A DNA stretch of 64,000 nt from Bacteroidota bacterium (GTDB lineage: Bacteria; Bacteroidota; Bacteroidia; Palsa-965), in contig JADBYT010000015.1 in NCBI GenBank assembly GCA_020402865.1, positions 186,001 through 250,000 on the forward strand, in the 5' to 3' direction. Position numbers and translations under genes: made by a program. Under the pieces are notes generated by a model. The model did no database searches. It was not told the DNA's origin and was given only the letters and a program-made list of their open reading frames with translations. Below are positions 1 through 64,000 of this stretch, in pieces. Each line of letters starts with the position of its first letter. Positions within the stretch are counted from its first letter, which is position 1.

Positions 1-67
1 ATTCAACCGCGATACTATTGCCGAAGGATTTTACCAGTTGCTGGAGCAGCATGGCGCACAGCTGTAG
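1..67 (+). CDS. 3' end of an unidentified gene (partial)
   Basis: The window opens inside a reading frame that ends with EGFYQLLEQHGAQL and a TAG stop. Only about 21 codons are visible, so the family cannot be named. Its position ahead of an O-antigen ligase-like gene, an aminotransferase and a sugar transferase suggests a surface-polysaccharide gene, but this is inference from context. The last 13 codons including the stop (from base 29) recur at 911-949 as a detached copy (FYQLLAQHGAQL), so this end has been duplicated around the lipoprotein gene that follows. Confidence 0.6.
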   Translation, partial: FNRDTIAEGFYQLLEQHGAQL

Positions 68-186
68 TACCCCGCAAAAACAAAAAACAAAATCGGGGTT
101 TAACTCTCCGAGGTCTTTAAGACCTCGGAGAGTTGGGTAGTTAATTTGTTTTTTGTTTTTGCAGCCATGGGCAACGAAATCAATTT
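29..186. repeat. Direct repeat, copy 1 (gene 3' end plus palindrome)
   Basis: This stretch of about 158 bp is nearly identical to 911-1066. It contains the last 13 codons of the preceding gene, a short spacer and a large palindromic element. It is the left boundary of the islet that carries the lipoprotein gene. The two copies differ at a few positions, for example GAGCAGCATGGC here against GCGCAGCATGGT in copy 2. Confidence 0.85.
74..162. repeat. Long palindromic hairpin element, copy 1
   Basis: The core at 102-134 is a perfect inverted repeat, two 15-base arms (AACTCTCCGAGGTCT and its complement) around a 3-base centre. It is embedded in outer arms: an A-rich GCAAAAACAAAAAACAAA and its complement ending TTTTTGC. 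The whole unit can fold into one hairpin of nearly 90 bases. It lies directly after a stop codon and could act as a bidirectional terminator or be a dispersed palindromic repeat. Confidence 0.75.
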
Positions 187-211
187 CTGACAAAGACTTG
201 ACTTGTAATAT

Positions 212-811
212 TTATCGGGGAATAAATGTAAAGGTTTCAGTGCCTTTGGGCGGTAAGCCGGATGAAGTACCAACATTTGCAATTTCATAACTTCTCGAGA
301 GTGTAATTGTATCATGTCTTAGCTCATCAATACTAAATAGTGGAATTTGCTGCCTTTCGGGAAAATGGATAACACCGTTGTACGGCCATACACCGGAAGT
401 ACTTTCTGGAAAAAGAATAACTTGTGTTTTATTTTCTTTTCTATCCTTATCAAAAATGAAATTCCACTTACCTTTCATTATCCCCTGACTATTGGATAGC
501 GTGGTCATTTTCAGCTCAAATGTTTCATCCTTTCTAAAATCTAATTCACAGCTGTAATAAAGTGTATTATCAGGCAAATTTGGGTTTGCTGAAATGCAAA
601 CTTCCACGTTGTTCTGATAGTTCCATTCATTTTGAAATATTCCTCTTAGTTCGCTGTAAGTTCCTTTTGCAGTATATAATCGCCATTTTCCCACCATTCG
701 GGCTTTTCGTGTGCGAAGTGAAACAGCAGGGTCGTCTTCGGCCTTGCGCATACAGGAGTTGGTAAACAACAGGGAGATTATCAATGTGATAAACAGCGGA
801 AATTTGTACAT
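212..811 (-). CDS. Putative lipoprotein carried between duplicated flanks
   Basis: A protein of about 199 aa with an N-terminal signal and lipobox (LLFTNSC), so probably a lipid-anchored envelope protein. The frame opens at a TTG six bases further upstream, but the ATG at 811 gives a normal signal peptide (MYKFPLF...). The body (residues about 35-195) contains GKWRLY, GKWNFIFD and a C-terminal FTFIPR, resembling small lipocalin-like lipoproteins of Bacteroidota, but no family is assigned with confidence. The gene is convergent with its left neighbour and sits exactly between two 157-bp direct repeats, which suggests acquisition as a cargo unit. Confidence 0.75.
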   Translation of the reverse strand: MYKFPLFITLIISLLFTNSCMRKAEDDPAVSLRTRKARMVGKWRLYTAKGTYSELRGIFQNEWNYQNNVEVCISANPNLPDNTLYYSCELDFRKDETFELKMTTLSNSQGIMKGKWNFIFDKDRKENKTQVILFPESTSGVWPYNGVIHFPERQQIPLFSIDELRHDTITLSRSYEIANVGTSSGLPPKGTETFTFIPR

Positions 812-910
812 AAGCAATCGTTTAAAAGGGTTATTTTAAATAAAGGTATTATACGGGTAACCCAGAACCAACTGTTAATCATCATCTGGTGGAACAAACT
901 GAATAAATGG

Positions 911-1066
911 TTTTACCAGTTGCTGGCGCAGCATGGTGCACAGCTGTAGTACCTGCAAAAACAAAAAACAAAATCGGGTTTAACTCTCCGAGGTCTTTAA
1001 GACCTCGGAGAGTTGGGTAGTTAATTTGTTTTTTGTTTTTGCAGCCACGGGCAACGAAATCAATTT
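911..1066. repeat. Direct repeat, copy 2 (displaced gene 3' end plus palindrome)
   Basis: Near-identical copy of 29-186. Bases 911-949 are a headless remnant of the upstream gene's 3' end (FYQLLAQHGAQL then TAG) with no start. It is followed by the same spacer and palindrome and ends just ahead of the O-antigen ligase-like gene. It is the right boundary of the lipoprotein islet. Confidence 0.85.
955..1042. repeat. Long palindromic hairpin element, copy 2
   Basis: Second copy of the nested inverted repeat. The perfect core is at 982-1014, with A-rich and T-rich outer arms from 955 to 1042. It lies between the remnant gene end and the ligase-like gene, so a terminator role would insulate that gene from upstream transcription. 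Confidence 0.75.
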
Positions 1067-1117
1067 TCTAACGTCAGCTAATTGCGCAGCAATTACGTAC
1101 TTTCGCTGTGTCACACT

Positions 1118-2371
1118 ATGCACACCTGGCACCACGCACTTCGCCAATTTCAACTCGGGCTGCTTCTGCTCGCTGCGGTGTGCATGCCTTTCGGCTTTTT
1201 TCAGGGGCCGCTGGCCGGTTTTCTGGCGCTGAGCTGGCTGGCCGATCTGCGCTGGAAACAGAAGTGGAACGACCTGCGCAATTCGGGCTGGTTCTGGGCC
1301 ATGTTTTTCTTCTACGGCCTTTATGCGCTTTCGCTTTTGTGGACAGACCACACCGACATGGGCAGCATGAGCCTTCAGGTAAAACTCGGCATGTTTATTT
1401 ATCCGCTGGTGCTGGCCGGCATCCGTCTCAACGAAAAGCAAACGCGCCGCATCATTGCTGCATTTCTGCTGGGTCTGCTGGCGGCAGGGCTTTTTATGCT
1501 GGGGCGCGCCACGCTCATCTGGATGAACGAACACCGCAACGCTTTTTTTTATCAGGCATTTACCGAGCGTATGGTGCATCCGGGCTACTTAGCCATGTAT
1601 TACTGCCTCGGCATTGCCCTGCTGTTTCATGCGGTTTTGCTGCAGGATGCCGGACGTGGCTGGAAAATTGGTGCAGCCCTGCTTTGCGGTTTTTACGTGC
1701 TCATTTTGCTGCTGCTGGCTTCAAAGCTCGGGTTGCTTGCACTGGCCTTGCTGGTGGCGGGCTATGTGGTGTATGCCATTATCCGTTTCCGCCGCTGGAT
1801 GGTGGGTGTGGCGGCGCTGCTGCTGCTGCTGGGCGGCTTTGTGGCGGCTTATAAGTTCATGCCCGGCCTGCGCGAACGGATTACCAACCTTACCGCCGCA
1901 CTCAATACCAAAGAACCCATTGACCCGGCTGAAGTGGAAAGCAACCGTGTGCGCCTGCTCATCTGGAATGCCGATGTGACTATTATTTCCAGCAATCCGC
2001 TTGGCGTGGGCGCCGGCGATGTGCAGTATGCGCTGGAACAGGAATACGCCATACGCGGCATGACCGGCGCGGGCGAGAAACACCTCAACGCACACAGCCA
2101 GTTTTTTCAAACCACCATTGCCGCCGGCTGGGCCGGACTGCTGGCGCTGCTCATTATTGTGCTGGGGCCGGTGCTCTGGGGCATCCGGGTGCGCTACGGC
2201 TTTGCGGTTATCTTCGGCTTGCTGTTTTTTGTAAACTGCCTGCCCGAGTCGATGCTTGAAGTACAGGCAGGAACTTTATTCTTCGGCTTTTTTTATTCGC
2301 TATTTTTGCTCTCAGCCAGCCGCAACTGTCTTACACCGTTGAAAGCACCGCCGCTGGCCTGGCCGCTATGA
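1118..2371 (+). CDS. O-antigen ligase-like / Wzy-C family membrane protein
   Basis: A polytopic membrane protein of 417 aa with about ten hydrophobic segments. Between the last membrane segments, at about residues 280-330, is the periplasmic loop typical of the WaaL/Wzy_C family (NRVRLLIWNADV, then NPLGVGAGD and an H in LNAHSQFFQ). The family joins polysaccharide to lipid A-core or polymerises repeat units at the periplasmic face. The frame opens at TTG 1082, but ATG 1118 (MHTWHHALRQ) is preferred. Its stop overlaps the next gene's start (ATGA at 2368), so the two are translationally coupled. Ligase and polymerase cannot be told apart here. Confidence 0.8.
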   Translation: MHTWHHALRQFQLGLLLLAAVCMPFGFFQGPLAGFLALSWLADLRWKQKWNDLRNSGWFWAMFFFYGLYALSLLWTDHTDMGSMSLQVKLGMFIYPLVLAGIRLNEKQTRRIIAAFLLGLLAAGLFMLGRATLIWMNEHRNAFFYQAFTERMVHPGYLAMYYCLGIALLFHAVLLQDAGRGWKIGAALLCGFYVLILLLLASKLGLLALALLVAGYVVYAIIRFRRWMVGVAALLLLLGGFVAAYKFMPGLRERITNLTAALNTKEPIDPAEVESNRVRLLIWNADVTIISSNPLGVGAGDVQYALEQEYAIRGMTGAGEKHLNAHSQFFQTTIAAGWAGLLALLIIVLGPVLWGIRVRYGFAVIFGLLFFVNCLPESMLEVQAGTLFFGFFYSLFLLSASRNCLTPLKAPPLAWPL

Positions 2372-3585
2372 TTCCTTTTTCTCCTCCGCGCATCGATCAG
2401 CGCATTATCGACGAAGTAACCGCCGCCCTGCAATCGGGCTGGATTACCACCGGACCACGTACCAAGCTGTTTGAAAAAAAGCTTTCGGAATACACCGGTG
2501 CGCCCGCCACACTTTGCCTCAACTCGGCCACGGCCGGGCTTGAGGTGATTCTGCGCTGGTATGGCGTGGGGCCCGGCGATGAAGTCATTCTGCCTGCCTA
2601 CACCTACGCCGCTACTGCCAATGTGGTTATTCACTGCGGCGCCACGCCGGTGTTTGTAGATGTGCGTGCCGACGATTTCTGCATCGACGTGGAGGCGGCA
2701 GCCAACGCCATTACGCCGCGCACCAAAGTAATTATGCCGGTGGATATTGGCGGCTTTCCGGCCGATTATACCGCGCTTACTGCACTGGCCGAAAGCCGCC
2801 GCAGCCAGTTTGCAGCCGCCACCGATGCGCAGCAACAGCTGGGCCGCATACTCATTCTCGGCGATGCGGCGCATTCCATTGGTGCATTCCTGAACGGCAT
2901 TCCGGCCGGGCGGCATTGCGACATCAGCTGCTTTTCCTTTCACGCTGTGAAAAACCTCACCACGGCCGAGGGCGGCAGCGTAAACCTCAATCTGCCTGCG
3001 CCGTTTGATAACGAGGCGCTTTACAAATGGCTCTGCATGTACACACTGCACGGCCAGACCAAAGATGCGCTGGCCAAAATGCAGAAAGGCAACTGGCGCT
3101 ACGATATTGTGGAGGCCGGCTACAAATGCAACATGACCGACCTGCAGGCCGCCATCGGCCTTGTGGAGCTTGAACGCTACACCACCGATACATTGGTGCG
3201 CCGCCGCGAAATTTTTGACCGTTATATAAATGCCTTCAGCCAGTACAGCTGGGCCCAGCTGCCGGTGTTTGAACGCGGCAGCACCGTATCCTCGTATCAC
3301 TTGTTTTTGCTGCGTATCAAAGGCATTACCGAGGCGCAGCGCGATGCCATCATCCAGCGCATTTTCGATGCGGATGTGTCGGTGAATGTGCATTATGTGC
3401 CCGTGCCCATGATGACGTTCTACAAAAACAAAGGCTACAACGTACACGATTATCCGGTGACGTATGACAACTATGCCCGCGAAATTTCGCTGCCCGTGTA
3501 TTACGATTTAACCAACGAACAGGTGGACACTGTGGTGCGTGCCGTGGCCAATGCCGTAGCCGCCGAAACCGGAATACATGGCTAA
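2368..3585 (+). CDS. DegT/DnrJ/EryC1/StrS-family sugar aminotransferase
   Basis: A PLP-dependent aminotransferase of 405 aa, the family that makes amino sugars (or nucleotide-sugar amines) for surface glycans. Visible features are the N-terminal SGWITTGP, the cofactor-pocket GDAAHS at about 165-170 (Asp166) and the Schiff-base lysine in FHAVKNLTTAEGG at about Lys195. The length is usual for the family. It overlaps the ligase-like gene by 4 bp and the downstream sugar transferase by 8 bp, a tight operon. The exact sugar substrate cannot be read from sequence. Confidence 0.92.
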   Translation: MIPFSPPRIDQRIIDEVTAALQSGWITTGPRTKLFEKKLSEYTGAPATLCLNSATAGLEVILRWYGVGPGDEVILPAYTYAATANVVIHCGATPVFVDVRADDFCIDVEAAANAITPRTKVIMPVDIGGFPADYTALTALAESRRSQFAAATDAQQQLGRILILGDAAHSIGAFLNGIPAGRHCDISCFSFHAVKNLTTAEGGSVNLNLPAPFDNEALYKWLCMYTLHGQTKDALAKMQKGNWRYDIVEAGYKCNMTDLQAAIGLVELERYTTDTLVRRREIFDRYINAFSQYSWAQLPVFERGSTVSSYHLFLLRIKGITEAQRDAIIQRIFDADVSVNVHYVPVPMMTFYKNKGYNVHDYPVTYDNYAREISLPVYYDLTNEQVDTVVRAVANAVAAETGIHG

Positions 3586-4168
3586 GCGCGTGTTTGATCT
3601 TGTGGCTTCATTCATTGGTTTGCTCATTTTGCTGCCGGTGTTGCTGGGTCTTGCGCTCTGGGTGATGCTCGACAGCCGTGGCGGCATTTTTTACCGGCAG
3701 GTGCGTGTAGGCAAGGGCGGAGTGGATTTCAAACTCTGGAAATTCCGCACCATGCACCCCGATGCCGACAAGCGCGGCCTGCTCACCGTAGGCGGCCGCG
3801 ACCCGCGCATTACCCGCGCCGGCTACTACCTGCGCAAATACAAACTCGATGAACTGCCGCAACTGCTCAACGTCCTCACCGGCGATATGAGCCTCGTAGG
3901 CCCGCGCCCCGAAGTACGCAAATACGTGAGCATGTACACACCGCAACAAATGCGTGTGCTGGATGTACGCCCCGGCATTACCGACTATGCGTCTATCGAA
4001 TATTCCAACGAAAACGAATTACTCGCACAAGCAGCCGATCCGGAGCGCACGTATATTGAGGAGGTAATGCCCGCCAAGCTGGCGCTCAATGAAAAGTACA
4101 TTGCCGAGCAGGGGTTGATGACGGATTTGCGGATTATTTGGATGACGGTGCGGAAGATTGTTTCTTGA
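3578..4168 (+). CDS. Bacterial sugar transferase (polyprenyl-phosphate phosphoglycosyltransferase)
   Basis: A 196-aa monotopic phosphoglycosyltransferase of the WbaP/PglC core type. It should transfer a sugar-1-phosphate from a nucleotide sugar to undecaprenyl phosphate, the first step of repeat-unit assembly. There is one N-terminal hydrophobic segment (about 8-30), then [23 protein letters not shown] and MSLVGPRPE, the family signatures. The length matches the minimal PglC form without extra membrane domains. Its last 187 bp before the final codons (3975-4161) are duplicated at 5001-5187, but this copy is intact. The 3' end overlaps a convergent 70-aa gene. Confidence 0.93.
3975..4161. repeat. 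Direct repeat, copy 1 (3' end of the sugar transferase gene)
   Basis: A 187-bp segment of the sugar transferase gene recurs without gaps at 5001-5187 with about five substitutions. It marks the left edge of an islet holding two minus-strand genes. Identity ends at AAGATTGT, a few codons before the host stop. Confidence 0.92.
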
Positions 4169-4346
4169 TTACTGAAACACCTGCGGTTTTACGTGTAGAT
4201 AATTTTTTCCCCATTTTAACCCTCTTGCCTCGCTTAGCCTTTAATTCCTGAATGAATTTGCTGATAGCAAGTTGTTCATCGCTTGTCAGCGGATTGTTTT
4301 GTCCGCCGATGAAATCCACGTCTAATTCTTTTGTTCGGTGTTTCAT
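4134..4346 (-). CDS. Small charged protein paired with an acetyltransferase-like gene
   Basis: A 70-aa basic protein with the segment DVDFIGGQNNPLTSDEQ then AISKFIQELKAKRGKR. Small proteins with a similar start and basic tail are found beside acetyltransferase-like genes in Bacteroidota; that association is from memory and the function is unknown. It starts 4 bp inside the upstream 193-aa gene (ATGA overlap at 4343-4346), implying co-translation. Its last codons run antisense into the sugar transferase 3' end, so its C-terminus was formed at the islet junction. An antitoxin or accessory role is possible but unproven. Confidence 0.65.
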   Translation of the reverse strand: MKHRTKELDVDFIGGQNNPLTSDEQLAISKFIQELKAKRGKRVKMGKKLSTRKTAGVSVIKKQSSAPSSK

Positions 4347-4924
4347 TTTTGGAAATATTTGTTAGTCAATTTTAAAGCAGAAATAGTATCTATAATCATT
4401 ATTCGGCCACCAACGTGTATAGCTCCTAAACTATCAGTATAGTGTTGGATTAATTGTGTCTTTGAGAAAAAAGATACATTCCCTTCGTGACCTCTTTGGA
4501 AAGAAAGTTTGCAAGCAAAGGCCACTAAGTTTCCTGGAACACCTGCGTACATTTTATTTTTCCCTTTGTTAAACGGAGCACTTTCAATAAGGTGTATATA
4601 AACATGATCGGTTTTGACTTCCAAACTTATTAAGCCTTGAATGATTAGTTCATTATTTACAATTGTTAGTTTGTAAACTTCTCGTTCAGGTTGTTTGTAT
4701 TCATATTTCCAATCAAACTGCCAGTTGTTCTTTTTCGTGATATTCTTTAGGTCGTGAAGTGAAACTACTGAAATATCAGTGGCAAAACTATCACCTGTTA
4801 CCACATTTTCAATGGAGTTTGTCAATTTGTCAACCTCAAAATCTAATCCCTTGAAAGTATGTTTTTTCACATAGCTAATATACGCAATAAATACTTTACG
4901 GACAAGCAAATCAGCCAGTCTCAA
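4343..4924 (-). CDS. GNAT-like acetyltransferase fold protein (start uncertain)
   Basis: About 193 aa if the TTG at 4924 is used. An in-frame stop lies immediately upstream and there is no early ATG, so the start could also be the GTG at about 4870, or the 5' end may be truncated. The C-terminal half resembles the acetyl-CoA binding core of GNAT enzymes: VPGNLVAFACKLS, then RGHEGNVSFFSK, then HYTDSLGAIHVGGRIMIID. The substrate is unknown. It is followed by the overlapping 70-aa gene, and together they form the cargo of an islet bounded by sugar-transferase 3' duplications. The GNAT call is a motif judgement. Confidence 0.6.
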   Translation of the reverse strand: MRLADLLVRKVFIAYISYVKKHTFKGLDFEVDKLTNSIENVVTGDSFATDISVVSLHDLKNITKKNNWQFDWKYEYKQPEREVYKLTIVNNELIIQGLISLEVKTDHVYIHLIESAPFNKGKNKMYAGVPGNLVAFACKLSFQRGHEGNVSFFSKTQLIQHYTDSLGAIHVGGRIMIIDTISALKLTNKYFQK

Positions 4925-5000
4925 CTATTTTCACCAATACAGTGACACTTAAATTTTGACTAAAGACGAAGCTCGCAGAAGTTTAAATAATCAGACTCGG

Positions 5001-5187
5001 GCATTACCGTCAATGCGTCTATCGAATATTCCAACGAAAACGAATTACTCGCACAATCAGCCGATCCGGAGCGCACGTATATTGAGGAGGTAATGCCCGC
5101 CAAGCTGGCGCTCAATGAAAAGTACATTGCCGAGCAGGGGGGGATGACGGATTTGCGGATTATTTGGATGACGGTGCGGAAGATTGT
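5001..5187 (+). pseudogene. Detached 3' fragment of the sugar transferase gene (repeat copy 2)
   Basis: A headless duplicate of 3975-4161. It would encode the tail from about [13 protein letters not shown] to [15 protein letters not shown], but with no start codon, no catalytic region and a divergent end. Substitutions include AAGCAG to AATCAG and GGTTGATG to GGGGGATG. It forms the right boundary of the GNAT-like islet and the immediate left neighbour of the AT-rich gene at 5212. Confidence 0.9.
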
Positions 5188-5211
5188 GGGGGGAGGTTGT
5201 ATATTTATAAT

Positions 5212-6405
5212 ATGAAAGAAAATATTTTAGAAAATTGGTATAATTCTTTAAAGTGGGATTCCTCCAATTTAAATCCTTATCGATCTTTGGATAGGCAACA
5301 ACTTGATTTTATTTATCATATTTTTCTTAGTTTCTATGGAGACAATTATTTTGATATTAAATCAAATAATTTCACTTCTGAAAATAATTCTTATTGGATA
5401 TATTTTTTGTTAATTAATAATCAAAAAAATTCAAGTTTTCAGGCATTAAAAGATATCGCTGAAAATATCGACTATGCTATAAGACTTGGTGGAGACTTCC
5501 TGAAAAGGGTAAATAGTTTTAAGAAAAATCAAAGTCAAATGAGAGATTTTCTTTTTGAAATATTTATATATAAATTATTAGATAAGAGTGGTATTTACAA
5601 TATTAAAAATAATTATATAAATAATCGTCAACGAGAAGGTGTTTTAAGAATTAATGGTATTGATTATTTATTCGAATGTCGTAAAGTGTATGTAATAAAT
5701 AAAAGTCAAATAGACTTTAGGAAAAGACTTCTTGATCAGATATATCTGAATTCTGTGAAATGCAAAAAAGGTATAGGCTATTTATTAACAGTAAGTTTTA
5801 AAAATCAGCTTATTAATCACAAAGAATTTTTAGTATTCGAAAAAAAAATCAGTCAATTCTATAGTAAATTAAATAATTTAGAGTCAGTTAGTAGGATTGA
5901 TTACCATGATGAATCTAATGAAGGAGTATTGAAAGTTATTGATTATAACGAGACTGATGCCATAAATATACACTCAGATAATTCGATACAAGTACGCCTA
6001 GTTGTTAGACCTCCTGAAAAACAAATTGAAAATGTGTTAGGTAACTACTCACATGAATTAAGCTCAAATTTTCAAATTTCACAAAATGACATTTATAAAA
6101 AAGTAAAGGAGGTTTTGAAAGAAAAGAAAAAGCAGATGAAAAACAGTAATTATTCTAATAATATAATATTTTTAGATTTTGAAAGCGTTGTTGGTATTGA
6201 TCTTTCATTATTTTCAAGTCAAAGAAAATGGGATGAAGAAAGGTTAAATGATATTCGAAGGTCATTAAATATGGATCATACTATTTGTTTTATTATTAGA
6301 GATTATACTGGGAATAAATATGAATCTCATGTACTTATAATTAGTTCTGTTAGTGATCCTTTATTTAAAAAGGCTCTTACTGATATGTTTGAATCTCAGA
6401 AATAG
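5212..6405 (+). CDS. AT-rich orphan protein, possible nuclease-like fold
   Basis: A protein of about 397 aa starting at ATG 5212 (MKENILENWY); the frame itself opens 16 codons earlier inside duplicated sequence. Codon use is extremely A/T-rich and rich in Asn, Ile, Lys and Tyr, unlike every neighbour, which points to recent transfer. At about residues 155-200 there is GVLRINGIDYLFECRKVY followed by FRKRLLDQIY. Acidic and basic residues on adjacent strands recall PD-(D/E)xK nucleases, but the motif is not canonical (ECRK). There is no signal peptide. It could be a restriction-like or defence protein; no family is recognised with confidence. Confidence 0.7.
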   Translation: MKENILENWYNSLKWDSSNLNPYRSLDRQQLDFIYHIFLSFYGDNYFDIKSNNFTSENNSYWIYFLLINNQKNSSFQALKDIAENIDYAIRLGGDFLKRVNSFKKNQSQMRDFLFEIFIYKLLDKSGIYNIKNNYINNRQREGVLRINGIDYLFECRKVYVINKSQIDFRKRLLDQIYLNSVKCKKGIGYLLTVSFKNQLINHKEFLVFEKKISQFYSKLNNLESVSRIDYHDESNEGVLKVIDYNETDAINIHSDNSIQVRLVVRPPEKQIENVLGNYSHELSSNFQISQNDIYKKVKEVLKEKKKQMKNSNYSNNIIFLDFESVVGIDLSLFSSQRKWDEERLNDIRRSLNMDHTICFIIRDYTGNKYESHVLIISSVSDPLFKKALTDMFESQK

Positions 6406-6630
6406 CTGATTCTACTTAAAATAAATATTCAGCCCATGAAATATTAAAATTCAGAATTCACACTTGTGATTATTTTTTTTTGATGTGAGGTTATAAGGCA
6501 TTTATTAATAGTTAATTGAACACCACTTCAGTTTCACCAAAAATCAATTCCCCCCAAACCATTAATTAACTTCGGTTAAGGAAATTAAAAATTCCCTCCC
6601 GTAAGTTTGCACCCAAACTTACAACCAACC

Positions 6631-7257
6631 ATGCAACCACAATCCCGCATCCTGCTTAGCGCAATCATTCTTTTCAGCATCCTTGTTTCATCCTGCTCCA
6701 ACACCCAAACTCCGCCTGCGGCCCAAACCGACACCCTCCGGCAACCTGCCGACAACCCGGAAATAAAACGCATGGCCGAACTCGATCAGCAGATGCGGAT
6801 TGAAGATAAACCCGGCCTTGAAGAGCAGGACAGCAAACACCGCAAACGCATTTTTGAACTTTTGGCAAACGGGCAGGTGATTACGCCGAAAGATAAATTC
6901 AGGGCGGCGCTCATTTTGCAGCATACAGGGCTTGAATACTGCAACAACACCTTGAAAAGCCTGAGTGCCGAAAATTATTTGCTTGCCTACCAGCTCAGCA
7001 AAAGTGCGGGCGATGCAGGCGATACCGCTGCGCTGTATTTTTCGGCACTGGCGCTCGACCGGTATCTTTCGCTTACCGAAGGTTACCAGAAATACGGCAC
7101 GCAGCAGTTTTACGACGAGAAAACCGACGCCATGCTTTGGTCGCCGATTGACAGCACCACTACCGATGCCGAGCGCGCAAAGTACGGCATTAAGCCGCTG
7201 GCCGAGCTGCTGAAGGAAGCACCCATGAAACCCTGGCCCAAACCGGCAGGCAGGTAA
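6631..7257 (+). CDS. DUF6624-like lipoprotein
   Basis: A protein of about 208 aa starting at ATG 6631 (MQPQSRILL). The lipobox ILVSSCS predicts a lipid-anchored periplasmic or outer-membrane protein. The body has the arrangement typical of DUF6624: MAELDQQMR, then HRKRIFELLANG, AALILQHTG, SAGDAGDTAALYFSALALDR and QKYGTQ. No biochemical role is established for the family. TAAGTTTG at 6602-6609 could be the -7 promoter element. It is a stand-alone gene between the AT-rich islet and a large protease gene. Confidence 0.8.
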   Translation: MQPQSRILLSAIILFSILVSSCSNTQTPPAAQTDTLRQPADNPEIKRMAELDQQMRIEDKPGLEEQDSKHRKRIFELLANGQVITPKDKFRAALILQHTGLEYCNNTLKSLSAENYLLAYQLSKSAGDAGDTAALYFSALALDRYLSLTEGYQKYGTQQFYDEKTDAMLWSPIDSTTTDAERAKYGIKPLAELLKEAPMKPWPKPAGR

Positions 7258-7409
7258 TTTGTGCCTGTTTTTGTGGAAGGTTTTGATACGTGTACACCTG
7301 TTTTTTCGCACAAACGGGTGAAATTCCTGTATTTACAAGCATTTTAATGGGCATACGGCATTTAACCCGTTGAAACACGTATCTTGAAACTCGTTTCAAT
7401 ACCTGACCA

Positions 7410-10400
7410 ATGAACAGAAAATTACTTGCAGCAGGCTTACTGCTGGTTGCCTCGCCGCTGGTGGCGCAATCGTCGTTTGAACTGCCTCTCGTTTCGGGCA
7501 CGGTGGTGTATCAGTACAAAGCCAATGCCTGGGAAGGCGCAGCACCCGAAAGCAATGAAATTGTAAACGGCCGCTATTACCGCCATGTACGCTTTGCGGT
7601 GTTTCCCGGCCCGGCCGAGCGGCAACAGCTTGAAGCAGCCGGCCTGCGCGTGCTCGAATACGTAGCGGCGCATACCTATGTGGTATCCATTGATGCATCG
7701 GTGACCTCGCTCAGCGGTTTTGGCATTGAAGGCGTGTACCCGATTACCGGCCGCGCCAAGCAACTCTTTGAACTGCGCGTAGCCATTGCCGGACAGGATT
7801 TCCCGGCCTTTGCGCGCAACGAAAACGGCCATATCGGCATCACCTTTACACATTACCGCGATATGCCGCAGCAGGAAGTGCTTGCACGGCTTGCCGCTGC
7901 CGGATACAAAGTAACTTACGCCAATGCCAGCAGCCGCCGTGTGATTGCATGGATGCCGGCATCGGCCATTGAAGCATTCTGCAACCTGCCGTTTGTGGCC
8001 GCCGCCGAACTGAAAGACGATGTGCCGCAACCCGATAACAACGTGGGCCGCACCAACCACCGCAACAACATGGTGGCGCAGGATTTTGCCGGCGGATTAG
8101 GCTATACCGGTGCCGGTGTAAACGTAATGCTGCAGGACGACGGCATCATTGGTCCGCACGTGGACTACACCGGCCGCCTTGTGCAGCAATACATCACCTT
8201 CAACGGCGGCGATCACGGCGACCACTGCGCAGGCATTATCATGGGCGGCGGCAACAAGGATCCGCTTACCCGCGGCATGGGCTGGGGCGCAAACCTGTTT
8301 GTGTATGAAGCCGCTCCGTATCAGGGTTTCGACAGTATCTACAACCATTACAATTCAAACAACATTGTAATTACTTCCACCAGCTACAGCGATGGTTGCA
8401 ATGCCGGCTACACCACACTGGCGCAAACCCTCGACCAGCAGATTGTGGATATGCCTTCGCTCATTCACGTATTTTCCGGCGGTAACAACGGCAGCGGCGA
8501 TTGCGGCTATGGCGCAGGTGCGGGCTGGGGCAACATTACCGGCGGCCACAAGCATTCTAAAAACTCGATTGCAGTGGGCAACCTCACTTACATGGATGTA
8601 ATTGCCAGTTCATCGAGCCGCGGCCCTGTACACGACGGACGTATGAAACCCGAAGTGTGTGCCGTGGGCACAAACGTATATTCTACAATTGATACCGACG
8701 ACTACGGTTTCAAAACAGGTACTTCCATGTCGTGCCCCGGCGTATCGGGTACGTTTGCACAGCTTTACCATGCCTACAAGGATTTGAATGGGAATGTGAA
8801 TCCGCCTTCGGCATTGATGAAAGGTATTCTCATGAATACGGCCGATGATCTGGGCAATGCCGGTCCTGATTTTGTGTATGGCTACGGCCGCATCAATGCG
8901 CGCAAGGCTGTAAAGTCAATTCAGCAGCAGCAGTATGTAAGCGGCAGCGTGGGCAACGGTGGCTCAAACACACACACCATTAACGTACCTTCATCAACCG
9001 GCCGCTTAAAAGTGCTGGTGTACTGGCACGATATTCCGGCTGCGGCAAATGCATCGGTGGCGCTGGTGAATAATCTCGACATGACCATGAGCGATCCTTC
9101 AAATACCTCATGGCAGCCCTGGGTGCTCAATTTCACGCCGCCCGCATCAAACCTGAGCGCGGTAGCCACACGCGGCACCGATATACGCAACAACCACGAG
9201 CAAATTACAATCGACAATCCGGCCTCTGGCAACTACACCGTAACCATTGCCGGAACAGCTGTGCCTTCAGGCCCGCAAACCTATTACCTGGTGTGGTATT
9301 TCGAGCCGGCCGATGAACTGATGCTTACCTATCCCAACGGCGGCGAAGGCTTTGTGCCCGGCGAAACCGAAACCATTCGCTGGGATGCGCTTGGCAACAC
9401 CAGCACATTCGATATTGATTATACCACCGACAATGGAAATACCTGGCAGTCGGTAACCACCGGCATTAACGCTACACGCCGTTACTACGACTGGCTCATT
9501 CCGAACAGCATTCCGGTGAGCGGCCAGTGCAAACTGCGTATTACCCGCAACAGTGCCAGCGATGCCAGCGATGCGAACTTCAGCTTTCACGGCGTGCCTT
9601 CAAACATTACCGTAGTATGGTCGTGCCCCGACTCGCTGCTGCTGCGCTGGAATGGTGTGGCGGGCGCCACGGGCTACGATGTAATGCAGCTTGGCACCAT
9701 GTATATGGATTCGGTAACCAGCACCACTGCCGACAGCGCTGTGGTACGCAACCTCGATAACGTAAACAATGGTTACTGGTTCAGCGTGCGTGCACGTGGT
9801 GCGCAAAACGCAGTGGGCCGCCGTGCCATTGCCATCCAGAAGCTGGCAGGCATTGCCTGTCCGGGTACGTTTGATGCGGAGCTAACCACGGTAAGTTCGC
9901 CCGGCACCAGCTTTGCTTCATGTATGAACGTAACCAACCTGCCCGTGTCCATTACACTTACCAATCCGGGTGTAACCACGCTTACCAATGTGCCGGTGGG
10001 TTTCCGCCTCAACAATGGTCCGGCAGTGAACGAAACCTACTCGGGTACACTTGCGCCTTCGGCCACGGCTACGTACACGTTTACAGCCACGGTTTCAATC
10101 ACCACGCCCGGTGTAAACACGCTTGAAGTGTGGGCAGCCTATCCCAACGATATCAACGTGGTAAATGATACGCAGGTGCTGGCCATCAACTACGGCACTA
10201 CCGCTGCAATTACCCCGCCCTGGTCTGAAAACTTCGAAAGCTTTGCGCTTTGCAGCTCAGCCAGTGATTGCGAACAAACCAACTGTCCGCTTGGCAATGG
10301 TTTGGTAAACACCACCAACGGCAATGGCGATGATATTGACTGGCGCGTGTTTGAAGGTGCCACGCCTTCCACGTCAACAGGTCCTTCATTCGATTTTGTG

Positions 10401-11033
10401 CCCGGCACCGCTACAGGCAATTACATTTACCTCGAACCTTCGGGCGGCTGCACATTTAAAACGGCCGAAATGCTTACGCCCTGTTTTAACCTTACCAATG
10501 CAGTGAATCCTTCGCTCACCTTTGGCTACCACATGCAGGGCACAAACATGGGCGAACTGCACGTGGATATTTACGCCAACGGCACCTGGACCAACGATAT
10601 TTTTGTGCGCACCGGCAATCAGGCTTCTACCTGGCAAACCGCTTTAGTACCGCTTACCAGCTATGTGGGGCAAACGGTGCTCTTCCGTTTCCGCGGCATC
10701 ACCGGCAACGATTTTGCCAGCGATCTTGCACTCGACGGCATTGAAGTAACCAACTCGGTAAATGTAACCGATCCGCTCAGTGCACAAAATGTGCAGGTGT
10801 TTCCCAACCCCGGCAACGGATTGTATCAGGTACAAATAAGCGGCGCCGCCAGCGAATACACACTTGAAGTATTCGACCTTAGCGGACGCATGCTGCTGCA
10901 GCAAACCACACCTGCTGCTGCCGGCCAGCTTACTGCATCAATTGACCTGAGCATGTATGCTGCGGGTACGTATATGCTGCGTATTTCAACCGGAACTGCT
11001 TCGGAGTTTGTGAAGCTGGAAAAGATAGATTAA
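7410..11033 (+). CDS. Secreted subtilisin-like (S8) protease with T9SS sorting domain
   Basis: A 1207-aa secreted protein with a signal peptide (residues 1-20, ending VAQ) and an N-terminal prodomain-like region. The subtilase domain at about 215-500 carries all catalytic signatures: Asp in LQDDGIIG (about 243), His in GGDHGDHCAG (about 272), oxyanion Asn in FSGGNNGSG (about 360) and Ser in KTGTSMSCPG (about 439). Beta-rich modules follow, including an FN3-like RWNGVAGATGYDV region at about 745-815 and a jelly-roll-like part. A T9SS type A domain starts at VFPNPGNGLYQVQISG and ends in KLEKID. It should be exported through the outer membrane and attached or released. A terminator follows. Confidence 0.93.
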   Translation: MNRKLLAAGLLLVASPLVAQSSFELPLVSGTVVYQYKANAWEGAAPESNEIVNGRYYRHVRFAVFPGPAERQQLEAAGLRVLEYVAAHTYVVSIDASVTSLSGFGIEGVYPITGRAKQLFELRVAIAGQDFPAFARNENGHIGITFTHYRDMPQQEVLARLAAAGYKVTYANASSRRVIAWMPASAIEAFCNLPFVAAAELKDDVPQPDNNVGRTNHRNNMVAQDFAGGLGYTGAGVNVMLQDDGIIGPHVDYTGRLVQQYITFNGGDHGDHCAGIIMGGGNKDPLTRGMGWGANLFVYEAAPYQGFDSIYNHYNSNNIVITSTSYSDGCNAGYTTLAQTLDQQIVDMPSLIHVFSGGNNGSGDCGYGAGAGWGNITGGHKHSKNSIAVGNLTYMDVIASSSSRGPVHDGRMKPEVCAVGTNVYSTIDTDDYGFKTGTSMSCPGVSGTFAQLYHAYKDLNGNVNPPSALMKGILMNTADDLGNAGPDFVYGYGRINARKAVKSIQQQQYVSGSVGNGGSNTHTINVPSSTGRLKVLVYWHDIPAAANASVALVNNLDMTMSDPSNTSWQPWVLNFTPPASNLSAVATRGTDIRNNHEQITIDNPASGNYTVTIAGTAVPSGPQTYYLVWYFEPADELMLTYPNGGEGFVPGETETIRWDALGNTSTFDIDYTTDNGNTWQSVTTGINATRRYYDWLIPNSIPVSGQCKLRITRNSASDASDANFSFHGVPSNITVVWSCPDSLLLRWNGVAGATGYDVMQLGTMYMDSVTSTTADSAVVRNLDNVNNGYWFSVRARGAQNAVGRRAIAIQKLAGIACPGTFDAELTTVSSPGTSFASCMNVTNLPVSITLTNPGVTTLTNVPVGFRLNNGPAVNETYSGTLAPSATATYTFTATVSITTPGVNTLEVWAAYPNDINVVNDTQVLAINYGTTAAITPPWSENFESFALCSSASDCEQTNCPLGNGLVNTTNGNGDDIDWRVFEGATPSTSTGPSFDFVPGTATGNYIYLEPSGGCTFKTAEMLTPCFNLTNAVNPSLTFGYHMQGTNMGELHVDIYANGTWTNDIFVRTGNQASTWQTALVPLTSYVGQTVLFRFRGITGNDFASDLALDGIEVTNSVNVTDPLSAQNVQVFPNPGNGLYQVQISGAASEYTLEVFDLSGRMLLQQTTPAAAGQLTASIDLSMYAAGTYMLRISTGTASEFVKLEKID

Positions 11034-11050
11034 TTACTATTCGTTGTCAG

Positions 11051-11085
11051 AAAGGCTACCTCATTTCTTATGGGGTAGCCTTTTT
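11051..11085 (+). terminator. Rho-independent terminator after the protease gene
   Basis: The inverted repeat AAAGGCTACC / GGTAGCCTTT around a 13-base loop is followed directly by a T run. It lies 17 bases after the protease stop. Confidence 0.85.
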
Positions 11086-11194
11086 GTTTTTGGAATGATA
11101 CCACATAGCAGGAAATAATTTTTGTCAGCTAAATTAGCAGGATAGGGGAGAGAGAAAAGTGTAGTGTCATGCAATAAAACAAATGGTAAATTGT

Positions 11195-12142
11195 ATGAAA
11201 ACAAAACTCACTTTCTTTAGTTTATTCTTTTTAGTTGTTTTCGGTCAGCTAAAAGCGGTCACCAAAACAACCACGTCAAATGGTTTGTGGACTAACCCCT
11301 CAATCTGGAGTCCTGTCGGGGTGCCTGATATGACAGATGATATAATCATTGACCATCAGGTAATACTTGATGAGACTGTTGTGCTTAATAATACATCATT
11401 TTTAATAATCAATGCTTCCGGTTCACTCACGAAACAGCAAAATGACACGCTTATACTTGGTGTTGAAAAGGTTCAGGTACACGGCACACTGCATGTAGGC
11501 GTTTTGTTTTTCGGAATGCGGAATATTCCAACAGATACGCTGCTAAATACAGGCATTTTACAGGTTGACGACGTGATCATCAGCCAGTCCACAATTGTGA
11601 ACACAGGTACCGGTAAAATTTGTGCGAATGTATTTTCTCATTCACAGGATTTTCTGACAAATGACGGAAGTATAAGTGCAATGGCGTTTTTCAACACTTC
11701 TCAGGTAAGCGGCAGCGGGAAATTTTGTATTAATTTTTCATTTCAAAACTATGGATACATTGGTGGAACAGTAGATATATGTGATGCAACACCCAGCGCA
11801 GCTTATGATTCTTCGGGGGTAATAGCCGCTACGGTTACATTTTGCCAGAATGGCCCGTGTGCAAGCTGCTCTGCATCCACAACAGGATTCACTGAAAATA
11901 ATTTATTGGATGCAGAAATTTTTCCAAATCCGATGATCGATTTTTCGCTCATTTCCATTCCTGATTTTCATCAAGACGGATTGATTGAAATTTACAACGT
12001 GCAGGGTGAATTAGTGAGAAGTATTGCAGTTAGCTCATCAATTACAACAATATATCGCGAAGCTTTACAGGCTGGCGTGTATTTATGCCGGATTCAAAAC
12101 GGACAAGGAATGGTTACCACGAAGAAACTTGTTGTACAATAA
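11195..12142 (+). CDS. T9SS-exported protein, paralog 1 of a tandem pair
   Basis: A protein of about 315 aa starting at ATG 11195 (MKTKLTFFSL); an in-frame ATG four codons upstream is possible. A signal peptide is followed by NGLWTNPSIWSPVGVPDMTDD and a beta-helix-like region rich in N, T, S and G (about 50-220). A cysteine-bearing segment (CQNGPCASCSAS) and a T9SS type A domain (IFPNPMIDF ... AGVYLCRIQNG) close the protein. The next gene has the same architecture. The SIWSP/DDIII motif is common at the N-terminus of Bacteroidota surface proteins; the function is unknown. Confidence 0.85.
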   Translation: MKTKLTFFSLFFLVVFGQLKAVTKTTTSNGLWTNPSIWSPVGVPDMTDDIIIDHQVILDETVVLNNTSFLIINASGSLTKQQNDTLILGVEKVQVHGTLHVGVLFFGMRNIPTDTLLNTGILQVDDVIISQSTIVNTGTGKICANVFSHSQDFLTNDGSISAMAFFNTSQVSGSGKFCINFSFQNYGYIGGTVDICDATPSAAYDSSGVIAATVTFCQNGPCASCSASTTGFTENNLLDAEIFPNPMIDFSLISIPDFHQDGLIEIYNVQGELVRSIAVSSSITTIYREALQAGVYLCRIQNGQGMVTTKKLVVQ

Positions 12143-12163
12143 GTAAAGGTGAGCGTAACTGTT

Positions 12164-12205
12164 CAGCACTCATCTCAAAATTGATTGGGGTGAGTGCTGT
12201 TTTTT
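12164..12205 (+). terminator. Rho-independent terminator after paralog 1
   Basis: The stem CAGCACTCA / TGAGTGCTG is followed by TTTTTT, 21 bases after the stop codon. Confidence 0.8.
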
Positions 12206-12517
12206 GGGCGATTGATTAGGGCTTGATGTGTGATTCGTGTGAAATCAGATAATAATAATCAGGCAAATAGCGTGATAAGTATATGTTTAACACCTGAAAT
12301 AAATTGTATGCTGATTAATTCTTTAATACGCCTAATACAATTTAGGGTAAATCGGACTTAGAATATTTGTTCATTTTATCTTCAAATGAATCATTGAGTT
12401 AGCAGTATTAGAGATGCGGTGTGTGAGTTGTTGTTTTATATCGCTAAAGATTAATTTATTTTTTTAGCAAGTAAATAGTGGTAGCCGCAAATAATTTTGT
12501 CTCCAAAATAAAACAAC
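12206..12517. other. AT-rich intergenic region between the paralog pair
   Basis: About 310 bases without a credible reading frame. It is AT-rich compared with the flanking genes and probably holds the promoter of paralog 2. No repeat, RNA gene or clear TAnnTTTG element could be fixed. Confidence 0.5.
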
Positions 12518-13459
12518 ATGAAAAAGTTACTACTCTTCAGCATCACAGCTTTACTCGGTTTTAGTACATCCGGTTTTGCACTCACACGCACATCAATTGC
12601 CAATGGTAATTGGAATAACCCATCTATATGGAGTCCTACGGGTGTTCCGTTGCCTACTGATGATATTATTATAATTAATTCGCAGGTGAGTTTTAATCAG
12701 AATATTGCGCATGCGAATCAGGAATTTCGTGTGAATCAGGGGGCCTCACTTATCAGTTCCGGTCAGGATACAATTACGCTGGGTTGTCAGTTTGTTCGTA
12801 TTGATGGTTATGTGCAGACTGCTGTGGCATTCTTTTCAGCTTCAGACAGTGTAGCAAACTATGGTACAATTGTAGCCATTGAGTTGCAGCAGGCCGGTAC
12901 ATTCATAAACAATACTTCGGGTGTACTTTGTGTGACTACCGGAATTTTTACAAGTGATCAAATGATCAACAACGGCAGTATTGCCTGTGATAGCTGGCTG
13001 AATTCGGGCACAGCTTCGGGTTCAGGGAAATATTGTATTACCGGAATTTTTATTAATTCGGCAAGTATTACCGGTAATGGTGATATTTGCGATGCTTCAC
13101 CCAGCGGATTGGGCGATATGAATTTGGGTACCATAGCCGGTACGATTACAAATTGTCAGACCACACCTTGTGCGGCCTGCACACAACCTAATTCCATTCA
13201 GGAAAATAGTATTGACAATTCGCTTATCACATTATCACCTAATCCGGTAAATGGCCGAGCCACAATTACCTTAAACGGCGATCTGGTGAATGATGCGGTT
13301 ATCGAAATTGTATCGGTTCATGGGCAGCTTATTAAGTCAGTTCCTGTAACGGCTACTCAAACAGAACTTTCAACTTTTGAGATGGAAGCAGGTATTTACA
13401 TTTGCCGCCTGATTGTAAAAGATCAGACTTCGGCGGTACTCAAATTTGTAGTGCAGTAG
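12518..13459 (+). CDS. T9SS-exported protein, paralog 2 of a tandem pair
   Basis: A 313-aa protein built like its upstream neighbour: signal peptide (MKKLLLFSIT...), NGNWNNPSIWSPTGVPLPTDD, a beta-rich body and a conserved GSGKYCI.GIF..SASITG segment. A Cys-containing CQTTPCAACTQ precedes a T9SS type A domain (LSPNPVNGRATITLNG ... AGIYICRLIV). Side by side the two align over their whole length with moderate identity, so they are an old tandem duplication. The next gene converges on its 3' end. No enzyme motif is visible. Confidence 0.85.
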   Translation: MKKLLLFSITALLGFSTSGFALTRTSIANGNWNNPSIWSPTGVPLPTDDIIIINSQVSFNQNIAHANQEFRVNQGASLISSGQDTITLGCQFVRIDGYVQTAVAFFSASDSVANYGTIVAIELQQAGTFINNTSGVLCVTTGIFTSDQMINNGSIACDSWLNSGTASGSGKYCITGIFINSASITGNGDICDASPSGLGDMNLGTIAGTITNCQTTPCAACTQPNSIQENSIDNSLITLSPNPVNGRATITLNGDLVNDAVIEIVSVHGQLIKSVPVTATQTELSTFEMEAGIYICRLIVKDQTSAVLKFVVQ

Positions 13460-13478
13460 AAAATGGCGGAAGGGAAGG

Positions 13479-14051
13479 TTATACTTTTCCTTCCACCATC
13501 ATCAGTTTCACTTTCAGAATGCCGGCTACGGTTAAGCTATCAGTGAGTGTGCCGTTGCATACTAATTTGTAAGCCTCTTCAAACGGAATTTTGAGTACGC
13601 GCAAGTCTTCGGTGTCTTCCGGTTCGGCCTGGCCAAAGGTTAACTCCTGCGCCAGAAAGAGTATGCAAAACTCATCGGTGGCCGAATTGCTGAGGTGCAT
13701 TTCCTGAATTTTCGTCCAGCGGGCGGCGGTAATACCGGTTTCTTCGAGCAGTTCGCGTTGTGCGGAATGCAGCGGATCGACTTCGGGATTGCCGCCGCCT
13801 TCGGGTATTTCCCAGGTGTAGGCATTGAGCGGGTAGCGATATTGGCCTACCAGCCAGGTGTTGCGCTGTTCGTCGAGCACCACTACACCGATGGCCAGGT
13901 TTTTGAAATGCACCACGGAGTATGTACCCGGATTGCCCGACGGATTGAGCACATCGTGCTTGCGCACCTTAATCCACGGTGATTCATATACATCGGCGCT
14001 GTTCAGCGTTGTCCACGGATTGCCTCCGTGGTAGTCGGGCAGTAGTGTCAT
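13479..14051 (-). CDS. Nudix hydrolase, ADP-ribose pyrophosphatase-like
   Basis: A 190-aa Nudix protein. The Nudix box is at about residues 85-107: PEGGGNPEVDPLHSAQ then RELLEETGI. The REx2EE core that binds metal is intact. The first glutamate of the usual GX5E is displaced by one position, as far as I recall a known feature of this Bacteroidota subgroup (DPLxSAxRELLEETG). An N-terminal beta domain (SPWIKVRKHDV) and a GQYRYPL segment recall ADP-sugar pyrophosphatases. It should hydrolyse a nucleoside diphosphate linked to another moiety; the substrate is not determined. It is convergent with the T9SS paralog pair. Confidence 0.85.
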   Translation of the reverse strand: MTLLPDYHGGNPWTTLNSADVYESPWIKVRKHDVLNPSGNPGTYSVVHFKNLAIGVVVLDEQRNTWLVGQYRYPLNAYTWEIPEGGGNPEVDPLHSAQRELLEETGITAARWTKIQEMHLSNSATDEFCILFLAQELTFGQAEPEDTEDLRVLKIPFEEAYKLVCNGTLTDSLTVAGILKVKLMMVEGKV

Positions 14052-14158
14052 GCAATAAAGATAAGAGGCTCTTATTGTATCTATTGATTTTTGGGGAGGA
14101 ATTTTAGAATGCCTGACGGTTTGTATCTCGACTGTCGCCTGATACGATTATCGTTCGG

Positions 14159-14230
14159 TTATTTTTGGAAAGCAGGTGGTTTGAATATATAGCCCAGACC
14201 GAACGTAAAGCCCGCACCTGCGACTATGCA
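14159..14230 (-). pseudogene. Possible remnant of an outer-membrane protein C-terminus
   Basis: Read on the minus strand, the codons give VAGAGFTFGLGYIFKPPAFQK and a TAA. An aromatic-alternating strand ending near the stop is typical of a beta-barrel C-terminus. The frame is closed about 24 codons upstream and no start exists, so this looks like a decayed gene tail in a 330-base gap that otherwise holds nothing recognisable (14052-14380). Confidence 0.35.
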
Positions 14231-14380
14231 CTTTTACGTGTAAGCCGGGCTGAGGGCTGGAGCCAAGCGGTATTTTAATGCACCCGCTGTTTCGCTCCTC
14301 TTTATTTTTTGAATTACAGGCTCTAAAAAGAGCAATTGCACACCTGCACGCATCCGTTGAAAACACTTTACCTTTGTGCC

Positions 14381-15970
14381 ATGAATTTTGCCACCCGCAC
14401 ACTTGCGCTTTCAGAAACCCGCCAGTTTTCGAATTTATTTCTTGATTATGTGAATGAGGTTTCTGTGCTCGCTCCGTTTTACGCTTATTCGCCTACCGAA
14501 GATGGTCTTGTAAAAGCGGCTTCGGCAAACAAGTACAACGAAGCGCACCGGAGTGTACTGGCAAATGCGATAAAGCGGCAGTACGAAACTTCGGGTACTG
14601 CACTTCCTGCTGATTTACATGCGAGGCTGGCTGCAGAGGGTACGCTCACGGTGTGTACCGGTCACCAGCTTGTGTTGCTGGGCGGGCCGTTGTTTTTTGT
14701 GTACAAAATTCTGACCGCCATTAAAACGGCCGCCTTGCTTGAAAAGCAAACGCAGCATGCCGTAGTGCCTGTGTTCTGGATGGCTGGCGAGGACCATGAT
14801 ATTGACGAAATACGCAGTGTGCAGCTTTACGGCAAAACGCTGAGCTGGAATGAAACCGGCGGCGGCCCGGTGGGGCGTTTGCGTACCGATTCGCTGCAAC
14901 CTTTTCTGGCCGAACTTGCGCAGGTACTTGGCACGGCGCCCGGCGCAGCCGAAATGGCCCAAGCCATGCAGCAGATTTATGCACCGGGCAGTTCGCTTAC
15001 CGATGCCACGCGGCGCTTTGTACATTATCTGTTTGGCGATAAAGTACTTTGTCTCAATCCTGATGATGCCGCGCTCAAACAGTTGTTTCTGCCGCAGCTA
15101 CGTGCCGAACTCGAAAACGGCATTGCCCTGCAGCCGGTGAGCCAGAGCATTGCCGCAATCGAAGCCGCCGGCTACGAAGCACAGGTAAATCCGCGCCCGG
15201 TTAATATCTTCTACATTACCGATACCACCCGCGAACGCATTGACCGCAGCGGAAACGATTTCATACTCACCGGCAGCAACCGCGAAATTGAGCGCGCCGC
15301 ACTGCTTGCCGAACTCGAACAGCAGCCGCAAAACTTCAGTCCCAACGTAGTGCTGCGTCCGCTGTATCAGCAACACATTCTGCCCAACATCGCCTACATT
15401 GGCGGCCCCGGCGAGCTGGCTTACTGGCTGGAATACCGCGCCATGTTTGAAGCGCAGCACATACATTTCCCCGTGCTTATGCCGCGCGCGTTTATGCTCG
15501 TGATCGACAACGGCACGGCTTCAAAGCTTGAGAAGCTGAATGTGGATGTGACCGAACTTTTTTTGCCAGCCGATGAACTGGTGAAAAACTACATCAAACG
15601 CGCTGCCGGCGGCCAGATCAGTTTTGAAGCCGAGCAGGAAGCCCTGCAGCAACTGTTTGCGGGCATTATTTCCAAAGCGGCAGCAACTGATGCCACCCTG
15701 CGCGGCGCAGCCGAAAGTACCTTGCAGCAAGTGAAAAACAGTTTGGCCGCGCTTGAAAGCAAAGTAGTGCGCGCCGCCAAACAAAAAGAAGAAACGTCAA
15801 TTGATCAGCTGCGTAAGCTGCGCGATAAAATTCTGCCCGGCAATGTGCTGCAGGAACGCAGCGATAACATACTGCCGCTGCTGCTGCGCTATGGCCACCA
15901 ATTCATTCACACACTTGAAGCGCAAATTACTCCTGGTGTGCATACGTTTACGGTGCTTACTGCGCAGTAA
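14381..15970 (+). CDS. bshC: BshC, putative cysteine ligase of bacillithiol synthesis
   Basis: A 529-aa BshC-family protein starting at ATG 14381 (MNFATRTLAL). BshC adds cysteine to glucosaminyl-malate, the last step of bacillithiol synthesis in the cytoplasm. Family signatures are VCTGHQLVLLGGPLFFVYKI, then PVFWMAGEDHDIDEI, NPRPVNIFYI and PNVVLRPLYQQ with YIGGPGELAYWLEYR. There is also the C-terminal coiled coil at about 430-490. Length matches the family. TACCTTTG at 14369-14376, just upstream, resembles a -7 element. Genes for the other two bacillithiol steps are not in this window. It is convergent with, and overlaps by 14 bp, the T9SS gene at 15957. Confidence 0.95.
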   Translation: MNFATRTLALSETRQFSNLFLDYVNEVSVLAPFYAYSPTEDGLVKAASANKYNEAHRSVLANAIKRQYETSGTALPADLHARLAAEGTLTVCTGHQLVLLGGPLFFVYKILTAIKTAALLEKQTQHAVVPVFWMAGEDHDIDEIRSVQLYGKTLSWNETGGGPVGRLRTDSLQPFLAELAQVLGTAPGAAEMAQAMQQIYAPGSSLTDATRRFVHYLFGDKVLCLNPDDAALKQLFLPQLRAELENGIALQPVSQSIAAIEAAGYEAQVNPRPVNIFYITDTTRERIDRSGNDFILTGSNREIERAALLAELEQQPQNFSPNVVLRPLYQQHILPNIAYIGGPGELAYWLEYRAMFEAQHIHFPVLMPRAFMLVIDNGTASKLEKLNVDVTELFLPADELVKNYIKRAAGGQISFEAEQEALQQLFAGIISKAAATDATLRGAAESTLQQVKNSLAALESKVVRAAKQKEETSIDQLRKLRDKILPGNVLQERSDNILPLLLRYGHQFIHTLEAQITPGVHTFTVLTAQ

Positions 15971-17258
15971 ACAAAATGCGTTCAGCCACCTCATACGCAC
16001 ACTGCCCGCTGCGCACACGAACCACAAACAAGCCGTTTGAATACAAGGGAATTGTGCCGCTTGCCGGTGGCTGTGCCATGCGGTAAAGCAGTTGGCCCGA
16101 AGCATTCCACACTTCCAGCTCATCTGCCGCGTTACAGCGCTGAAGCTCATAATGAATGCCAACGGATGTGGTTGAAACATACAGCACAGGCTTATCGGCA
16201 GGCAATACTTCTACAACGCTGATTTCGCTGTACGCGTATTCGCCGTTGTAATCAATTTGTTTGAGACGATAGTAAAGAATTCCTACCGGCGCCGAAATAT
16301 CGTAATACGAATAATGCTGTGGCTGTGTGGTGGTTCCGGCTCCGGCTACCGAGCCGGTTGTTTCAAAAACTTCACCATCTGCCGAGCGTTGAATTTCGAA
16401 GCGGGCATTGTTGGTTTCGGTGGCTGTTTCCCAGCGCAGCATGGGGCGGTTGTGCGAAAGAGTTGCCGTGAACGAAGTAAATTCTACCGGCAGCACGGTA
16501 GCGCAGGGATCCGCCAAGGGCCATACTTCCAGATCGTCAATTTGTAAATGATGATCGTTCGCAGCATTGTCAATGTCTTCCCAGCGCAGAAAAATTTCGT
16601 TACCGGCTGCAACGCTCACCGTAATGCAGGCTTCTATCAACACCCGGTTTGCCGATGAATTTCCATTTAATGCAAGGCACTGCGACCCCGTACCTGCGCA
16701 GGCACTTCCGCCCAATCCGGCACTTTGCGAACTTGTGTAAATCTGCGTAAAGTTTAGTGCAGATACGGATGTCCACGTACCGGTGGTGAGCGAGGTAACC
16801 GTGGTGCCGGTTTGATAACTGAATGCAATGGTATTTACGTTTGTGCCGTTTTCGGCAATGGACCATTGTTCACCGTAATAGCGCACATAGATTGATGTGA
16901 GGGCAGAGCCGGTAGCGTTAACCAAACGAACCCCATAACGTAAAGTGCCTGATCCGCCTGATGCACGGGAACCCAGGTTGCGGTCTGTGCCGGATGCAAT
17001 TACATACACTGCGCCCGTATTGTTTACACTTCCCGCAGTAGGCCCGCAGCTGGCTTCTATTACGGGAGCCGCAGTACTTACGTACCAGCCGGTTAAATAG
17101 GTGTTGTTGGCCCAGCCAGCTATTGCTGCGCCGTCGGTGGTGTTGGGAAGTGTATTGAAATTCTGTGTGTAAGGAGTGCCTACAGTTGTGAATGCATCCT
17201 GACCAACTAGTGACTGCACGCCCAACATGCAGCCGGCAAAAAATAAATTGCGAAGCAT
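15957..17258 (-). CDS. Secreted T9SS protein with nuclease-associated-type N-terminal domain
   Basis: A 433-aa secreted protein. The signal peptide ends near QSLVGQ. The N-terminal domain (about 20-250) has the patterns YTQNFNTLPNT and AIAGWANNTYLTGWY seen in modules attached to large extracellular nucleases and lamin-tail proteins, but no nuclease domain is present. A linker (EFTSFTATLSHNRPMLRWET) leads to an FN3-like segment, then a T9SS type A domain (LYVSTTSVGIHYEL ... LYSNGLFVVRVRSG). It overlaps the bshC 3' end. The function is unknown; it may be a surface adhesin or a scaffold. Confidence 0.85.
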   Translation of the reverse strand: MLRNLFFAGCMLGVQSLVGQDAFTTVGTPYTQNFNTLPNTTDGAAIAGWANNTYLTGWYVSTAAPVIEASCGPTAGSVNNTGAVYVIASGTDRNLGSRASGGSGTLRYGVRLVNATGSALTSIYVRYYGEQWSIAENGTNVNTIAFSYQTGTTVTSLTTGTWTSVSALNFTQIYTSSQSAGLGGSACAGTGSQCLALNGNSSANRVLIEACITVSVAAGNEIFLRWEDIDNAANDHHLQIDDLEVWPLADPCATVLPVEFTSFTATLSHNRPMLRWETATETNNARFEIQRSADGEVFETTGSVAGAGTTTQPQHYSYYDISAPVGILYYRLKQIDYNGEYAYSEISVVEVLPADKPVLYVSTTSVGIHYELQRCNAADELEVWNASGQLLYRMAQPPASGTIPLYSNGLFVVRVRSGQCAYEVAERILFTAQ

Positions 17259-17460
17259 GTGACCTACGTTTCGGCAATTTCATTGCAAAAGGCTGGTTTC
17301 AGTCGCAGGTGACATCAAGGATTTCAGCGTTTTGCAATTCAAATTTAAAGAAGTGAGTTGAGCTGATTATGCCCTTTCTGTCAACGTTTTGTAAACAATT
17401 GCCGATTGTCTTTTTTAGTCGATAATTACGTTTTGCACGCAGACCAATTCGTTCGGGCAA

Positions 17461-17491
17461 AAAAAAATCCCGAACCGGTAAGGTTCGGGAT
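17461..17491 (-). terminator. Rho-independent terminator of rplS
   Basis: The minus-strand stem ATCCCGAACC / GGTTCGGGAT is followed by a run of seven or more T (the A run at 17461-17467). It ends the trmD-rplS transcript. Confidence 0.88.
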
Positions 17492-17509
17492 CTATCTGGA
17501 AACAGATGA

Positions 17510-17872
17510 TTATTCTGAATCTGAAGTCTGAATACGCTCCTGAATACGGGCTTTTTTGCCGGTGAGTTTGCGGAGGTAGTAAATACGTGCGCGGCGAACC
17601 ACACCGTGTTTTTTCACTTCAATTTTTTCGATGAAGGGGGTGTTGGTGGGGAAAATACGTTCCACGCCAATGCCGTTAGACATCTTACGAACGGTGAAAG
17701 TTTCTACCGAATCATGTCCGCGACGCTGGATTACAACGCCGGTGAACTGCTGGATGCGCATCTTGTCGCCTTCCTTAATCTGGTAGTGAACCGTTACTGT
17801 GTCGCCCGCCTTGAAAGAGGGGTGATTTACCTTCGGAGAAAGCTGTGATTCAGCGTATTGGAGGAGATTCAT
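17510..17872 (-). CDS. rplS: 50S ribosomal protein L19
   Basis: A 120-aa L19 starting at ATG 17872 ([13 protein letters not shown]); the longer frame is an unlikely extension. Signatures are [18 protein letters not shown], then [32 protein letters not shown] and [18 protein letters not shown]. It sits at the 30S-50S interface of the ribosome. It lies downstream of trmD, the conserved trmD-rplS order. Confidence 0.98.
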
Positions 17873-17959
17873 GATGCGTATAGTTGTAATTGTTGTTCGA
17901 AATTGGAGTGCAAATATACGGACTTTCACCTAATTAGCAAGTCCTGTGCATATTTTTTA

Positions 17960-18640
17960 CTACAGATCTTCTGCCAGCCCCGGCCGGCGTTGGCGTGTTC
18001 GGTTTACGGCCTGTTCGTGGCGCCAGTTGTGAATATTGGCTTCGTGGCCCGAGAGCAGGACTTCAGGCACTTTCCAGCCGCGAAATTCGGCCGGGCGGGT
18101 ATAAACGGGCGGAGCCAGCAGATTATCCTGAAAGGAATCGCTCAGGGCTGAGGTTTCGTCGTTCAGTACACCGGGAATAAGTCGTATCACGGCATCGCTT
18201 ACAACGGCTGCGGCCAGTTCACCGCCCGATAGCACGTAATCACCCACCGAAATTTCGCGGGTAATGAAGTGTTCGCGTACACGCTCATCCACGCCTTTGT
18301 AATGCCCGCAAAGAATAAGCAGGTTACCGAGCGATGAAAGCTGGTTGGCGATTGACTGGCTGAACTGTTCCCCGTCGGGCGACATGTAAATGATTTCGTC
18401 GTAATGCCGCTCACTTTTAAGGTGTTCAATGCAGGCAACTATGGGCTCTATTTTCATAACCATGCCGGCACCGCCGCCAAAGGCGTAGTCATCAACCGTG
18501 CGGTGCTTGTCGGTAGCATAATCACGCAGGCTGATAAGGTTTACCTCTGCCAGCCCCTTTTGCTGTGCACGTTTCATGATGGAATGCGAAAAAGGGCTTT
18601 CGAGCAGTTCGGGTACTACGGAAATAATGTCGATACGCAT
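17960..18640 (-). CDS. trmD: tRNA (guanine-N1)-methyltransferase
   Basis: A 226-aa TrmD that methylates G37 next to the anticodon using S-adenosylmethionine. Motifs in order: [41 protein letters not shown], the trefoil-knot SAM site [15 protein letters not shown] and [15 protein letters not shown], with the Asp of the active-site loop in [18 protein letters not shown]. The length is standard. The toxin gene of the Panacea pair lies 5 bp upstream, so trmD may be co-transcribed with it. rplS is 87 bp downstream. Confidence 0.97.
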
Positions 18641-18645
18641 GACGT

Positions 18646-19062
18646 TCAGTGTGGGTAAACCGAAAAGTTACGGTCCACATAAAGTAAATGGAACACAAAG
18701 GTATCACGCCAGCCGATAATTGCCTTCTTTCCGTTGTACCGAAATGCAAGAAAAAAGTCGATATGCTCCGGAACGCCTTGCGGAATGCCGGGGCGGATGC
18801 TGTTTTTGCTGATTTTTTCGCAACCAATGCCATGCCGGGGCGCAAGCTGGAGTTCGTTCCAGTTGATCCGGCCAATCATGGCTATGCGTTGTATAAGCGC
18901 CTGCTGATCGTCAGACTCGCATTGTGCCACATTATATTGCGGATGCAGGTATTTAAAACTGAATACCGGATAGTTTACTGGTGTGGCGAGTTGTGCGGAA
19001 GGAGCGGACGGGATGAGTTTGCCTGACGAAAGCTGCGGTTGCCGTAGCTTTGCTTTACTCAT
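18646..19062 (-). CDS. Probable toxin partner of a Panacea antitoxin (unknown family)
   Basis: A 138-aa soluble protein. The N-terminal 30 residues are low complexity ([14 protein letters not shown]). A conserved-looking core follows: [17 protein letters not shown], then [17 protein letters not shown] and [15 protein letters not shown]. The last block, with aromatic-Asp spacing, recalls compact single-domain toxins. It overlaps the upstream Panacea gene by 8 bp, the antitoxin-first order common for such pairs. I do not recognise a catalytic motif, so the toxin role is inferred from the partner. It is also the gene immediately upstream of the essential trmD. Confidence 0.65.
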
Positions 19063-19558
19063 CGGATTCGAGCAATTGATTTTTGAAATAATCCTGCATC
19101 AGCAGGTGGCTGATTTCTGTGTTGCGCGGGGTAGCAAGCCAGGGTTGCTCATTGTGTGTCATATCACGAAGCTTCCATGCCGAGAACTGGCCGTAAACGG
19201 TGTTCACATCAATAATAAGTTCGAGTTGTTTTGGGTCGAGAATATCAGTGCTGTGATAGTTTTCAGGAGGAGGCAGAGACGACGAACCGAGGTGTTTAAA
19301 ACGGTGATAAACCTGCTGAATAACCGGACCGTGTTCCCACGCATAGATGGCTTCTTCAAAAAGCGGACAGCCATAAAGTGCCAGATGAAAGCCCTGTGTA
19401 TAATAAAGCAGCTTCTGGAGCTTTAAATGGGTAAGTACATCACCGGTTTCGGGCTGGCTGAGTTTAAGAAAAGCATCAGATACCGCATTGGCAGAAGCCA
19501 GTGGTAATGTATGCGAATGTGTGAAGCCTTTGTAATGATTGGTTTCTTGTAATTTCAT
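19055..19558 (-). CDS. Panacea-domain (DUF4065, SocA-like) antitoxin
   Basis: A 167-aa protein with a clear Panacea domain at about 30-150: VLTHLKLQKLLYYTQGFHLA, then LFEEAIYAWEHGPVIQQVY. The domain is established as a versatile antitoxin module that neutralises diverse toxins encoded next to it. The ATG at 19558 gives a 25-residue leader before the domain. It overlaps the following 138-aa gene by 8 bp. Autoregulation cannot be read from the upstream region (19559-19800), which is AT-rich and contains no obvious operator. Confidence 0.85.
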   Translation of the reverse strand: MKLQETNHYKGFTHSHTLPLASANAVSDAFLKLSQPETGDVLTHLKLQKLLYYTQGFHLALYGCPLFEEAIYAWEHGPVIQQVYHRFKHLGSSSLPPPENYHSTDILDPKQLELIIDVNTVYGQFSAWKLRDMTHNEQPWLATPRNTEISHLLMQDYFKNQLLESDE

Positions 19559-19796
19559 GATAAATAAATGAGTTAATAAATAATTTTATTCTAAGGCTTA
19601 CACACAAATAATCAATACAATTTTCCCCACAAAAGTATGTCTCCGCCACTGCCTCCGTCAAGTACCCCTCCCCACTTTTTATTAACAGCCCTCCAAAGCC
19701 CGCGTAAATGTAAGTGCCGGAATAAAAGCCGCTGATAATCAGTGCGCACAAAATTAATGTGTGCTGCGCTCAAAAACTCCGGTATTTTTGCGGCAG

Positions 19797-19827
19797 TTTG
19801 CTGCTTTCCGGCATTCTTTTATATTTG
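19797..19827 (+). promoter_or_regulatory. Bacteroidota-type promoter of the biotin operon
   Basis: TTTG (19797-19800), a 19-base spacer and TATATTTG (19820-19827) match the TTTG / TAnnTTTG promoter of the phylum. The bioB ATG follows only 10 bases later, so a transcript from here would have almost no leader. A second TATTTTTG at 19783-19790 could serve an alternative start. Confidence 0.6.
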
Positions 19828-19837
19828 TTAATCAGGT

Positions 19838-20848
19838 ATGACAAACATTCGCCACAACTGGACGATTCAGGAATTAGAAGAAATTTACAACCGTCCGCTG
19901 CTCGACTTAATTCATCAGGCTGCCACTGTGCACCGCGAAAACCACAACAGCCGAGCGGTGCAGGTGAGTTCGCTGCTTTCTATTAAAACAGGCGGCTGCC
20001 CGGAAGATTGCAGCTACTGCCCACAGGCAGCCCGTTACCATACCGAGGTAAAAGTGCATAAACTGCTGCCTGTGCAGGAAGTAGTTTCCACTGCCGAAAA
20101 AGCCAAAGCTGCCGGTGCCTCGCGCATGTGTTTGGGTGCTGCGTGGCGCGAAGTGCGCAATAACCGTGATTTTGATCAGGTGCTGGATATGGTGAAAGCC
20201 ATTAACAACCTTGATATGGAGGTGTGCTGCACGCTGGGCATGCTTACCGAAGAGCAGGCCTGGAAACTGGCGCAGGCTGGTGTTTATGCTTACAACCATA
20301 ATCTCGACTCATCGGAGGAGTTCTACGGTGAAATTATTTCTACCCGCAGTTACGACGATCGTCTCAATACGCTTAATAACGTGCGCAAGGCTGGCATGAC
20401 CATCTGTTCGGGCGGCATTATTGGTATGGGCGAATCAGTAACCGACCGCCTCGGTATGCTTAAAACGCTTGCCAACCTTAGTCCGCATCCTGAATCAGTG
20501 CCCATTAATGCGCTGGTGGCGGTAGAAGGTACACCGCTCGAAGATCAGCCGCCGGTGCCTGTGTGGGATATGGTGCGCATGATTGCCACTGCCCGCATTG
20601 TGTTGCCCAAAACTGTGGTCCGGCTGTCGGCCGGCCGCACGGGTATGAGCGCAGAAGGTCAGGCGCTTTGTTTTATGGCAGGCGCCAACTCAATTTTTGC
20701 CGGCGAAAAATTGCTTACCACGCCCAATCCGGCTTTTGAGGCGGATATGGAACTTTTCCGCCTGCTTGGCCTTGAACCGCAAACACCCTTTGCCAAAGGC
20801 CGCCCCAAACACTCACAACCTGCCCCGCAGGAGATTGCTCAGCCCTGA
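19838..20848 (+). CDS. bioB: Biotin synthase
   Basis: A 336-aa radical-SAM enzyme that inserts sulfur into dethiobiotin. The [4Fe-4S] motif CPEDCSYC gives Cys54, Cys58 and Cys61. It is followed by SRMCLGAAW (cluster-ligand Cys), [28 protein letters not shown] and [10 protein letters not shown] (the Arg ligand of the [2Fe-2S] cluster), all as in functional BioB. The N-terminus ([19 protein letters not shown]) aligns with known enzymes, which fixes the start. It is first in the biotin cluster and its TGA overlaps the next ATG. Confidence 0.97.
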
Positions 20849-21546
20849 TGAAAAAAATACACCTGCTTTTCTTTTTTACATTACTCGGTTTTGCGGCCTC
20901 GGCTCAGTCCATGGGCGCAAAAAAGAATATGGATAAGCAGCTTGTATATTTTGGTCATAGCTGGGGTTCGGCACGCTGGTTTTCCCAAATCAGTCAGACT
21001 TCACTATACGACAGGCTGGGTGTGGCCATTGAAAGCGGAACCTTCGGTTTTAAAGCTACAAGCCCATTTTCTGCCTGGGATGGCGGTATTCTTTTTCCGT
21101 TCGGGAAAGTGCGGGCTGGTTTGGGACTGAGTTTCGAGAAGTACATTCTCTCCAGCATTAAGATCGACAACTCGTCGGCTCCATTAACGTTCGATGAGAG
21201 TTTCCGTTTTGACGTACTTTATGCGCAGTTTGAAGTCCCGTTGTTTCCCGAAGCGCGTTCCGCAGTTTCGGCAGCGGTGAATTTGCGTGGCGGTTATTTC
21301 AATTTCACCGGTGTGCAGCGAATAAATTTATTCGGCAACGATGAGGCTTCCAGTAACTGGTTTATATCGCTGGCTCCTGAGGCTGATTATGCGTTGTGGG
21401 GGAATTTCTATTTATTCGTACAACCTCAGGCGGGCGTGAAATTTTTCAGCAGTCCGGCGGTTGATCCGGGCGGCACGGTTAAGCATACCATTATTTCCTA
21501 TGCCCTTAACGTAGGTTTGCGTTTCGATCCCTCGCAGGAGCGATGA
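20848..21546 (+). CDS. Small outer-membrane beta-barrel protein inside the biotin operon
   Basis: A 232-aa protein with a signal peptide (residues 1-20, FAASAQ) and alternating aromatic strands, for example GVAIESGTFGFKA, KVRAGLGLSFEKYI and NFYLFVQPQAGVKFF. It ends ISYALNVGLRFDPSQER, a typical beta-barrel end. It overlaps bioB by 1 bp (ATGA) and bioF by 4 bp, so it is translated as part of the biotin operon. No biotin-related function is known for such a protein; a role in biotin or precursor uptake would be speculation. It could also be a passenger. Confidence 0.8.
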   Translation: MKKIHLLFFFTLLGFAASAQSMGAKKNMDKQLVYFGHSWGSARWFSQISQTSLYDRLGVAIESGTFGFKATSPFSAWDGGILFPFGKVRAGLGLSFEKYILSSIKIDNSSAPLTFDESFRFDVLYAQFEVPLFPEARSAVSAAVNLRGGYFNFTGVQRINLFGNDEASSNWFISLAPEADYALWGNFYLFVQPQAGVKFFSSPAVDPGGTVKHTIISYALNVGLRFDPSQER

Positions 21547-22664
21547 GTACTATTCCGGTCAACGAGTTTATGCTGCAGGCCTTGCAGCAACGCGAAAGTG
21601 AAGGAGCATTGCGTGCGCTTCGCATACCGGGAGAAACGGTTGATTTCTGTTCCAATGATTATTACGGTTTTGCCCGTTCGGTTGAATTTTCTGAACGGAT
21701 AAATTCGGCAGCGGGTGCGCTTGCTTCGGGTTCGGGTGGTTCGCGGCTGCTGGCGGGCAACTCGTTATTTACCGAAGAAGCTGAACGAGAAATTGCCGGT
21801 ATTTTTGAGGCCGAAACGGCACTTATTTATTCTTCGGGTTATGCGGCCAACTTAGGTTTTTTTCAGGCACTGGGCACGCGGCAGGCTACCGTGCTTTACG
21901 ATGAATACATACATGCTTCCGTGCGCGACGGCATACGGCTTTCGATGGCCAGGGCGCATCATTTTGCGCACAATGATGTGAACGATCTCCGCCAAAAACT
22001 GGCACGTTGCAGCGGATTGGTCTTTGTGGCAGTGGAAGCTGTGTATTCGATGGATGGTGATGAAGCGCCGCTTGCCGAAATTGCAGCATGCTGCCGTCTT
22101 GCCGGAGCCAGTCTGGTGGTGGATGAGGCGCACAGCACGGGTGTATATTTCCCCGGCCTCACTGCCGAGCGCGGACTTCATGCGCAGGTATTTGCCCGGC
22201 TGCATACCTTTGGCAAGGCCGGTGGCGTACATGGTGCCGTGTGGACCGGATCGGCATTGCTCAGAAATTACCTGATAAATTTTTCGCGCCCGTTTATTTA
22301 CACCACCGCTCCTTCGCCGCACAGTGTGGCTGCCATGCGCTATGCCAGCCGCGAAATGAAGCAGCAACAGCCACAACTCAAACAATTACTGCGCAATCGT
22401 ATTGCCTATTTTCGCAGGCAGGCGGAGTTATTCCCTTCGCTGCAGCTTTTACCTTCCCATTCAGCCATACAGGCACTGCTTGTGCCCGGCAACTTAAAGG
22501 CACGGCAGGCCGCCGAACACCTGCAGCAGCACGGCTTTGATGTGAGGCCCGTGCTGGCGCCCACTGTGCCGGAAGGCACCGAGCGCATACGTGTATGCAT
22601 TCATACGCATAACACTGAACAAGAAATCAATGATTTCTTAAAATGCGCTTCTTTGTGGTTTTGA
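21543..22664 (+). CDS. bioF: 8-amino-7-oxononanoate synthase
   Basis: A 373-aa PLP enzyme that condenses pimeloyl-thioester with alanine. Signatures are DFCSNDYYGFA, ASGSGGSRLLAGNS, ALIYSSGYAANLGFF, the PLP Asp in VVDEAHSTG (about 194) and the Schiff-base Lys in HTFGKAGGVHGA (about 225). The length is in the family range. It overlaps the outer-membrane protein gene by 4 bp. No pimeloyl-ACP pathway gene (bioC, bioH) is present nearby, so the source of pimelate is encoded elsewhere. Confidence 0.95.
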   Translation: MSTIPVNEFMLQALQQRESEGALRALRIPGETVDFCSNDYYGFARSVEFSERINSAAGALASGSGGSRLLAGNSLFTEEAEREIAGIFEAETALIYSSGYAANLGFFQALGTRQATVLYDEYIHASVRDGIRLSMARAHHFAHNDVNDLRQKLARCSGLVFVAVEAVYSMDGDEAPLAEIAACCRLAGASLVVDEAHSTGVYFPGLTAERGLHAQVFARLHTFGKAGGVHGAVWTGSALLRNYLINFSRPFIYTTAPSPHSVAAMRYASREMKQQQPQLKQLLRNRIAYFRRQAELFPSLQLLPSHSAIQALLVPGNLKARQAAEHLQQHGFDVRPVLAPTVPEGTERIRVCIHTHNTEQEINDFLKCASLWF

Positions 22665-22711
22665 TTGTTCCGGGTTTATTTGCGACATTTGAAAAAGATT
22701 ACCCCCTCTGA

Positions 22712-23329
22712 ATGAAGAATATTTTTGTAACTGGTATTGGAACGGATGTTGGTAAAACTGTGGTTTCCGGCATTCTTGTAGAGGCCTTGCAGGCCGACTA
22801 CTGGAAACCCGTGCAAACCGGCAGTTACTTTTCTACCGATTCAGACAAGATCCGTAAATACATCACCAATACCCGGTCGCAAATTCACCCCGAAACCTAT
22901 GTGCTTCGCCAGTACATGTCGCCGCACGCTGCCGCCGAGCTTGAAGATGTGCGCATTGATCTCGATAAAATAGCGTTGCCTCAAACGGCTAACAGAATTG
23001 TGATTGAAGGTGCGGGCGGGCTTATGGTACCGCTCAATGAGGATAAATTCATTATTGATCTAATTGTGAAGTTAGATGCCGAAGTGGTAGTGGTGATTCA
23101 GAATTATCTCGGCAGCATTAATCATACCCTGCTTACGCTGGATGTACTTCGTTTCCGTAATATTCCGGTAATGGGTGTGGTGTTTAACGGACCGCCGCAC
23201 CAGCTTTCGGAAGAAATTATTCTGCGTCATTCGGGCGTGCCCTGTATCGGCCGGATTATGAAAGAGGGGGTGATTAACCAGCAGGTAATCAGTCGCTACG
23301 CGGCGCAGTTTAATTTGCAGCCCGTCTGA
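22712..23329 (+). CDS. bioD: Dethiobiotin synthetase
   Basis: A 205-aa ATP-dependent carboxylase that closes the ureido ring of dethiobiotin from 7,8-diaminopelargonate and CO2. The P-loop is at the N-terminus (TGIGTDVGKT, Lys15). YWKPVQTG with substrate-binding Lys37, and the acidic IEGAGGLMVPLNED, follow as in BioD. It is slightly short for the family but complete. It lies 47 bp after bioF and 57 bp before bioA, in pathway order. Confidence 0.96.
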   Translation: MKNIFVTGIGTDVGKTVVSGILVEALQADYWKPVQTGSYFSTDSDKIRKYITNTRSQIHPETYVLRQYMSPHAAAELEDVRIDLDKIALPQTANRIVIEGAGGLMVPLNEDKFIIDLIVKLDAEVVVVIQNYLGSINHTLLTLDVLRFRNIPVMGVVFNGPPHQLSEEIILRHSGVPCIGRIMKEGVINQQVISRYAAQFNLQPV

Positions 23330-23386
23330 CCGGCTTTTTCATTTTCAGTATTCTTTCTGCTACGTCTGCGGCCTTATCTTTACGGC

Positions 23387-24661
23387 ATGGAAAAAATGTC
23401 GTTGGCTGCGCGCGACCGTGCGGCGGTGTGGCATCCGTTTACGCCGCAACTGCCCGCGCAGGATGCCGTGGCGCTGGTGCGCGGTGAAGGTGCGTTGCTG
23501 TTTGACGAAAGCGGGCGCGGCTATGTGGATGCCATTGCCTCGTGGTGGGTAAACCTGCACGGGCATGCGCATCCTTACATGGCATCAAAAATTGCCGTGC
23601 AGCTACATACGCTTGAGCACGCCATTTTTTCGGGCTTTACGCATGCGCCTGCGGTGGAACTGGCCGAGCGGTTGCTTGCGCGGTTGCCTTACATGAGCAA
23701 GGTGTTTTATTCCGACGATGGCTCCACGGCTGTGGAAGTGGCGCTGAAAATGGCTTTGCAATACTGGCACAACCAAGGCACACCGCGCACACGCATCATC
23801 GCATTCGAAAATGCTTACCATGGCGATACATTCGGCGCCATGTCGGCCGGGGCGCGTAATGTATTCAGCCGTGCATTCGGGCCGTTGCTGTTTGATGTGG
23901 TGCATATTCCGTTGCCGCTGCCGGGGCGTGAAAGCGACAGCCTGGAAGCCTTGCGCGAAGCACTGAATGACAATGCCGCCGCATTCATTGCCGAGCCTTT
24001 GGTGCAGGGAGCCGGCGGTATGATTATGTATGAAGCCGAGGCGCTGGATGCGCTTTACGCACTTTGCAAAGCGCAGGGCGTGCCCGTAATTGCCGATGAG
24101 GTAATGACCGGTTTCGGCCGCACCGGCACGTGGTTTGCCTCAGACCAGCAACGCGTGAAACCGGATATGATTTGTTTGTCGAAAGGCCTTACGGGCGGCT
24201 TTCTTCCGCTCGGCGTCACACTCTGCACAGAAACCATTCACGCTGCATTTTTAACGAGCGACCGTACGCGCACATTTTTTCACGGCCACTCCTACACCGC
24301 CAATGCTACCGCATGTACTGCCGCATTGGCCAGTTTCGATTTAATGGAGCAGGAGCAGACGTGGCTTCAGATCAGCGCGCTTGAAGCAGCCCAACAGGCT
24401 CAGGTCGAAAAACTGAAATCGCATCCGGCTGTGTGGCATGCACGCTGCAAGGGTACAATAGCGGCGTTCGAACTGCGCAGTACAAACGAAACAGCTTACC
24501 TCAATCCGCTCAGCGAGCGTGTTCACCCGTTTTTCTTCGAACGTGGGGTAATCCTTCGCCCGTTGGGCAACATTATTTATGTGCTGCCGCCATACTGCAT
24601 AACCGCCGGACAACTCCAACAGGTGTATCACGCGCTTGAAGAATTTCTCGAAACCTGCTAA
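23387..24661 (+). CDS. bioA: Adenosylmethionine-8-amino-7-oxononanoate transaminase
   Basis: A 424-aa class III aminotransferase. It should convert 8-amino-7-oxononanoate to 7,8-diaminopelargonate using S-adenosylmethionine as amino donor. BioA hallmarks are AVWHPFTPQ near the N-terminus, ASWWVNLHGHAHP, YSDDGSTAVEVALKMALQYW, the PLP Asp in IADEVMTGFGRTG (about 237) and the Schiff-base Lys in CLSKGLTGGFLPLG (about 266). This gene completes bioB-F-D-A in one direction. Confidence 0.96.
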   Translation: MEKMSLAARDRAAVWHPFTPQLPAQDAVALVRGEGALLFDESGRGYVDAIASWWVNLHGHAHPYMASKIAVQLHTLEHAIFSGFTHAPAVELAERLLARLPYMSKVFYSDDGSTAVEVALKMALQYWHNQGTPRTRIIAFENAYHGDTFGAMSAGARNVFSRAFGPLLFDVVHIPLPLPGRESDSLEALREALNDNAAAFIAEPLVQGAGGMIMYEAEALDALYALCKAQGVPVIADEVMTGFGRTGTWFASDQQRVKPDMICLSKGLTGGFLPLGVTLCTETIHAAFLTSDRTRTFFHGHSYTANATACTAALASFDLMEQEQTWLQISALEAAQQAQVEKLKSHPAVWHARCKGTIAAFELRSTNETAYLNPLSERVHPFFFERGVILRPLGNIIYVLPPYCITAGQLQQVYHALEEFLETC

Positions 24662-24724
24662 TCTGAATTGGTGTTGCACTGAACAAAAAGTCAACAGCCC
24701 GGTTTTATTTTCTACATTTCTGTT

Positions 24725-25480
24725 ATGCAACTTCAACACAAACGCACACGGCTGCTGCTCATTCTATCTGCTATTTTTATCACCAGTGCCATTACGGCCG
24801 AACTCATCAGCGCCAAACTCATTCAGGTGCCGCTTGATCTGGGTTTCATCAATCTGGGAACCTATGTAGCCATTATCGGTATTCTGCCCTGGCCGGTAGT
24901 GTTTCTGACCACCGATATTGTGAATGAGTTTTACGGCCGCAAGGTAGTGCGCTGGCTGTCGGTACTCACCAGTGCCATGATCGCCTATTCGTTCGTAATA
25001 GTCTATCTGGGTATGCAGCCCAAAGCTTTCACCGGCTCACCCGAAGCCCCCATTCCGGGTGTGGCCGACGACGCCACGTTTAATCTGGTCTTTGGCCAGT
25101 CGCTTTGGATTATCATCGGCAGCATCACTGCATTCTTTATCTCACAGCTTATCGATTCGTTTATGTTCTGGATCATCCGCGAACGCACCGGCGGCCGTTT
25201 TATCTGGCTGCGCAGTACCGGTTCCACCGTAATTTCCCAGCTCATCGACAGTTTTGTGGTGCTTTACATTGGTTTTGTAGTGCCTGGTAAATTTACCCAT
25301 GCACAGTGGTGGGAAAGCGGCTGGCTCAATTATGTACTCAAGCTGGTCATTGCGCTTGGATTAACTCCGTTGATCTATCTCTTTCATTATCTCGTAAAAA
25401 AATACCTCGGTAAGGAAGACGCCGAACAACAAATCCGACATACAGCCGAAGAATCGCTGCATCATGAAACGGCTGATTAA
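24725..25480 (+). CDS. VUT-family (YhhQ-like) queuosine-precursor transporter
   Basis: A 251-aa membrane protein with about six hydrophobic segments. Signatures of the VUT/YhhQ family are ITSAITAELISAKLI, FLTTDIVNEFYGRKVVR, AFFISQLIDSFMFWIIR and STVISQLIDSFVVLYIGF. Family members in other bacteria import 7-deazaguanine precursors of queuosine. The charged tail (EDAEQQIRHTAEES) is cytoplasmic. It is 63 bp after bioA and may be read through from the biotin operon, though a direct link to biotin is not implied. Confidence 0.88.
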   Translation: MQLQHKRTRLLLILSAIFITSAITAELISAKLIQVPLDLGFINLGTYVAIIGILPWPVVFLTTDIVNEFYGRKVVRWLSVLTSAMIAYSFVIVYLGMQPKAFTGSPEAPIPGVADDATFNLVFGQSLWIIIGSITAFFISQLIDSFMFWIIRERTGGRFIWLRSTGSTVISQLIDSFVVLYIGFVVPGKFTHAQWWESGWLNYVLKLVIALGLTPLIYLFHYLVKKYLGKEDAEQQIRHTAEESLHHETAD

Positions 25481-25745
25481 ACACGGTTACAGCTTCCGTT
25501 ATCAAATTCAATTTGCTGATTGTCGTAAATGCGGTGCTGAAAACATTTTCAGCCCGCATTTTCAATTTTGCGTACGCATTAATTGAAGACTTTTTTCTGA
25601 AGTATAAACTTCGTTAGAAAGGTGTGGTTTGTGTAGTTAATTGTTAATTAGCATGTTGTGTTTTTCTGAATGTCGTTTTTGGGCCTTCTTCAATTCACAA
25701 AACGCGAATTGATTTTCACTGTTTCTTGACAGACCTTCGCAAACG

Positions 25746-25775
25746 CAGACAGCCGGCGCAGGGGCCGGCTGTCTG
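25746..25775 (-). terminator. Perfect 12-bp hairpin downstream of a small ORF
   Basis: Arms CAGACAGCCGGC (25746-25757) and GCCGGCTGTCTG (25764-25775) enclose a 6-base loop. It lies 18 bases beyond the stop of the 24-aa minus-strand ORF. The following sequence is only weakly T-rich, so this may be a terminator or an mRNA-stabilising stem. Confidence 0.55.
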
Positions 25776-25793
25776 TTCCAGAAGAGAAGTTGC

Positions 25794-25868
25794 TTAACTG
25801 CGACTGGCTCCGATGGTAAGGGTACCAATGATACCCGAAAGTTGCAGGATGGTCGTGATGATCTCCAT
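25794..25868 (-). CDS. Putative 24-aa hydrophobic peptide
   Basis: A complete ATG-to-TAA frame whose product begins MEIITTILQLSGIIGTLTIG and ends ASRS. That is one short hydrophobic helix with a single charged residue near each end. It is the only coding-like element in the 760-base gap 25481-26242 and is followed by a strong hairpin, as expected for a small transcription unit. It resembles small membrane peptides in composition only; no family is known to me. It may equally be a chance frame. The rest of the gap shows nothing else recognisable. Confidence 0.35.
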   Translation of the reverse strand: MEIITTILQLSGIIGTLTIGASRS

Positions 25869-26242
25869 AGGTTTAAGATTTGGTGATCTCCAAAGGTGAT
25901 CTTCACGCTCCATTCTGCAATGGAAAAAGAATACCACATTCGACATTCAAAATTCAATTTATGCGTAAGATGTTAATTAATTTGATAAAAAAGTTAAATA
26001 ATGATTTGAAAACGGGTGAGAGTGATTGTATGTTTGTGGTGTGGAAAGGGAGAGGAGAGGGGAAGAGAATAGTTTGCACAGGGGCATGCCTCCTGTCTTT
26101 CTTAGGGTTTGATCTGCGCTGTATTGCTTCTGTGTTTTTCGACACTCGGCAATCTGGAAATTCAGTAACAAGCATTGCTTTTTAACATTGCTGCACAATG
26201 CGGCAGGTACAAACTATTGTTTAACCTTTCATTTCAACAGGT

Positions 26243-27829
26243 ATGAGCGGATTAAAAACAATCCGAAAGTTGCTTCACGCCATGCAACCTGAAGAACGCA
26301 CCACGTTCAGGAATTACCTGACTTCTTTTGATAGTCGCGGTGAGAAGTTTAGCAGTAAAAGTGTAAAACTGCTTGATCTGTTGGCCGAACGGCCTGATCT
26401 GCCTGCTGACCGTGATGTGGAGTTTTTTCTTTACGGAAAACGTTCTACGATGGCTTACAGCCGGCTGCTTATCCGTTTCAGGGATAAGCTGCTTGAATCA
26501 TTACTGCTTGATGTAAATGTGCGGCGTGAAGGGAATTACGGTGATTATTACCGTTATCTGTTTGAGGCGCGCAAAAAATTGAGTTATGCGCAAATTGTGG
26601 CCGGGCGGGGTATGGAAGATCTGGCCAATTTTCTTTGCGACAGTGTGTGTGAAACCGGCGAACGCTTTGAACTTTACGAAGAATGGCTGCTTGCGCTGCG
26701 CCTTAAAATGCAACTCGCGGCACTTGTACAGCAGGATAACTCGGTTTTTATGCGCCTGCTCCATCGCTACGAAAAAACCGAACGCGCGCACCGTGCTGCT
26801 TTTGATGCCTACTGCACATACAATAAATGGATTAACCGGATTGAACGAAAAGCCTACATCAATGCGCACGACCCCGATCTGCTGGCCGATGTGGAACGCC
26901 TGCGCGAACATGCACTGAAAGTAAGTTCCGATCATGTAAACTTCTACTGGCTCTACCTCGATGCGGCCCGAAACCAGTTTAACCGCAACTACCGGATTGC
27001 ACGCCGCTGCCTCGAAAAACAGCTTACACTGGTCGAAAATTCACGCGCATTGTTCAACGACAGCCGTATGGGCACTGTGCTGCTGAATCTTGCCGATAAC
27101 GAAATTTACCTGCACCGTTTTGATCGCGCAGTAGATTACTGCCAGCGGGCCATGGCACTGCAACACCTCGAAAGTTTCAACGCCAACCAATGCATGGAAT
27201 GCGAATTTTACGGCCATTTTTACAGCCAGCGGTTCGGACAGGCGCGCATGATTTTACAGCAATTGCTGGCCGCCGAAACCGGACGACGCATTACTTTCCG
27301 GCACGGAAAAAGACAATACCTGCTTGCCAATATCCTTTTCCTGCAAGGTATGTACCGCGAAACAAACGACCTGCTGCTCGAACTCAATGCCATTGAAACC
27401 GACAGCGAAGGCTGGAATGTAGGCCTGCGCGTGCTGCTGATTATGACCGACATTGAACGCTCGCTCCATGAACTGGCTGGTAAACGCATAGAAAGTACCC
27501 GCAAACACCTGCGTAAACTCGAACAGCAGGATAAATTACATCCGCGCGACCGGATTATTTACGAAATATTGCGCCAGCTTGATGCTAACAGCTACGATTT
27601 TAAAATTACCTACCAGCAAATGCCTGAAGAATTTGCCCTGCTCAAATCAAATAAAAGAGGCTATCGCTGGGAAGTGAAAACCCCCGAAATGATCATCTTT
27701 CACGAATGGTTTTTTGCGCATGTAATCAAAAACGAATACACACAGAAAGTTCCCCGGTACATTGAACCTGATCACGATCTAAACAGCGAACCTGACGGAG
27801 CCGAAGAAACTGATATACAAACCGATTAA
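26243..27829 (+). CDS. Large helical (TPR-like) protein of unknown function
   Basis: A 528-aa cytoplasmic protein with no signal peptide, almost wholly alpha-helical and rich in Leu, Arg and Glu. The N-terminal 110 residues (IRKLLHAMQPEERTTFRNYL ... SRLLIRFRDKLLESLLLDV) form a distinct helical unit. The middle (about 250-430) shows TPR-like periodicity, such as LNLADNEIYLHRFDRAVDYC and LANILFLQGMYRETNDLL. Proteins of this build recur in Bacteroidota without an assigned role. It converges on the xerD-like gene with a 4-bp overlap. Confidence 0.75.
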   Translation: MSGLKTIRKLLHAMQPEERTTFRNYLTSFDSRGEKFSSKSVKLLDLLAERPDLPADRDVEFFLYGKRSTMAYSRLLIRFRDKLLESLLLDVNVRREGNYGDYYRYLFEARKKLSYAQIVAGRGMEDLANFLCDSVCETGERFELYEEWLLALRLKMQLAALVQQDNSVFMRLLHRYEKTERAHRAAFDAYCTYNKWINRIERKAYINAHDPDLLADVERLREHALKVSSDHVNFYWLYLDAARNQFNRNYRIARRCLEKQLTLVENSRALFNDSRMGTVLLNLADNEIYLHRFDRAVDYCQRAMALQHLESFNANQCMECEFYGHFYSQRFGQARMILQQLLAAETGRRITFRHGKRQYLLANILFLQGMYRETNDLLLELNAIETDSEGWNVGLRVLLIMTDIERSLHELAGKRIESTRKHLRKLEQQDKLHPRDRIIYEILRQLDANSYDFKITYQQMPEEFALLKSNKRGYRWEVKTPEMIIFHEWFFAHVIKNEYTQKVPRYIEPDHDLNSEPDGAEETDIQTD

Positions 27830-28734
27830 TCGGCTTTGCGGCGCGGATGAAAACTCTGCACCTGCTCAGTCAGATAATTCCGGTCGAGATGGGTGTAAAT
27901 TTCAGTGGTAGTAATAGAGGCGTGCCCCAGCATTTCCTGTACTGCACGCAAGTCGGCACCGCCTTCTACCAGGTGTGTGGCAAAAGAATGGCGGAAGGTG
28001 TGCGGACTGATCACTTTTCGGATGCCGGCTTTCACGGCAAGTTGTTTAATGATGGTGAAAATCATTACCCGTGTAAGCCTGCGTCCGCGCCGGTTGAGGA
28101 ATAAAATATCTTCTTCATTGCGCTGCACGGCTATTTTTGAGCGTATTTGATAGCGGTAGAGTTCGATGAGCTGCGCGGCGCGGCTGCCGATGGGTACCAG
28201 TCTTTCCTTGTTGCCTTTGCCAATTACGCTGATATAGCCTTCGTCAATATGCAAATCAGAAATGCGCAGGTTTACCAGTTCCGATACACGCAGGCCGCAA
28301 CTGTAAAGCGTTTCAAGCATGGCCAGGTTGCGCTCGCCTTCGGGTGTGCTGCGGTCTATATGCGTGAGCAGCAGGTCTATTTCATCCACACTCAGCGTAT
28401 CGGGCAGGTGCCTGCTGGTACGTGGCGATTCAAGTAATTCGGTAGGGTCGGTGTGAATGAGGTTTTCGAGCAGGAGATACCGGAAAAATGCACGCAGCCC
28501 GGAGAGCATTCTGGCCTGTGTGGTGGCGCTCATACCCAGTTCGTTGAGGTATTTTATAAACTCGCGCAAATGAAACGTGGTGATTTCAGTAGCGGAAACA
28601 TGATACTGACGGAGTTGTAGAAATTCATTCAAACGGATAATATCGTGCATGTAAGCCTCTACCGAATTGGGCGATAAAGACTGTTCAAGTTGCAGGTAGT
28701 TTTTGAATCCCTGTATATCTGCTTTCCAGCTCAT
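27826..28734 (-). CDS. xerD: XerC/XerD-type tyrosine recombinase
   Basis: A 302-aa tyrosine recombinase starting at ATG 28734. The SAM-like N-terminal domain (YLQLEQSLSPNSVEAY) is followed by the catalytic set: Arg in YSCGLRVSELVNL, Lys in GKGNKERLVPIG, HxxR in SPHTFRHSFATHL, His in LGHASITTTEIY and the nucleophile Tyr in IYTHLD. Standard length and motif spacing fit the chromosome-dimer resolution recombinase XerD rather than an integron or phage integrase. No adjacent attachment site or mobile element was seen, so a housekeeping role is likely. Confidence 0.92.
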   Translation of the reverse strand: MSWKADIQGFKNYLQLEQSLSPNSVEAYMHDIIRLNEFLQLRQYHVSATEITTFHLREFIKYLNELGMSATTQARMLSGLRAFFRYLLLENLIHTDPTELLESPRTSRHLPDTLSVDEIDLLLTHIDRSTPEGERNLAMLETLYSCGLRVSELVNLRISDLHIDEGYISVIGKGNKERLVPIGSRAAQLIELYRYQIRSKIAVQRNEEDILFLNRRGRRLTRVMIFTIIKQLAVKAGIRKVISPHTFRHSFATHLVEGGADLRAVQEMLGHASITTTEIYTHLDRNYLTEQVQSFHPRRKAD

Positions 28735-28837
28735 AATCAATTTCTCCCACTAATTACGCAATTATCCCGGTAACAAAAACGAATCGGTATTAAGATTGAA
28801 GATCTGTTGATAAGTAAAAACAAGGCGCTGGTTACCA

Positions 28838-28868
28838 TTTTGTGTAGCCGGGTTCGTTGATATTTTTG
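28838..28868 (+). promoter_or_regulatory. Bacteroidota-type promoter of aroQ
   Basis: TTTTG (28838-28842), an 18-base spacer and TATTTTTG (28861-28868) lie 26 bases before the aroQ ATG, an excellent match to the phylum's -33/-7 pattern. Confidence 0.65.
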
Positions 28869-28894
28869 CATATTCGCAGAATAAGTATCATTCT

Positions 28895-29320
28895 ATGCGA
28901 CTGCTGATTATCAATGGCCCCAATCTTAATCTTCTGGGTTTGCGCCAGCCCGACATATACGGTTACACGTCATTCGACGAGTTTTTGCATGTGCTGAGAA
29001 GTAAATATCCGCAGGTTACTTTTGAATATTATCAGAGTAATGTGGAAGGTGAGCTTATCAATAAGTTGCATGAATGCGGTTTTGTTTTTGACGGTATTGT
29101 TCTTAATGCAGGGGCTTATACGCATACATCCGTAGCACTGGGCGATGCAGTTTCGGCTATTCAGGCACCGGTTGTAGAAGTGCATATCTCCAACATTTTT
29201 GCACGCGAAGATTTCAGGCATGTTTCATTTATTGCCCCCTATTGCCGAGGAAGTATTGGTGGTTTTGGCTTGCAAAGCTATGAACTGGCTGTGCAGAGCT
29301 TTGTGAATCTGTTGGATTGA
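28895..29320 (+). CDS. aroQ: 3-dehydroquinate dehydratase, type II
   Basis: A 141-aa type II dehydroquinase, the third step of the shikimate pathway. IINGPNLNLLGLRQPDIYG contains the catalytic Arg17 and Tyr22. NAGAYTHTSVAL and VEVHISNIFARE carry the substrate-binding Asn and the catalytic His. GSIGGFGLQSYELA closes the domain. The length matches the dodecameric type II family. It is a single gene with its own promoter. Confidence 0.97.
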   Translation: MRLLIINGPNLNLLGLRQPDIYGYTSFDEFLHVLRSKYPQVTFEYYQSNVEGELINKLHECGFVFDGIVLNAGAYTHTSVALGDAVSAIQAPVVEVHISNIFAREDFRHVSFIAPYCRGSIGGFGLQSYELAVQSFVNLLD

Positions 29321-29414
29321 TCTGTGAATAACTTTCACTGAAATGCTAGGCTGTTGCTGTTTATTCAGGGATTCTTGTATTAGTTTTATAGGGTATGTTG
29401 TATTTTAACTTAAG

Positions 29415-30176
29415 ATGAAAGCAATAATTATTGATGATGAAGTAAACAGTGCAGAGGTGCTAAGACTGCTCGTTGAACAACACTGTCCGCAAATTGATTC
29501 GCTCATACTAATTCACGATCCGAAAGAAGCTGTGGAAGTAGTTCGGAAAATGCAGCCCGATTTAATTTTTCTTGATGTGGAAATGGCCGGGATGAATGGA
29601 TTTGAAGTACAAGAGGCAATAAAGGGGTATTACAAGGTTGTTATTTTCACCACAGCTCATTCTCAGTATGCAATAAGGGCATTGCGTAGTGCCGCATTTG
29701 ATTATTTGCTGAAACCAATTGAAATGTGTGAACTTAATGATGCAATAAACCGGGCATTTCATAAAGTAAATGAATCTTCAAAGGACGAATCGGAAAACAA
29801 TCTGAAAAAACGTGTTGAACGCCTGGAGCTGGCTATGCTGAACCCCGGTGTACAAAGGCTTGCCGTGCAAAGCACCGACGGCTACAATATGATTTCGTAT
29901 GATGATATCATCAGACTTGAAGCCGAATCAAACTATACACATGTTCATACACTGAAAAAAAAATATACAGTTGCCCGGTTACTCAGGAATTTTGAAGAAC
30001 AGCTTTTACAGTCGGGCTTTATCCGCGTGCATAATTCGCACCTTGTGAATGTGAAGCATATTCAACACTACCAGCGCGGCGATGGCGGGTATCTGATTAT
30101 GTCAGATAAATCACATGTGGAAGTTTCAAGGAGCCGAAAAAAAGAAGTGCTGCGGGTATTGCTGGGTGAGGAGTAA
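29415..30176 (+). CDS. LytTR-family response regulator
   Basis: A 253-aa response regulator. The receiver domain (1-120) has the acidic pair IIDDE, phospho-acceptor Asp in LIFLDVEMAGMNGFE (about 55), Thr in VVIFTTAHS and Lys in DYLLKPIE. A coiled linker leads to a LytTR DNA-binding domain (about 150-250: DDIIRLEAESNYTHVHT, FIRVHNSHLVNVKHI). No sensor kinase is adjacent, so it is an orphan in this window. Such regulators often pair with 7TM-type histidine kinases located elsewhere. Confidence 0.95.
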   Translation: MKAIIIDDEVNSAEVLRLLVEQHCPQIDSLILIHDPKEAVEVVRKMQPDLIFLDVEMAGMNGFEVQEAIKGYYKVVIFTTAHSQYAIRALRSAAFDYLLKPIEMCELNDAINRAFHKVNESSKDESENNLKKRVERLELAMLNPGVQRLAVQSTDGYNMISYDDIIRLEAESNYTHVHTLKKKYTVARLLRNFEEQLLQSGFIRVHNSHLVNVKHIQHYQRGDGGYLIMSDKSHVEVSRSRKKEVLRVLLGEE

Positions 30177-30235
30177 ACAAAAGCCGCCTCACCCGAAAAA
30201 TTGAGTAAGTCGGCTTGTCAAAAAGAACTAAACAA

Positions 30236-32014
30236 TTATTCGATAATCAATTTTAGCGTTTCAGCACTATTGCCATGCTGTATCCGGATCAGATAGATGC
30301 CCGCGGCTAATTGCTCATTTATTTTTATGCAGTTGCGTTGTTCGCCTCCAGCAATTGTCAGAACCTGACGTTGCACTTCACGACCCTCCGCATTGATAAT
30401 GCAAATAAGTGTCTGCTTTTCACCGGTATAATTCGTGTTTAGGTAAAGCATTTGAGTAGCAGAAAGTGCCGGATTGGGTGTGAGTAGTAATTCAGCACCG
30501 TTTTCCTGATCTCCATTATTTACGAGTCTTACATTACTTCCATTAGCTAATGAAGACGCATTGCAGTTAGGTGTGTCGCCAGATGATCCTAAAGGCACAA
30601 CGGAAATATTTGTAGTGGTCAGTGAATTAATGGTGGACACGTTGTAATCAAAATTGTTGGTGGGGGCATTGCTTGAAGTGAATGTGGTCAGTACTTCATT
30701 GCAACCATTTACACCATTGAAATAGGATTTGACTACATACATATCGCCAGCAGCACCGGTAAGAAATCCCGCGCCGTCATTACAATATATTGCCAGTCCT
30801 TCAATACCTGAGGAAGTTTCGATTCCCAGACTCACTCCCCATTGATTTTGTGTAGCGGATCCGGGCATCGGAAAGTTAAACTCATCTACAGGATTTCCAT
30901 TGTTGTCGCATTTGAATACTACAGGATCTCCGTTAAAATAGGTATAGCCAACATCTACCATTCCGGTTAAGTAATATTCATGTTGCCCCATTGTATTTAC
31001 GCGTGCAATAATGTCGTTTACGGTAGCAAAAGAACTTGAAACAGAATATGTCAGTTCCTTACTCCATTGTACTACACCCATATCATTAATCTGAAACAGC
31101 CAGGGACGCAAATTGGGTATTGCAGAGCCGAAATCACTGTTCCCGCAGATAATATGGAAAGGCGAACCTGTATTGGTTAGGCGGGTGGCAATGCCTGTAA
31201 CAATATCAATACCTCCTGCATTATCATAGAGCATCACTTCATAACCGATTCCCAAAGGATTACTGCGTTGAATTGGGACACCATTGTTATAATCCACCTC
31301 CATAAAAAAACCGTCAATGGCACCTGCATTGTCACTAGTGCCTACCATAATCAGTCTGTTGCCAGACAAAGGGGATATGATATCGGCCGGACGGTTATCA
31401 TCGGCTGCAAGTGGGCGGATGTCGTAAGTTTGTGACCATAGCACAGTATTATTAACCCAGTCGATGCAAAGAATAAAAGGCATTACCACCAATGAAGCAC
31501 TTGTGGTAGTTACATAACCGCACACATAAATATTGTTCGGGTATAAATTTGACAAACAGGCCGATGTGGCTGTTGCATTATTCCACGCCGGGTCGCTGAA
31601 TCCCGAGCTCCAGCTTATGGCGCCTGTGCCCGTAAATTTTGTTACTGCAAATTCGGGACTTGTGGAGAATGAATTATTGGTGTTGCTCACAACCAGTATT
31701 TCATTTGTTGGGGTATTCAGTACTTTTACCGGCGTAGCATAGAGTGTCCCGGAAGAACCGTTTATTCGAAATACCTCATTGAAAAAAGGCATCCCGGAGA
31801 TTTGCCCCGCAGTATTTGTTCTGACCAATTGGATGTCCTGCCCTGAATATAAGTCGGTATGCCCGGTAAATATGTGCCCCATTGGACCGCTCACCGCAAC
31901 AGTACCATCTCCCATAGCTTCACATGCGCTGCCGTAGGCATGTTGAAAGTATTGTGCATTGAGTCCTGCCGACATTAGCAGCATTCCTAAATTAAGTGTG
32001 ATAAATGTTTTCAT
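30236..32014 (-). CDS. Secreted T9SS protein with repeated beta-propeller-like segments
   Basis: A 592-aa secreted protein with a signal peptide (residues 1-20, LMSAGLNAQ). It has a body of repeating beta-rich segments containing W and G, for example ITGTGTGAIS-like strands, SWSSGFSDPAWNN and WSQTYDI, suggestive of a propeller. A C-terminal T9SS type A domain begins LLTPNPALSATQ and ends GIYLIRIQHGNSAET. No catalytic motif is visible. It is a stand-alone gene on the minus strand, convergent with the LytTR regulator. Confidence 0.78.
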   Translation of the reverse strand: MKTFITLNLGMLLMSAGLNAQYFQHAYGSACEAMGDGTVAVSGPMGHIFTGHTDLYSGQDIQLVRTNTAGQISGMPFFNEVFRINGSSGTLYATPVKVLNTPTNEILVVSNTNNSFSTSPEFAVTKFTGTGAISWSSGFSDPAWNNATATSACLSNLYPNNIYVCGYVTTTSASLVVMPFILCIDWVNNTVLWSQTYDIRPLAADDNRPADIISPLSGNRLIMVGTSDNAGAIDGFFMEVDYNNGVPIQRSNPLGIGYEVMLYDNAGGIDIVTGIATRLTNTGSPFHIICGNSDFGSAIPNLRPWLFQINDMGVVQWSKELTYSVSSSFATVNDIIARVNTMGQHEYYLTGMVDVGYTYFNGDPVVFKCDNNGNPVDEFNFPMPGSATQNQWGVSLGIETSSGIEGLAIYCNDGAGFLTGAAGDMYVVKSYFNGVNGCNEVLTTFTSSNAPTNNFDYNVSTINSLTTTNISVVPLGSSGDTPNCNASSLANGSNVRLVNNGDQENGAELLLTPNPALSATQMLYLNTNYTGEKQTLICIINAEGREVQRQVLTIAGGEQRNCIKINEQLAAGIYLIRIQHGNSAETLKLIIE

Positions 32015-32141
32015 GATTGATGTTTTTTTGAAACCATAATAAATTTGGTATCAACACATCATTGAAAACAAGGGAGAGTGCGTAGTTGGTAGAGAATGAA
32101 ATTTATTTTGTCGAAAATGTGGTGTGGCTTACACAATCGGT

Positions 32142-34703
32142 TTACTGTCCGGCAAAATCAAACCAGTCGCGTTTGCGGGTAAGCTTCAGATCGTTCAGTG
32201 CTGCTGCTTTTACCTGAATGGTAATGTTGTAGCTCTGGCGGAAGCCAAACGGAATCCAGTTGAACTGCATTTCCCAGCAGTGGAGGTCGCGGTATAGCGT
32301 AAACTGCGTATAACCAAACTCGCCGCGTTCAAGGTCGTAGTTTGAGTTGAAGCCTACCTTCCATTTGGGTGTTACATTTACATCGCCAGAGAAGTTAATG
32401 GCCTGTGTAACGGTTTGCGTGAGCAGCGGCCGGCTCCAGGTAAGGTTGTAGCCTACGTTAAGCGACCAGGGGATATTGAAATCCACAAACTGATTGGGAT
32501 TGGCATTGATGTATTCCAGTTCACTTTGTGTGGCCAGCGGGCTTTGGCGGGGTGTATTGCCTGTTTGTGACGTAAAACCGCCGGGGCGTAAGCTGGTGCC
32601 GAGAATAAGGGTGGAAGAGGTGAGGCGGGCAAGGCGTTTGCCGGTGCGCCATTCGAAACGATTGATGCGTACGCCGTTTTCACTTACCCGGTAAGGATCG
32701 GCTGAGAAGGTGGTGTTTACGTCGATGATGCGGAACAGTTTGGTGCGGAAGTTAATGGTCATCAGCGACCATTTAAACGTTTCGGCGATCATGTTGTAGC
32801 TCATCGCAAAGTTGAGCGCATCAATGAGCATTCGGCGTGAGGCAGCGCCCGATGCGGAGGCGGTATCGTTTTGAGGGCGAAGTTTTCCTTCGAGGTTGTT
32901 TTGCAGATTCAAACCGATGGAACCGATTCTTCCGGCCGGCGAACTGCCATACACGCCGCCTTCAAAAATGGAATACTTCTGCACGGCTCCGAACGTATTG
33001 CTTTGTACTTCTTTCCAAAAACCGTATTTCGGATCCGTATAATCGGGCATGTAGCTCAGGGTTACGTTGGGTGTAACCGTATGGCGGATTACACTGAATT
33101 TGCCTTTTCGCTTTACATACGTGCCAAAGAAACGCGTTCCCAGTGTAAGTGCCGCATTCCAGTCGAGATTGGCCCGCACGCCGTTAATGGTATCGGTTAC
33201 AATTGAGCTGTCGGCCGGATTCCAGGTTTTTTCGATGGTGCGGAATTGTGTGACCGAATTGAGGTTGAGCTGCGGCGTAAGCGTGAAATATTTTAATACA
33301 TTCAGATTGGTGCTCACAGGCAGTGTCTGGCGAATACCGTTTCTGAATTTCGGGCCAAGATTATTGAAATTGTTCAAACTCAGTTCGCGGTCCTGTACAC
33401 TGAGCAGGTTTTGCATATCAGCCGTGTAGGCAAATCCGATTTTATCATACCATTTCGAGCCAACGCGGTTTTTACTGCGAAACGGATAAATACGCGAAGA
33501 GGTAAGTGCCACCTGAGGCAAAGTCATGTCCACAATGCCCGTTTGCGTGTTTTGCGAATGACGCAGGTTGGTGGCAAGGGTGAGGTTTTTCCAGCTTTTC
33601 GACCAGGCAATGTTCGACTGAAATGTGTTGGCGAGGTAGTTGTTGGCTACGGTTGCATTGTTTTGGTTGTAGGTGCTGGTACCGGCATTTACGGAGGCTG
33701 AAAAGTTAACGCCTGGATTCGATTTGGGATCCTGCCTGTGTGTCCAGGTTACAAAAAAGTCGTTTCGGGTCTGACTGGTGGGCAGTTCGGTATCGCCGGT
33801 AATGATGCGCGAAAAGCGGGTGCTGATGTTGCCGGTGTATTTGTAGCGCACATTATAGTTTGAGATAATTTTTGCGCCCCAGCTTCCGCGTGAGTATATG
33901 TCGCCGCGCAGGGCAAGGTCAAATTTATCGCTTGCTCCCCAGTAGTAGCCTCCGTCGCGCAGGAAGAAACCAAGCTGGGGCGATTCGCCGTAGGTGGGGA
34001 TGAGAATGCCTGAGGTGCGTTGTTTTTTGTTTGGGAAAAAGCCAAAAGGTACGGCAAGGGGGGTGGGGATATCCGAAATTTCGAGATAGGCCGGGCCGGT
34101 TACTATTTTATCGTTTTGAATAATTTTCAGTTTCCGGGCACGGATGCTGAAGTGGGGATGCTCAAGATCGCAGGTGGTGTACTGGCCGTTGTAGATAAAG
34201 AACACCGTAGAATCTTTTTTCACCGCTTCGCCGATAATATGGCTTTCTCCGTCGATGGTGGCGGCTTCCGAAATTTTGCCTTTGCCGGTGAGGTAATTGT
34301 AGCGGATTTTATCGGCGTAGTAGGTTTGGCTGCCTTCGGCAAATTCTACTTTTTCGAAGGTGTATCCCGCACTGTCTTTTTGCCCGATAGCCAGAATAAT
34401 GTTGTTTTTGAAATCAATCTCGATATAATGCGCTTTTACCGTGGTGCTTTGATATACCACTTTGGCGCTGTCCCAGAGGTAGATAATCTGGTTTTCAAGA
34501 TCGAAGCGCATGGAGTCGGCGGCGCTGTATTCAACCATTGCTTTCAGCTTATCGCTGATGCCCTCGGTGTTTACTTTTACGGTATCCGGCTCCGGCTCAT
34601 CGTCGTTTTGGGCCATGGCCGGGCATACGAAAAGCAGCATAAGCAGCGTTCCCATGAACAGCCGGGCGTTGAAAAGTCGGACAGCGTAAAGCAAAGGGGC
34701 CAA
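32142..34703 (-). CDS. lptD: LptD-like LPS assembly outer-membrane protein
   Basis: About 853 aa. The OstA/LptA-like N-terminal periplasmic domain (about 40-230: SAADSMRFDLENQIIYLWD, YADKIRYNYLTGKGKISEA, YTTCDLEHPHFSIRARK) is followed by the LptD barrel start (PTPLAVPFGFFPNKK, SGILIPTYGES, FFLRDGGYYW) and many beta strands to the C-terminus. LptD inserts lipopolysaccharide into the outer leaflet. The start is uncertain: TTG 34703 gives a signal peptide with Arg residues before the hydrophobic core, while ATG 34655 gives a core without basic residues. It is divergent from the amidase gene. Confidence 0.88.
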   Translation of the reverse strand: MAPLLYAVRLFNARLFMGTLLMLLFVCPAMAQNDDEPEPDTVKVNTEGISDKLKAMVEYSAADSMRFDLENQIIYLWDSAKVVYQSTTVKAHYIEIDFKNNIILAIGQKDSAGYTFEKVEFAEGSQTYYADKIRYNYLTGKGKISEAATIDGESHIIGEAVKKDSTVFFIYNGQYTTCDLEHPHFSIRARKLKIIQNDKIVTGPAYLEISDIPTPLAVPFGFFPNKKQRTSGILIPTYGESPQLGFFLRDGGYYWGASDKFDLALRGDIYSRGSWGAKIISNYNVRYKYTGNISTRFSRIITGDTELPTSQTRNDFFVTWTHRQDPKSNPGVNFSASVNAGTSTYNQNNATVANNYLANTFQSNIAWSKSWKNLTLATNLRHSQNTQTGIVDMTLPQVALTSSRIYPFRSKNRVGSKWYDKIGFAYTADMQNLLSVQDRELSLNNFNNLGPKFRNGIRQTLPVSTNLNVLKYFTLTPQLNLNSVTQFRTIEKTWNPADSSIVTDTINGVRANLDWNAALTLGTRFFGTYVKRKGKFSVIRHTVTPNVTLSYMPDYTDPKYGFWKEVQSNTFGAVQKYSIFEGGVYGSSPAGRIGSIGLNLQNNLEGKLRPQNDTASASGAASRRMLIDALNFAMSYNMIAETFKWSLMTINFRTKLFRIIDVNTTFSADPYRVSENGVRINRFEWRTGKRLARLTSSTLILGTSLRPGGFTSQTGNTPRQSPLATQSELEYINANPNQFVDFNIPWSLNVGYNLTWSRPLLTQTVTQAINFSGDVNVTPKWKVGFNSNYDLERGEFGYTQFTLYRDLHCWEMQFNWIPFGFRQSYNITIQVKAAALNDLKLTRKRDWFDFAGQ

Positions 34704-34750
34704 TGTTTGGCGGTATTTTTGTTATTAACCCTAAATACGGCCCAAAACTA

Positions 34751-36064
34751 ATGAAAAAGGCCTGTACGGAGATGAAAACCATGCGAAGGATTGTTAAAAG
34801 CCCGTTGCTCCGCCTGTTTACTGCAGCAGCCCTGTTGCTGGTAGCCGGCGCCTTTGCGCTGCAGTCACAGCCCGAACAGAAAAAAATAAAAGTGGTATGT
34901 ATCGATCCCGGCCACGGTGGTAAAGATCCCGGCTGCCACGGCGATCATGCTAAAGAGAAGGATGTGGCCCTGGCCGTGGCCCTGCAGCTTGGCAAATACA
35001 TCAATGAGCATTTTCCCGATGTAAAAGTGGTGTACACCCGCAAAACCGACGTGTTTGTAGAACTTAACGAACGCGCCGCAATTGCCAACCGCAACAACGC
35101 TGATCTATTTATCTGCATCCACTGCAACTCGGCCTGCGTACGCGATAAACGCACCAAAAAGGATGTATGCAACGAAACCGCCCAGGGCTCGGAAACTTAC
35201 GTAATGGGTTTGCATAAAAACAACGGCAACCTTGAAGTAGCCAAGCGCGAAAACGATGCGGCTTTGTTTGAAGACGATTACCAGAACAAATACAACATGA
35301 ACATTGCTTCTGATGAGGCTATTATTATTCTCAGTACCTATCAGAACATGTATCAGAAGCAAAGCACCCGTTTTGCCGAGCTTTGTCAGGAACAGTTTGC
35401 CCAGCGCGCAGGTCGTGTAAACAAAGGCGTAAAACAGGCCGGCTTTCTGGTGCTCTGGAAAACCAGCATGCCCTCAGTGCTCATCGAAACAGGCTTCCTT
35501 ACCAATCCGGCCGAAGAACGTTTTCTTGCCTCAGCCAAAGGTCAAACCTACATGGCCTCAAGCATTTTCCGCGCCTTCCGCGTATGGAAAGATGAAGTGG
35601 AAGGCACCAAAAAGCAATATGCCGACGCGCTTGAAACCGAAAAACCCTACGAAATTTCGCCCGATGACACTGCCGGCCTGCGCAAACCTGCTGATCACGT
35701 GGCTAACCGGAACAATCCGCCGCCTCCCGTAAATAATACAAATACACCGGTACAATCCAAAGATTCGGCCGGAAAACCTGCCGCTGCCGTTACTGGTGCC
35801 GTGGTGTATCGGGTGCAGATTCTTTCATCAGACAAACAGCTCAACTCCGGCGCTGCGCAGTTTAAAGGGGTAAAAGACATCTGGAGCTATAAAGATAAAG
35901 GTGTATGGAAATACACCGCAGGCAGTTATTCCACGCAGGCCGAGGCCGTGAAGCGACAGGCTGAATTGCGCAAAAACGGATTTGAGCAGGCGTTTGTGGT
36001 GGTGTTTGACGAACACGGCAACCGCATTACGTTTGACGAAGCGAAGAAGCGCGGCAGCAAATGA
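34751..36064 (+). CDS. N-acetylmuramoyl-L-alanine amidase with SPOR domain
   Basis: A protein of about 437 aa starting at ATG 34751 (MKKACTEMKT), with an N-terminal signal anchor (LLRLFTAAALLLVAGAFAL). The Amidase_3 domain shows VCIDPGHGGKDPG (zinc His), the zinc Glu of the VVYTRKTDVFVELNERAAIA block, FICIHCNSA and VLIETGFLTNPAEE. A central insertion of about 90 residues and a low-complexity linker precede a C-terminal SPOR domain (about 355-437: YRVQILSSDKQL ... FEQAFVVVFD) that binds denuded glycan at the septum. It probably splits daughter-cell peptidoglycan. Confidence 0.93.
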   Translation: MKKACTEMKTMRRIVKSPLLRLFTAAALLLVAGAFALQSQPEQKKIKVVCIDPGHGGKDPGCHGDHAKEKDVALAVALQLGKYINEHFPDVKVVYTRKTDVFVELNERAAIANRNNADLFICIHCNSACVRDKRTKKDVCNETAQGSETYVMGLHKNNGNLEVAKRENDAALFEDDYQNKYNMNIASDEAIIILSTYQNMYQKQSTRFAELCQEQFAQRAGRVNKGVKQAGFLVLWKTSMPSVLIETGFLTNPAEERFLASAKGQTYMASSIFRAFRVWKDEVEGTKKQYADALETEKPYEISPDDTAGLRKPADHVANRNNPPPPVNNTNTPVQSKDSAGKPAAAVTGAVVYRVQILSSDKQLNSGAAQFKGVKDIWSYKDKGVWKYTAGSYSTQAEAVKRQAELRKNGFEQAFVVVFDEHGNRITFDEAKKRGSK

Positions 36065-37669
36065 TTAACGGCGCACAATTACTTTGCGCATCACCCGCCC
36101 CGATTCAGTTTGCATTTCCAGCATATAAACACCGCCGCGCACCAGTTTGTCTTCACCAAAATTTACCTGGTTATTTCCTGCCGGATATTCGGTGGCGGGT
36201 GTGGCGTCAATCAGGCGTCCGTCGGCACTGAATAGTTTGAAGCCAACCTGCTGCGGTTTGTGTAAACTGAATTTTACGCTGAAACCTGCCGCTGCGGGAT
36301 TGGGATAAACCTCCATCAGCAAATTGCCTGAGCTTTGTGTATTCAGCTGATCAGTGCCCGATGGCGCGTTGCGTAGTATGTACACTTTATAAATCTGGCT
36401 GCTTGCGCTGCTTTGCGAGCCGTTGTTGGTGAAGAAAATATTAGGAGCCGTGCTGCTGATGCCGCCAAAAATATAGCCCGCAAGGGTAGTGTCGTTTTGT
36501 AGGTTATCAAGCTGAATGACATGATTGGGATATACCGGCAGGTTTTCGGCATGAATAAATTCAGAGCCGGCGCCCAGGTAGGCGGGCATGTCAACCGGCA
36601 GTTTGTACTCATTCAGGTTGCCGTTTGCATCGCGCGTAACGCGGGCAATTGTTTTCACAAAAGGCACATTGTTGTCCTGCACCAGCACCGAAGCACTGTC
36701 GTAAAACTGCGCAATACCACCAAAAAACACCATATGCATTTCATTGGCCGAGGCTGAATACACGGGCAATGCAGCACAGTGATAATGGTTGTAATGCTGC
36801 TGAAAAGCGGCGTTGGCGGTATAGCCCGCACTGTCAATGGTTACGCTGTGCAGAAATGGCAGATTGACCGTGGGCTGAAACACACCTGAAAAAACAGTGA
36901 TTCCTTCCGAGCCGTCGGGCAAAATCTGCGCTACGGCGTTGTAATCGCGGCGGTGAAAATTTGCCGCATCGCTCAGAGCGGGTAAATGCGTAATGGTAAT
37001 GGTGGTGCCGTTGTCGGAAAGTGTAAACCGCCTCACGGCATCGGTGTACACCTGTGTGTAGGTTGGGTTGCCCATCGGGTTGTAGTTTCCGTCGAAACGG
37101 TTTCCGCAGGCTAAATAATAGGTTGAATTTATTTTTTCGAGATGCCCGCCGGTTACCGCAAAGAGCGGATCGGAAATTTGCCGGAAATAAGAAGTAAACG
37201 GGGTTGAATTGATTACCGCGTTAATCACAGCCGGCACATCCACCGCAGTTAAATAATCGAATGTTTTACGGCTGGCAGTGGCGGCATTGTACCCATAGCC
37301 GCCAATCAGGTAAAGGTAATTTCCGTCCTGATGAAATTCCATATTGGTGGAACTCAGTTGCTCCTGAACCGAAACCGGCAGTGAGATTAGCGGTGCCGCC
37401 CATTGTTGCTGCAGTGCGGGATCCACAACCAGCAGCTGAGTATTGTTTCCCGTCACATCGAATGCAGCAAACGGCTGGCGAAGATGTAACCCGTCGAGAC
37501 GACCGCCGATGATGAGCCATTTACCGTTATCTGTTCCAAAGGCATACGATTGCAGGCCGCTTAGACCGGGCACCTGCACTGGTTCAAGATAAATACCAAA
37601 CGGTGCGTTTTGTGCATCAAGCAACCGCGCCAAAAACAACCCGGCCACCAGTAAATAATTTTTCCACAT
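36065..37669 (-). CDS. Secreted T9SS protein with kelch-like repeats
   Basis: About 534 aa starting at ATG 37669 (MWKNYLLV). The signal peptide is followed by repeated strands such as NGKWLIIGGRLDG, GNYLYLIGGYGYN, NEMHMVFFGGIAQF and LAGYIFGGISS, consistent with a kelch-like propeller (about 40-430). A T9SS type A domain begins LMEVYPNPAAAGFSV and ends GGVYMLEMQTES.GRV. Its stop abuts the amidase stop base for base, so the two are convergent with no spacer. No enzyme motif is visible. Confidence 0.82.
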   Translation of the reverse strand: MWKNYLLVAGLFLARLLDAQNAPFGIYLEPVQVPGLSGLQSYAFGTDNGKWLIIGGRLDGLHLRQPFAAFDVTGNNTQLLVVDPALQQQWAAPLISLPVSVQEQLSSTNMEFHQDGNYLYLIGGYGYNAATASRKTFDYLTAVDVPAVINAVINSTPFTSYFRQISDPLFAVTGGHLEKINSTYYLACGNRFDGNYNPMGNPTYTQVYTDAVRRFTLSDNGTTITITHLPALSDAANFHRRDYNAVAQILPDGSEGITVFSGVFQPTVNLPFLHSVTIDSAGYTANAAFQQHYNHYHCAALPVYSASANEMHMVFFGGIAQFYDSASVLVQDNNVPFVKTIARVTRDANGNLNEYKLPVDMPAYLGAGSEFIHAENLPVYPNHVIQLDNLQNDTTLAGYIFGGISSTAPNIFFTNNGSQSSASSQIYKVYILRNAPSGTDQLNTQSSGNLLMEVYPNPAAAGFSVKFSLHKPQQVGFKLFSADGRLIDATPATEYPAGNNQVNFGEDKLVRGGVYMLEMQTESGRVMRKVIVRR

Positions 37670-37789
37670 CACTCATTTTCGATATGCAGAGGGATATGCT
37701 GCATATTATACAGCCAAATTAAATGGGATATACAAGATAGAATGTGATATAAGTTACTTTGTGCAGTAAGATTGGTCAGAATGCATCTT

Positions 37790-38812
37790 TCAATTCATCC
37801 CGTTTGCATGCATCGCGTGGTAAAAATAGCTTCGTCTGAAACAAAAAACAGCAGTTTCTCTATTGGCTTCGGTAGCCAGTTCTCCATTAACTTCCCGGAT
37901 ATCATAAATACCGGGTATCCATTCAATTTTATACCCAAGTAACGTAGTGGAAGCCTTGCCTGATTTATACCAGATTGAATCTTTTGTAAACCAGTTTCCG
38001 GCACTGTCTGTAGTTGATGTCATACAAAGCATTGAAATCGGATCAGGTATAAATGAAATAGTACGTTCAGCCTCATTAATAAAACTCAAAAGCTGTTTTT
38101 CTGAATAAAGTTTCAGCAATGCAGAATCAGCAAATGCCGACCAATTATTGAACGGATCGGTAAAAGCGATTTTCAATACATCTTCATATCGTTCCAGTTC
38201 ATAATAACACAATGAGTAATAGGAATTCATACCTGATTTATGCCAGAGATAGCCGGTTCCGCAGGAATAGTTAACAGTATAAAGCGTATCAGCGGCCTGC
38301 AGGTAGGAAAGCGCTTTTTGCGGATTTTTTTTCTTTAGTTCAATCCGCATCAGCTCAATTGCTGCATAGTGTTTATAGTTATTGGTATAGCTTCCGTAAC
38401 CATAAGAGAGTTTCTTTTTTTGCATTTTCACATCTGAATCGTGATACCGGGTTTGGCAGTATTGTTTGAGCGGGCTGTGATAAATGGTTAACAGCATGCG
38501 TTCGGCTGCTGTATCTTTCAGTCGTGTGTATGCCATTGCAGCAGCATAGTATTTTTCGTAATTTTTCGAAGTGGGGAACGCATTTTTGAGCGCGGCATTT
38601 TCTTTCACGAATATGGAGTCTGCTTCGTCAGCCGGTGCTGGTTCAGTGAGATATCCGACGGGATAATTTGATAGTGATATACTTGTTAGTGTGGCAAAAC
38701 CAGAATTGTATGCCGAATGTGAAAACAGTGTATCAGAACTTATTTGTGCAGAAAGTGTTGACGAAAGTAGCGATAGTATTGCGGCTGCGAGTTGTGAGGT
38801 TAGTTTATTCAT
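37790..38812 (-). CDS. Secreted protein of unknown function, helical repeats
   Basis: A 340-aa protein with a signal peptide (residues 1-22, STLSAQ). The body is helical with repeat-like pairs (YEKYYAAAMAYTRLKD, HYAAIELMRIELKKKNPQKA, MNSYYSLCYYELERYED), resembling TPR units. A Tyr- and Ser-rich middle contains YGYGSYTNNYKHY, and the C-terminal part is compact. It is single, with no operon partner. No family is assigned. Confidence 0.7.
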   Translation of the reverse strand: MNKLTSQLAAAILSLLSSTLSAQISSDTLFSHSAYNSGFATLTSISLSNYPVGYLTEPAPADEADSIFVKENAALKNAFPTSKNYEKYYAAAMAYTRLKDTAAERMLLTIYHSPLKQYCQTRYHDSDVKMQKKKLSYGYGSYTNNYKHYAAIELMRIELKKKNPQKALSYLQAADTLYTVNYSCGTGYLWHKSGMNSYYSLCYYELERYEDVLKIAFTDPFNNWSAFADSALLKLYSEKQLLSFINEAERTISFIPDPISMLCMTSTTDSAGNWFTKDSIWYKSGKASTTLLGYKIEWIPGIYDIREVNGELATEANRETAVFCFRRSYFYHAMHANGMN

Positions 38813-38841
38813 TTCATCAAATTACAAATTTGCCCGCAATT

Positions 38842-39453
38842 TTATATTTTCCCTTTCGCCTGATACTGGTTGGCCCGCACATTCTTTTCGGCGAGTGTCA
38901 CTGTTTCATCAATCCGTTTCTGCCGGGTTTCGGGGCGTTTGGCATTCATGATCCACCACAAGATTAATTTTTTGGCAGAAGGCGGAAAGGCATGAAAATA
39001 TTCGTTTGCCTTTTTGTTTTTCTTGAGTGCGTTCAGCAAATCATCGGGCAATTCAAGTGCGTCAACTTTATCAAGCGCGTTCCAGGTGCCTGTTTTTTTT
39101 GCCAGCTCAATCATGGCCAAACCGGCGGGCGCAATTTTATTTTCACTTAACAGGCGTTCAACTTTTGCCTTATTTATTTTGCTCCAATGGCTTTTCGGAT
39201 TTCGCGGCGAGATGTATTGATAGAAACTTTCATGGTTGCGTCTGGTTCTTTTTCCGTCAATCCACCCAAAGCAAATCACCTCATTTACCAGTTCATCCCA
39301 ATGCACACTTTTCACTTCCGATTCTTTGCGGTACATCACCACAAACACGGCATTGGATTTGGCGTGATTGTTCTCCAGCCATTTCCGCAATTCACCTGCC
39401 GAACGGAAGTGAAAAGCCGGATAGCCGAGGTGAGTTTCCGGATCTTTCATCAT
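38842..39453 (-). CDS. YdeI/OmpD-associated family protein
   Basis: A 203-aa protein starting at the ATG pair at 39448-39453 (MMKDPETHLGYP); the much longer frame reads antisense-like sequence of the next gene. Family signatures are FRSAGELRKWLENNH, VNEVICFGWIDGKRTR, YQYISPRNPKSHWSKIN and the helical tail PPSAKKLILWWIMNAKRPETRQKRI. Family members have been linked to protection from bacteriocins or peptides, but the role is unsettled. It starts 2 bp after the carboxypeptidase stop and is likely co-transcribed with it. Confidence 0.85.
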   Translation of the reverse strand: MMKDPETHLGYPAFHFRSAGELRKWLENNHAKSNAVFVVMYRKESEVKSVHWDELVNEVICFGWIDGKRTRRNHESFYQYISPRNPKSHWSKINKAKVERLLSENKIAPAGLAMIELAKKTGTWNALDKVDALELPDDLLNALKKNKKANEYFHAFPPSAKKLILWWIMNAKRPETRQKRIDETVTLAEKNVRANQYQAKGKI

Positions 39454-39455
39454 GC

Positions 39456-40949
39456 TCAGAGCGCGTAGAGGCTGCTGTATTTTTTTCGCGCATACGCCAT
39501 GAAATAGCTGAACGAGAGCGGCTCTCCCGTAATACGTTCGCAAAGTTCGCGGGCAGTGTATTGTTTGCCGTGGCTGTGTATGTGTGTGCGCAGCCATTGG
39601 AGGAGTTCAGTAAACTCACCTCGTGCAATTTTATCGCTAAGTCCATCAATTTGAGCTGAAGCTGCGGCGAAAAACTGTGCGGCGTAAAAGCTGCCAATGG
39701 AGTAGGTGGGGAAATAGCCCAGGCTGCCGTGCGACCAATGTACATCCTGCAAGCAGCCGGCGCCGTTGTCGGGCACGTCAATGCCTAAATATTCGCGCAC
39801 GCGGCTGTTCCAGAATTCAGGCACATCCTTCACGGCGAGGCTGCCTTCGATCAATGCTTTTTCCGTTTCAAACCGAACCATGATATGGAAATGATACGTA
39901 AGCTCGTCGGCCATGATGCGGATGAGCGAAGGACGCACCACATTGAGCGATTTGAAAAGTTCGTGCGCACTTTCGCCGGCAAGTTGCTCGGGAAACGCTT
40001 CCTGCAGTTTGGGCATTACCGTTTGGCAAAACTCCAGACTACGTCCTACATTATTTTCCCACAAACGCGATTGCGACTCGTGAATACCCAGCGATACATA
40101 TTCACCTGCAGGAAGTCCGTAGCCGCTGGCCGGCAAGCCCTGCTCGTAAAGCGCATGGCCACCCTCGTGAATGGTGCCGGTGAACATATCGGAAAGATTG
40201 TGCTCATCAATTTTTGTCGTTACGCGCACATCGTTCGCTCCGAAGTTTATTGTAAACGGATGCAGCGAAATATCCTGCCTGCCGGTTTCGAAATCAAAGC
40301 CGATGAGCCGGAGCAGTGTTTCGCTGAAGGCAAACTGCTTGTCTTTCGGATAATATTTTTTGAGCAGATCGTTGGTAAGTGGCGGCCGGGCGGCAATTTC
40401 CTTCACAAACGGCACCAGATCTTTGCGTACATCGGCAAAAAGCTGTTCCACCTCGGCAGTGGTGAGGCCGGGTTCAAATTCATCAAGCAGGGCATCGTAA
40501 GGGTGTGCGGTATAGCCCAGCAACTCACATTCACGGCGTTTGAGCGCCACAATTTTTTCGAGGTGCGGTGCAAACGCGGCAAAATCGCCCGCAGGTTTGG
40601 CCTGATGCCATACGCTGAGTGCTTCCGACACGGTGCGGCTCATTTCCACCACAAAATCACGCGGAAGTTTCAGGGCCCGCTGGTATTGTTTGTTTACATA
40701 CTTTACGTTGCAGCGCTGCACGGCATCTAGTGTGGTGTCGTTTGCCAGCACATCAAGCAAACCGCCAAGTTTGCCGCCGGTGGCGCGTTCGTGCACAAGA
40801 CCTGCCAGTGTGGCCAGCTGGCGCGCGCGCAGAGCCGCTCCGCCCGCAGGCATATAGGTTTCCTGATCCCAGTTTAATACACCTGCCGCAAAAGAAATAT
40901 CGGCTATTGACTGTACTTCAGTAATAAATTCGGTATAGGTGTTTGACAT
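39456..40949 (-). CDS. M32-family metallocarboxypeptidase (thermostable carboxypeptidase Taq)
   Basis: A 497-aa M32 metallopeptidase starting at ATG 40949 (MSNTYTEFIT). The HPFT element (about 240), zinc-binding HEGGHALYEQG (HExxH at 261-265) and HESQSRLWEN (about 293-302) are the family hallmarks. Such enzymes trim C-terminal residues from peptides in the cytoplasm. Length is typical. There is no signal peptide. It lies upstream of the YdeI gene in an apparent two-gene unit. Confidence 0.94.
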   Translation of the reverse strand: MSNTYTEFITEVQSIADISFAAGVLNWDQETYMPAGGAALRARQLATLAGLVHERATGGKLGGLLDVLANDTTLDAVQRCNVKYVNKQYQRALKLPRDFVVEMSRTVSEALSVWHQAKPAGDFAAFAPHLEKIVALKRRECELLGYTAHPYDALLDEFEPGLTTAEVEQLFADVRKDLVPFVKEIAARPPLTNDLLKKYYPKDKQFAFSETLLRLIGFDFETGRQDISLHPFTINFGANDVRVTTKIDEHNLSDMFTGTIHEGGHALYEQGLPASGYGLPAGEYVSLGIHESQSRLWENNVGRSLEFCQTVMPKLQEAFPEQLAGESAHELFKSLNVVRPSLIRIMADELTYHFHIMVRFETEKALIEGSLAVKDVPEFWNSRVREYLGIDVPDNGAGCLQDVHWSHGSLGYFPTYSIGSFYAAQFFAAASAQIDGLSDKIARGEFTELLQWLRTHIHSHGKQYTARELCERITGEPLSFSYFMAYARKKYSSLYAL

Positions 40950-40964
40950 TTTCCGCACAGAATT

Positions 40965-41375
40965 TTATGATGATTTTCGATTGAAACTACCCAGTGCCAG
41001 CAGCACCCAGCCAGCCATAAAGCACAATCCGCCCAATGGCGTAACCGGTCCCAGCCATTGCCAGTTTTCCAGTCCGATGATATCGCGAACGCTTAGCAGA
41101 TAAAGTGAACCAGAGAACAGCAAAATGCCCGCCGCAAACAGCCAGGGTGCCGCTTTAAGCATACGCGTGGCAGGCTGGCGCAGCAACAGCGCACAAACCA
41201 CGATGGCAAGTGCATGATACATCTGATAGCGGGCCGCCGTTTCAAAATTGTGCAGTTGCCGCTCCGTCATTAAACCTGATTCGAGGTGTTTTTCAAGCCC
41301 GTGTGCCGCAAATGCGCCCAGCGCAACAGACAATCCGGCCAGCAATGCCCCTTTCAGCATCCAGTTCACTTTCAT
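40965..41375 (-). CDS. DUF423 small membrane protein
   Basis: A 136-aa protein with four hydrophobic segments. N-terminal GALLAGLSVALGAFAAHGLEKHL and C-terminal LGPVTPLGGLCFMAGWVLLAL are hallmark DUF423 motifs. The function is unknown; it is a widespread inner-membrane family. It is upstream of the carboxypeptidase gene with a gap of about 15 bp, so the three genes 40965-38842 may form one transcript. Confidence 0.9.
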   Translation of the reverse strand: MKVNWMLKGALLAGLSVALGAFAAHGLEKHLESGLMTERQLHNFETAARYQMYHALAIVVCALLLRQPATRMLKAAPWLFAAGILLFSGSLYLLSVRDIIGLENWQWLGPVTPLGGLCFMAGWVLLALGSFNRKSS

Positions 41376-41417
41376 GCGCCAAAGATAACCGCATCTGAAT
41401 ATCTCCCCTAAAATAAA

Positions 41418-41450
41418 CTGCCCCGAAACCAGACATTGGTTCCGGGGCAG
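41418..41450 (-). terminator. Hairpin terminator after the YceI gene
   Basis: The stem CTGCCCCG-AACCA / TGGTT-CGGGGCAG with a 5-base loop lies 18 bases after the YceI stop. The minus-strand continuation is T-rich (GTTTATTTT). Confidence 0.75.
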
Positions 41451-41468
41451 CTAAACTATTTAATCTGA

Positions 41469-41993
41469 TTAGTTGGCCGAATGCACAAACTGGAGTTCAG
41501 CCTGAAGTTTAACTTCTTCGCTCACCAGCACGCCACCTGTTTCAAGTGCAGCATTCCAGTTCAAGCCAAAATCGGTGCGGTTAATTTTTCCCGATACCGA
41601 AAAACCCGCTTTCTGGTTGCCCCAGGGATCTTTATTGGTGCCCGAAAACTCCACGTCAAGCGTAACCGGTTTGGTTACATCGCGGATGGTAAGGTTGCCC
41701 GAAATTTTACCTTCTGAAGCATTGTAATTGCTGCTTTCAAAACGGATTGCTGGATACTTCTCTGTATCAAAGAAATCAGGACTTTTCAGGTGTCCGTCGC
41801 GCTGCTCGCTGCCGGTATTAATCGAATTCAGATCGGCTGTAAAGTTTACACGCGCCCCGTTAAATGTGGCGTCAGCTGCTTCTACCTCACCGCTGATCAT
41901 GTTTAACTGACCAGTTACATTGGTAATCATCAGGTGTTTTACTTTAAACTGAAGTTCGCTGTGCGAAGGATCGAGTGACCATTTTGTTGCCAT
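41469..41993 (-). CDS. YceI-family protein
   Basis: A 174-aa lipocalin-like YceI domain protein: KWSLDPSHSELQFKVKHLMI, then INTGSEQRDGHLKSPDFFD, YPAIRFESS, GNLTIRDVTKPVTLDVEF and GFSVSGKINRTDFGLNW. The fold binds isoprenoid or fatty-amide-type molecules in studied members. No signal peptide is visible, so this one is probably cytoplasmic, which is common in Bacteroidota. A promoter with a 16-bp palindrome lies upstream. Confidence 0.93.
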   Translation of the reverse strand: MATKWSLDPSHSELQFKVKHLMITNVTGQLNMISGEVEAADATFNGARVNFTADLNSINTGSEQRDGHLKSPDFFDTEKYPAIRFESSNYNASEGKISGNLTIRDVTKPVTLDVEFSGTNKDPWGNQKAGFSVSGKINRTDFGLNWNAALETGGVLVSEEVKLQAELQFVHSAN

Positions 41994-42033
41994 GTGTGTA
42001 TGTTTTTTGGGTGAATGTTTGAATTTTACCAGT

Positions 42034-42069
42034 CAAAGGTAAGTAAATATATGTACATACATGTATGTA
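42034..42069 (-). promoter_or_regulatory. YceI promoter with perfect 16-bp palindrome (operator-like)
   Basis: Read on the minus strand, TACCTTTG (42041-42034) matches the -7 element. The perfect palindrome TACATACATGTATGTA (42054-42069) covers the place where the -33 element should be, and no TTTG is seen there. This layout suggests binding of a dimeric repressor or activator. Outside it, 41994-42298 holds no gene. Confidence 0.55.
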
Positions 42070-42298
42070 GGTGTATTTTATTTGTTAATTCATTGATTAA
42101 CAGTGGTTAAATTTATTTTTTGGTATGGGTGAAGCGGAATATAAATGGAATTGCCGTATCTGAAAAACGGTTCACCTTTAGTGGTTTCCGGTTTTGCGGG
42201 ATGAAAGCTAGCGGTCAGGTGTTTTCTGTCTGAAAATCTGGTGTGCTGAAGGCAAAAGGAGGCTGCTGAATATGCCTGTGTATGTGTGGAGTAAAGGA

Positions 42299-42332
42299 GT
42301 TGAAAGCAAAACAAAGCGATATTGTACCTTTG
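42299..42332 (+). promoter_or_regulatory. Promoter of the saccharopine dehydrogenase-like gene
   Basis: GTTG (42299-42302), a 22-base spacer and TACCTTTG (42325-42332) lie 16 bases before the ATG. Confidence 0.5.
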
Positions 42333-42348
42333 CGGGCAATTTCGAAAT

Positions 42349-43680
42349 ATGAAACATCTACTTGTTATCGGAGCCGGACGTTCGTCGTCGTCGTTAATTA
42401 CCTATTTGCTACAGCATGCCGCTGCCGAAAACTGGCAGGTGCGCGTGGGCGATATGAACGGTGCTGCCGCTGTGCAAAAAGTAAGCGGATCAGACCGGGG
42501 CACCGGTTTTGGTTTTGATATAAACGATGCCGCACAGCGCGAAACTGAAATTGCGGCGGCTGATCTGGTGGTTTCAATGCTGCCGGCGTTTATGCACGGT
42601 GCCGTAGCGCGCGATTGTGTGCGGCTGGGAAAACACCTCGTTACCGCTTCATATGTTTCTGATGAAATGCGTGCGCTGCATGCCGAAGCGAAAGAAAAAG
42701 GAATTGTACTGCTCAACGAAACCGGCCTCGACCCGGGTATCGACCACATGTCGGCCATGCAAATTATCGACCGCATACGCCATGAGGGTGGTGTGCTTTC
42801 TGCCTTTTATTCCTACTGCGGCGGACTGGTTGCACCCGAGTCGAACGACAATCCCTGGGGCTATAAGTTTTCGTGGAACCCGCGCAATGTAATTCTGGCC
42901 GGGCAGGGCACAGCGCAGTATATCGAAAACGGGCAGTACAAATATTTGCCCTACAGCCGCCTTTTCAGCAGCGCCACCCGCATCGAAGTAGAAGGCCACG
43001 GCAGCTTTGATGCCTATGCAAACCGCGATTCGCTTTCGTACCGCAGTGTGTATGGCATTGATGATATTCCCACCCTGCTGCGCGGTACGTTACGCATGCC
43101 CGGCTACTGCAAGGCCTGGAATGTATTTGTACAGCTCGGTCTTACCGACGATACCTGGAAAATTCACCACGCTTCGCAACTTACCTATGCACAATTGGTA
43201 GAAGCGTTTCTGCCTGCCGGAAACGGTAGTCTGCAAAGCCGACTGGCCACATTTACGGGACTTGCCGAAGACAGTGAGGAAATGAAAATGGTAATGTGGA
43301 CCGGCATGCTCAGCGACGAAAAAATTCCGCTCGACGAGGCAAGCCCGGCACAAATTCTTCAGCACCTGCTCGAACAAAAATGGCTGCTTCGCCCCGGCGA
43401 TAAAGACATGATTGTGATGCAGCATATTTTCGAATACACACTAAACGGCAAGTCACATCGGCTGAAATCATCGCTGGTAGCCAAGGGCGATGATGAAGTA
43501 CAAACTGCAATGGCGAAAACCGTAGGTCTGCCCGCTGCAATGGCTGTGCGCCGCATACTGCGCGGTGAGTTCACACGCACTGGTGTATGTGTACCCGTTA
43601 CGCCCGATATCTACGAGCCCGTGCTTGAAGAACTGCAAGCATACGGAATCAACTTTGAAGAAAAAGAAGAAACGATTTAA
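42349..43680 (+). CDS. Saccharopine dehydrogenase-like oxidoreductase
   Basis: A 443-aa enzyme starting at ATG 42349 (MKHLLVIGAG). The N-terminal Rossmann region (VIGAGRSSSSLITYLL) is followed by ETGLDPGIDHMSAMQIID and GGLVAPESNDNPWGYKFSWN, typical of the LYS9/saccharopine reductase C-terminal domain. Related enzymes act in lysine metabolism, and in Bacteroidota they are common as single genes. The precise reaction is not provable here. It is followed at once by a terminator. Confidence 0.9.
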   Translation: MKHLLVIGAGRSSSSLITYLLQHAAAENWQVRVGDMNGAAAVQKVSGSDRGTGFGFDINDAAQRETEIAAADLVVSMLPAFMHGAVARDCVRLGKHLVTASYVSDEMRALHAEAKEKGIVLLNETGLDPGIDHMSAMQIIDRIRHEGGVLSAFYSYCGGLVAPESNDNPWGYKFSWNPRNVILAGQGTAQYIENGQYKYLPYSRLFSSATRIEVEGHGSFDAYANRDSLSYRSVYGIDDIPTLLRGTLRMPGYCKAWNVFVQLGLTDDTWKIHHASQLTYAQLVEAFLPAGNGSLQSRLATFTGLAEDSEEMKMVMWTGMLSDEKIPLDEASPAQILQHLLEQKWLLRPGDKDMIVMQHIFEYTLNGKSHRLKSSLVAKGDDEVQTAMAKTVGLPAAMAVRRILRGEFTRTGVCVPVTPDIYEPVLEELQAYGINFEEKEETI

Positions 43681-43689
43681 CTCAATAAG

Positions 43690-43716
43690 AAAGGCGCCGG
43701 TGAAAGCGCCTTTTTA
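43690..43716 (+). terminator. Rho-independent terminator
   Basis: The stem AAAGGCGC / GCGCCTTT with a short loop is followed by TTTATTTT, 10 bases after the dehydrogenase stop. It overlaps the end of the convergent gene at 43714. Confidence 0.8.
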
Positions 43717-44436
43717 TTTTGCACGTTTTAACTGTATGCCTAATTGAAACGCAAACACCCTGCTTTTATCGTCCAGATCAGGCAGGTATGAGCCGTTGAT
43801 CATGCCGGCAAAACCGTCGAGATTGGCGGCAGGGAAAAACTCGGTGCGGAAAAACGGACAAAGCCACCATTTTGTATTCAGTGCCTTTTCGGTGCCCACA
43901 CCGGCGGTGAGTCTGAATGCAGGCAAAAATGGCCGATATACATCCTCATCGGCTTCTTCTGTCAGTTCGCCGTTGAGGCGCACGCGCGGCATAAGCAATG
44001 CAAAACCGGGCGAAAGTTCAACATAAATGTGTTTGTGCATGCCGGCCACTTTTTCTTTGTGATCAGGTGAAAAGAAATAATAACGCACACCGGCATCGAG
44101 TGTGGCGGCGTTAATGGTGGCACGCAGCTGGTATTCGCTGCCGCCGGTGAAAGCAGCCGACGAATAAGCCTGCGAAGTGGTTTGGTGAAAACCTGCGCTG
44201 AACGGAAATGCCCAATGGATGCGGTATCTATGTAAGTAACCCGCTTCGGCCTGCCAGCCGTAACTAAACAGCCCCATTTTTTCCTCTGCAAAGGGGCGAG
44301 AAAAATTGTAGGTGCGCACAATTTCGTCCCACGCATCAGCCATCATGTAACGGGCAGACGCACCGGCATAAAAGCCGCTTTGTGCGGCAAGCGGTGCACC
44401 GGCAAAAAGACCCATTACAATAAGCAACCGTTTCAT
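43714..44436 (-). CDS. Outer-membrane beta-barrel protein
   Basis: A 240-aa protein with a signal peptide (residues 1-19, APLAAQ) and alternating amphipathic strands (GFYAGASARYMM, GWQAEAGYLHRYRIHW, TLDAGVRYYFF, HIYVELSPGFALLMP). The last strand RVFAFQLGIQLKRAK ends near the stop, as barrels do. Its ATG overlaps the stop of the flavin oxidase gene by one base, so they are co-translated. The function is unknown. Confidence 0.78.
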   Translation of the reverse strand: MKRLLIVMGLFAGAPLAAQSGFYAGASARYMMADAWDEIVRTYNFSRPFAEEKMGLFSYGWQAEAGYLHRYRIHWAFPFSAGFHQTTSQAYSSAAFTGGSEYQLRATINAATLDAGVRYYFFSPDHKEKVAGMHKHIYVELSPGFALLMPRVRLNGELTEEADEDVYRPFLPAFRLTAGVGTEKALNTKWWLCPFFRTEFFPAANLDGFAGMINGSYLPDLDDKSRVFAFQLGIQLKRAK

Positions 44437-45815
44437 TACTGCACCGATTTTAAAATTTCTGCAGCCGCACGCATGCCGGTTTCCAGCGCGCCGTGTAAGG
44501 TGGCAAAATGTCCGGCCGTGTGCGTGGCTTCGCCGGCAAAGAAAATTTTACCGGCAACCGGTGCCGCAATCAATTCGCGGGCACCATCGCCGCCGGGAAT
44601 GGGATAGGAGTAGGCTCCGCGGATGTAAGGCTCGGCCGTCCAGTTCATCACCTGTGCATTTTGCAGTGAGCCTGTTGCCGCGCCGGCACCAAACAAATTA
44701 TCGAGATCCTGTAAAATTGTATTCACTAAGTTGTTGCCCTGTGCAATCAGAAACTCGGCTTTTTCGCCGTGTACAAATGCGGTAAGTACATTGTTTGCCG
44801 TACTGCGCCCGCCAAGACCGGTATTCCAGTACACGGGCACCACACCATCGCTGTAAATGTAGCCGGTATCTGAGGGCCAGAAACGCGTGGCAAACTTCAT
44901 AATTACTTTCATGCCCGCACCCATGCCAATGCGCGAAAACGCAGCGGTTTTCTCCTGTCCGAGCGGCGGATTAAATACAATATCGCCATCGCGCAGAATG
45001 GTTAGCGGCACAGCCACCACTACTTTGTCAGCGGTATAGCTGACTCCGTTCTGGTCGGTAAGCGTAATTACCGAAGCCGAATAATTGATAGTTACCACGC
45101 GGGTGTTTAGCCGTACTTTATCAAGTATGGGTTGCACTGCATCTTCGAGTATGGAGAGAAACGAACGGTCTTTCAGCATAATGTCTTTATCGCCGGCCGC
45201 CCAGTTGCGGTCGCCCTGTGCTACACCACGCAGGCCAAGCCGGCTGTTGCTTGTGGCATAATCGTTGCCGATTATAGCGTTGGCGTAAGGCATAACCCGC
45301 TGCGGCAGCCCAAGTTGCTGAAGGTATTGTTCAACCGTAATATCCGCGCCGTTATAGTTTTGCAGATCGTCAGTTATTTCTTCCACACGTTTCAGGTCGG
45401 CATCATTTTCCACCTGGCTGAATGCGCGTGTTTGTCCGTCGAGCCGGATATAATCTTCAAACCCGCCCGTAACCAAACCGGCGCCTGCATGCTGCACAAG
45501 GTTGTGCCAGACTGAGCGTTCGCCGTGAATGATTTCGGCGCCCAGTTCGATGGTGAAATCACTGAACCCATCAAGCGGCCGCACACGTCCGCCATACACA
45601 CCAGCGGCTTCAAGCAGTGTTACCTCGGCGCCGCGCTGCTGCAAAAGGCAGGCTGCGTAAAGTCCGGCTGCACCTGCGCCCACTACAATTACGCGGCCAT
45701 TGTAGGTTTGTCCGTCGAGAAGGTCTTTTTCTTTGCAGGCTGCGAAGAGATGAGGAAAAAGCAGAGCCGCCGGAATGCCGAGGGCGATTCGTGTGAGGGC
45801 TTCTTTACGGTGCAT
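44436..45815 (-). CDS. Flavin-dependent amine oxidase, membrane-anchored
   Basis: A 459-aa protein starting at ATG 45815 (MHRKEALTRI); the longer frame upstream has unlikely composition. The N-terminus has a signal-like core ending LFAAC, so it may be a lipoprotein. The FAD-binding GRVIVVGAGAAGLYAAC and EAAGVYGGRVRPL are followed by LGAEIIHGERSVWH, the usual monoamine-oxidase pattern. The C-terminal FAD motif is EPYIRGAYSYPIPG with FFAGEATH. The likely reaction is oxidation of an amine, yielding an aldehyde (or imine) and H2O2; substrate unknown. It is paired with the downstream barrel protein gene. Confidence 0.88.
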   Translation of the reverse strand: MHRKEALTRIALGIPAALLFPHLFAACKEKDLLDGQTYNGRVIVVGAGAAGLYAACLLQQRGAEVTLLEAAGVYGGRVRPLDGFSDFTIELGAEIIHGERSVWHNLVQHAGAGLVTGGFEDYIRLDGQTRAFSQVENDADLKRVEEITDDLQNYNGADITVEQYLQQLGLPQRVMPYANAIIGNDYATSNSRLGLRGVAQGDRNWAAGDKDIMLKDRSFLSILEDAVQPILDKVRLNTRVVTINYSASVITLTDQNGVSYTADKVVVAVPLTILRDGDIVFNPPLGQEKTAAFSRIGMGAGMKVIMKFATRFWPSDTGYIYSDGVVPVYWNTGLGGRSTANNVLTAFVHGEKAEFLIAQGNNLVNTILQDLDNLFGAGAATGSLQNAQVMNWTAEPYIRGAYSYPIPGGDGARELIAAPVAGKIFFAGEATHTAGHFATLHGALETGMRAAAEILKSVQ

Positions 45816-45861
45816 AAGCGTTGCGAAAAAAAAGCCACATTTTTTGATGTGGCCGAATGAA

Positions 45862-46347
45862 TCAGAAGATCTTTGGAGTAGTGGCCGGAGGCGTTGGTGC
45901 TGCCGGGGGGGCGGGAGCAGTTCCGCTTTGTTTGTTTGCGCTTCCGTTGCCGGATGGCATTCCGGGTTCGTCAACCGAAATTGATCCGGCGCCGGGGGCG
46001 GGGGGCGCCGGTGCAGGAGATGAAGGGGCGGGTGACGCCTCTGCCGGCGGAGCACTCATTTTAGGAGCCTGGCTTTTTTTAGCGGAACCTGCAGTGGCAT
46101 TTCCACGCTGCTTTTTGCGAGGCTTGGTGGTTGTGGTGTCCGACGCATTTTTATTTTTATTTCCCGGCGATCCCGGTTCATCCACTGAAATATCAGCCTT
46201 GCCGCTGCCGCCACTGTTGCCACGCTGCGTAGAAGCATTCTGCGATTTTTTCTTTTCGGCAGCTTTGTTTTTATCGTTCTGGGCCTGAACGGTGGTGGCT
46301 GTGCCAAGCCCAAGCATCAGAATAAAAAGGAAGATCAGATTTTTCAT
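45862..46347 (-). CDS. Secreted low-complexity protein with duplicated ISVDEPG motif
   Basis: A 161-aa protein with a signal peptide (residues 1-22, TTVQAQ). The mature part is Lys-, Asn-, Pro- and Ala-rich. It has two copies of a short block, ADISVDEPGSPGN and GSISVDEPGMPSGN, separated by about 70 residues, and a Pro/Ala-rich tail (PAPPAAPTPPATTPKIF). There are no folded-domain features. It could be a disordered periplasmic linker. It lies 46 bp upstream of the flavin oxidase start, same strand. Confidence 0.65.
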   Translation of the reverse strand: MKNLIFLFILMLGLGTATTVQAQNDKNKAAEKKKSQNASTQRGNSGGSGKADISVDEPGSPGNKNKNASDTTTTKPRKKQRGNATAGSAKKSQAPKMSAPPAEASPAPSSPAPAPPAPGAGSISVDEPGMPSGNGSANKQSGTAPAPPAAPTPPATTPKIF

Positions 46348-46557
46348 TGGAGATGAATTTGAATTTGTGGGAATCTAAACAAATATAATGCCGTTAAACA
46401 GATAAACAAACAAACTGCCTTACACAGCCTCTGCAACCTTTCGCACCATAAATCGTTGAATAAGCAGACCCTCATTTGACCCCGTTTCCCGAAACGGTAC
46501 GTATATTGCAGCATCAGAGGAGAATCTGAACGATTAACTTATTAAGAATTTGTCAGT

Positions 46558-47265
46558 ATGACCAACGAAGAAAGAATAAGACGCGCTTTTGCAGAAAAAG
46601 ACTGGCACGAAATCAAATCAGGCGATTCGTGGCTCATTTTCAAAATCATGTCGGAATTTGTAGAGGGATTTGAAAAAATGGCACGCATTGGTCCTTGTGT
46701 GTCTATTTTCGGATCAGCCCGCACCAAACCTGATAATCCGTATTACAAACTGGCCGAAGAAATTGCCGAAAAACTCTGCCGCGAAGGCTATGGCGTTATT
46801 ACCGGCGGTGGCCCGGGTATTATGGAAGCAGCCAATAAAGGCGCCAAAACAGGTGGCGGAAAATCGGTAGGACTCAATATCCGTTTGCCGTTTGAGCAAT
46901 CGGGCAATATTTACGTGGATCCCGACAAGAGTATCAATTTCGATTACTTCTTTGTACGTAAAACCATATTCCTGAAATATTCGCAGGGATTCATCGGTAT
47001 GCCGGGAGGTTTTGGCACGCTCGATGAATTGTTTGAGGCGTTAACGCTTGTGCAGACATCCAAAATTGCCAATTTTCCCGTGGTGCTGGTTGGTTCGGCT
47101 TACTGGAGCGGGCTGGTGGACTGGATTCGTGAAACGCTGCTTGAGCGCGAGCACAACATCAGTGCGGCCGACCTGAATTTATTTCATGTGGTAGATACTG
47201 CCGATGAGGCGGTACACATCATTAATAGTTTCTATGAGCGTTACCTGCTCAAACCCAACTTTTAA
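46558..47265 (+). CDS. LOG-family nucleotide 5'-monophosphate nucleosidase
   Basis: A 235-aa LOG protein. The signature GGGPGIMEAANKGA and PGGFGTLDELFEALTLVQ, plus SIFGSARTKPDNPYY at the N-terminus, define the family (also called lysine decarboxylase-like). Members release ribose-5-phosphate from nucleoside monophosphates or cytokinin ribotides. It has the N-terminal extension (SWLIFKIMSEFVEGFEKM) of the TIGR00730 type. It is stand-alone with a terminator downstream. Confidence 0.92.
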   Translation: MTNEERIRRAFAEKDWHEIKSGDSWLIFKIMSEFVEGFEKMARIGPCVSIFGSARTKPDNPYYKLAEEIAEKLCREGYGVITGGGPGIMEAANKGAKTGGGKSVGLNIRLPFEQSGNIYVDPDKSINFDYFFVRKTIFLKYSQGFIGMPGGFGTLDELFEALTLVQTSKIANFPVVLVGSAYWSGLVDWIRETLLEREHNISAADLNLFHVVDTADEAVHIINSFYERYLLKPNF

Positions 47266-47284
47266 TTTAATACTTACCAGCAGC

Positions 47285-47325
47285 ACAACCCGGCTTTCTT
47301 TCCAGATTGCCGGGTTGTACTTTTC
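47285..47325 (+). terminator. Terminator after the LOG gene
   Basis: The stem ACAACCCGGC / GCCGGGTTGT (47285-47294 and 47309-47318) is followed by ACTTTTC. It is 19 bases after the stop. The remaining 237 bases to the next gene hold no recognised feature. Confidence 0.75.
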
Positions 47326-47562
47326 ACATTGCATTGTTAATAACTGCCGGGGTTTTTAACAGTTTGTGGAAAACGATGGACTTTGCCTCAAAGTATTGAT
47401 TTTATTACTATTGAATAGATTTTAAAATACCCCGATTAACATTTTGCTGTGTATAAGTAGGACTGGTTATTAACAAAGCGCCGGAGGCACTTGAATAGAT
47501 TTGTTCGGAAGACAGGTACGATTGAGTTCGTAACGGATATTCCTCACAAAGCACCGGTGCTC

Positions 47563-48888
47563 ATGAAATACATTGCTACCCTGCCATTGTTTCTGATGCC
47601 TTTAGCGGGCGGGCTTCACGCACAGGCCGAAAAGCCCGTGCGGCAGTTGCCATTGGTGTCGGTTGGAGTGGGAGGAACTTACTTTACGGGTGATGTAGGT
47701 GCTTCCGGCGCTGCTTCGCTCAATACGGCGATGCGTACCTGCTGGAAACTTAGCATTGAGCAGCGTTTCGGCAAATGGGCCGGTGTGCAGCTCGGTGGTT
47801 TTTACGGCATGCTTTCCAGTAGCGACCGCTCGCTTGCTGTGAACCGCAATTTCGAATCAACACTGATGCAGGGGCAGCTCAGCGGGATGCTTTTTTTTGA
47901 TAAAGGCGACCGTGTCCGCTTGTTTTCGCCTTACCTGAGTGCCGGGCTGGGTTTTATGCTGTTTGATCCTTACGGCGATTTGCGCGATGCGAATGGGGTA
48001 AGCTACAATTACTGGAGCGACGGTTCCATACGCAATTACCCTGAACAGTCCATGATTGCACTGCCTGCGGTGGTCTTGCAGCGCGACTATGTATATGAAA
48101 CCAAGCTCACCGACAGCACCGCAAACTACAACCGGAATACACTGCTGTTGCCGCTTTCGGCCGGTGTGCGCCTGCGTTACAGCTACCGGATGGGTATTGA
48201 TATGAATGTGTGCTGGAACATGGCGTTTACCGATTACATTGACAATGTAAAGGCTGGTGGTAACGACAGCTACTGGTGGGCTGGTGTTGCTGTGTATTAT
48301 CATTTTGGAAAACCACCTGAGAAAGCAATCGAAGACTCGCGTTTTGCGGAAGTTGATTTCAGCAGCATGCTGGATGCCGACAGCGATGGCGACGGTGTAA
48401 AGGATATGAACGACCAGTGCGCCGGAACGCCCGCCGGTGTGGAAACCGACAGCAAAGGTTGCCCCAAAGACCGCGATAACGATGGTTATGCCGATTATCT
48501 GGATAAAGAGCCCGACACACCCAAAGGCATGCCCACCGACGCAAACGGGGTGGGTATCGACTGGAAAAAAATAGAAGAGCAGGCCCGCCTTGATTCCATT
48601 GCTGCCGCTCAGGATTCAATCAAGCAGGCATTCAAGGCCCGTTTCGAAAATGCACCTTCTGCGGATGTGCTCCAGCAGGCAAGTCCGCAAAACAATACTA
48701 CTCCTTCAGGCAATGCCCAGTCGGGCAATCGCCGCATTCCGGCCGAGTTTCAGCCGGCAGATAAAAACAACGACGACCTCATCACGGCTGATGAAATTAA
48801 CAAAGCCATTGATGAATTTTTTGATGGTACCGGGAACTGGACGGCCGACAAAATAAACCGACTCATTGATTACTTCTTCGAACAATAA
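47563..48888 (+). CDS. Beta-barrel protein with TSP3 repeat and EF-hand-like tail
   Basis: About 441 aa starting at ATG 47563 (MKYIATLPLF), with a signal peptide ending GLHAQ. An outer-membrane barrel-like region (about 30-260: VSVGVGGTYFTGDVGASGAA, KWAGVQLGGFYGM, LFSPYLSAGLGFML) is followed by thrombospondin-type-3 calcium repeats (DADSDGDGVKDMNDQCAGTP and KDRDNDGYADYLDKEPDTP). A C-terminal DKNNDDLITADEINKAIDEF resembles an EF-hand. It is the first of three related genes. The N-terminal plan is shared with the gene at 50370. Confidence 0.82.
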   Translation: MKYIATLPLFLMPLAGGLHAQAEKPVRQLPLVSVGVGGTYFTGDVGASGAASLNTAMRTCWKLSIEQRFGKWAGVQLGGFYGMLSSSDRSLAVNRNFESTLMQGQLSGMLFFDKGDRVRLFSPYLSAGLGFMLFDPYGDLRDANGVSYNYWSDGSIRNYPEQSMIALPAVVLQRDYVYETKLTDSTANYNRNTLLLPLSAGVRLRYSYRMGIDMNVCWNMAFTDYIDNVKAGGNDSYWWAGVAVYYHFGKPPEKAIEDSRFAEVDFSSMLDADSDGDGVKDMNDQCAGTPAGVETDSKGCPKDRDNDGYADYLDKEPDTPKGMPTDANGVGIDWKKIEEQARLDSIAAAQDSIKQAFKARFENAPSADVLQQASPQNNTTPSGNAQSGNRRIPAEFQPADKNNDDLITADEINKAIDEFFDGTGNWTADKINRLIDYFFEQ

Positions 48889-48903
48889 CACAACTGCTGC
48901 ACT

Positions 48904-50238
48904 ATGATTCGAGTACTGCTCATTATGGTAAATGTTTTCTTCTTCTGGATGGCCCGGCTGCTTTCCGGCGATCCGGCGGCGGATATTACTGCTCCTGAAG
49001 CGGTAAAACCGGGCGAATCATTTACAGTAAATGTGAAGGTAATGGTGAACGATGCGAAAGACTTTATGCGTTTTACCATGATTCTGCCTGCAGGCTTTAC
49101 TGCTACGGCTGGTCAAACCGACGGAGCAAAATTTCTGTTTGAAGAACAGAAGGTGAAATTCATCTGGGCGCAGCTTTCGAAAGAGGAAATGAATATTTCC
49201 TTCACTGTAAAAGTACCGGCTACTGCTTCCGGGCCGTATGCATTTCAAGCCAACATTACGCATCCGGTTGACAATCTTCCTTCAAGTGTGTTGCTTAATC
49301 CGCTTAAAATTTCTGTTGGCGAATCGTCAGCTCCTGTTGCCGTGCAGCCGGCTAAACCCGATACCATGCAGCGCCCGCCCGTGCAGGTGAGTGTGTTGCG
49401 CACTGTGCCCAACACGGCTGTTACCGGCGAGTTTTTTGTGGATATGGCCATACAGAAAGGCGATCTCCGCACTTTCCTCAAACTTGTGGATACCATTCCG
49501 CCCGGCTGCAGCGCTGTGCTGGTGAACGGCGACGGAAGCAGTGATTTTGAATGCAAGGACGGCGCAGTGACCATTCGCTGGTACTCACTCACCGAGCGTC
49601 CTTCACTCAATATCCGCTACAAAGTCATTGCCTCGCCCGATATGGAAGGGACCTATCCCATTAAAGGCATGATATCATATGTAGAAAACGAAACAGGCAA
49701 ACTCATTCCCATTCCGCCATCAGAAATAACCTTTAAACCCTCGGCCGCGCTTGCCGGAAACAACCAGCGCGAAGCGGGCACCACCAATACCGAACCCGAA
49801 AAACCGGCCTTCCAGTCCAATGCCAACGCCGGTGAAGATGCACAAAAACAACAGGAAGGCGGCATCAAAACTACAGCTGTAGTCACTTCCGGCAATAACC
49901 AGAAAGCCCCCGAATCCCAGCAGCCGCCTGCACAAACAGCCAGCACATCGGCTGTGGGAGTGAGCTACAGCGTGCAGATTGCCGCCATGCAGCGTAATGT
50001 GCCCGTAAGCTATTATGCAGGAATCTATGCCATTACTTCACCCATTAACCGCGAACAGGTTGACGGACTGAACAAATATAGCACAGGCAATTTCAGCAGC
50101 TATGATGCTGCCCGTAACAGCCGCGAACAGCTGCGTGGCAAAGGTGTGGAAGGTCCTTTTGTGACTGCATACAGCAACGGCCGCCGGATTACAGTGCAGG
50201 AAGCACTTATGATTACCAGCCAGAAATGGGTGAGATAG
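48904..50238 (+). CDS. Envelope protein with two Ig-like segments and a C-terminal SPOR domain
   Basis: A 444-aa protein with a short hydrophobic N-terminal segment (LLIMVNVFFFWMARLL). Two beta-sandwich segments follow, APEAVKPGESFTVNVKVMVN and QVSVLRTVPNTAVTGEFFVD, then a low-complexity linker rich in Asn, Gln and Pro. The C-terminal SPOR domain (about 365-444: YSVQIAAMQRNVPVSYYAG, FSSYDAARNSREQLRGKGV) should bind septal peptidoglycan. It is 15 bp after the first gene and is followed by a terminator. No enzymatic motif is visible. Confidence 0.82.
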   Translation: MIRVLLIMVNVFFFWMARLLSGDPAADITAPEAVKPGESFTVNVKVMVNDAKDFMRFTMILPAGFTATAGQTDGAKFLFEEQKVKFIWAQLSKEEMNISFTVKVPATASGPYAFQANITHPVDNLPSSVLLNPLKISVGESSAPVAVQPAKPDTMQRPPVQVSVLRTVPNTAVTGEFFVDMAIQKGDLRTFLKLVDTIPPGCSAVLVNGDGSSDFECKDGAVTIRWYSLTERPSLNIRYKVIASPDMEGTYPIKGMISYVENETGKLIPIPPSEITFKPSAALAGNNQREAGTTNTEPEKPAFQSNANAGEDAQKQQEGGIKTTAVVTSGNNQKAPESQQPPAQTASTSAVGVSYSVQIAAMQRNVPVSYYAGIYAITSPINREQVDGLNKYSTGNFSSYDAARNSREQLRGKGVEGPFVTAYSNGRRITVQEALMITSQKWVR

Positions 50239-50269
50239 CTTTTGTTTGGTTTGGTTTTGTTTGAATAAT

Positions 50270-50308
50270 GCGCCCGGCTTTTACTGAACAGCCGGGCGCA
50301 CCTTTTTT
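50270..50308 (+). terminator. Terminator between the SPOR gene and the barrel gene
   Basis: The stem GCGCCCGGCT / AGCCGGGCGC is followed by ACCTTTTTT. It separates 48904-50238 from 50370-52574 even though all lie on one strand. Confidence 0.85.
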
Positions 50309-50369
50309 CCGCCAGCATACGTATAACGGAAAATACGTTTAAAAAAACCTTAATCCTTACCTTCGCACG

Positions 50370-52574
50370 ATGTGCAAAAACCTGCGGTGTTCGCTTTTTG
50401 TTCTGGTTCTGGTTTGCCTGGCTGGTTTGCTGCATGTACGTGCGCAAACGGCTCCTGTTCAGACTGATACCACTGCCAAAGCCAAACGCCCCGAACCGGC
50501 TCCCTTTGTATTTAAGCCTACGCTCGGGCTTGGGGTGGGCATGTTTTCCTTCTACGGCGATTTGTACAAACGTAACCTGGTAAACCCGCAGGTAAGCCGT
50601 ATCGGTTATGAGCTCAGTCTTTCGCAACCGCTCACGCCCTGGCTTCGCCTGGGTTTCTACACCCTTTTCGGAAAACTGGGCGCAAATGAACGCCTCATTA
50701 CCCGCAATCTTAATTTCGAATCTGAAATCAGGGTGGGGGGGATGCACTTCGAATACAATTTTGGTCATTTCATCAAACCCAATAAAATGATTCACCCCTG
50801 GGTCAATATAGGGTTTGAGTCGTTTGAGTTTTTATCCAAAACCGACTTGTACGATGCGCAGGGCCGGCGTTACTTTTACTGGAACGATGGCTCTATACGC
50901 AGTCTCGATCAGACCGATCCGAACGCCGCCAATGCGTTGTTTCTGCAACGCGATTATGTGTATGAAACTGACGTGCGTGAACTCAATCTGGATGGTTTTG
51001 GAAAATACCCCGAGCGTTCCTTCGCTGTACCGGTGGGCGCCGGTTTTCTGATGCACCTTGATGAAAAATGGGATGCACGGCTCGGCGTTACGTTTCACTT
51101 CACACGCACGGATTATATCGACGGTGTAACGCCACAAAGTCAGACGCCGCGCACCGGTAATGCCCGCAACGATCATTATGTAATGACCGCTTTCTCGCTT
51201 CGTTACAACCTCACCGGCCCGGCCGAAACGGTGGATGAAAACGGAAACGATGCGTTCAGCGATGTGGATTATTATGCGCTGGACAACAGCGACTACGACG
51301 GCGACGGCGTAATTGACCTCAAAGACTCGTGCGAAGGGACTCCGCCCGGTGTGGCTGTAAACGAAAAAGGCTGTCCGCTCGACGGCGACGGCGACTACAC
51401 GGCTGATTACCGCGATAAGGAACTTGAATCGGCCCGGGGCGTGGTGACTGATGAATACGGTATCACACTTACCGATTCGCTCATTTTACGTCGTTATCAG
51501 ATGTATATGGATTCGACCGGTATGTTTGCGGTTACAGAAGTAATCCGATCCAGCGACCAGTACAAGGCTACAGCCTCTGATAAAAAAGTATATCAGGTTA
51601 TGCTGGGCAATTACACCAGTGGTGTACCCAACGAATTACTTGTGAAATACCTTAGCATAACCGACATCGGCAGCAACCTTCAGCCCGATTCAACAACCAC
51701 GTACACCGCCGGAAAATACAACGATGTGCTATCGGCCGAAAAACGTCGCCGCGCTCTGGTGCAACAGGGCTACACCGATGCCAAAGTGGTGTATCGCAAA
51801 CCCGATGGCTCGTTTCAGGTGGTGGATAATGTGTTCGTATATAACCAGCAGCAAACCAGCAAACCGGCCGATTCACTTCTCACAGTGCAAAATACGGTAA
51901 GCAATCCGGTAACGAATCCCGTAACCAATCCGCAGTTGCCAATCGACTCAATGCGTATGGCCGAAACCGATCCGGTTACCGGTCAGCTTGTGTTCCGCGT
52001 TCAGCTGGGTGCATTCAAGCAACCGCTTTCGCCCGGTGTGTTTAACGATGTGCCTGATCTGGTAATGGTGCGCACAAGCGATGGTTTGTATAAATACATG
52101 ACCGGCTCGTTTTCCACTTTTGAGCAGGCCGCCGAACGCAAGGCGCAGATGCTGGTGAAAGGGTACAAAGGCGCTTTCATTGCGGCTTACAAAGACGGAA
52201 AACGTGTGCCGCTTACCCAGGCAGGCGCTACCGTGGTAAAATCAAACACCCCCGCACAGCCCGAAAATCTCAGCGAGAGCACAGCGCCCAGTCCGGATAT
52301 GAAACAGCTTGTGACGTACAAAGTACAGCTTGGTGTTTTCCGCAATGAACCTCCCGCTGAAATTAAAGAGAAGCTGAGCACGCTTACCGGTGTGGAAACA
52401 AGCACCACTCCCAACGGTTTTGTGCGCTATACCATTGGCCGCACGGCCAGCTACGAGCAAATTATCGCCCTGCGCAATGAACTCAAGGCAAAAGGCTTTG
52501 ACGATGCGTTTGTGATAGCATTTTTCCAGGATCAGCCCGTTCCCGTATCGGAGGCGCTTGAATTGCAGAAGTAA
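50370..52574 (+). CDS. Barrel-TSP3 protein with three SPOR-like domains
   Basis: A 734-aa envelope protein with an N-terminal signal (VLVCLAGLLHVRAQ). The barrel-like region (about 45-290: PTLGLGVGMFSFYGDLYKR, NPQVSRIGYELSLSQPLTPW) matches the plan of the gene at 47563. TSP3 repeats follow (SDYDGDGVIDLKDSCEGTP, LDGDGDYTADYRDKE). The C-terminal half has three SPOR-like units (about 407-490, 540-610 and 652-734; for example YQVMLGNYTSG, FRVQLGAFKQPLS and YKVQLGVFRNEPP). Multiple SPOR copies suggest strong attachment to the cell wall. The triple hairpin block follows. Confidence 0.85.
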   Translation: MCKNLRCSLFVLVLVCLAGLLHVRAQTAPVQTDTTAKAKRPEPAPFVFKPTLGLGVGMFSFYGDLYKRNLVNPQVSRIGYELSLSQPLTPWLRLGFYTLFGKLGANERLITRNLNFESEIRVGGMHFEYNFGHFIKPNKMIHPWVNIGFESFEFLSKTDLYDAQGRRYFYWNDGSIRSLDQTDPNAANALFLQRDYVYETDVRELNLDGFGKYPERSFAVPVGAGFLMHLDEKWDARLGVTFHFTRTDYIDGVTPQSQTPRTGNARNDHYVMTAFSLRYNLTGPAETVDENGNDAFSDVDYYALDNSDYDGDGVIDLKDSCEGTPPGVAVNEKGCPLDGDGDYTADYRDKELESARGVVTDEYGITLTDSLILRRYQMYMDSTGMFAVTEVIRSSDQYKATASDKKVYQVMLGNYTSGVPNELLVKYLSITDIGSNLQPDSTTTYTAGKYNDVLSAEKRRRALVQQGYTDAKVVYRKPDGSFQVVDNVFVYNQQQTSKPADSLLTVQNTVSNPVTNPVTNPQLPIDSMRMAETDPVTGQLVFRVQLGAFKQPLSPGVFNDVPDLVMVRTSDGLYKYMTGSFSTFEQAAERKAQMLVKGYKGAFIAAYKDGKRVPLTQAGATVVKSNTPAQPENLSESTAPSPDMKQLVTYKVQLGVFRNEPPAEIKEKLSTLTGVETSTTPNGFVRYTIGRTASYEQIIALRNELKAKGFDDAFVIAFFQDQPVPVSEALELQK

Positions 52575-52601
52575 AACATTTACCGATAAATGAAGTACTT
52601 C

Positions 52602-52640
52602 GCCCCATTGCGAAAAGGTGCAAACTTTTCGCAATGGGGC
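52602..52640. terminator. Strong 16-bp hairpin, first of three between convergent units
   Basis: GCCCCATTGCGAAAAG and its perfect complement CTTTTCGCAATGGGGC enclose a 7-base loop, 28 bases after the barrel gene's stop. Confidence 0.8.
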
Positions 52641-52641
52641 T

Positions 52642-52673
52642 GAAAGTTTTATCGGCTTTGCCGAAAAACTTTC
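52642..52673. terminator. Second hairpin of the convergent block
   Basis: GAAAGTTTTATCGG and CCGAAAAACTTTC pair with a small bulge around a 5-base loop. It starts one base after the first hairpin and includes a T run, so it may be part of a compound terminator. Confidence 0.6.
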
Positions 52674-52708
52674 GGCAGCTAAGGCCGGAGGCGTTAGATA
52701 AAACGGCT

Positions 52709-52749
52709 GCGTCCGGTTTACTCCGTCGAAGAAGGAGCAAACCGGACGC
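52709..52749. terminator. Third hairpin of the convergent block
   Basis: GCGTCCGGTTTACTCC and GGAGCAAACCGGACGC pair with one mismatch around a 9-base loop, 41 bases beyond the terC stop on the other strand. It probably ends the minus-strand Ter operon. Confidence 0.7.
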
Positions 52750-52790
52750 TTCATAGAAACACGTTTTAACTTGTTTCAGCTAAAATACTC

Positions 52791-53579
52791 TTATTCTTTG
52801 TCGCTCTCTTCTGCCTGCACTTCCGACTTTTGGGGGAAATTGAACAGCACGCTGGTTAAAATCGGCAAGCCAAATATTACAACAGTGAGAATAGAAATAT
52901 ACACATCGGCATCGTGTGCAAGGAAATGACTTACTCCGTGTTCAGGGTAGAAATGCTCAAACAGCGACAAAAGCAGTTTAAAGCCAAGAATGCCAATTAC
53001 CACAAAAGCCGATGTTTCGAGGAAGGTGTAACGCTCCATAAGTTTTACAAAAGCCTGTGCTACAAAACGCATGGCCAGAATTCCGATGAATACGCCAAGC
53101 CAGATAAGCACCAGATTTTTGCTGAATGCCACCGCAGCAAATACGTTGTCTATAGAAAAGGCAAGGTCCATCAATTCCACAAGTGCCACAGTGGCCCAGA
53201 ACTGGCCCATCCAGCCAACCGTGCTCCTGTAAAGCCAGTTCGATTTTTTATCCAGTGTATCATCCTCTTTGTCGGGCGTCATTTTACCTTTAAAATAATC
53301 AAATACAAGGTAAAGCAGGTAAAGTCCGCCCAGCGGTTTCAGCCACCAGATTTTGATGAGCCATGCCGCAAACAAAAGACAAAGCCCGCGAAACACATAC
53401 GCGCCGATGATACCATATTTCAAGGCTTTGTTACGCTGTTCTTTGGGCAAATCCATTACCATGGTGGCCAGTACAGCGGCATTGTCAACCGAAAGTAAAC
53501 TTTCGATAATCACAAGGTTGCCAATTACGGCAAGCGCGGGGAGTGGGTTATCAAGAATTTCCTGAATGTAATGATGCAT
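52791..53579 (-). CDS. TerC-family integral membrane protein
   Basis: A 262-aa polytopic protein with seven or so hydrophobic segments. TerC/Alx signatures are NLVIIESLLSVDNAAVLATMV near the N-terminus and ALVELMDLAFSIDNVFAAVAF in the middle; the paired acidic residues in membrane helices are typical of this metal-ion transporter family. It ends the ter operon. The C-terminal tail (QKSEVQAEESDKE) is acidic. It may move Mn2+ or another metal; established members export manganese. Confidence 0.92.
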   Translation of the reverse strand: MHHYIQEILDNPLPALAVIGNLVIIESLLSVDNAAVLATMVMDLPKEQRNKALKYGIIGAYVFRGLCLLFAAWLIKIWWLKPLGGLYLLYLVFDYFKGKMTPDKEDDTLDKKSNWLYRSTVGWMGQFWATVALVELMDLAFSIDNVFAAVAFSKNLVLIWLGVFIGILAMRFVAQAFVKLMERYTFLETSAFVVIGILGFKLLLSLFEHFYPEHGVSHFLAHDADVYISILTVVIFGLPILTSVLFNFPQKSEVQAEESDKE

Positions 53580-53604
53580 GTGTTGCGAGGTATTTCGTGT
53601 TGAA

Positions 53605-55134
53605 TTAATTGGTAACTAACTGAACAATAACGAGTCGTCCGCCTTCATCGGCCGAGAGCAGGATCTTCTTGCCGTCGGTAAGCTCCACCATTTCATTGGG
53701 GCCGATAATTTTGTTTTCGTCCACGTCTTTGAGGCTGCTCATGGTTTGATTGATGAGAACCCATTTACCGCCATGCTGCACGAAATAGCCCACGGGTTTG
53801 CGTTGTTCGGGTGTGAGCTTTTCGTTTGGTGCTATGTTGCGGTTAATGTGCCAGGGGTAAAGATACTGATTGTGATACACCATTACCCGGTGTTTCTCTT
53901 CGGTCCATTTTCCGGGCGAGCGTTGGGCGTAAAGATTCAGTATGGGCAGTTGTCCCTGATACAGTGTGCCGCAGAACGGGCATTTTGGGCGGGTGCTGTT
54001 ATCAAACACAAACCATTTCTGGTCGCATTTCACGTTCTGGCACGGTTGCATGAGATCAACCGTTTTGATGAGTGCATTTTCCCACTCATCGGCTGTAGGG
54101 CGTTGCATTGGATTGTGCAGGCCGGTAATGAAAGCCCGGTCGAAAAGATCTTTCAGATATGGGCCTGCAACAGAATAGGGTATTTTCGATACATCGGCCC
54201 AGGGCAGCTGTGTGGGTTTTACCTGATTGAGTTTAGGCCGGTTGGTGGCATCGGTAGGATGTTCCACAAACAGTGCTTTCTGCCCCATTGAAAGCTCTTC
54301 GTCTTTCTGCGGGTCGAGGTCGTTTACCTTGCCGCCGCGCAGCGGGTGGCGGTAAAGCAGATACATATAAATCATCACCGCCAGTGCGTGGCGGTCGGTG
54401 TTTATTGAGGGGAGTTTGCGGCCGGCATCTGTTTTGGGCAAATGCTTGGTGGCCATTACTTCGGGCGCAATAAAATCGGGTGTACCAATTACATCGGGCG
54501 GAAATTTGCCCGGCACCACAAGCCCGTCGATATCAATAATGGCTGCATTGCCGCTCATCGGATCAATGAGTACGTTTTTGTACGAAAGATCGGAGTGCGC
54601 AAGTCCTGCCGCATGCATACGCCTTACAGCGCGGGCAATGCGCAGGCAAATGAGTACATATTTAAACCAGTCGCTGAGCTCGCGTTTATCGAGGTGGAGT
54701 TTAAATGCGGGATTGCGGAACTGCGCCGCAGCAAACCATTTTCCTTCCTTTTCTTTGCCTACAATGCTTGCAATTTGCGCCGCCGCCGCATTGTAACCGT
54801 AGCTGAAGAAAAAGTGCTTCTGATACACCGGCGCCACAATGCCGATTTTGCCATTGTACTCAACTACTTTTGTGGGCCAGCAGAAAAGATCTTTCCAGTA
54901 ATCGCCGCCAGCCTGATTAAAAATACGTTCGCGGTAGGTGGTTACAATGGTGGTAAGCCGTTCCTTCGTGGCGCTGTAATCGGCCGTGCTCATTTTATCG
55001 CGGAAGAACGCCACCACATACGAGCGGTCGGGGCTGAAGTAAACATCCTTCAGTCCGCCCTGCATCGGGTCGCCGGTATCCACATACTGCACCTGTGTGC
55101 CGTCGTGCGCTTTTATGGTTATGGTTTGTGCCAT
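53605..55134 (-). CDS. Protein kinase-like protein with C-terminal Zn ribbon (Ter phosphosignalling)
   Basis: A 509-aa Ser/Thr-type kinase fold. The catalytic loop reads LAHSDLSYKNVLID (His180, Asp182, Asn187), and the metal-binding DxD motif is IIDIDGLV in place of DFG. FIAPEVMA resembles the activation-segment APE. The usual VAIK lysine is not clear. After the kinase (to about 360) come CQNVKCDQKW and CPFCG, a Zn ribbon, then a C-terminal beta-rich segment (FFVQHGGKWVLINQTM-like) that may be FHA-like. With the PP2C and TerY-like vWA genes it makes the TerY-P triad described in Ter systems. Confidence 0.87.
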   Translation of the reverse strand: MAQTITIKAHDGTQVQYVDTGDPMQGGLKDVYFSPDRSYVVAFFRDKMSTADYSATKERLTTIVTTYRERIFNQAGGDYWKDLFCWPTKVVEYNGKIGIVAPVYQKHFFFSYGYNAAAAQIASIVGKEKEGKWFAAAQFRNPAFKLHLDKRELSDWFKYVLICLRIARAVRRMHAAGLAHSDLSYKNVLIDPMSGNAAIIDIDGLVVPGKFPPDVIGTPDFIAPEVMATKHLPKTDAGRKLPSINTDRHALAVMIYMYLLYRHPLRGGKVNDLDPQKDEELSMGQKALFVEHPTDATNRPKLNQVKPTQLPWADVSKIPYSVAGPYLKDLFDRAFITGLHNPMQRPTADEWENALIKTVDLMQPCQNVKCDQKWFVFDNSTRPKCPFCGTLYQGQLPILNLYAQRSPGKWTEEKHRVMVYHNQYLYPWHINRNIAPNEKLTPEQRKPVGYFVQHGGKWVLINQTMSSLKDVDENKIIGPNEMVELTDGKKILLSADEGGRLVIVQLVTN

Positions 55135-55154
55135 GTTCAGTTCGGGGCAGAAGT

Positions 55155-56579
55155 TCAGTAAAGTATGGCAATGGTGCGGTCGTCGTGATTGCCCGGCGAC
55201 CAGAAGTCCATCCAGTTGAGCAGTTCAGTGGCGGTGTTTTCGTTTTCCGTTGAAAAATTTACAGTCACGCCATCATTATTTTTGCCGCAGAGATCATCCC
55301 ATAGTTCATCCCATTTTTCAATCCTCGTCAGGTTTGCATCGGTTTGAAATTTCGGATCGGTAATCCCGTCGCTCATCAGCACAATGGCTGTAAAGTCCTG
55401 TACAATGCGGAAACCGATGCGCTTGTAAAATGAAGTATCGGCAAAAATTTCGGGCATGGTCAGAAAGCGTGTCTGCCCGGCAAACTCACCACCGTCGGGA
55501 GTTCCCAGCAAAGTAACATCTTCATTACGGCGATAAATGCCCATGCCACCGTCGCCTACGGAAAACGACATTACACTGTAGCCAAATTCAAAGCGGCGCA
55601 GCAGCACAAACAACAGTGTGGTTGAAAAGTCTTTCAACTTTACCTCATCGCCATTTGCGGCAAGTTCGGCCGTATAGTTTACCAACTGCTGATGCACTTC
55701 GAACGGCGCTTTACTGAAACGCTGCGTGAGGAACTCATTCAACGCATTTTTGCTGGCTTCGTCTTTGTGTGCGTGGTAGGCGGTAATAACATCGTCAAGC
55801 TGCTTGTATTCATCAGCCGGAATGTTTTTGAAAAAATTCACCACGCCTTCGCACGCCAGTTGCGAGCCCTTGCGCGAATACTTCGCACTTCCCGCACCAT
55901 CGGCTACTGCAATTACGGCATAGCCTGTTTGTGCATCGAAGTAGTGCTCAAAATCATCATCGCGGTAAATACCTTCGTGTGCATGACTGCGACCGCGCTT
56001 TGAGGCTACAGCCAGTTTATGTCCCAGCATCTCAGCTGCATCCTTCACCTCATCGGGCTTCCAGAAAATACCATCAGCCGGCGAAGGAATATTTTTCCAG
56101 AGCTTTTTCGGATCAGGATTCACCACAAACGAAATTTCTTTCTCGTGTGTTTTCTCCGGATCGCTTTGGTTGGTGAGTTTAAAAATCAATTTCACCCTGA
56201 ATTCACCCTGGTCAAGTGGTGTGCCCGAAATCTGTCCGGTTTGCTGATCGTAAGTAATTCCCAGACTTTCGGGAAACTGCAGTGTAAAGCTCGCAATTTT
56301 CTCAAGTCCGTACTGAGACAGCGAAAACACCTGTGCATAAGGCTTGTCAACAGTGCCATTGGGCAGTTGCAGCAGTTTTTCGCGGATGTTGTTCAGTGCT
56401 ATATTTTCCTGAAGATTCATGATCAGATTTTCTGTAGTGACCGAAATCAGGCGGCATTGTTCAATCACTTCTTCGCTGTCGATATACGCATCGAGAAGAG
56501 CCGACTGTTTTTCGGTAATGTCCACACTGCGTTGTTTAAGCAGTTGTGTAATGTATAAACGGCGTTGCTGTCGTTCCAT
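55155..56579 (-). CDS. PP2C-like protein phosphatase with N-terminal Ig-like domain
   Basis: A 474-aa protein starting at ATG 56579 (MERQQRRLYI). The helical N-terminus (to about 75) is followed by an Ig-like domain with the pattern ITYDQQTGQISGTPLDQGEF (about 110-160). The PP2C domain is at about 200-474: VIAVADGAGSAKYSRKG, MSFSVGDGGMGIY, IVLMSDGITDPKF and WSPGNHDDRTIAILY carry the metal-binding Asp residues. The expected role is to reverse the phosphorylation made by the neighbouring kinase. It lies 6 bp after the TerY-like gene and 20 bp before the kinase gene. Confidence 0.9.
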   Translation of the reverse strand: MERQQRRLYITQLLKQRSVDITEKQSALLDAYIDSEEVIEQCRLISVTTENLIMNLQENIALNNIREKLLQLPNGTVDKPYAQVFSLSQYGLEKIASFTLQFPESLGITYDQQTGQISGTPLDQGEFRVKLIFKLTNQSDPEKTHEKEISFVVNPDPKKLWKNIPSPADGIFWKPDEVKDAAEMLGHKLAVASKRGRSHAHEGIYRDDDFEHYFDAQTGYAVIAVADGAGSAKYSRKGSQLACEGVVNFFKNIPADEYKQLDDVITAYHAHKDEASKNALNEFLTQRFSKAPFEVHQQLVNYTAELAANGDEVKLKDFSTTLLFVLLRRFEFGYSVMSFSVGDGGMGIYRRNEDVTLLGTPDGGEFAGQTRFLTMPEIFADTSFYKRIGFRIVQDFTAIVLMSDGITDPKFQTDANLTRIEKWDELWDDLCGKNNDGVTVNFSTENENTATELLNWMDFWSPGNHDDRTIAILY

Positions 56580-56585
56580 CAAGCT

Positions 56586-57635
56586 TTAGCCTTGAGCCGA
56601 ATTAATGTCCATGCGGCCTTCGCCAAAACCATAGCGGCCTTTGTTTCCGCACCACGGGCATGTACTTATTTCTTCATTGCCGCAGCAATGAATTTTTCCG
56701 CACTGGCAAATGCTGAGTCCGTACTGATTGCCGCACGAAGGGCAGGTGGGTGCTCCCTGAAGTTCATCGGTACCTACTTTGTTTGCTCCGCCGGTTTCAT
56801 CGCAGTAATCGAAATAGGAAGAATCAACCAGATAAGCACCCACAAGGCGATACACCAGGCTGTTCATTTCCATACCGCCCACCATGGTAGGTTGCGTGGT
56901 ACGCCGGTATTTAATGAGATAGGGCTTTTGCGAATGCTGGCATTTGCCGGTGAACACGGTAAAGTTGTGATCGAAGCGCGGCTTGGGCGGCATTTCGCGC
57001 GGGTCAAGTTTTGAAATTACCGACTCGTCGGGCTTGGTTAATTCAAAGCCGGTGCCGCCGGTTTCCACACTCATACTGCTGCTTTTTATGGAAGCCGTAA
57101 CCCATTTGAAAAACGATTTGTATTGATTTACCGAAGTGTTTTTAAACATAAACACGTTTTCGGTAAGTTTTTGCAATACTTCCAGATCGGCTTCCTCGCC
57201 AAACGAAACGGCTACCATGCTCGATTTCGAAGCCCAGTTTTTCTTCCATTCGGCAATGGCCACCTGCGTATCGTCGGTAGGCACTCCGTCAGTAAACAAA
57301 AACACAATCGGTTTCCAGTCGCCCTTTTGTTCGGCGGTGGTTTGTATGGTGTTTTTGCGAAGTTCATACATGAGATGCCCCAGGCCATTGCCCAGTGAAG
57401 TGCCTCCGCCAATAGGAAAACGTGGCGGATAAAATGTAATGATTTCCTGCAGCGGCACCAGTGTGCGCGCCTGTCCGGCAAACACTACAATGGAAATATG
57501 CACGGTTTCCAGCGCATACGGATCTTCTTTCAGCGCCTTGATAATCATGGCCAGCCCTTCTTCCACCATCTGAATCGGTTCACCGATCATCGACTCTGAA
57601 ATGTCGATCAGGAAATAAATCGGAAGTCGTCTCAT
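56586..57635 (-). CDS. TerY-like vWA protein with C-terminal zinc ribbons
   Basis: A 349-aa von Willebrand A protein. The MIDAS motif YFLIDISESMIGEP (DxSxS) and VFLFTDGVPTDDTQ are intact. The domain spans about 1-190. A beta-rich middle (FTVFTGKCQHSQKPYLIKYR) is followed by a C-terminal Zn-ribbon array (CPSCGNQYGLSICQCG, then STCPWCGNKG), the TerY-C arrangement. It is part of the kinase-phosphatase-vWA triad. It could recruit a metal-dependent partner; the target is unknown. Confidence 0.9.
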   Translation of the reverse strand: MRRLPIYFLIDISESMIGEPIQMVEEGLAMIIKALKEDPYALETVHISIVVFAGQARTLVPLQEIITFYPPRFPIGGGTSLGNGLGHLMYELRKNTIQTTAEQKGDWKPIVFLFTDGVPTDDTQVAIAEWKKNWASKSSMVAVSFGEEADLEVLQKLTENVFMFKNTSVNQYKSFFKWVTASIKSSSMSVETGGTGFELTKPDESVISKLDPREMPPKPRFDHNFTVFTGKCQHSQKPYLIKYRRTTQPTMVGGMEMNSLVYRLVGAYLVDSSYFDYCDETGGANKVGTDELQGAPTCPSCGNQYGLSICQCGKIHCCGNEEISTCPWCGNKGRYGFGEGRMDINSAQG

Positions 57636-57656
57636 GTTGTTAATGTGTTGATGTAA

Positions 57657-57923
57657 CTACCTGAACAGCGTGAGCAGGAAAAGCAAAATGATAAGCAGCA
57701 CAAACTGTGCAGTATCTATTGCCAGGCCCTGTCCGACCTGAGCCGGTTTAAATGCCTTGCGCAGCAGTTTCAGTATCGGTTCCAGCACTTTTTCGAGAAA
57801 CTGAAACCGTTTGAGCATTTGCGGCGCCATGCGGTTTTTGTAGGGATACAGTTTTGAATAAAGGAATAAACCAATAATCAGAAACTGTGCAGCAAGCGTA
57901 ATAATGAATCCAAGCAACTTCAT
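57657..57923 (-). CDS. YggT/Ycf19-like small membrane protein
   Basis: An 88-aa protein with two hydrophobic segments (LGFIITLAAQFLIIGLFLYS and FVLLIILLFLLTLFR), and between them a basic amphipathic stretch with FLEKVLEPILKLLRKAF. The LEPILKLLR and GLAIDTAQFVLLI pattern resembles the YggT family. It starts at ATG 57923, overlapping the upstream vWA stop by one base (TGATG). It is embedded between vWA genes; its role in the Ter system is not known. Confidence 0.75.
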   Translation of the reverse strand: MKLLGFIITLAAQFLIIGLFLYSKLYPYKNRMAPQMLKRFQFLEKVLEPILKLLRKAFKPAQVGQGLAIDTAQFVLLIILLFLLTLFR

Positions 57924-58564
57924 CAAATCACCATATTAATTTCATCGGGTGGTGGCGGCAGCACAAGTTGTTCGGTAGAAGTAACACTTTGGTTGCCTGT
58001 GCCGATAGAGGCCGAAACCCATTTAAAGAACGAGGTAAGCGTATTACTGTCGGCCGTATCAAGATGTACAACCGTGTCGGTAATTTCTTTCAGGAAACTG
58101 TCCTGCGCCGAAGCACCTGCTGCGCAGGCCACCACCATTGCAAAATTGTAGCTTCTGATTTTAGGCACCATGTCGCGGAAGAGCGCAAGATCAGACGGTT
58201 TGCCATCTGTCATCAGAAACAACAGCGGACGCCAGTCGCCTTTATCCTCACCTGCGCCGGTTTTTACTTCGCGGCGCATTACATTGAGCAGCAGTTCAAG
58301 CGCGGCACCCATATTGGTAGGGCCTGAATCAGGTGTGGTTACTTCTGGCAGCAGCAGCGATTCGAGATCGGTGAGCGGTACAATCTGTTTCACCTCGCGG
58401 TCAAACGTAATCAGACTGATCCACACTGTTTCCAGTGCATACGGATCTTGTCTGAGTTTTGAAAGCAGCACCTGCAGGCCATTGTTCACGGCATGAATGG
58501 GTTCGCCTTTCATGGAGCCCGAGGTGTCGAGCAGGAGATAAACGGGAAGTCGTCGTGAAGCCAT
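57923..58564 (-). CDS. vWA-domain protein of the Ter operon (second)
   Basis: A 213-aa protein that is essentially a single vWA domain. The MIDAS motif YLLLDTSGSMKGEP, the metal-coordinating Thr region and LFLMTDGKPSDLALF are intact. A short tail (LVLPPPPDEINMVI) recurs in the next gene as LPPPPPEVNIVV, so the two are tandem paralogs. It has no Zn ribbon, unlike the TerY-like protein. It lies 13 bp downstream of the other single-vWA gene. Confidence 0.88.
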   Translation of the reverse strand: MASRRLPVYLLLDTSGSMKGEPIHAVNNGLQVLLSKLRQDPYALETVWISLITFDREVKQIVPLTDLESLLLPEVTTPDSGPTNMGAALELLLNVMRREVKTGAGEDKGDWRPLLFLMTDGKPSDLALFRDMVPKIRSYNFAMVVACAAGASAQDSFLKEITDTVVHLDTADSNTLTSFFKWVSASIGTGNQSVTSTEQLVLPPPPDEINMVI

Positions 58565-58577
58565 TTACAAAACGCAA

Positions 58578-59216
58578 TTACACCACAATGTTTACTTCGG
58601 GCGGCGGCGGCGGCAGTTCATTCAGGCCACCTACTTCGATGCCTGAGTTTTCTACTTTCTGGCTGCCTGTGCTGATGGAAGCCGAAACCCATTTGAAGAA
58701 TGCCTTGATGGTTGAGGAGTCAGCAGTATCCAAACCAACCACCACGTCGGTAATTTGTTTGAGCACATTGGTATCGGCACCCGAACCAGCTGCACAGGCC
58801 ACAATAACGCCGGTTTTACGCTTCTTGAGTTCGGCAAGTCCGTTCTGCCACTGATCTGTGGGGCTTCCGTCTGTCATGATAAATACAAGCGGTTTCCAGT
58901 CGCCTTTCATTTCGGCGCTTCCGCGTGCCACTTCCCGGTCAATACATTGTGCAAGCACGTTCAACGCTTCGCCGAAAGCTGTAGTGCCTGTGGCACGGAT
59001 TTCCTGCATCTGAAATGAAGCCAGATCAGTGAGCGGAATAAGCTGCCGCGCCGTTGAATCGAACGTGATTACACTGATGTAAGCAGTTTCCAGCGCATGC
59101 GGATCCTGGCGAAGTGTGGAGATAAGCACCTGTACGCCATTTTTCACGGCTTCAATCGGTTCGCCTGTCATCGAGCCGGAGGTGTCGAGCAGAAGGTAAA
59201 CGGGTAATTTGCGCAT
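58578..59216 (-). CDS. vWA-domain protein of the Ter operon (first)
   Basis: A 212-aa protein starting at ATG 59216 (MRKLPVYLLL). Single vWA domain with DTSGSMTGEPIEAVKNGVQV (MIDAS) and VFIMTDGSPTDQWQNG. The C-terminus ends ELPPPPPEVNIVV, the same tail as its neighbour. The strong similarity through the domain (RQDPHALETAYISVITFD against RQDPYALETVWISLITFD) indicates a tandem duplication. It precedes the second vWA gene by 13 bp. Confidence 0.88.
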   Translation of the reverse strand: MRKLPVYLLLDTSGSMTGEPIEAVKNGVQVLISTLRQDPHALETAYISVITFDSTARQLIPLTDLASFQMQEIRATGTTAFGEALNVLAQCIDREVARGSAEMKGDWKPLVFIMTDGSPTDQWQNGLAELKKRKTGVIVACAAGSGADTNVLKQITDVVVGLDTADSSTIKAFFKWVSASISTGSQKVENSGIEVGGLNELPPPPPEVNIVV

Positions 59217-59280
59217 AGCGTTTTTGATTGATGATGCGGGTATGATTACCACGCAATCATGGATATTTATTTATCGCTTA

Positions 59281-59302
59281 CTGCAGATCTGTTCATCTGC
59301 AG
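59281..59302 (-). promoter_or_regulatory. Intra-operon hairpin between TerD and vWA genes
   Basis: CTGCAGAT / ATCTGCAG pair around a 6-base loop, just downstream of the TerD stop (59309) and 65 bases before the vWA start. No T run follows, so it is more likely an mRNA-processing or stability stem than a terminator. Confidence 0.4.
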
Positions 59303-59308
59303 TTTCGC

Positions 59309-59860
59309 TTAGTTATAACGGTTCAGATAGTCGTTCAGGCCACCTTTCATTCCTACACCAACGGCTTCAAACTTCCACTCGGCACCGCGCTTGTAAATGC
59401 GGCCAAATTCCACCGCCGTTTCAATCGAAAAGTCTTCGTCGAGTTCGTATTTCACCATTTCAGCACCGCTTGCATCACAAATGCGGATAAACGAATTGCG
59501 CACCTGACCGAAATTCTGGCGGCGGTCGTCAGCATCATGAATGGTTACAACCACACATATTTGTGTCACGCGTGAATCTATTTTCGAAAGATCTACCACA
59601 ATCTGCTCGTCGTCGCCATCGCCGTCGCCGGTGCGGTTATCGCCCGAGTGTGAAACGGCGCCGTCAGGAGAAGTGGCATTGTTGTAAAAAATGAAAAATT
59701 CATCGGCAGGAATTTTACCTGCTTCGGTGAGCATAAACACAGAAGCGTCAAGATCAAAATCACCGCCGGAAGCAGAGGCGTTGGTGTCCCAGCCGAGCCC
59801 AATTGTAAATTTCTGCGCGTTCAGCGTTTCGCGCTGTCCTTTTTGAAGATTAATGGCCAT
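59309..59860 (-). CDS. TerD-family calcium-binding stress protein (third in operon)
   Basis: A 183-aa TerD domain protein. Calcium-site residues are visible: GGDFDLDASVFML and HSGDNRTGDGDGDDEQIVVD. The C-terminal signature NFGQVRNSFIRI and ETAVEFGRIYKRGAEWKFEAVG is complete. The N-terminus MAINLQKGQ is shared with the other two TerD proteins here. It has no signal peptide, so is cytoplasmic or membrane-associated. It overlaps the upstream PRTase gene by 11 bp. Confidence 0.95.
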   Translation of the reverse strand: MAINLQKGQRETLNAQKFTIGLGWDTNASASGGDFDLDASVFMLTEAGKIPADEFFIFYNNATSPDGAVSHSGDNRTGDGDGDDEQIVVDLSKIDSRVTQICVVVTIHDADDRRQNFGQVRNSFIRICDASGAEMVKYELDEDFSIETAVEFGRIYKRGAEWKFEAVGVGMKGGLNDYLNRYN

Positions 59861-60680
59861 GTGTGTGGTATATGTGATTGTAAATTGAATGGAGGTTAGT
59901 TTTATACTCGTGCATCAGATGATAATTATTTCCAAATGCAAGGTCGCAGAGTTTGCTGAGCAACGCGGGTTCCGCATTTTTCACAAACACCTGTAAATCG
60001 GCATCGGGAAGCGAAAGAACGAATTTGATGACACGGGTATTAAAAGTAAATATTTTCTCCCGAATGAGTTTAAGTAAACCGTTTACATCTTTGATTTCGC
60101 TGTAATTCAGTACATTTTCAAATTCGGGGGCAATTTCCTTGTTGGTGAGTTCGGCAAAATAGAGAAACATGAAATTGCCTGGAATCTGCAATTCTTCAAT
60201 TTGTTTGCGCAATACAAGTTCGTGGCTTCCGGTAATGCGTATATCGTCGAGCAGCAGCACATTACGGTTGCTCAGAAACGTTTTATCAATGTGATACGTA
60301 CCCTGCGTGATGAGTTTGTAACGCTCATCAAAGCTCAGGTTGCCATAATCTACACTGTAGGTTTTGTAACGATGTATGCGGGATTCCAGTAACGAAGGTT
60401 TTTCGTGCTCAGCAAGAAAGCGGTTTACTTCGCGCACAAAATAGCGGGTCATGGCGCACGAGGCAGTGGGTATGAAATCATACGGACTGGGCACCGCCAC
60501 AGTGGGCCCGCCGGTCAGTAACAATTTACGATGAGCAAGAATAAATTGTTCAGCCAGTGCGGTGCCAAAATGTTCTGCTTCTGTTTCGTCGCCAAACTTA
60601 AAACGGCTGTAAGCCCCTGCAGAAAAAGAAAGTGCTGAAGCCGAATCAATTTTATGTAATGAGAAAGATGAAAAATTCAT
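59850..60680 (-). CDS. Phosphoribosyltransferase-like protein of the Ter operon
   Basis: A 276-aa protein with a PRTase-type PRPP loop, NVLLLDDIRITGSHE (about residues 138-152), and AVPSPYDFIPTAS near the N-terminus. The rest is not typical of a purine PRTase. In described Ter systems such proteins occur with HAD-fold enzymes, thought to make a nucleoside-like metabolite. It overlaps the HAD gene by 4 bp and the following TerD gene by 11 bp. The reaction is inferred only. Confidence 0.8.
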   Translation of the reverse strand: MNFSSFSLHKIDSASALSFSAGAYSRFKFGDETEAEHFGTALAEQFILAHRKLLLTGGPTVAVPSPYDFIPTASCAMTRYFVREVNRFLAEHEKPSLLESRIHRYKTYSVDYGNLSFDERYKLITQGTYHIDKTFLSNRNVLLLDDIRITGSHELVLRKQIEELQIPGNFMFLYFAELTNKEIAPEFENVLNYSEIKDVNGLLKLIREKIFTFNTRVIKFVLSLPDADLQVFVKNAEPALLSKLCDLAFGNNYHLMHEYKTNLHSIYNHIYHTHGH

Positions 60681-61372
60681 ATACCGGTCAATCTGCGCAA
60701 CGAAGGTACTTCTTTATCATACAACAGCGACCGGAAGCCAAAGTTTAACGCGCCTTTTACATCTGCCACGGGATTATCGCCGACATGCAATATTTCGTGT
60801 TTTTCGGCATTTCGAAAGGCGTTTACGGCATCGAATGCGCTGGCAAAAAAAGCGGGCGCCGGTTTGGCCGCACCGTGCTCATCGGAAAAAAGCATGAAAC
60901 TGAAATGCGGCGAAACTCCCAGCTGCTCAAGTCGTTTGCGTAACGTGCGGCCTTTTATGAATCCGGTGTTGCTGAGCAAACTGAGGCTGATGTTTCGTTG
61001 CCGCAATGTTTCAAATGTGTCCAGCGTATCGGCATTCAGCAGCTGTGGCGGATGCATAAAAAACAGCACCTCCATCTCGTCGTAAAAGGCGTCTAATGCT
61101 TCCGGTTCAATAGCGGTTGCTTCGGCGCCCAACGCATCAAGGGCAAGCAGAAGCAAACTTTCGTAATGGGCTGTTTGTCCGCACACCACACTCACATGGT
61201 CAAACAATTTGTCCATGCGGCGCAGCGTGGCCGATACTTCTTCCGGTGCAGCCTTAATGCCAAAACGGGATGCCAGTAAAGCATCCCGTTTCGGCTTAAA
61301 TTGCGGGTCGGAAGCAATGAGTGTCATCCATAAATCAAACGAAATATGGACTATGCCGTTGCTTTCGATCAT
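60677..61372 (-). CDS. HAD-superfamily hydrolase of the Ter operon
   Basis: A 231-aa HAD protein. Motif I is ISFDLWMTLI: the nucleophile Asp is present but the second Asp of the phosphatase DxD is replaced by Trp, as in some dehalogenase-type members. Motif II is LSLLSNTGF, motif III Lys is in HGAAKPAPAFF and motif IV is HVGDNPVADVKGA. A helical cap lies between. It overlaps both neighbours by 4 bp (PRTase and TerD). Phosphatase activity is therefore uncertain. Confidence 0.88.
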   Translation of the reverse strand: MIESNGIVHISFDLWMTLIASDPQFKPKRDALLASRFGIKAAPEEVSATLRRMDKLFDHVSVVCGQTAHYESLLLLALDALGAEATAIEPEALDAFYDEMEVLFFMHPPQLLNADTLDTFETLRQRNISLSLLSNTGFIKGRTLRKRLEQLGVSPHFSFMLFSDEHGAAKPAPAFFASAFDAVNAFRNAEKHEILHVGDNPVADVKGALNFGFRSLLYDKEVPSLRRLTGI

Positions 61373-62046
61373 TGATACACGTAGTTGCGCAGGATTTCGA
61401 GGAAGTTGTCGGTGGGTTGCGGATTGCCCAGCGCGCGGAATTTCCAGGTGCCGTCTTTACGGTAAACCTCTGCAAAAATCATGGCGGCAGAACCGGCCAT
61501 CGAAGGATCGCCAGAGAGATTGAAACGCGCAATTTCTTTACCACGTGCGTCCACCGCACGGATAAAGGCGTTTTCAATCATCGAGAAGTTCTGGTTTTTC
61601 TGGCGGCCCTGATAAATGGTTACCATAAACAGCACTTTTGAATAACGCTGATCGAGCGAATCGAGCTTTACAATAATCTGCTCATCATCGCCATCGCCTG
61701 CTCCGGTGCGGTTATCGCCCGTAAGCCAGATATGGCCGGTAGGATGACGCATGGAGTTGAAGTAAATTACATCACTTTCATACAGCGGAATTTTCATGCC
61801 GTTTGCATTCTGCACGGTACGGCCCAGATTGGCCACTTTATCGTTCGAATCGAGCAGAAAAGCCTGCGCGTCGAGATCATAATCTTCGCCTTTGTTACCG
61901 CCAAAAAGTTTACCCAGAAAACCACCGCCACTCTGCTTGCGCATGTCCCAGCCCAAACCAATCGTTACGGTAGAAAGGTCGAAACTCTCGCCCTTGTCGT
62001 TTTTGCGAAGGTCAATCGTTTGACCTTTCTGTAGGTTAATCGCCAT
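61369..62046 (-). CDS. TerD-family protein with central insertion (second in operon)
   Basis: A 225-aa TerD domain protein. It has a Gly/Lys-rich insertion (SGGGFLGKLFGGNKGEDYDL) before the first acidic site, and the second site is LTGDNRTGAGDGDDEQIIVK. The tail MIENAFIRAVDARGKEI and FAEVYRKDGTWKFRALG is typical of the TerZ-like subgroup. It starts with the shared MAINLQKGQ. It overlaps the HAD gene by 4 bp. Confidence 0.94.
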   Translation of the reverse strand: MAINLQKGQTIDLRKNDKGESFDLSTVTIGLGWDMRKQSGGGFLGKLFGGNKGEDYDLDAQAFLLDSNDKVANLGRTVQNANGMKIPLYESDVIYFNSMRHPTGHIWLTGDNRTGAGDGDDEQIIVKLDSLDQRYSKVLFMVTIYQGRQKNQNFSMIENAFIRAVDARGKEIARFNLSGDPSMAGSAAMIFAEVYRKDGTWKFRALGNPQPTDNFLEILRNYVYQ

Positions 62047-62078
62047 TTTAAATCTTGTATTTAGTTGAGTGAATGAAC

Positions 62079-62654
62079 TTACTTAATCACCTGTCCGGTG
62101 TAATACTTCTCTACAAAGAAAGAAAGGTCTTTCTGGTAGCCTATACCTGAAGCCTCAAACTTCCAGCCGGCATCACGACGATAGAGACGACCGAATTCAA
62201 CCGCTGTTTCAATTGAGAAATCTTCTCCAAGCTCGTATTTACAAATCTCACTACCGTTGTTGTTGTCCACAATACGGATGTATGAGTTGCGTACCTGACC
62301 GAAATTCTGGCGCCGCGTATCTGCATCATGAATGGTAACCACAAAGAGAATCTCCTGAATATCGTTCGATACTTTTTGCAGGTTTACCATAATGGTTTCG
62401 TCGTCGCCCTCGGCACTGTTGCCGCCTGTCGGGTCATCGCCGGTGTGATGCAGCGCCGTATCGGGCGAATCAGGCTGGTTGTAGAAAATGAAATGTCCTT
62501 CGGATGGAATCATCCGGTTACCGTTAAGCATGAAAGCCGACGCATCAAGATCGAAATCATGTCCTGTTCCTTCATTGGGATTCCAGCCCAGACCTACACT
62601 GAGATTCGAAAGGGAAATGTCAACTTTTTGGCCTTTTTGCAGATTGATAGCCAT
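62079..62654 (-). CDS. TerD-family protein, first gene of the Ter operon
   Basis: A 191-aa TerD protein. Acidic calcium-site residues are HDFDLDASAFML and HTGDDPTGGNSAEGDDETI; the second loop is longer than in the other two copies. NFGQVRNSYIRIVD and ETAVEFGRLYRRDAGWKFEASG complete the domain. It leads the operon; the operon promoter should lie in 62655-62811, shared with divergent RidA, but no exact TAnnTTTG was found for this strand. Confidence 0.94.
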   Translation of the reverse strand: MAINLQKGQKVDISLSNLSVGLGWNPNEGTGHDFDLDASAFMLNGNRMIPSEGHFIFYNQPDSPDTALHHTGDDPTGGNSAEGDDETIMVNLQKVSNDIQEILFVVTIHDADTRRQNFGQVRNSYIRIVDNNNGSEICKYELGEDFSIETAVEFGRLYRRDAGWKFEASGIGYQKDLSFFVEKYYTGQVIK

Positions 62655-62811
62655 AACAGAAATGTGAGTGAATGATGTTGTTTGGAAATTGTAATTCGGG
62701 GTAAAACTGTCCCCAAAATAGGAATTTTCGGTTAAAAGCGCCGTCGTTGTGGAAAAATCACGAAACAGGAAGAAAATTTTTTCGCCCCGCGCAGGAATGT
62801 ACCTTTACACC

Positions 62812-63198
62812 ATGAAACAGGTTATTACATCAGCCGGTGCTCCCGCACCCATCGGGCCATACAGCCATGGTATTCTCATCAATAATATGCTTTTTATTTC
62901 CGGACAGGTAGGTAAAGATCCTGTTACCGGCGAAATACACAACAGCAGCATTGAGGCCGAAACCACACGTGTAATGGAAAACCTCAAAAGCATTCTTACG
63001 GATGCGGGTATGGACTTCACACATGTGGTAAAAACCACAATTTTTCTCACCGACCTTAACAATTTTGCAAAAGTAAATGCCGTGTATGGCAGCTATTTCC
63101 CCGAAGGCGCCGCCTATCCGGCCCGCGAAACCGTGCAGGTATCGCGTTTGCCGCTTGATGTGAACGTGGAAATTTCGATGATTGCCATAAAAGGCTAA
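62812..63198 (+). CDS. RidA-family enamine/imine deaminase
   Basis: A 128-aa RidA protein starting at ATG 62812 (MKQVITSAGAPAPIGPYSHG). Signatures are MLFISGQVGKDPVTGEI, ETTRVMENLKSILTDAG, the catalytic Arg in AYPARETVQVSRLP, and VEISMIAIKG. It should deaminate reactive 2-aminoacrylate-type intermediates. TACCTTTA at 62800-62807 is close to the phylum's -7 element. It is divergent from the Ter operon and 6 bp upstream of the asparagine synthetase gene. Confidence 0.96.
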   Translation: MKQVITSAGAPAPIGPYSHGILINNMLFISGQVGKDPVTGEIHNSSIEAETTRVMENLKSILTDAGMDFTHVVKTTIFLTDLNNFAKVNAVYGSYFPEGAAYPARETVQVSRLPLDVNVEISMIAIKG

Positions 63199-63204
63199 GC
63201 TTTT

Positions 63205-64000
63205 ATGTGCGGCATTGCAGGCAGTATCAGCTGGCACGAAAGTACCCGGCATTTTCCCGGGCGCATTGCGCGTGCCGTAGCGGCCATGCACCGGCGCGGG
63301 CCTGATGCGGAGGGTGTTTTCGAAAGCAGCGGCTTTGCGCTTGGTCACGCGCGGCTGGCAATTTTTGATACCAGCAATGCCTCCGCGCAGCCGTTTCACT
63401 CCTCATGCGGACGTTATGTGCTGGTGTTTAACGGCGAAATTTTCAATTTCCGCAACCTGCGCGAAAATCTGCAAAGCAAAGGTGTTTCTTTCCGCAGCAG
63501 CGGCGATTCGGAAGTGTTGCTCGAATGCTTCAAACACTATGGCCATGAGTGCCTGCACATGCTCAATGGCTTTTTTGCATTTGCCATTGCCGATCTGATG
63601 CAACACGAAATTTTCATTGCCCGCGACCGTTTCGGTGAAAAGCCGCTGCTGGTGTATCGCGGGGCGCATGGGGTTTGTTTTGCATCCACGCTCACTGCTT
63701 TGCTGCAATTTGGCATTCCGCGCACGCTCAATGCCGATGCCTTGCAGGCTTATCTGCATCTCAATTACGTACCGCCGCAGCTGAGTATTGTGGAACATGT
63801 GCAGCCTTTGCCGCCCGGAAGCTGGATGCGCATTGCCGCTCACACCGGCAAAATAACAGCGCAGCAATGGTACACCTTGCCTCAGACCACCGCTATGCCG
63901 CCTTCATTTATGGAAGCGGCCAGCATGCTGGAGGAAAAACTTACTGTTGCTGTAGCCCGAAGGCTTGAAGCCGATGTGCCGCTGGGCGCATTCCTCAGCG
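63205..64000 (+). CDS. asnB: Asparagine synthetase (glutamine-hydrolysing), partial
   Basis: 265 residues are visible; the gene runs off the window. The Ntn glutaminase start MCGIAGSI provides the Cys2 nucleophile. RRGPDAEGVF, GHARLAIFD, FNGEIFNFRNL and SSGDSEVLLECF follow, then the linker into the ATP-pyrophosphatase synthetase domain, where the sequence stops at DVPLGAFLS, just before the P-loop. The enzyme amidates aspartate using glutamine, or, in surface-glycan clusters, an analogous substrate. It is 6 bp after the ridA-like gene, probably in one transcript. Confidence 0.95.
   Translation, partial: MCGIAGSISWHESTRHFPGRIARAVAAMHRRGPDAEGVFESSGFALGHARLAIFDTSNASAQPFHSSCGRYVLVFNGEIFNFRNLRENLQSKGVSFRSSGDSEVLLECFKHYGHECLHMLNGFFAFAIADLMQHEIFIARDRFGEKPLLVYRGAHGVCFASTLTALLQFGIPRTLNADALQAYLHLNYVPPQLSIVEHVQPLPPGSWMRIAAHTGKITAQQWYTLPQTTAMPPSFMEAASMLEEKLTVAVARRLEADVPLGAFLS

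Follow-up and report, generated by a model that had tools for sequence, protein, structure and literature searches.

Small gene islets between duplicated ends of intact neighbour genes in Bacteroidota suggest addition by recombination at the host gene's own end

The movement of small gene modules that carry no transposase or integrase of their own has long posed a question, chiefly in the case of chromosomal toxin-antitoxin pairs. A lipoprotein gene in the genome of a Bacteroidota bacterium raises this question again: it lies between two copies of the 3' end of its upstream neighbour, and the neighbour itself is complete. How could a gene have come to stand there with its host left whole? The locus opens the window, that is, the whole stretch of 64,000 nucleotides that was analysed (assembly GCA_020402865.1, contig JADBYT010000015.1, positions 186,001 to 250,000). 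Together with a second islet it lies deep inside a 334-kb contig of a draft genome of 49 contigs, here called G000. The layout suggests a route by which recombination at the host gene's own end adds small genes, with no dedicated mobile-element enzyme.

Self-comparison of the window aligns positions 29-186 with 911-1066 as a direct repeat of 158 columns at 96.2% identity (E about 6e-67), far beyond chance, and thereby bears out the repeat pair claimed in an earlier, sequence-only reading of the same DNA (Table 1). Copy 1 carries the end of the glycosyltransferase, FYQLLEQHGAQL followed by the stop codon, so that the 13 terminal codons named in that reading correspond to 12 residues plus the stop. 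The palindrome behind them is a nested hairpin with an outer stem of 18-20 bp (GCAAAAACAAAAAACAAA) and an inner stem of 16-18 bp, and its fold z is about -7 to -9. The host gene had rightly been called intact, the GT4-type glycosyltransferase being a complete ORF (G000:C15:184829-186067). Copy 2 has no gene body before it and stands, again as described, outside the lipoprotein gene as a headless end. At both borders of the repeat the similarity ends abruptly, which argues against its being part of a larger tandem duplication; nothing points to such a duplication, which the earlier reading had named as a counter-explanation.

Table 1. Features of the two islets and of the genes that adjoin them (positions in the window).
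Feature	Position	Strand	Basis
3' end of GT4-family glycosyltransferase, 412 aa, start upstream of the window, intact	1..67	+	ORF; Pfam PF00534, PF13692
Repeat copy 1: last 13 glycosyltransferase codons and hairpin	29..186	+	self-comparison
Nested hairpin, copy 1: outer A/C-rich stem, inner CTCCGAGGTCTT/AAGACCTCGGAG stem	74..164		folding
Cargo of first islet: lipoprotein gene, 199 aa from ATG, lipocalin-like barrel weakly predicted	212..811	-	ORF, structure model
Repeat copy 2: headless glycosyltransferase end (911-949) and hairpin	911..1066	+	self-comparison
Nested hairpin, copy 2	953..1044		folding
O-antigen ligase (Wzy_C), conserved downstream neighbour of the glycosyltransferase	1118..2371	+	profile match, synteny
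wcaJ-like sugar transferase, intact, adjoins second islet	3578..4168	+	ORF, synteny
Second islet, repeat copy 1: 188 bp of wcaJ 3' end	3974..4161	+	self-comparison
Second islet cargo: 70-aa partner protein, possible antitoxin	4134..4346	-	ORF
Second islet cargo: GNAT-fold protein	4343..4924	-	homologue search, structure model
Second islet, repeat copy 2: headless wcaJ end, 97.3% identical	5000..5187	+	self-comparison

The cargo between the copies is a single ORF in the orientation opposite to that of its host, as had been stated. It has a lipobox-like start (MYKFPLFITLIISLLFTNSC), and the GC content of the islet cargo is 36-38% versus 52-60% in the flanking genes. Its predicted structure resembles lipocalin-like barrels weakly (TM-scores mostly 0.3-0.4), and neither it nor a 413-aa ORF could be placed convincingly in a family by searches of Pfam, NCBIfam and PADLOC. 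The setting is a sugar-polymer gene cluster. Inspection of the ORFs in and next to the islet agreed with the earlier claim that no transposase or integrase lies there; one has to go about 28 kb to reach the nearest ORF with a tyrosine-recombinase match (window about 27.8-28.7 kb), which scores under the integron-integrase cut-off. With direct long repeats, and with ORFs inside and beside it that include no transposase, the islet does not have the features of a transposon, a MITE or an insertion sequence. A tRNA search of the window found none, and a tRNA-associated insertion was rejected.

Comparison with other genomes supports a gain of the lipoprotein gene. The gene order glycosyltransferase, O-antigen ligase, aminotransferase and sugar transferase is conserved in many Bacteroidota, and the first two are adjacent, with no lipoprotein gene between them, in the same-genus genome G002 and in many other Bacteroidota. 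These relatives argue that the islet is an insertion, which would have left the host gene intact. The empty-site comparison proposed in the sequence-only reading was answered in part: the junction without the lipoprotein gene is present in relatives, but these are too distant to share the intergenic repeat. None of the relatives has the two repeat copies while lacking the cargo. In many relatives (loci L147, L080, L082, L137, L146 and others) the gap between glycosyltransferase and ligase holds a methyltransferase gene; an insertion hotspot with a shared cargo was considered and rejected, since the gap in other relatives holds mostly methyltransferases and not lipoproteins.

The nested hairpin probably serves as a bidirectional terminator where the glycosyltransferase and lipoprotein genes converge. 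It is not what defines the islets, since other islets are without a palindrome. Related nested hairpins are dispersed in G000 (C1:150410-150495, C20:534-583, C8:113277-113332, C8:118400-118481 and C38:33535-33587). Among them the inner stem (GAGGTCTT/AAGACCTC) is mostly conserved, the outer A/C-rich stem differs copy by copy with its pairing kept, and the flanks outside the stem are held in common, resembling GATTGNAGTGGAAAT and GGAACGGAAAGC. The exact core is confined to G000 among the 39 genomes searched, and the idea of a dispersed palindrome common to relatives was rejected. An Rfam search of the window matched no known structured RNA.

A further check that had been proposed, a search for other lipoprotein genes bounded by neighbour ends, returned a fitting case. 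In genome G015 a distant homologue lies between 103-bp duplicated 3' ends of another gene, and all the differences between these copies are synonymous (3/3). In the lipoprotein family the gene-end layout is present at 2 of about 30 loci, one of which is the discovery case, and no rate is claimed. Elsewhere in G000 three lipoprotein paralogues, about 31-34% identical, stand in tandem (L150:2472-4234, contig C24); a flanking gene-end repeat was not found there.

The layout occurs a second time in the window, 3 kb from the lipoprotein islet, in a place absent from the earlier reading. Here self-comparison pairs 188 bp of the wcaJ 3' end (3974-4161) with a copy at 5000-5187 that is 97.3% identical, and the islet they bound (3974-5187) holds two genes that overlap by 4 nt and run opposite to wcaJ. 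The model of the GNAT-fold protein (pLDDT 89) has Foldseek matches that include the GNAT toxins AtaT, TacT3 and KacT together with other GNAT enzymes. GNAT-type type II toxin-antitoxin systems are defined by a GNAT fold and a small partner gene, both of which are found in this cargo; the two genes are therefore regarded as a putative GNAT-type, toxin-antitoxin-like pair, cargo functions being read throughout from fold and family alone. Directly after the headless wcaJ end follows a very AT-rich ORF (window 5212-6405, 23-26% GC, about 397 aa from ATG), for which a convincing family match was not found and which may be another insertion. Two further islets were found by the same rule in the 1.26 Mb of G000 that were scanned. 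One holds ParDE behind a cysteine-desulfurase-like gene (contig C4, repeat of 74 bp), the other a BRO-N-like gene and a 358-aa ORF behind a 161-aa ORF (contig C8, repeat of 48 bp).

Homologues of the GNAT protein are patchily distributed across the class (47 of 295 genomes). Direct repeats of any kind flank 19 of 48 GNAT loci, a figure that takes in attC-like arrays and dispersed repeats, versus 2 of 315 and 8 of 400 random targets; such arrays and dispersed repeats were excluded from the gene-end counts. For the latter a strict automatic rule was applied, by which one repeat copy must cover the end of an intact ORF. It was matched by 7 of 41 GNAT loci (Fisher 2e-7), counting the window's own islet and one doubtful match (L235, 73% identity), by 6 of 62 ParE-family loci (3e-5), and by 2 of 514 control ORFs, which represent one and the same BRO-type islet. 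The ParE loci form an independent family that was unused in the discovery of the pattern, and their choice was prompted by a ParE-type pair stacked with a GNAT module at locus L232. Gene-end duplications are thus enriched around toxin-antitoxin-like modules. The islets measure about 0.7-2.2 kb, and both 5' and 3' gene ends are used.

Some gene ends carry more than one islet. At L232:3179-4636 a ParE/RelE-type pair and a GNAT module stand behind thiL, with three copies of the thiL 3' end between, and at L236:3722-5554 a GNAT pair and a PIN-domain pair are accompanied by three copies of the 5' end of a rhamnose mutarotase gene. The simplest reading of both arrays is that of repeated events at one gene end. 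GNAT modules are also present in arrays with attC-like repeats at L238 (G226:C70), L237 (G037:C35) and L252 (G133:C5), which look like integron arrays; the repeat at L238 has the form GCCTAAC...GTTAGGC. At L216 (G039:C1) the direct repeats on either side of a GNAT homologue are 855 bp long and 97% identical.

The lipoprotein islet is here interpreted as a small gene acquired horizontally through additive recombination anchored on the 3' end of the glycosyltransferase, a reading to which a probability of about 0.5 is assigned. From the observed insertion and repeat, their recurrence in the genome and the class, and the enrichment around toxin-antitoxin-like modules, we infer the following recombination steps. 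A donor DNA would carry this gene end with the cargo behind it. A crossover within the common end would join the resident gene body to the donor end and its cargo, and the far side of the cargo would be joined illegitimately, slightly upstream, within the resident end. The resident end and its former downstream neighbour would then survive past the cargo as the headless copy, and the host gene would never be broken. Of the two borders, one is sharp and inside the gene and the other lies at the end of homology. Repeat events at one gene end would yield arrays of the form T-cargo1-T-cargo2-T, and recombination between copies could remove a cargo cleanly.

Under additive recombination one copy would be resident and the other an imported allele. 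Coding differences were pooled from 14 repeat pairs picked by eye or by context, with no blind rule, and fall on codon positions 1, 2 and 3 as 20, 15 and 55 (55 of 90 at the third). This third-position excess has P = 6e-8 against one third, and P = 8e-4 against a model in which the headless copy drifts freely and the intact one changes only synonymously, whose expected third-position share, 0.44, is the author's own estimate. In 7 of the 14 pairs the cargo-side border of the repeat lies at most 3 nt from a start or stop codon. At L171 the headless copy ends with its own TAA and the intact gene has TGA; at L342 the headless copy stays open for 72 codons up to a stop of its own, and orthologues from related genomes match either copy about equally often. 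Some pairs have diverged to 78-82% with the reading frame kept. The third-position excess and the ends at codon borders point to an imported allele joined to the resident one rather than to a simple duplication of the target, because homology between species tends to stop at the gene border. A copy made at insertion and then drifting would not be expected to show the excess or to have stops of its own. The evidence for two alleles comes mostly from other loci, and for the lipoprotein islet the idea is carried over from those islets. The coding portion of its own repeat is 39 nt with 2 differences, one synonymous and one not, which are too few to judge the two-allele idea there, and the repeat runs 119 nt beyond the stop codon, unlike those elsewhere that end at a codon border.

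The layout could also have arisen by insertion with long target duplication, in which the cargo enters at a break whose ends lie far apart and 50-200 bp of resident DNA are copied to each side during repair, so that no donor gene end is needed. Long, variable direct repeats with no transposase would result, and repeats of this kind, made of resident sequence, do flank the cargos. The wcaJ pair would seem to fit local duplication followed by decay better than an imported allele, since at 97% identity it lacks the third-position excess (0 of 5 differences) and its headless copy continues into other sequence with no stop; the lipoprotein repeat, which spans intergenic DNA at 96% identity, likewise suits a local copy. 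A plain long target duplication is a possible account of both islets in the window. The pooled excess, the repeat ends at codon borders, the stop codons that headless copies carry of their own and the frames kept in the most diverged pairs all speak against it, and as an explanation it is considered unlikely, while retaining appreciable weight. In a third scheme of the Campbell type, a circle made of gene end and cargo integrates by homologous recombination, circles being formed by copy-copy recombination in a donor that bears the islet. The same structure, two alleles, multi-copy arrays and clean excision are predicted, and repeats of about 30-220 bp could support the recombination; but no circle has been seen, and a donor that must already have the islet would explain spread and not origin. 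Circle integration is thought improbable. Its product is identical to that of one-sided recombination, and the present data do not separate the two.

Two other schemes are harder to reconcile with the islets. An integron-like or hairpin-directed cassette insertion would make the nested hairpin the recombination site, in keeping with its presence in both copies, the dispersal of related hairpins in the genome and the GNAT modules in attC-like arrays elsewhere. It appears very improbable, as the repeat takes in coding sequence, other islets are without such a hairpin, the hairpin copies elsewhere are solitary, and no integron integrase above the TIGR02249 cut-off was found in G000 or 19 relatives. 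An integron origin was rejected on account of this missing integrase and because the resemblance of the hairpin flanks to attC core motifs is not retained in other copies. If a larger segment had long ago been duplicated in tandem and a deletion had followed, a chance pair of gene ends could remain around an older lipoprotein gene, with a headless copy here too. That history is scarcely credible with a similarity cut off so abruptly, a cargo absent from relatives and a layout that recurs with unrelated genes and cargos.

Beyond this locus, it is tentatively proposed, as a possible but doubtful generalization of additive recombination, that Bacteroidota may use host gene ends as locus-specific landing sites. 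Small modules would move as units of gene end and cargo, stack, and leave by copy-copy recombination, forming an integrase-free cassette system whose attachment site is whichever gene end travels with the cargo. If true, toxin-antitoxin pairs, lipoproteins and other genes would pass between strains as such units. The layout can be read from single genomes, with the host gene kept intact, and it predicts both a donor, with the same gene end and then the cargo, and clean excision, so that the question of movement becomes testable with strain-level genomes. A further warning concerns annotation, where a headless gene end may be the scar left by an inserted module.

Toxin-antitoxin modules between duplicated parts of neighbour genes were sought in the literature; the search, whose coverage left subscription journals largely outside, did not find the pattern described. 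Several known systems resemble it in part. Integron gene cassettes also form arrays of single modules with repeats between, and GNAT modules occur elsewhere in attC-like arrays; the islets differ in having no integrase and no common recombination site, the repeat being specific to each host gene. Some integrase elements rebuild the 3' end of the gene they target and leave a displaced copy of that end. The islets likewise keep the target gene intact and retain the displaced copy, whereas they have no integrase gene, measure only about 0.7-2.2 kb and make use of 5' as well as 3' ends. Insertion with long target duplication was proposed for restriction-modification genes in Helicobacter. For restriction-modification gene complexes it has been reported by Nobusato et al. 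(2000) and Furuta et al. (2010), according to the descriptions in PMC3874152 and PMC3031569. As far as these descriptions go, the likeness lies in small selfish-type modules, no mobile element and long, variable direct repeats of about 100 bp. Set against the accounts in these citing papers, the islets here are in Bacteroidota and their cargo is a module of lipoprotein, GNAT, ParE or PIN type, and the repeats are gene ends, often ending at start or stop codons, with allele-like differences and stacked arrays. Homology-facilitated illegitimate recombination has been proposed for the T6SS effector-immunity arrays of Vibrio cholerae and for displaced Rhs tails (PMC5361080). That process has in common with the one proposed here a single anchor of homology, a far end joined illegitimately, insertion that adds to what is present, and the retention of old ends downstream (PMC5361080); there, however, the variable 3' part of a toxin gene is displaced, whereas here the anchor is an unrelated, functional housekeeping gene and the cargo a complete, separate module.

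Follow-up and report, generated by a model that had tools for sequence, protein, structure and literature searches.

Directly behind a displaced copy of the end of a sugar-transferase gene, in the genome of a Bacteroidota bacterium, lies a very AT-rich gene, and between the two copies of that end sits a small islet of two further genes. This arrangement raises two questions: what does the AT-rich gene encode, and did it arrive together with the islet? We addressed both by comparing composition, repeats, relatives and predicted structure in a 64-kb window (i.e., the whole stretch of DNA that was analysed) and in collections of related and unrelated genomes. The features discussed below are listed in Table 1.

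A gene of foreign composition beside a duplicated transferase tail

The reading frame of the AT-rich gene stays open for 397 codons on the forward strand of the window, from an ATG at 5212 to a stop codon at 6403-6405, and the longest open frame across 1000 base shuffles of 5188-6600 had 191 codons. We placed the start at this ATG and not at the upstream TTG of the ORF listing (5164), as it is with the former that the N-terminus of a relative (L132) aligns. The gene has a GC content of 0.250 (0.34, 0.23 and 0.18 at the first, second and third codon positions), whereas the transferase reaches 0.555 and the larger of the islet genes, the GNAT-like one, 0.335. Its third-position value is the lowest among 51 non-overlapping window ORFs of at least 150 aa (mean of the other 50: 0.53, SD 0.08; z -4.5), in agreement with the preliminary description of this locus, which found the composition to be unlike that of the neighbours. 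We conclude that this is a real gene, foreign by composition. A scan for sigma-70-type promoters was uninformative (8 sites, with an average of 13.5 in shuffled sequence).

On one side the gene is flanked by an exopolysaccharide cluster (O-antigen ligase, DegT aminotransferase and sugar transferase), and on the other by a gene with a weak DUF6624 match followed by a subtilase with a Por secretion tail. This tail, like the record titles of the islet's relatives (see below), points to a host that is probably a member of the Bacteroidota. Together with the islet pair, these genes were the seven neighbours covered by our Pfam scan, in which the DUF6624 match was below threshold and the islet pair had no match. 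A methyltransferase was not detected among the seven, meaning that the adjacent cognate methylase by which a Type II restriction-modification system is recognised was not found here.

Table 1 Features of the locus (window coordinates) and the evidence used to define them
Feature	Position	Strand	Basis
Bacterial sugar transferase (Bac_transf), intact copy	3578..4168	+	Pfam PF02397, E=2e-58; eight relatives
Left copy of the 188-bp target duplication (transferase tail)	3974..4161	+	Repeat alignment
Small basic islet ORF, 70 aa; last codons enter the transferase tail	4134..4346	-	Relatives behind the GNAT-like gene elsewhere
838-bp islet between the repeat copies	4162..4999		Edges set by the repeat
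GNAT-like islet gene, 193 aa	4343..4924	-	Relatives in phylum genomes and genome contigs
Right copy of the 188-bp target duplication (displaced, changed)	5000..5187	+	Repeat alignment
AT-rich gene, 397 aa, rare family, putative PD-(D/E)XK-like core	5212..6405	+	ORF, composition, relatives, model
Putative nuclease core, first half, residues 107-159 (helix with E116; strands with E142 and E155)	5530..5688	+	Alignment, model
E155-C156-R157-K158 motif	5674..5685	+	Sequence reading, alignment
Putative core, second half, residues 291-394 (helix with K305/Q308; strand N316-x-I-x-F-x-D322-x-E324)	6082..6393	+	Alignment, model

The duplicated gene end that had been pointed out in the preliminary description is a direct repeat of 188 bp, the two copies being 97.3% identical, which ends 7 nt short of the end of the transferase gene. 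The left copy belongs to the intact transferase gene: its end agrees to about one residue with the ends of eight transferase relatives (65-72% identical), and it retains the D and Y of a 10-residue stretch from which the right copy has lost both. In each of these relatives the transferase was matched once, as would be expected of an empty site with a single copy of the target, although the comparison is made at only 65-72% identity. Just past the repeat, the right copy reads GGGGGGAGG and the left copy TTCTTGATT; the right copy also carries a T-to-G pair at 5141-5142. The junction between repeat and gene may have mutated or slipped, or may be an assembly artefact. As a side observation, three of the seven runs of 6-7 G or C in the window lie here, one within the right tail copy (5137-5143) and one at either end of the AT-rich segment (5188-5193 and 6550-6555). 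The change of T (and C) to G in the right tail copy could reflect slippage or a read-end artefact.

The AT-rich gene does begin directly behind the displaced tail, as first described, its start lying 24 nt past the end of the second copy. The duplication stops at 5187, ahead of the start of the gene at 5212; the gene is therefore not part of the inserted unit, and the suggestion that it came with the islet is not supported. The other suggestion, that its arrival just preceded that of the islet, is consistent with the simplest history but is not proved by it. In this history the AT-rich gene probably stood beside the transferase first, and a separate islet of two genes later inserted into the end of the transferase gene, an event that would have duplicated 188 bp of the tail and left a changed copy just upstream of the AT-rich gene. 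The duplicated tail appears to be the footprint of an islet that duplicates its landing site upon insertion. That gene and islet instead arrived as a single insertion is very improbable; the gene does stand immediately past the right repeat of the islet and both have lower GC than the host genes, but the target duplication stops ahead of the gene, their GC contents are unequal (0.25 vs 0.335), and phmmer detected no relative of the AT-rich gene among ORFs of at least 60 aa in the collected loci, which included islet loci together with flanks of up to 5 kb. What links the gene to the islet is adjacency, not common origin. We also considered the AT-rich gene itself as an insertion with target duplication and did not adopt this reading, the tail occurring only twice in 2300-7400.

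Relatives, conserved residues and predicted fold of the AT-rich gene

Among 395 genomes searched at class level, two contained a nearly full-length relative of the protein, 32% and 27% identical: one of 428 aa (G491; E=1.6e-60), aligned over residues 2-369 of 397, and one of 421 aa (G567; E=2.2e-39), aligned over residues 25-389. Since these relatives exist, the earlier label of orphan needs correction. The family is patchy, as a profile of the three sequences, searched against 42 genomes of the relatives' order, matched the two relatives themselves and none of the other 40. The same profile found nothing in 244 nor in 316 further genomes, an empty result that shows little given that these sets held no known positive. 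Single-protein searches found no relative in 58 near-relative genomes, in the 394 other genomes of a first phylum sample, or in viral contigs, genome contigs, plasmids and phages, and none was found by viral scans with alignment A2 or with each relative, or by plasmid and phage searches with each relative. Several weak rows were dropped as chance: one in a ClpC-like frame among the 58 near relatives, five in the phylum sample (four in frames that we take, from their sequence, to be XerD-like, and one in another frame) and three at class level (G504, G625 and G676). The ORF in G625, which by eye lies beside an apparent C5 methylase, did not align with the family by hhalign.

Seven residues are invariant across the three aligned sequences (R111, D112, F115, E116, E155, C156 and K158), and the motif common to them is [FL]FE followed by [E/D]142...E155-C-[R/K]157-K158, with E/D/E in column 142 and R/R/K in column 157. 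Thus one relative has a canonical ECK, and the canonical K position is R in the other two members, followed by the invariant K158. The preliminary description had noted an EC-x-K-like block near residue 170; the block is present as E155-C156-R157-K158, but it reaches residue 171 only when counted from the TTG, and the position of the canonical K, two after the E, is occupied by R. In the second half of the protein, the aligned positions include L302, K305, Q308 and N316-x-I318-x-F320-x-D322-x-E324.

Consistent with the earlier remark that no family was clear, library searches gave no convincing match. Among Pfam, NCBIfam, PADLOC and PHROGs, all libraries whose profiles cover described families only, none yielded a nuclease profile match to the AT-rich gene, and the two relatives had no PD-(D/E)XK family match in Pfam or PADLOC. 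Nor was there a convincing match among PDB sequences, either for the protein or for the three-sequence profile (best E 0.12). The best Pfam row for the AT-rich gene was DUF3199 (E=0.0019), and a fragment gave a row to DDE_Tnp_1_7 (E=0.023), both of which lead away from a nuclease; these and a row to Mor were set aside, all being below cut-offs.

An AlphaFold2 model built with the three aligned sequences had low confidence (pTM 0.45, mean pLDDT 47; block means 44 to 71). Its better parts, residues 107-159 and 291-394, are predicted to form a helix-strands-helix-strand arrangement. When this model was compared with known structures using VIA-align 2, acetyl-CoA-carboxylase domains came out on top (Z up to 8.8), filling 15 of the 50 rows shown with one kind of protein. 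The nuclease rows included XisH (2okf, Z 8.2; 2inb, Z 7.7), BsmI (Z 7.4), Bax1 (6.4), Cdn1 (6.1) and McrBC (5.9), with further rows to PaqCI, Cas4, SfsA, Can1/Can2, Hjc, PspGI, the R2 endonuclease and viral cap-snatching nucleases. Altogether we take 26 of the 50 rows (26 of 35 outside acetyl-CoA-carboxylase) to be PD-(D/E)XK proteins, most of them with Z under 8, which is the tool's stated background. Restriction enzymes, XisH, BsmI, McrC and Hjc all belong to this superfamily. Foldseek returned nothing at E<=0.001 (best E 0.092 in PDB and 0.021 in BFVD). A single-sequence model was discarded as useless (pLDDT 35), and among its 50 rows shown none was recognised as PD-(D/E)XK.

The remote-homology and structure searches thus gave weak PD-(D/E)XK-like structural rows, while no profile matched and the highest scores went to acetyl-CoA-carboxylase. 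We interpret this as a weak resemblance of a low-confidence model to PD-(D/E)XK nucleases. The acidic motif and the model may be coincidental and the family may have another function altogether, a possibility that we consider unlikely; it would account for the low model confidence, the acetyl-CoA-carboxylase rows at the top, the lack of a nuclease profile match and the R in place of a catalytic K in two of three members, but it sits less well with acidic positions that are kept in three diverged sequences, and with nuclease rows that span many solved families and appear only once the relatives are added.

The surroundings of the two relatives differ. In G491, the start of the relative falls within the final 11 nt of a Type IIG restriction-modification gene that encodes 948 aa (PADLOC REase_MTase_IIG, 1.1e-192; Eco57I, N6_Mtase, TaqI_C and HSDR_N domains). 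Among the plasmid relatives of this enzyme, an overlapping downstream gene was listed in none of the eight inspected (of 74 records, in a PLSDB gene table that is incomplete); the partnership therefore stands on one genome and may be incidental. In G567, the relative lies on a mobile-looking 14.4-kb contig with RadC, AAA, tyrosine (phage) integrase and C5-methylase-like genes. This second setting raises the alternative that the protein is PD-(D/E)XK-like but serves a mobile element that has since been lost, in excision control, resolution or plasmid upkeep (cf. XisH and Hjc), and not in defence. XisH was the best nuclease-like structural row and Hjc rows were present, but the Pfam scan of seven window neighbours found no integrase, relaxase or phage gene and the other relative overlaps a restriction-modification gene, and we regard a mobile-element role as the less likely one.

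On balance, a nuclease is the best reading, held with moderate confidence because of the motif, the order of structural elements and the one restriction-modification neighbour. Specifically, we favour, with a probability of roughly 0.55, a solitary, horizontally acquired gene of a rare family that most likely encodes a PD-(D/E)XK nuclease of restriction type or otherwise directed against foreign DNA, and that probably stood beside the transferase before the islet inserted. In such a protein, metal binding and DNA cleavage would fall to E116 (in the first helix), E142 and E155-x-R157/K158, and the closing helix and strand would be set apart from the active-site strand by a long insertion (approximately residues 160-290). 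The restriction-type nuclease proposed in the preliminary description is partly supported, by a three-sequence motif, a weak structural comparison and one relative that overlaps a Type IIG gene; it gains no profile match, and the top structural rows are unrelated to it. The fold, metal use, DNA cutting, the role in defence and the order of events are inferred. Having no match in the PADLOC library (2023), this nuclease-like family offers a concrete subject for assays of phage restriction.

Spread of the two-gene islet and its probable mode of insertion

Islets of this kind are widespread. At E<=0.01, 35 of 395 phylum genomes contain a match to the GNAT-like gene (its own genome and some weak rows included), and relatives are encoded in at least 538 genome-contig stretches; among the matches listed, islet relatives are mostly in records titled Bacteroidota. 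The name GNAT comes solely from the annotation of two remote Nostoc plasmid relatives, and in a PADLOC search that covered the AT-rich gene (no match) and both islet genes, the GNAT-like gene gave one weak row (‘Effector’, endonuclease; E=0.0046). In 8 other loci identified by tblastn, and in further loci among the fetched set, the small ORF again follows the GNAT-like gene; gene order and size suggest that the pair may be a toxin-antitoxin system. The genome under study also contains a second, diverged GNAT-like relative (G000:C11:105769-106221; 32% identical, E=1.5e-17).

To see how the islet is bounded elsewhere, we took the best 80 of the at least 538 loci, of which 67 had enough flanking sequence and 13 were left out for short flanks. 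Counting any repeat, direct repeats were present at both islet edges in 28 of the 67 loci and lacking in 39. The same edge rule was satisfied by none of 264 swapped flank pairs and by none of 42 fake positions placed at a greater distance from the islet. On a looser count, 32 of 67 real islets had a repeat, which was best at the edges in 21; in the corresponding control without a position rule, a repeat of at least 30 bp occurred at 7 of 90 fake positions, 2 of which would satisfy the edge rule. Inverted repeats were found at the edges of a single locus out of 67. In the 21 loci with the best repeat at the edges, repeats ranged from 27 to 270 bp and were 77 to 100% identical, and no two of these repeats, that of the window locus included, matched each other by blastn at E<=1e-3. 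Cases from other collections had repeats of 193 bp (L031), 150 bp (L038) and 137 bp (L049), and among 18 loci gathered earlier (the present one included) five had flanking repeats of at least 137 bp and one (L035) a repeat of 30 bp. L036, from these earlier loci, and L124 lie on contigs of equal length (73291 bases) with the same repeat and were treated as one locus. Direct repeats at both edges that are specific to each locus are what marks an insertion with long target duplication, and they mark the islet, not the AT-rich gene. No shared sequence was seen by eye at the islet ends, and no transposase was recognised in the pair.

Two further observations concern the variability of the unit. 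In seven loci (L062, L063, L083, L089, L100, L114 and L121) the best repeats enclose 1.5-1.95 kb and not approximately 0.8 kb, and extra cargo may therefore travel inside. Near-identical small ORFs lie between different repeats in L036/L124 (270 bp, at the edges) and L129 (576 bp, further out), a pattern suggestive of independent insertions.

Relation to known systems

Our literature search, carried out in one library with chosen terms, recognised no paper on the GNAT-like islet. We put forward tentatively, at slightly less than even odds, that the islet is a self-sufficient two-gene mobile unit, with no recognised transposase or common ends, that spreads across Bacteroidota by long, variable target duplications, and that the AT-rich gene represents a PD-(D/E)XK-like nuclease family that has not been modelled before, of which it would be the first member to be described. 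The broader novelty lies in the islet family rather than in the AT-rich gene, and the analysis of the islet weighs more than the nuclease candidate. If units of two genes without a transposase do move by long target duplication, small genes other than those of restriction-modification systems would have a general route of mobility. The many edge repeats across 21 loci, with their range of lengths and identities, make the mechanism testable by strain comparison.

Insertion with long target duplication was reportedly described by Nobusato et al. in 2000. In passages of PMC3031569 and PMC3874152, it is described for restriction-modification genes, with target duplications in the order of 100 bp according to a passage of the latter, a review. 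The islet resembles these cases in having long, variable, locus-specific direct repeats that directly flank a small gene unit, and differs from them in its content, which is a GNAT-like gene and a small basic ORF, mostly in Bacteroidota-titled records, instead of restriction-modification genes.

The AT-rich gene can be compared with two systems. With Type IIG restriction-modification (Eco57I-like) it shares the one relative that overlaps such a gene by 11 nt; unlike in that system, no methyltransferase was found beside the window gene, and the plasmid relatives inspected list no partner (8 of 8). With the PD-(D/E)XK superfamily it may share the order of elements that a low-confidence model predicts, the placing of acidic residues on one helix (the first) and on two strands, and the E-x-[R/K] motif, and there are weak structural matches; it differs in having no convincing match to a curated profile, in the R at the canonical K position in two of three members, and in the long insertion that would lie between the active-site strand and the closing helix.
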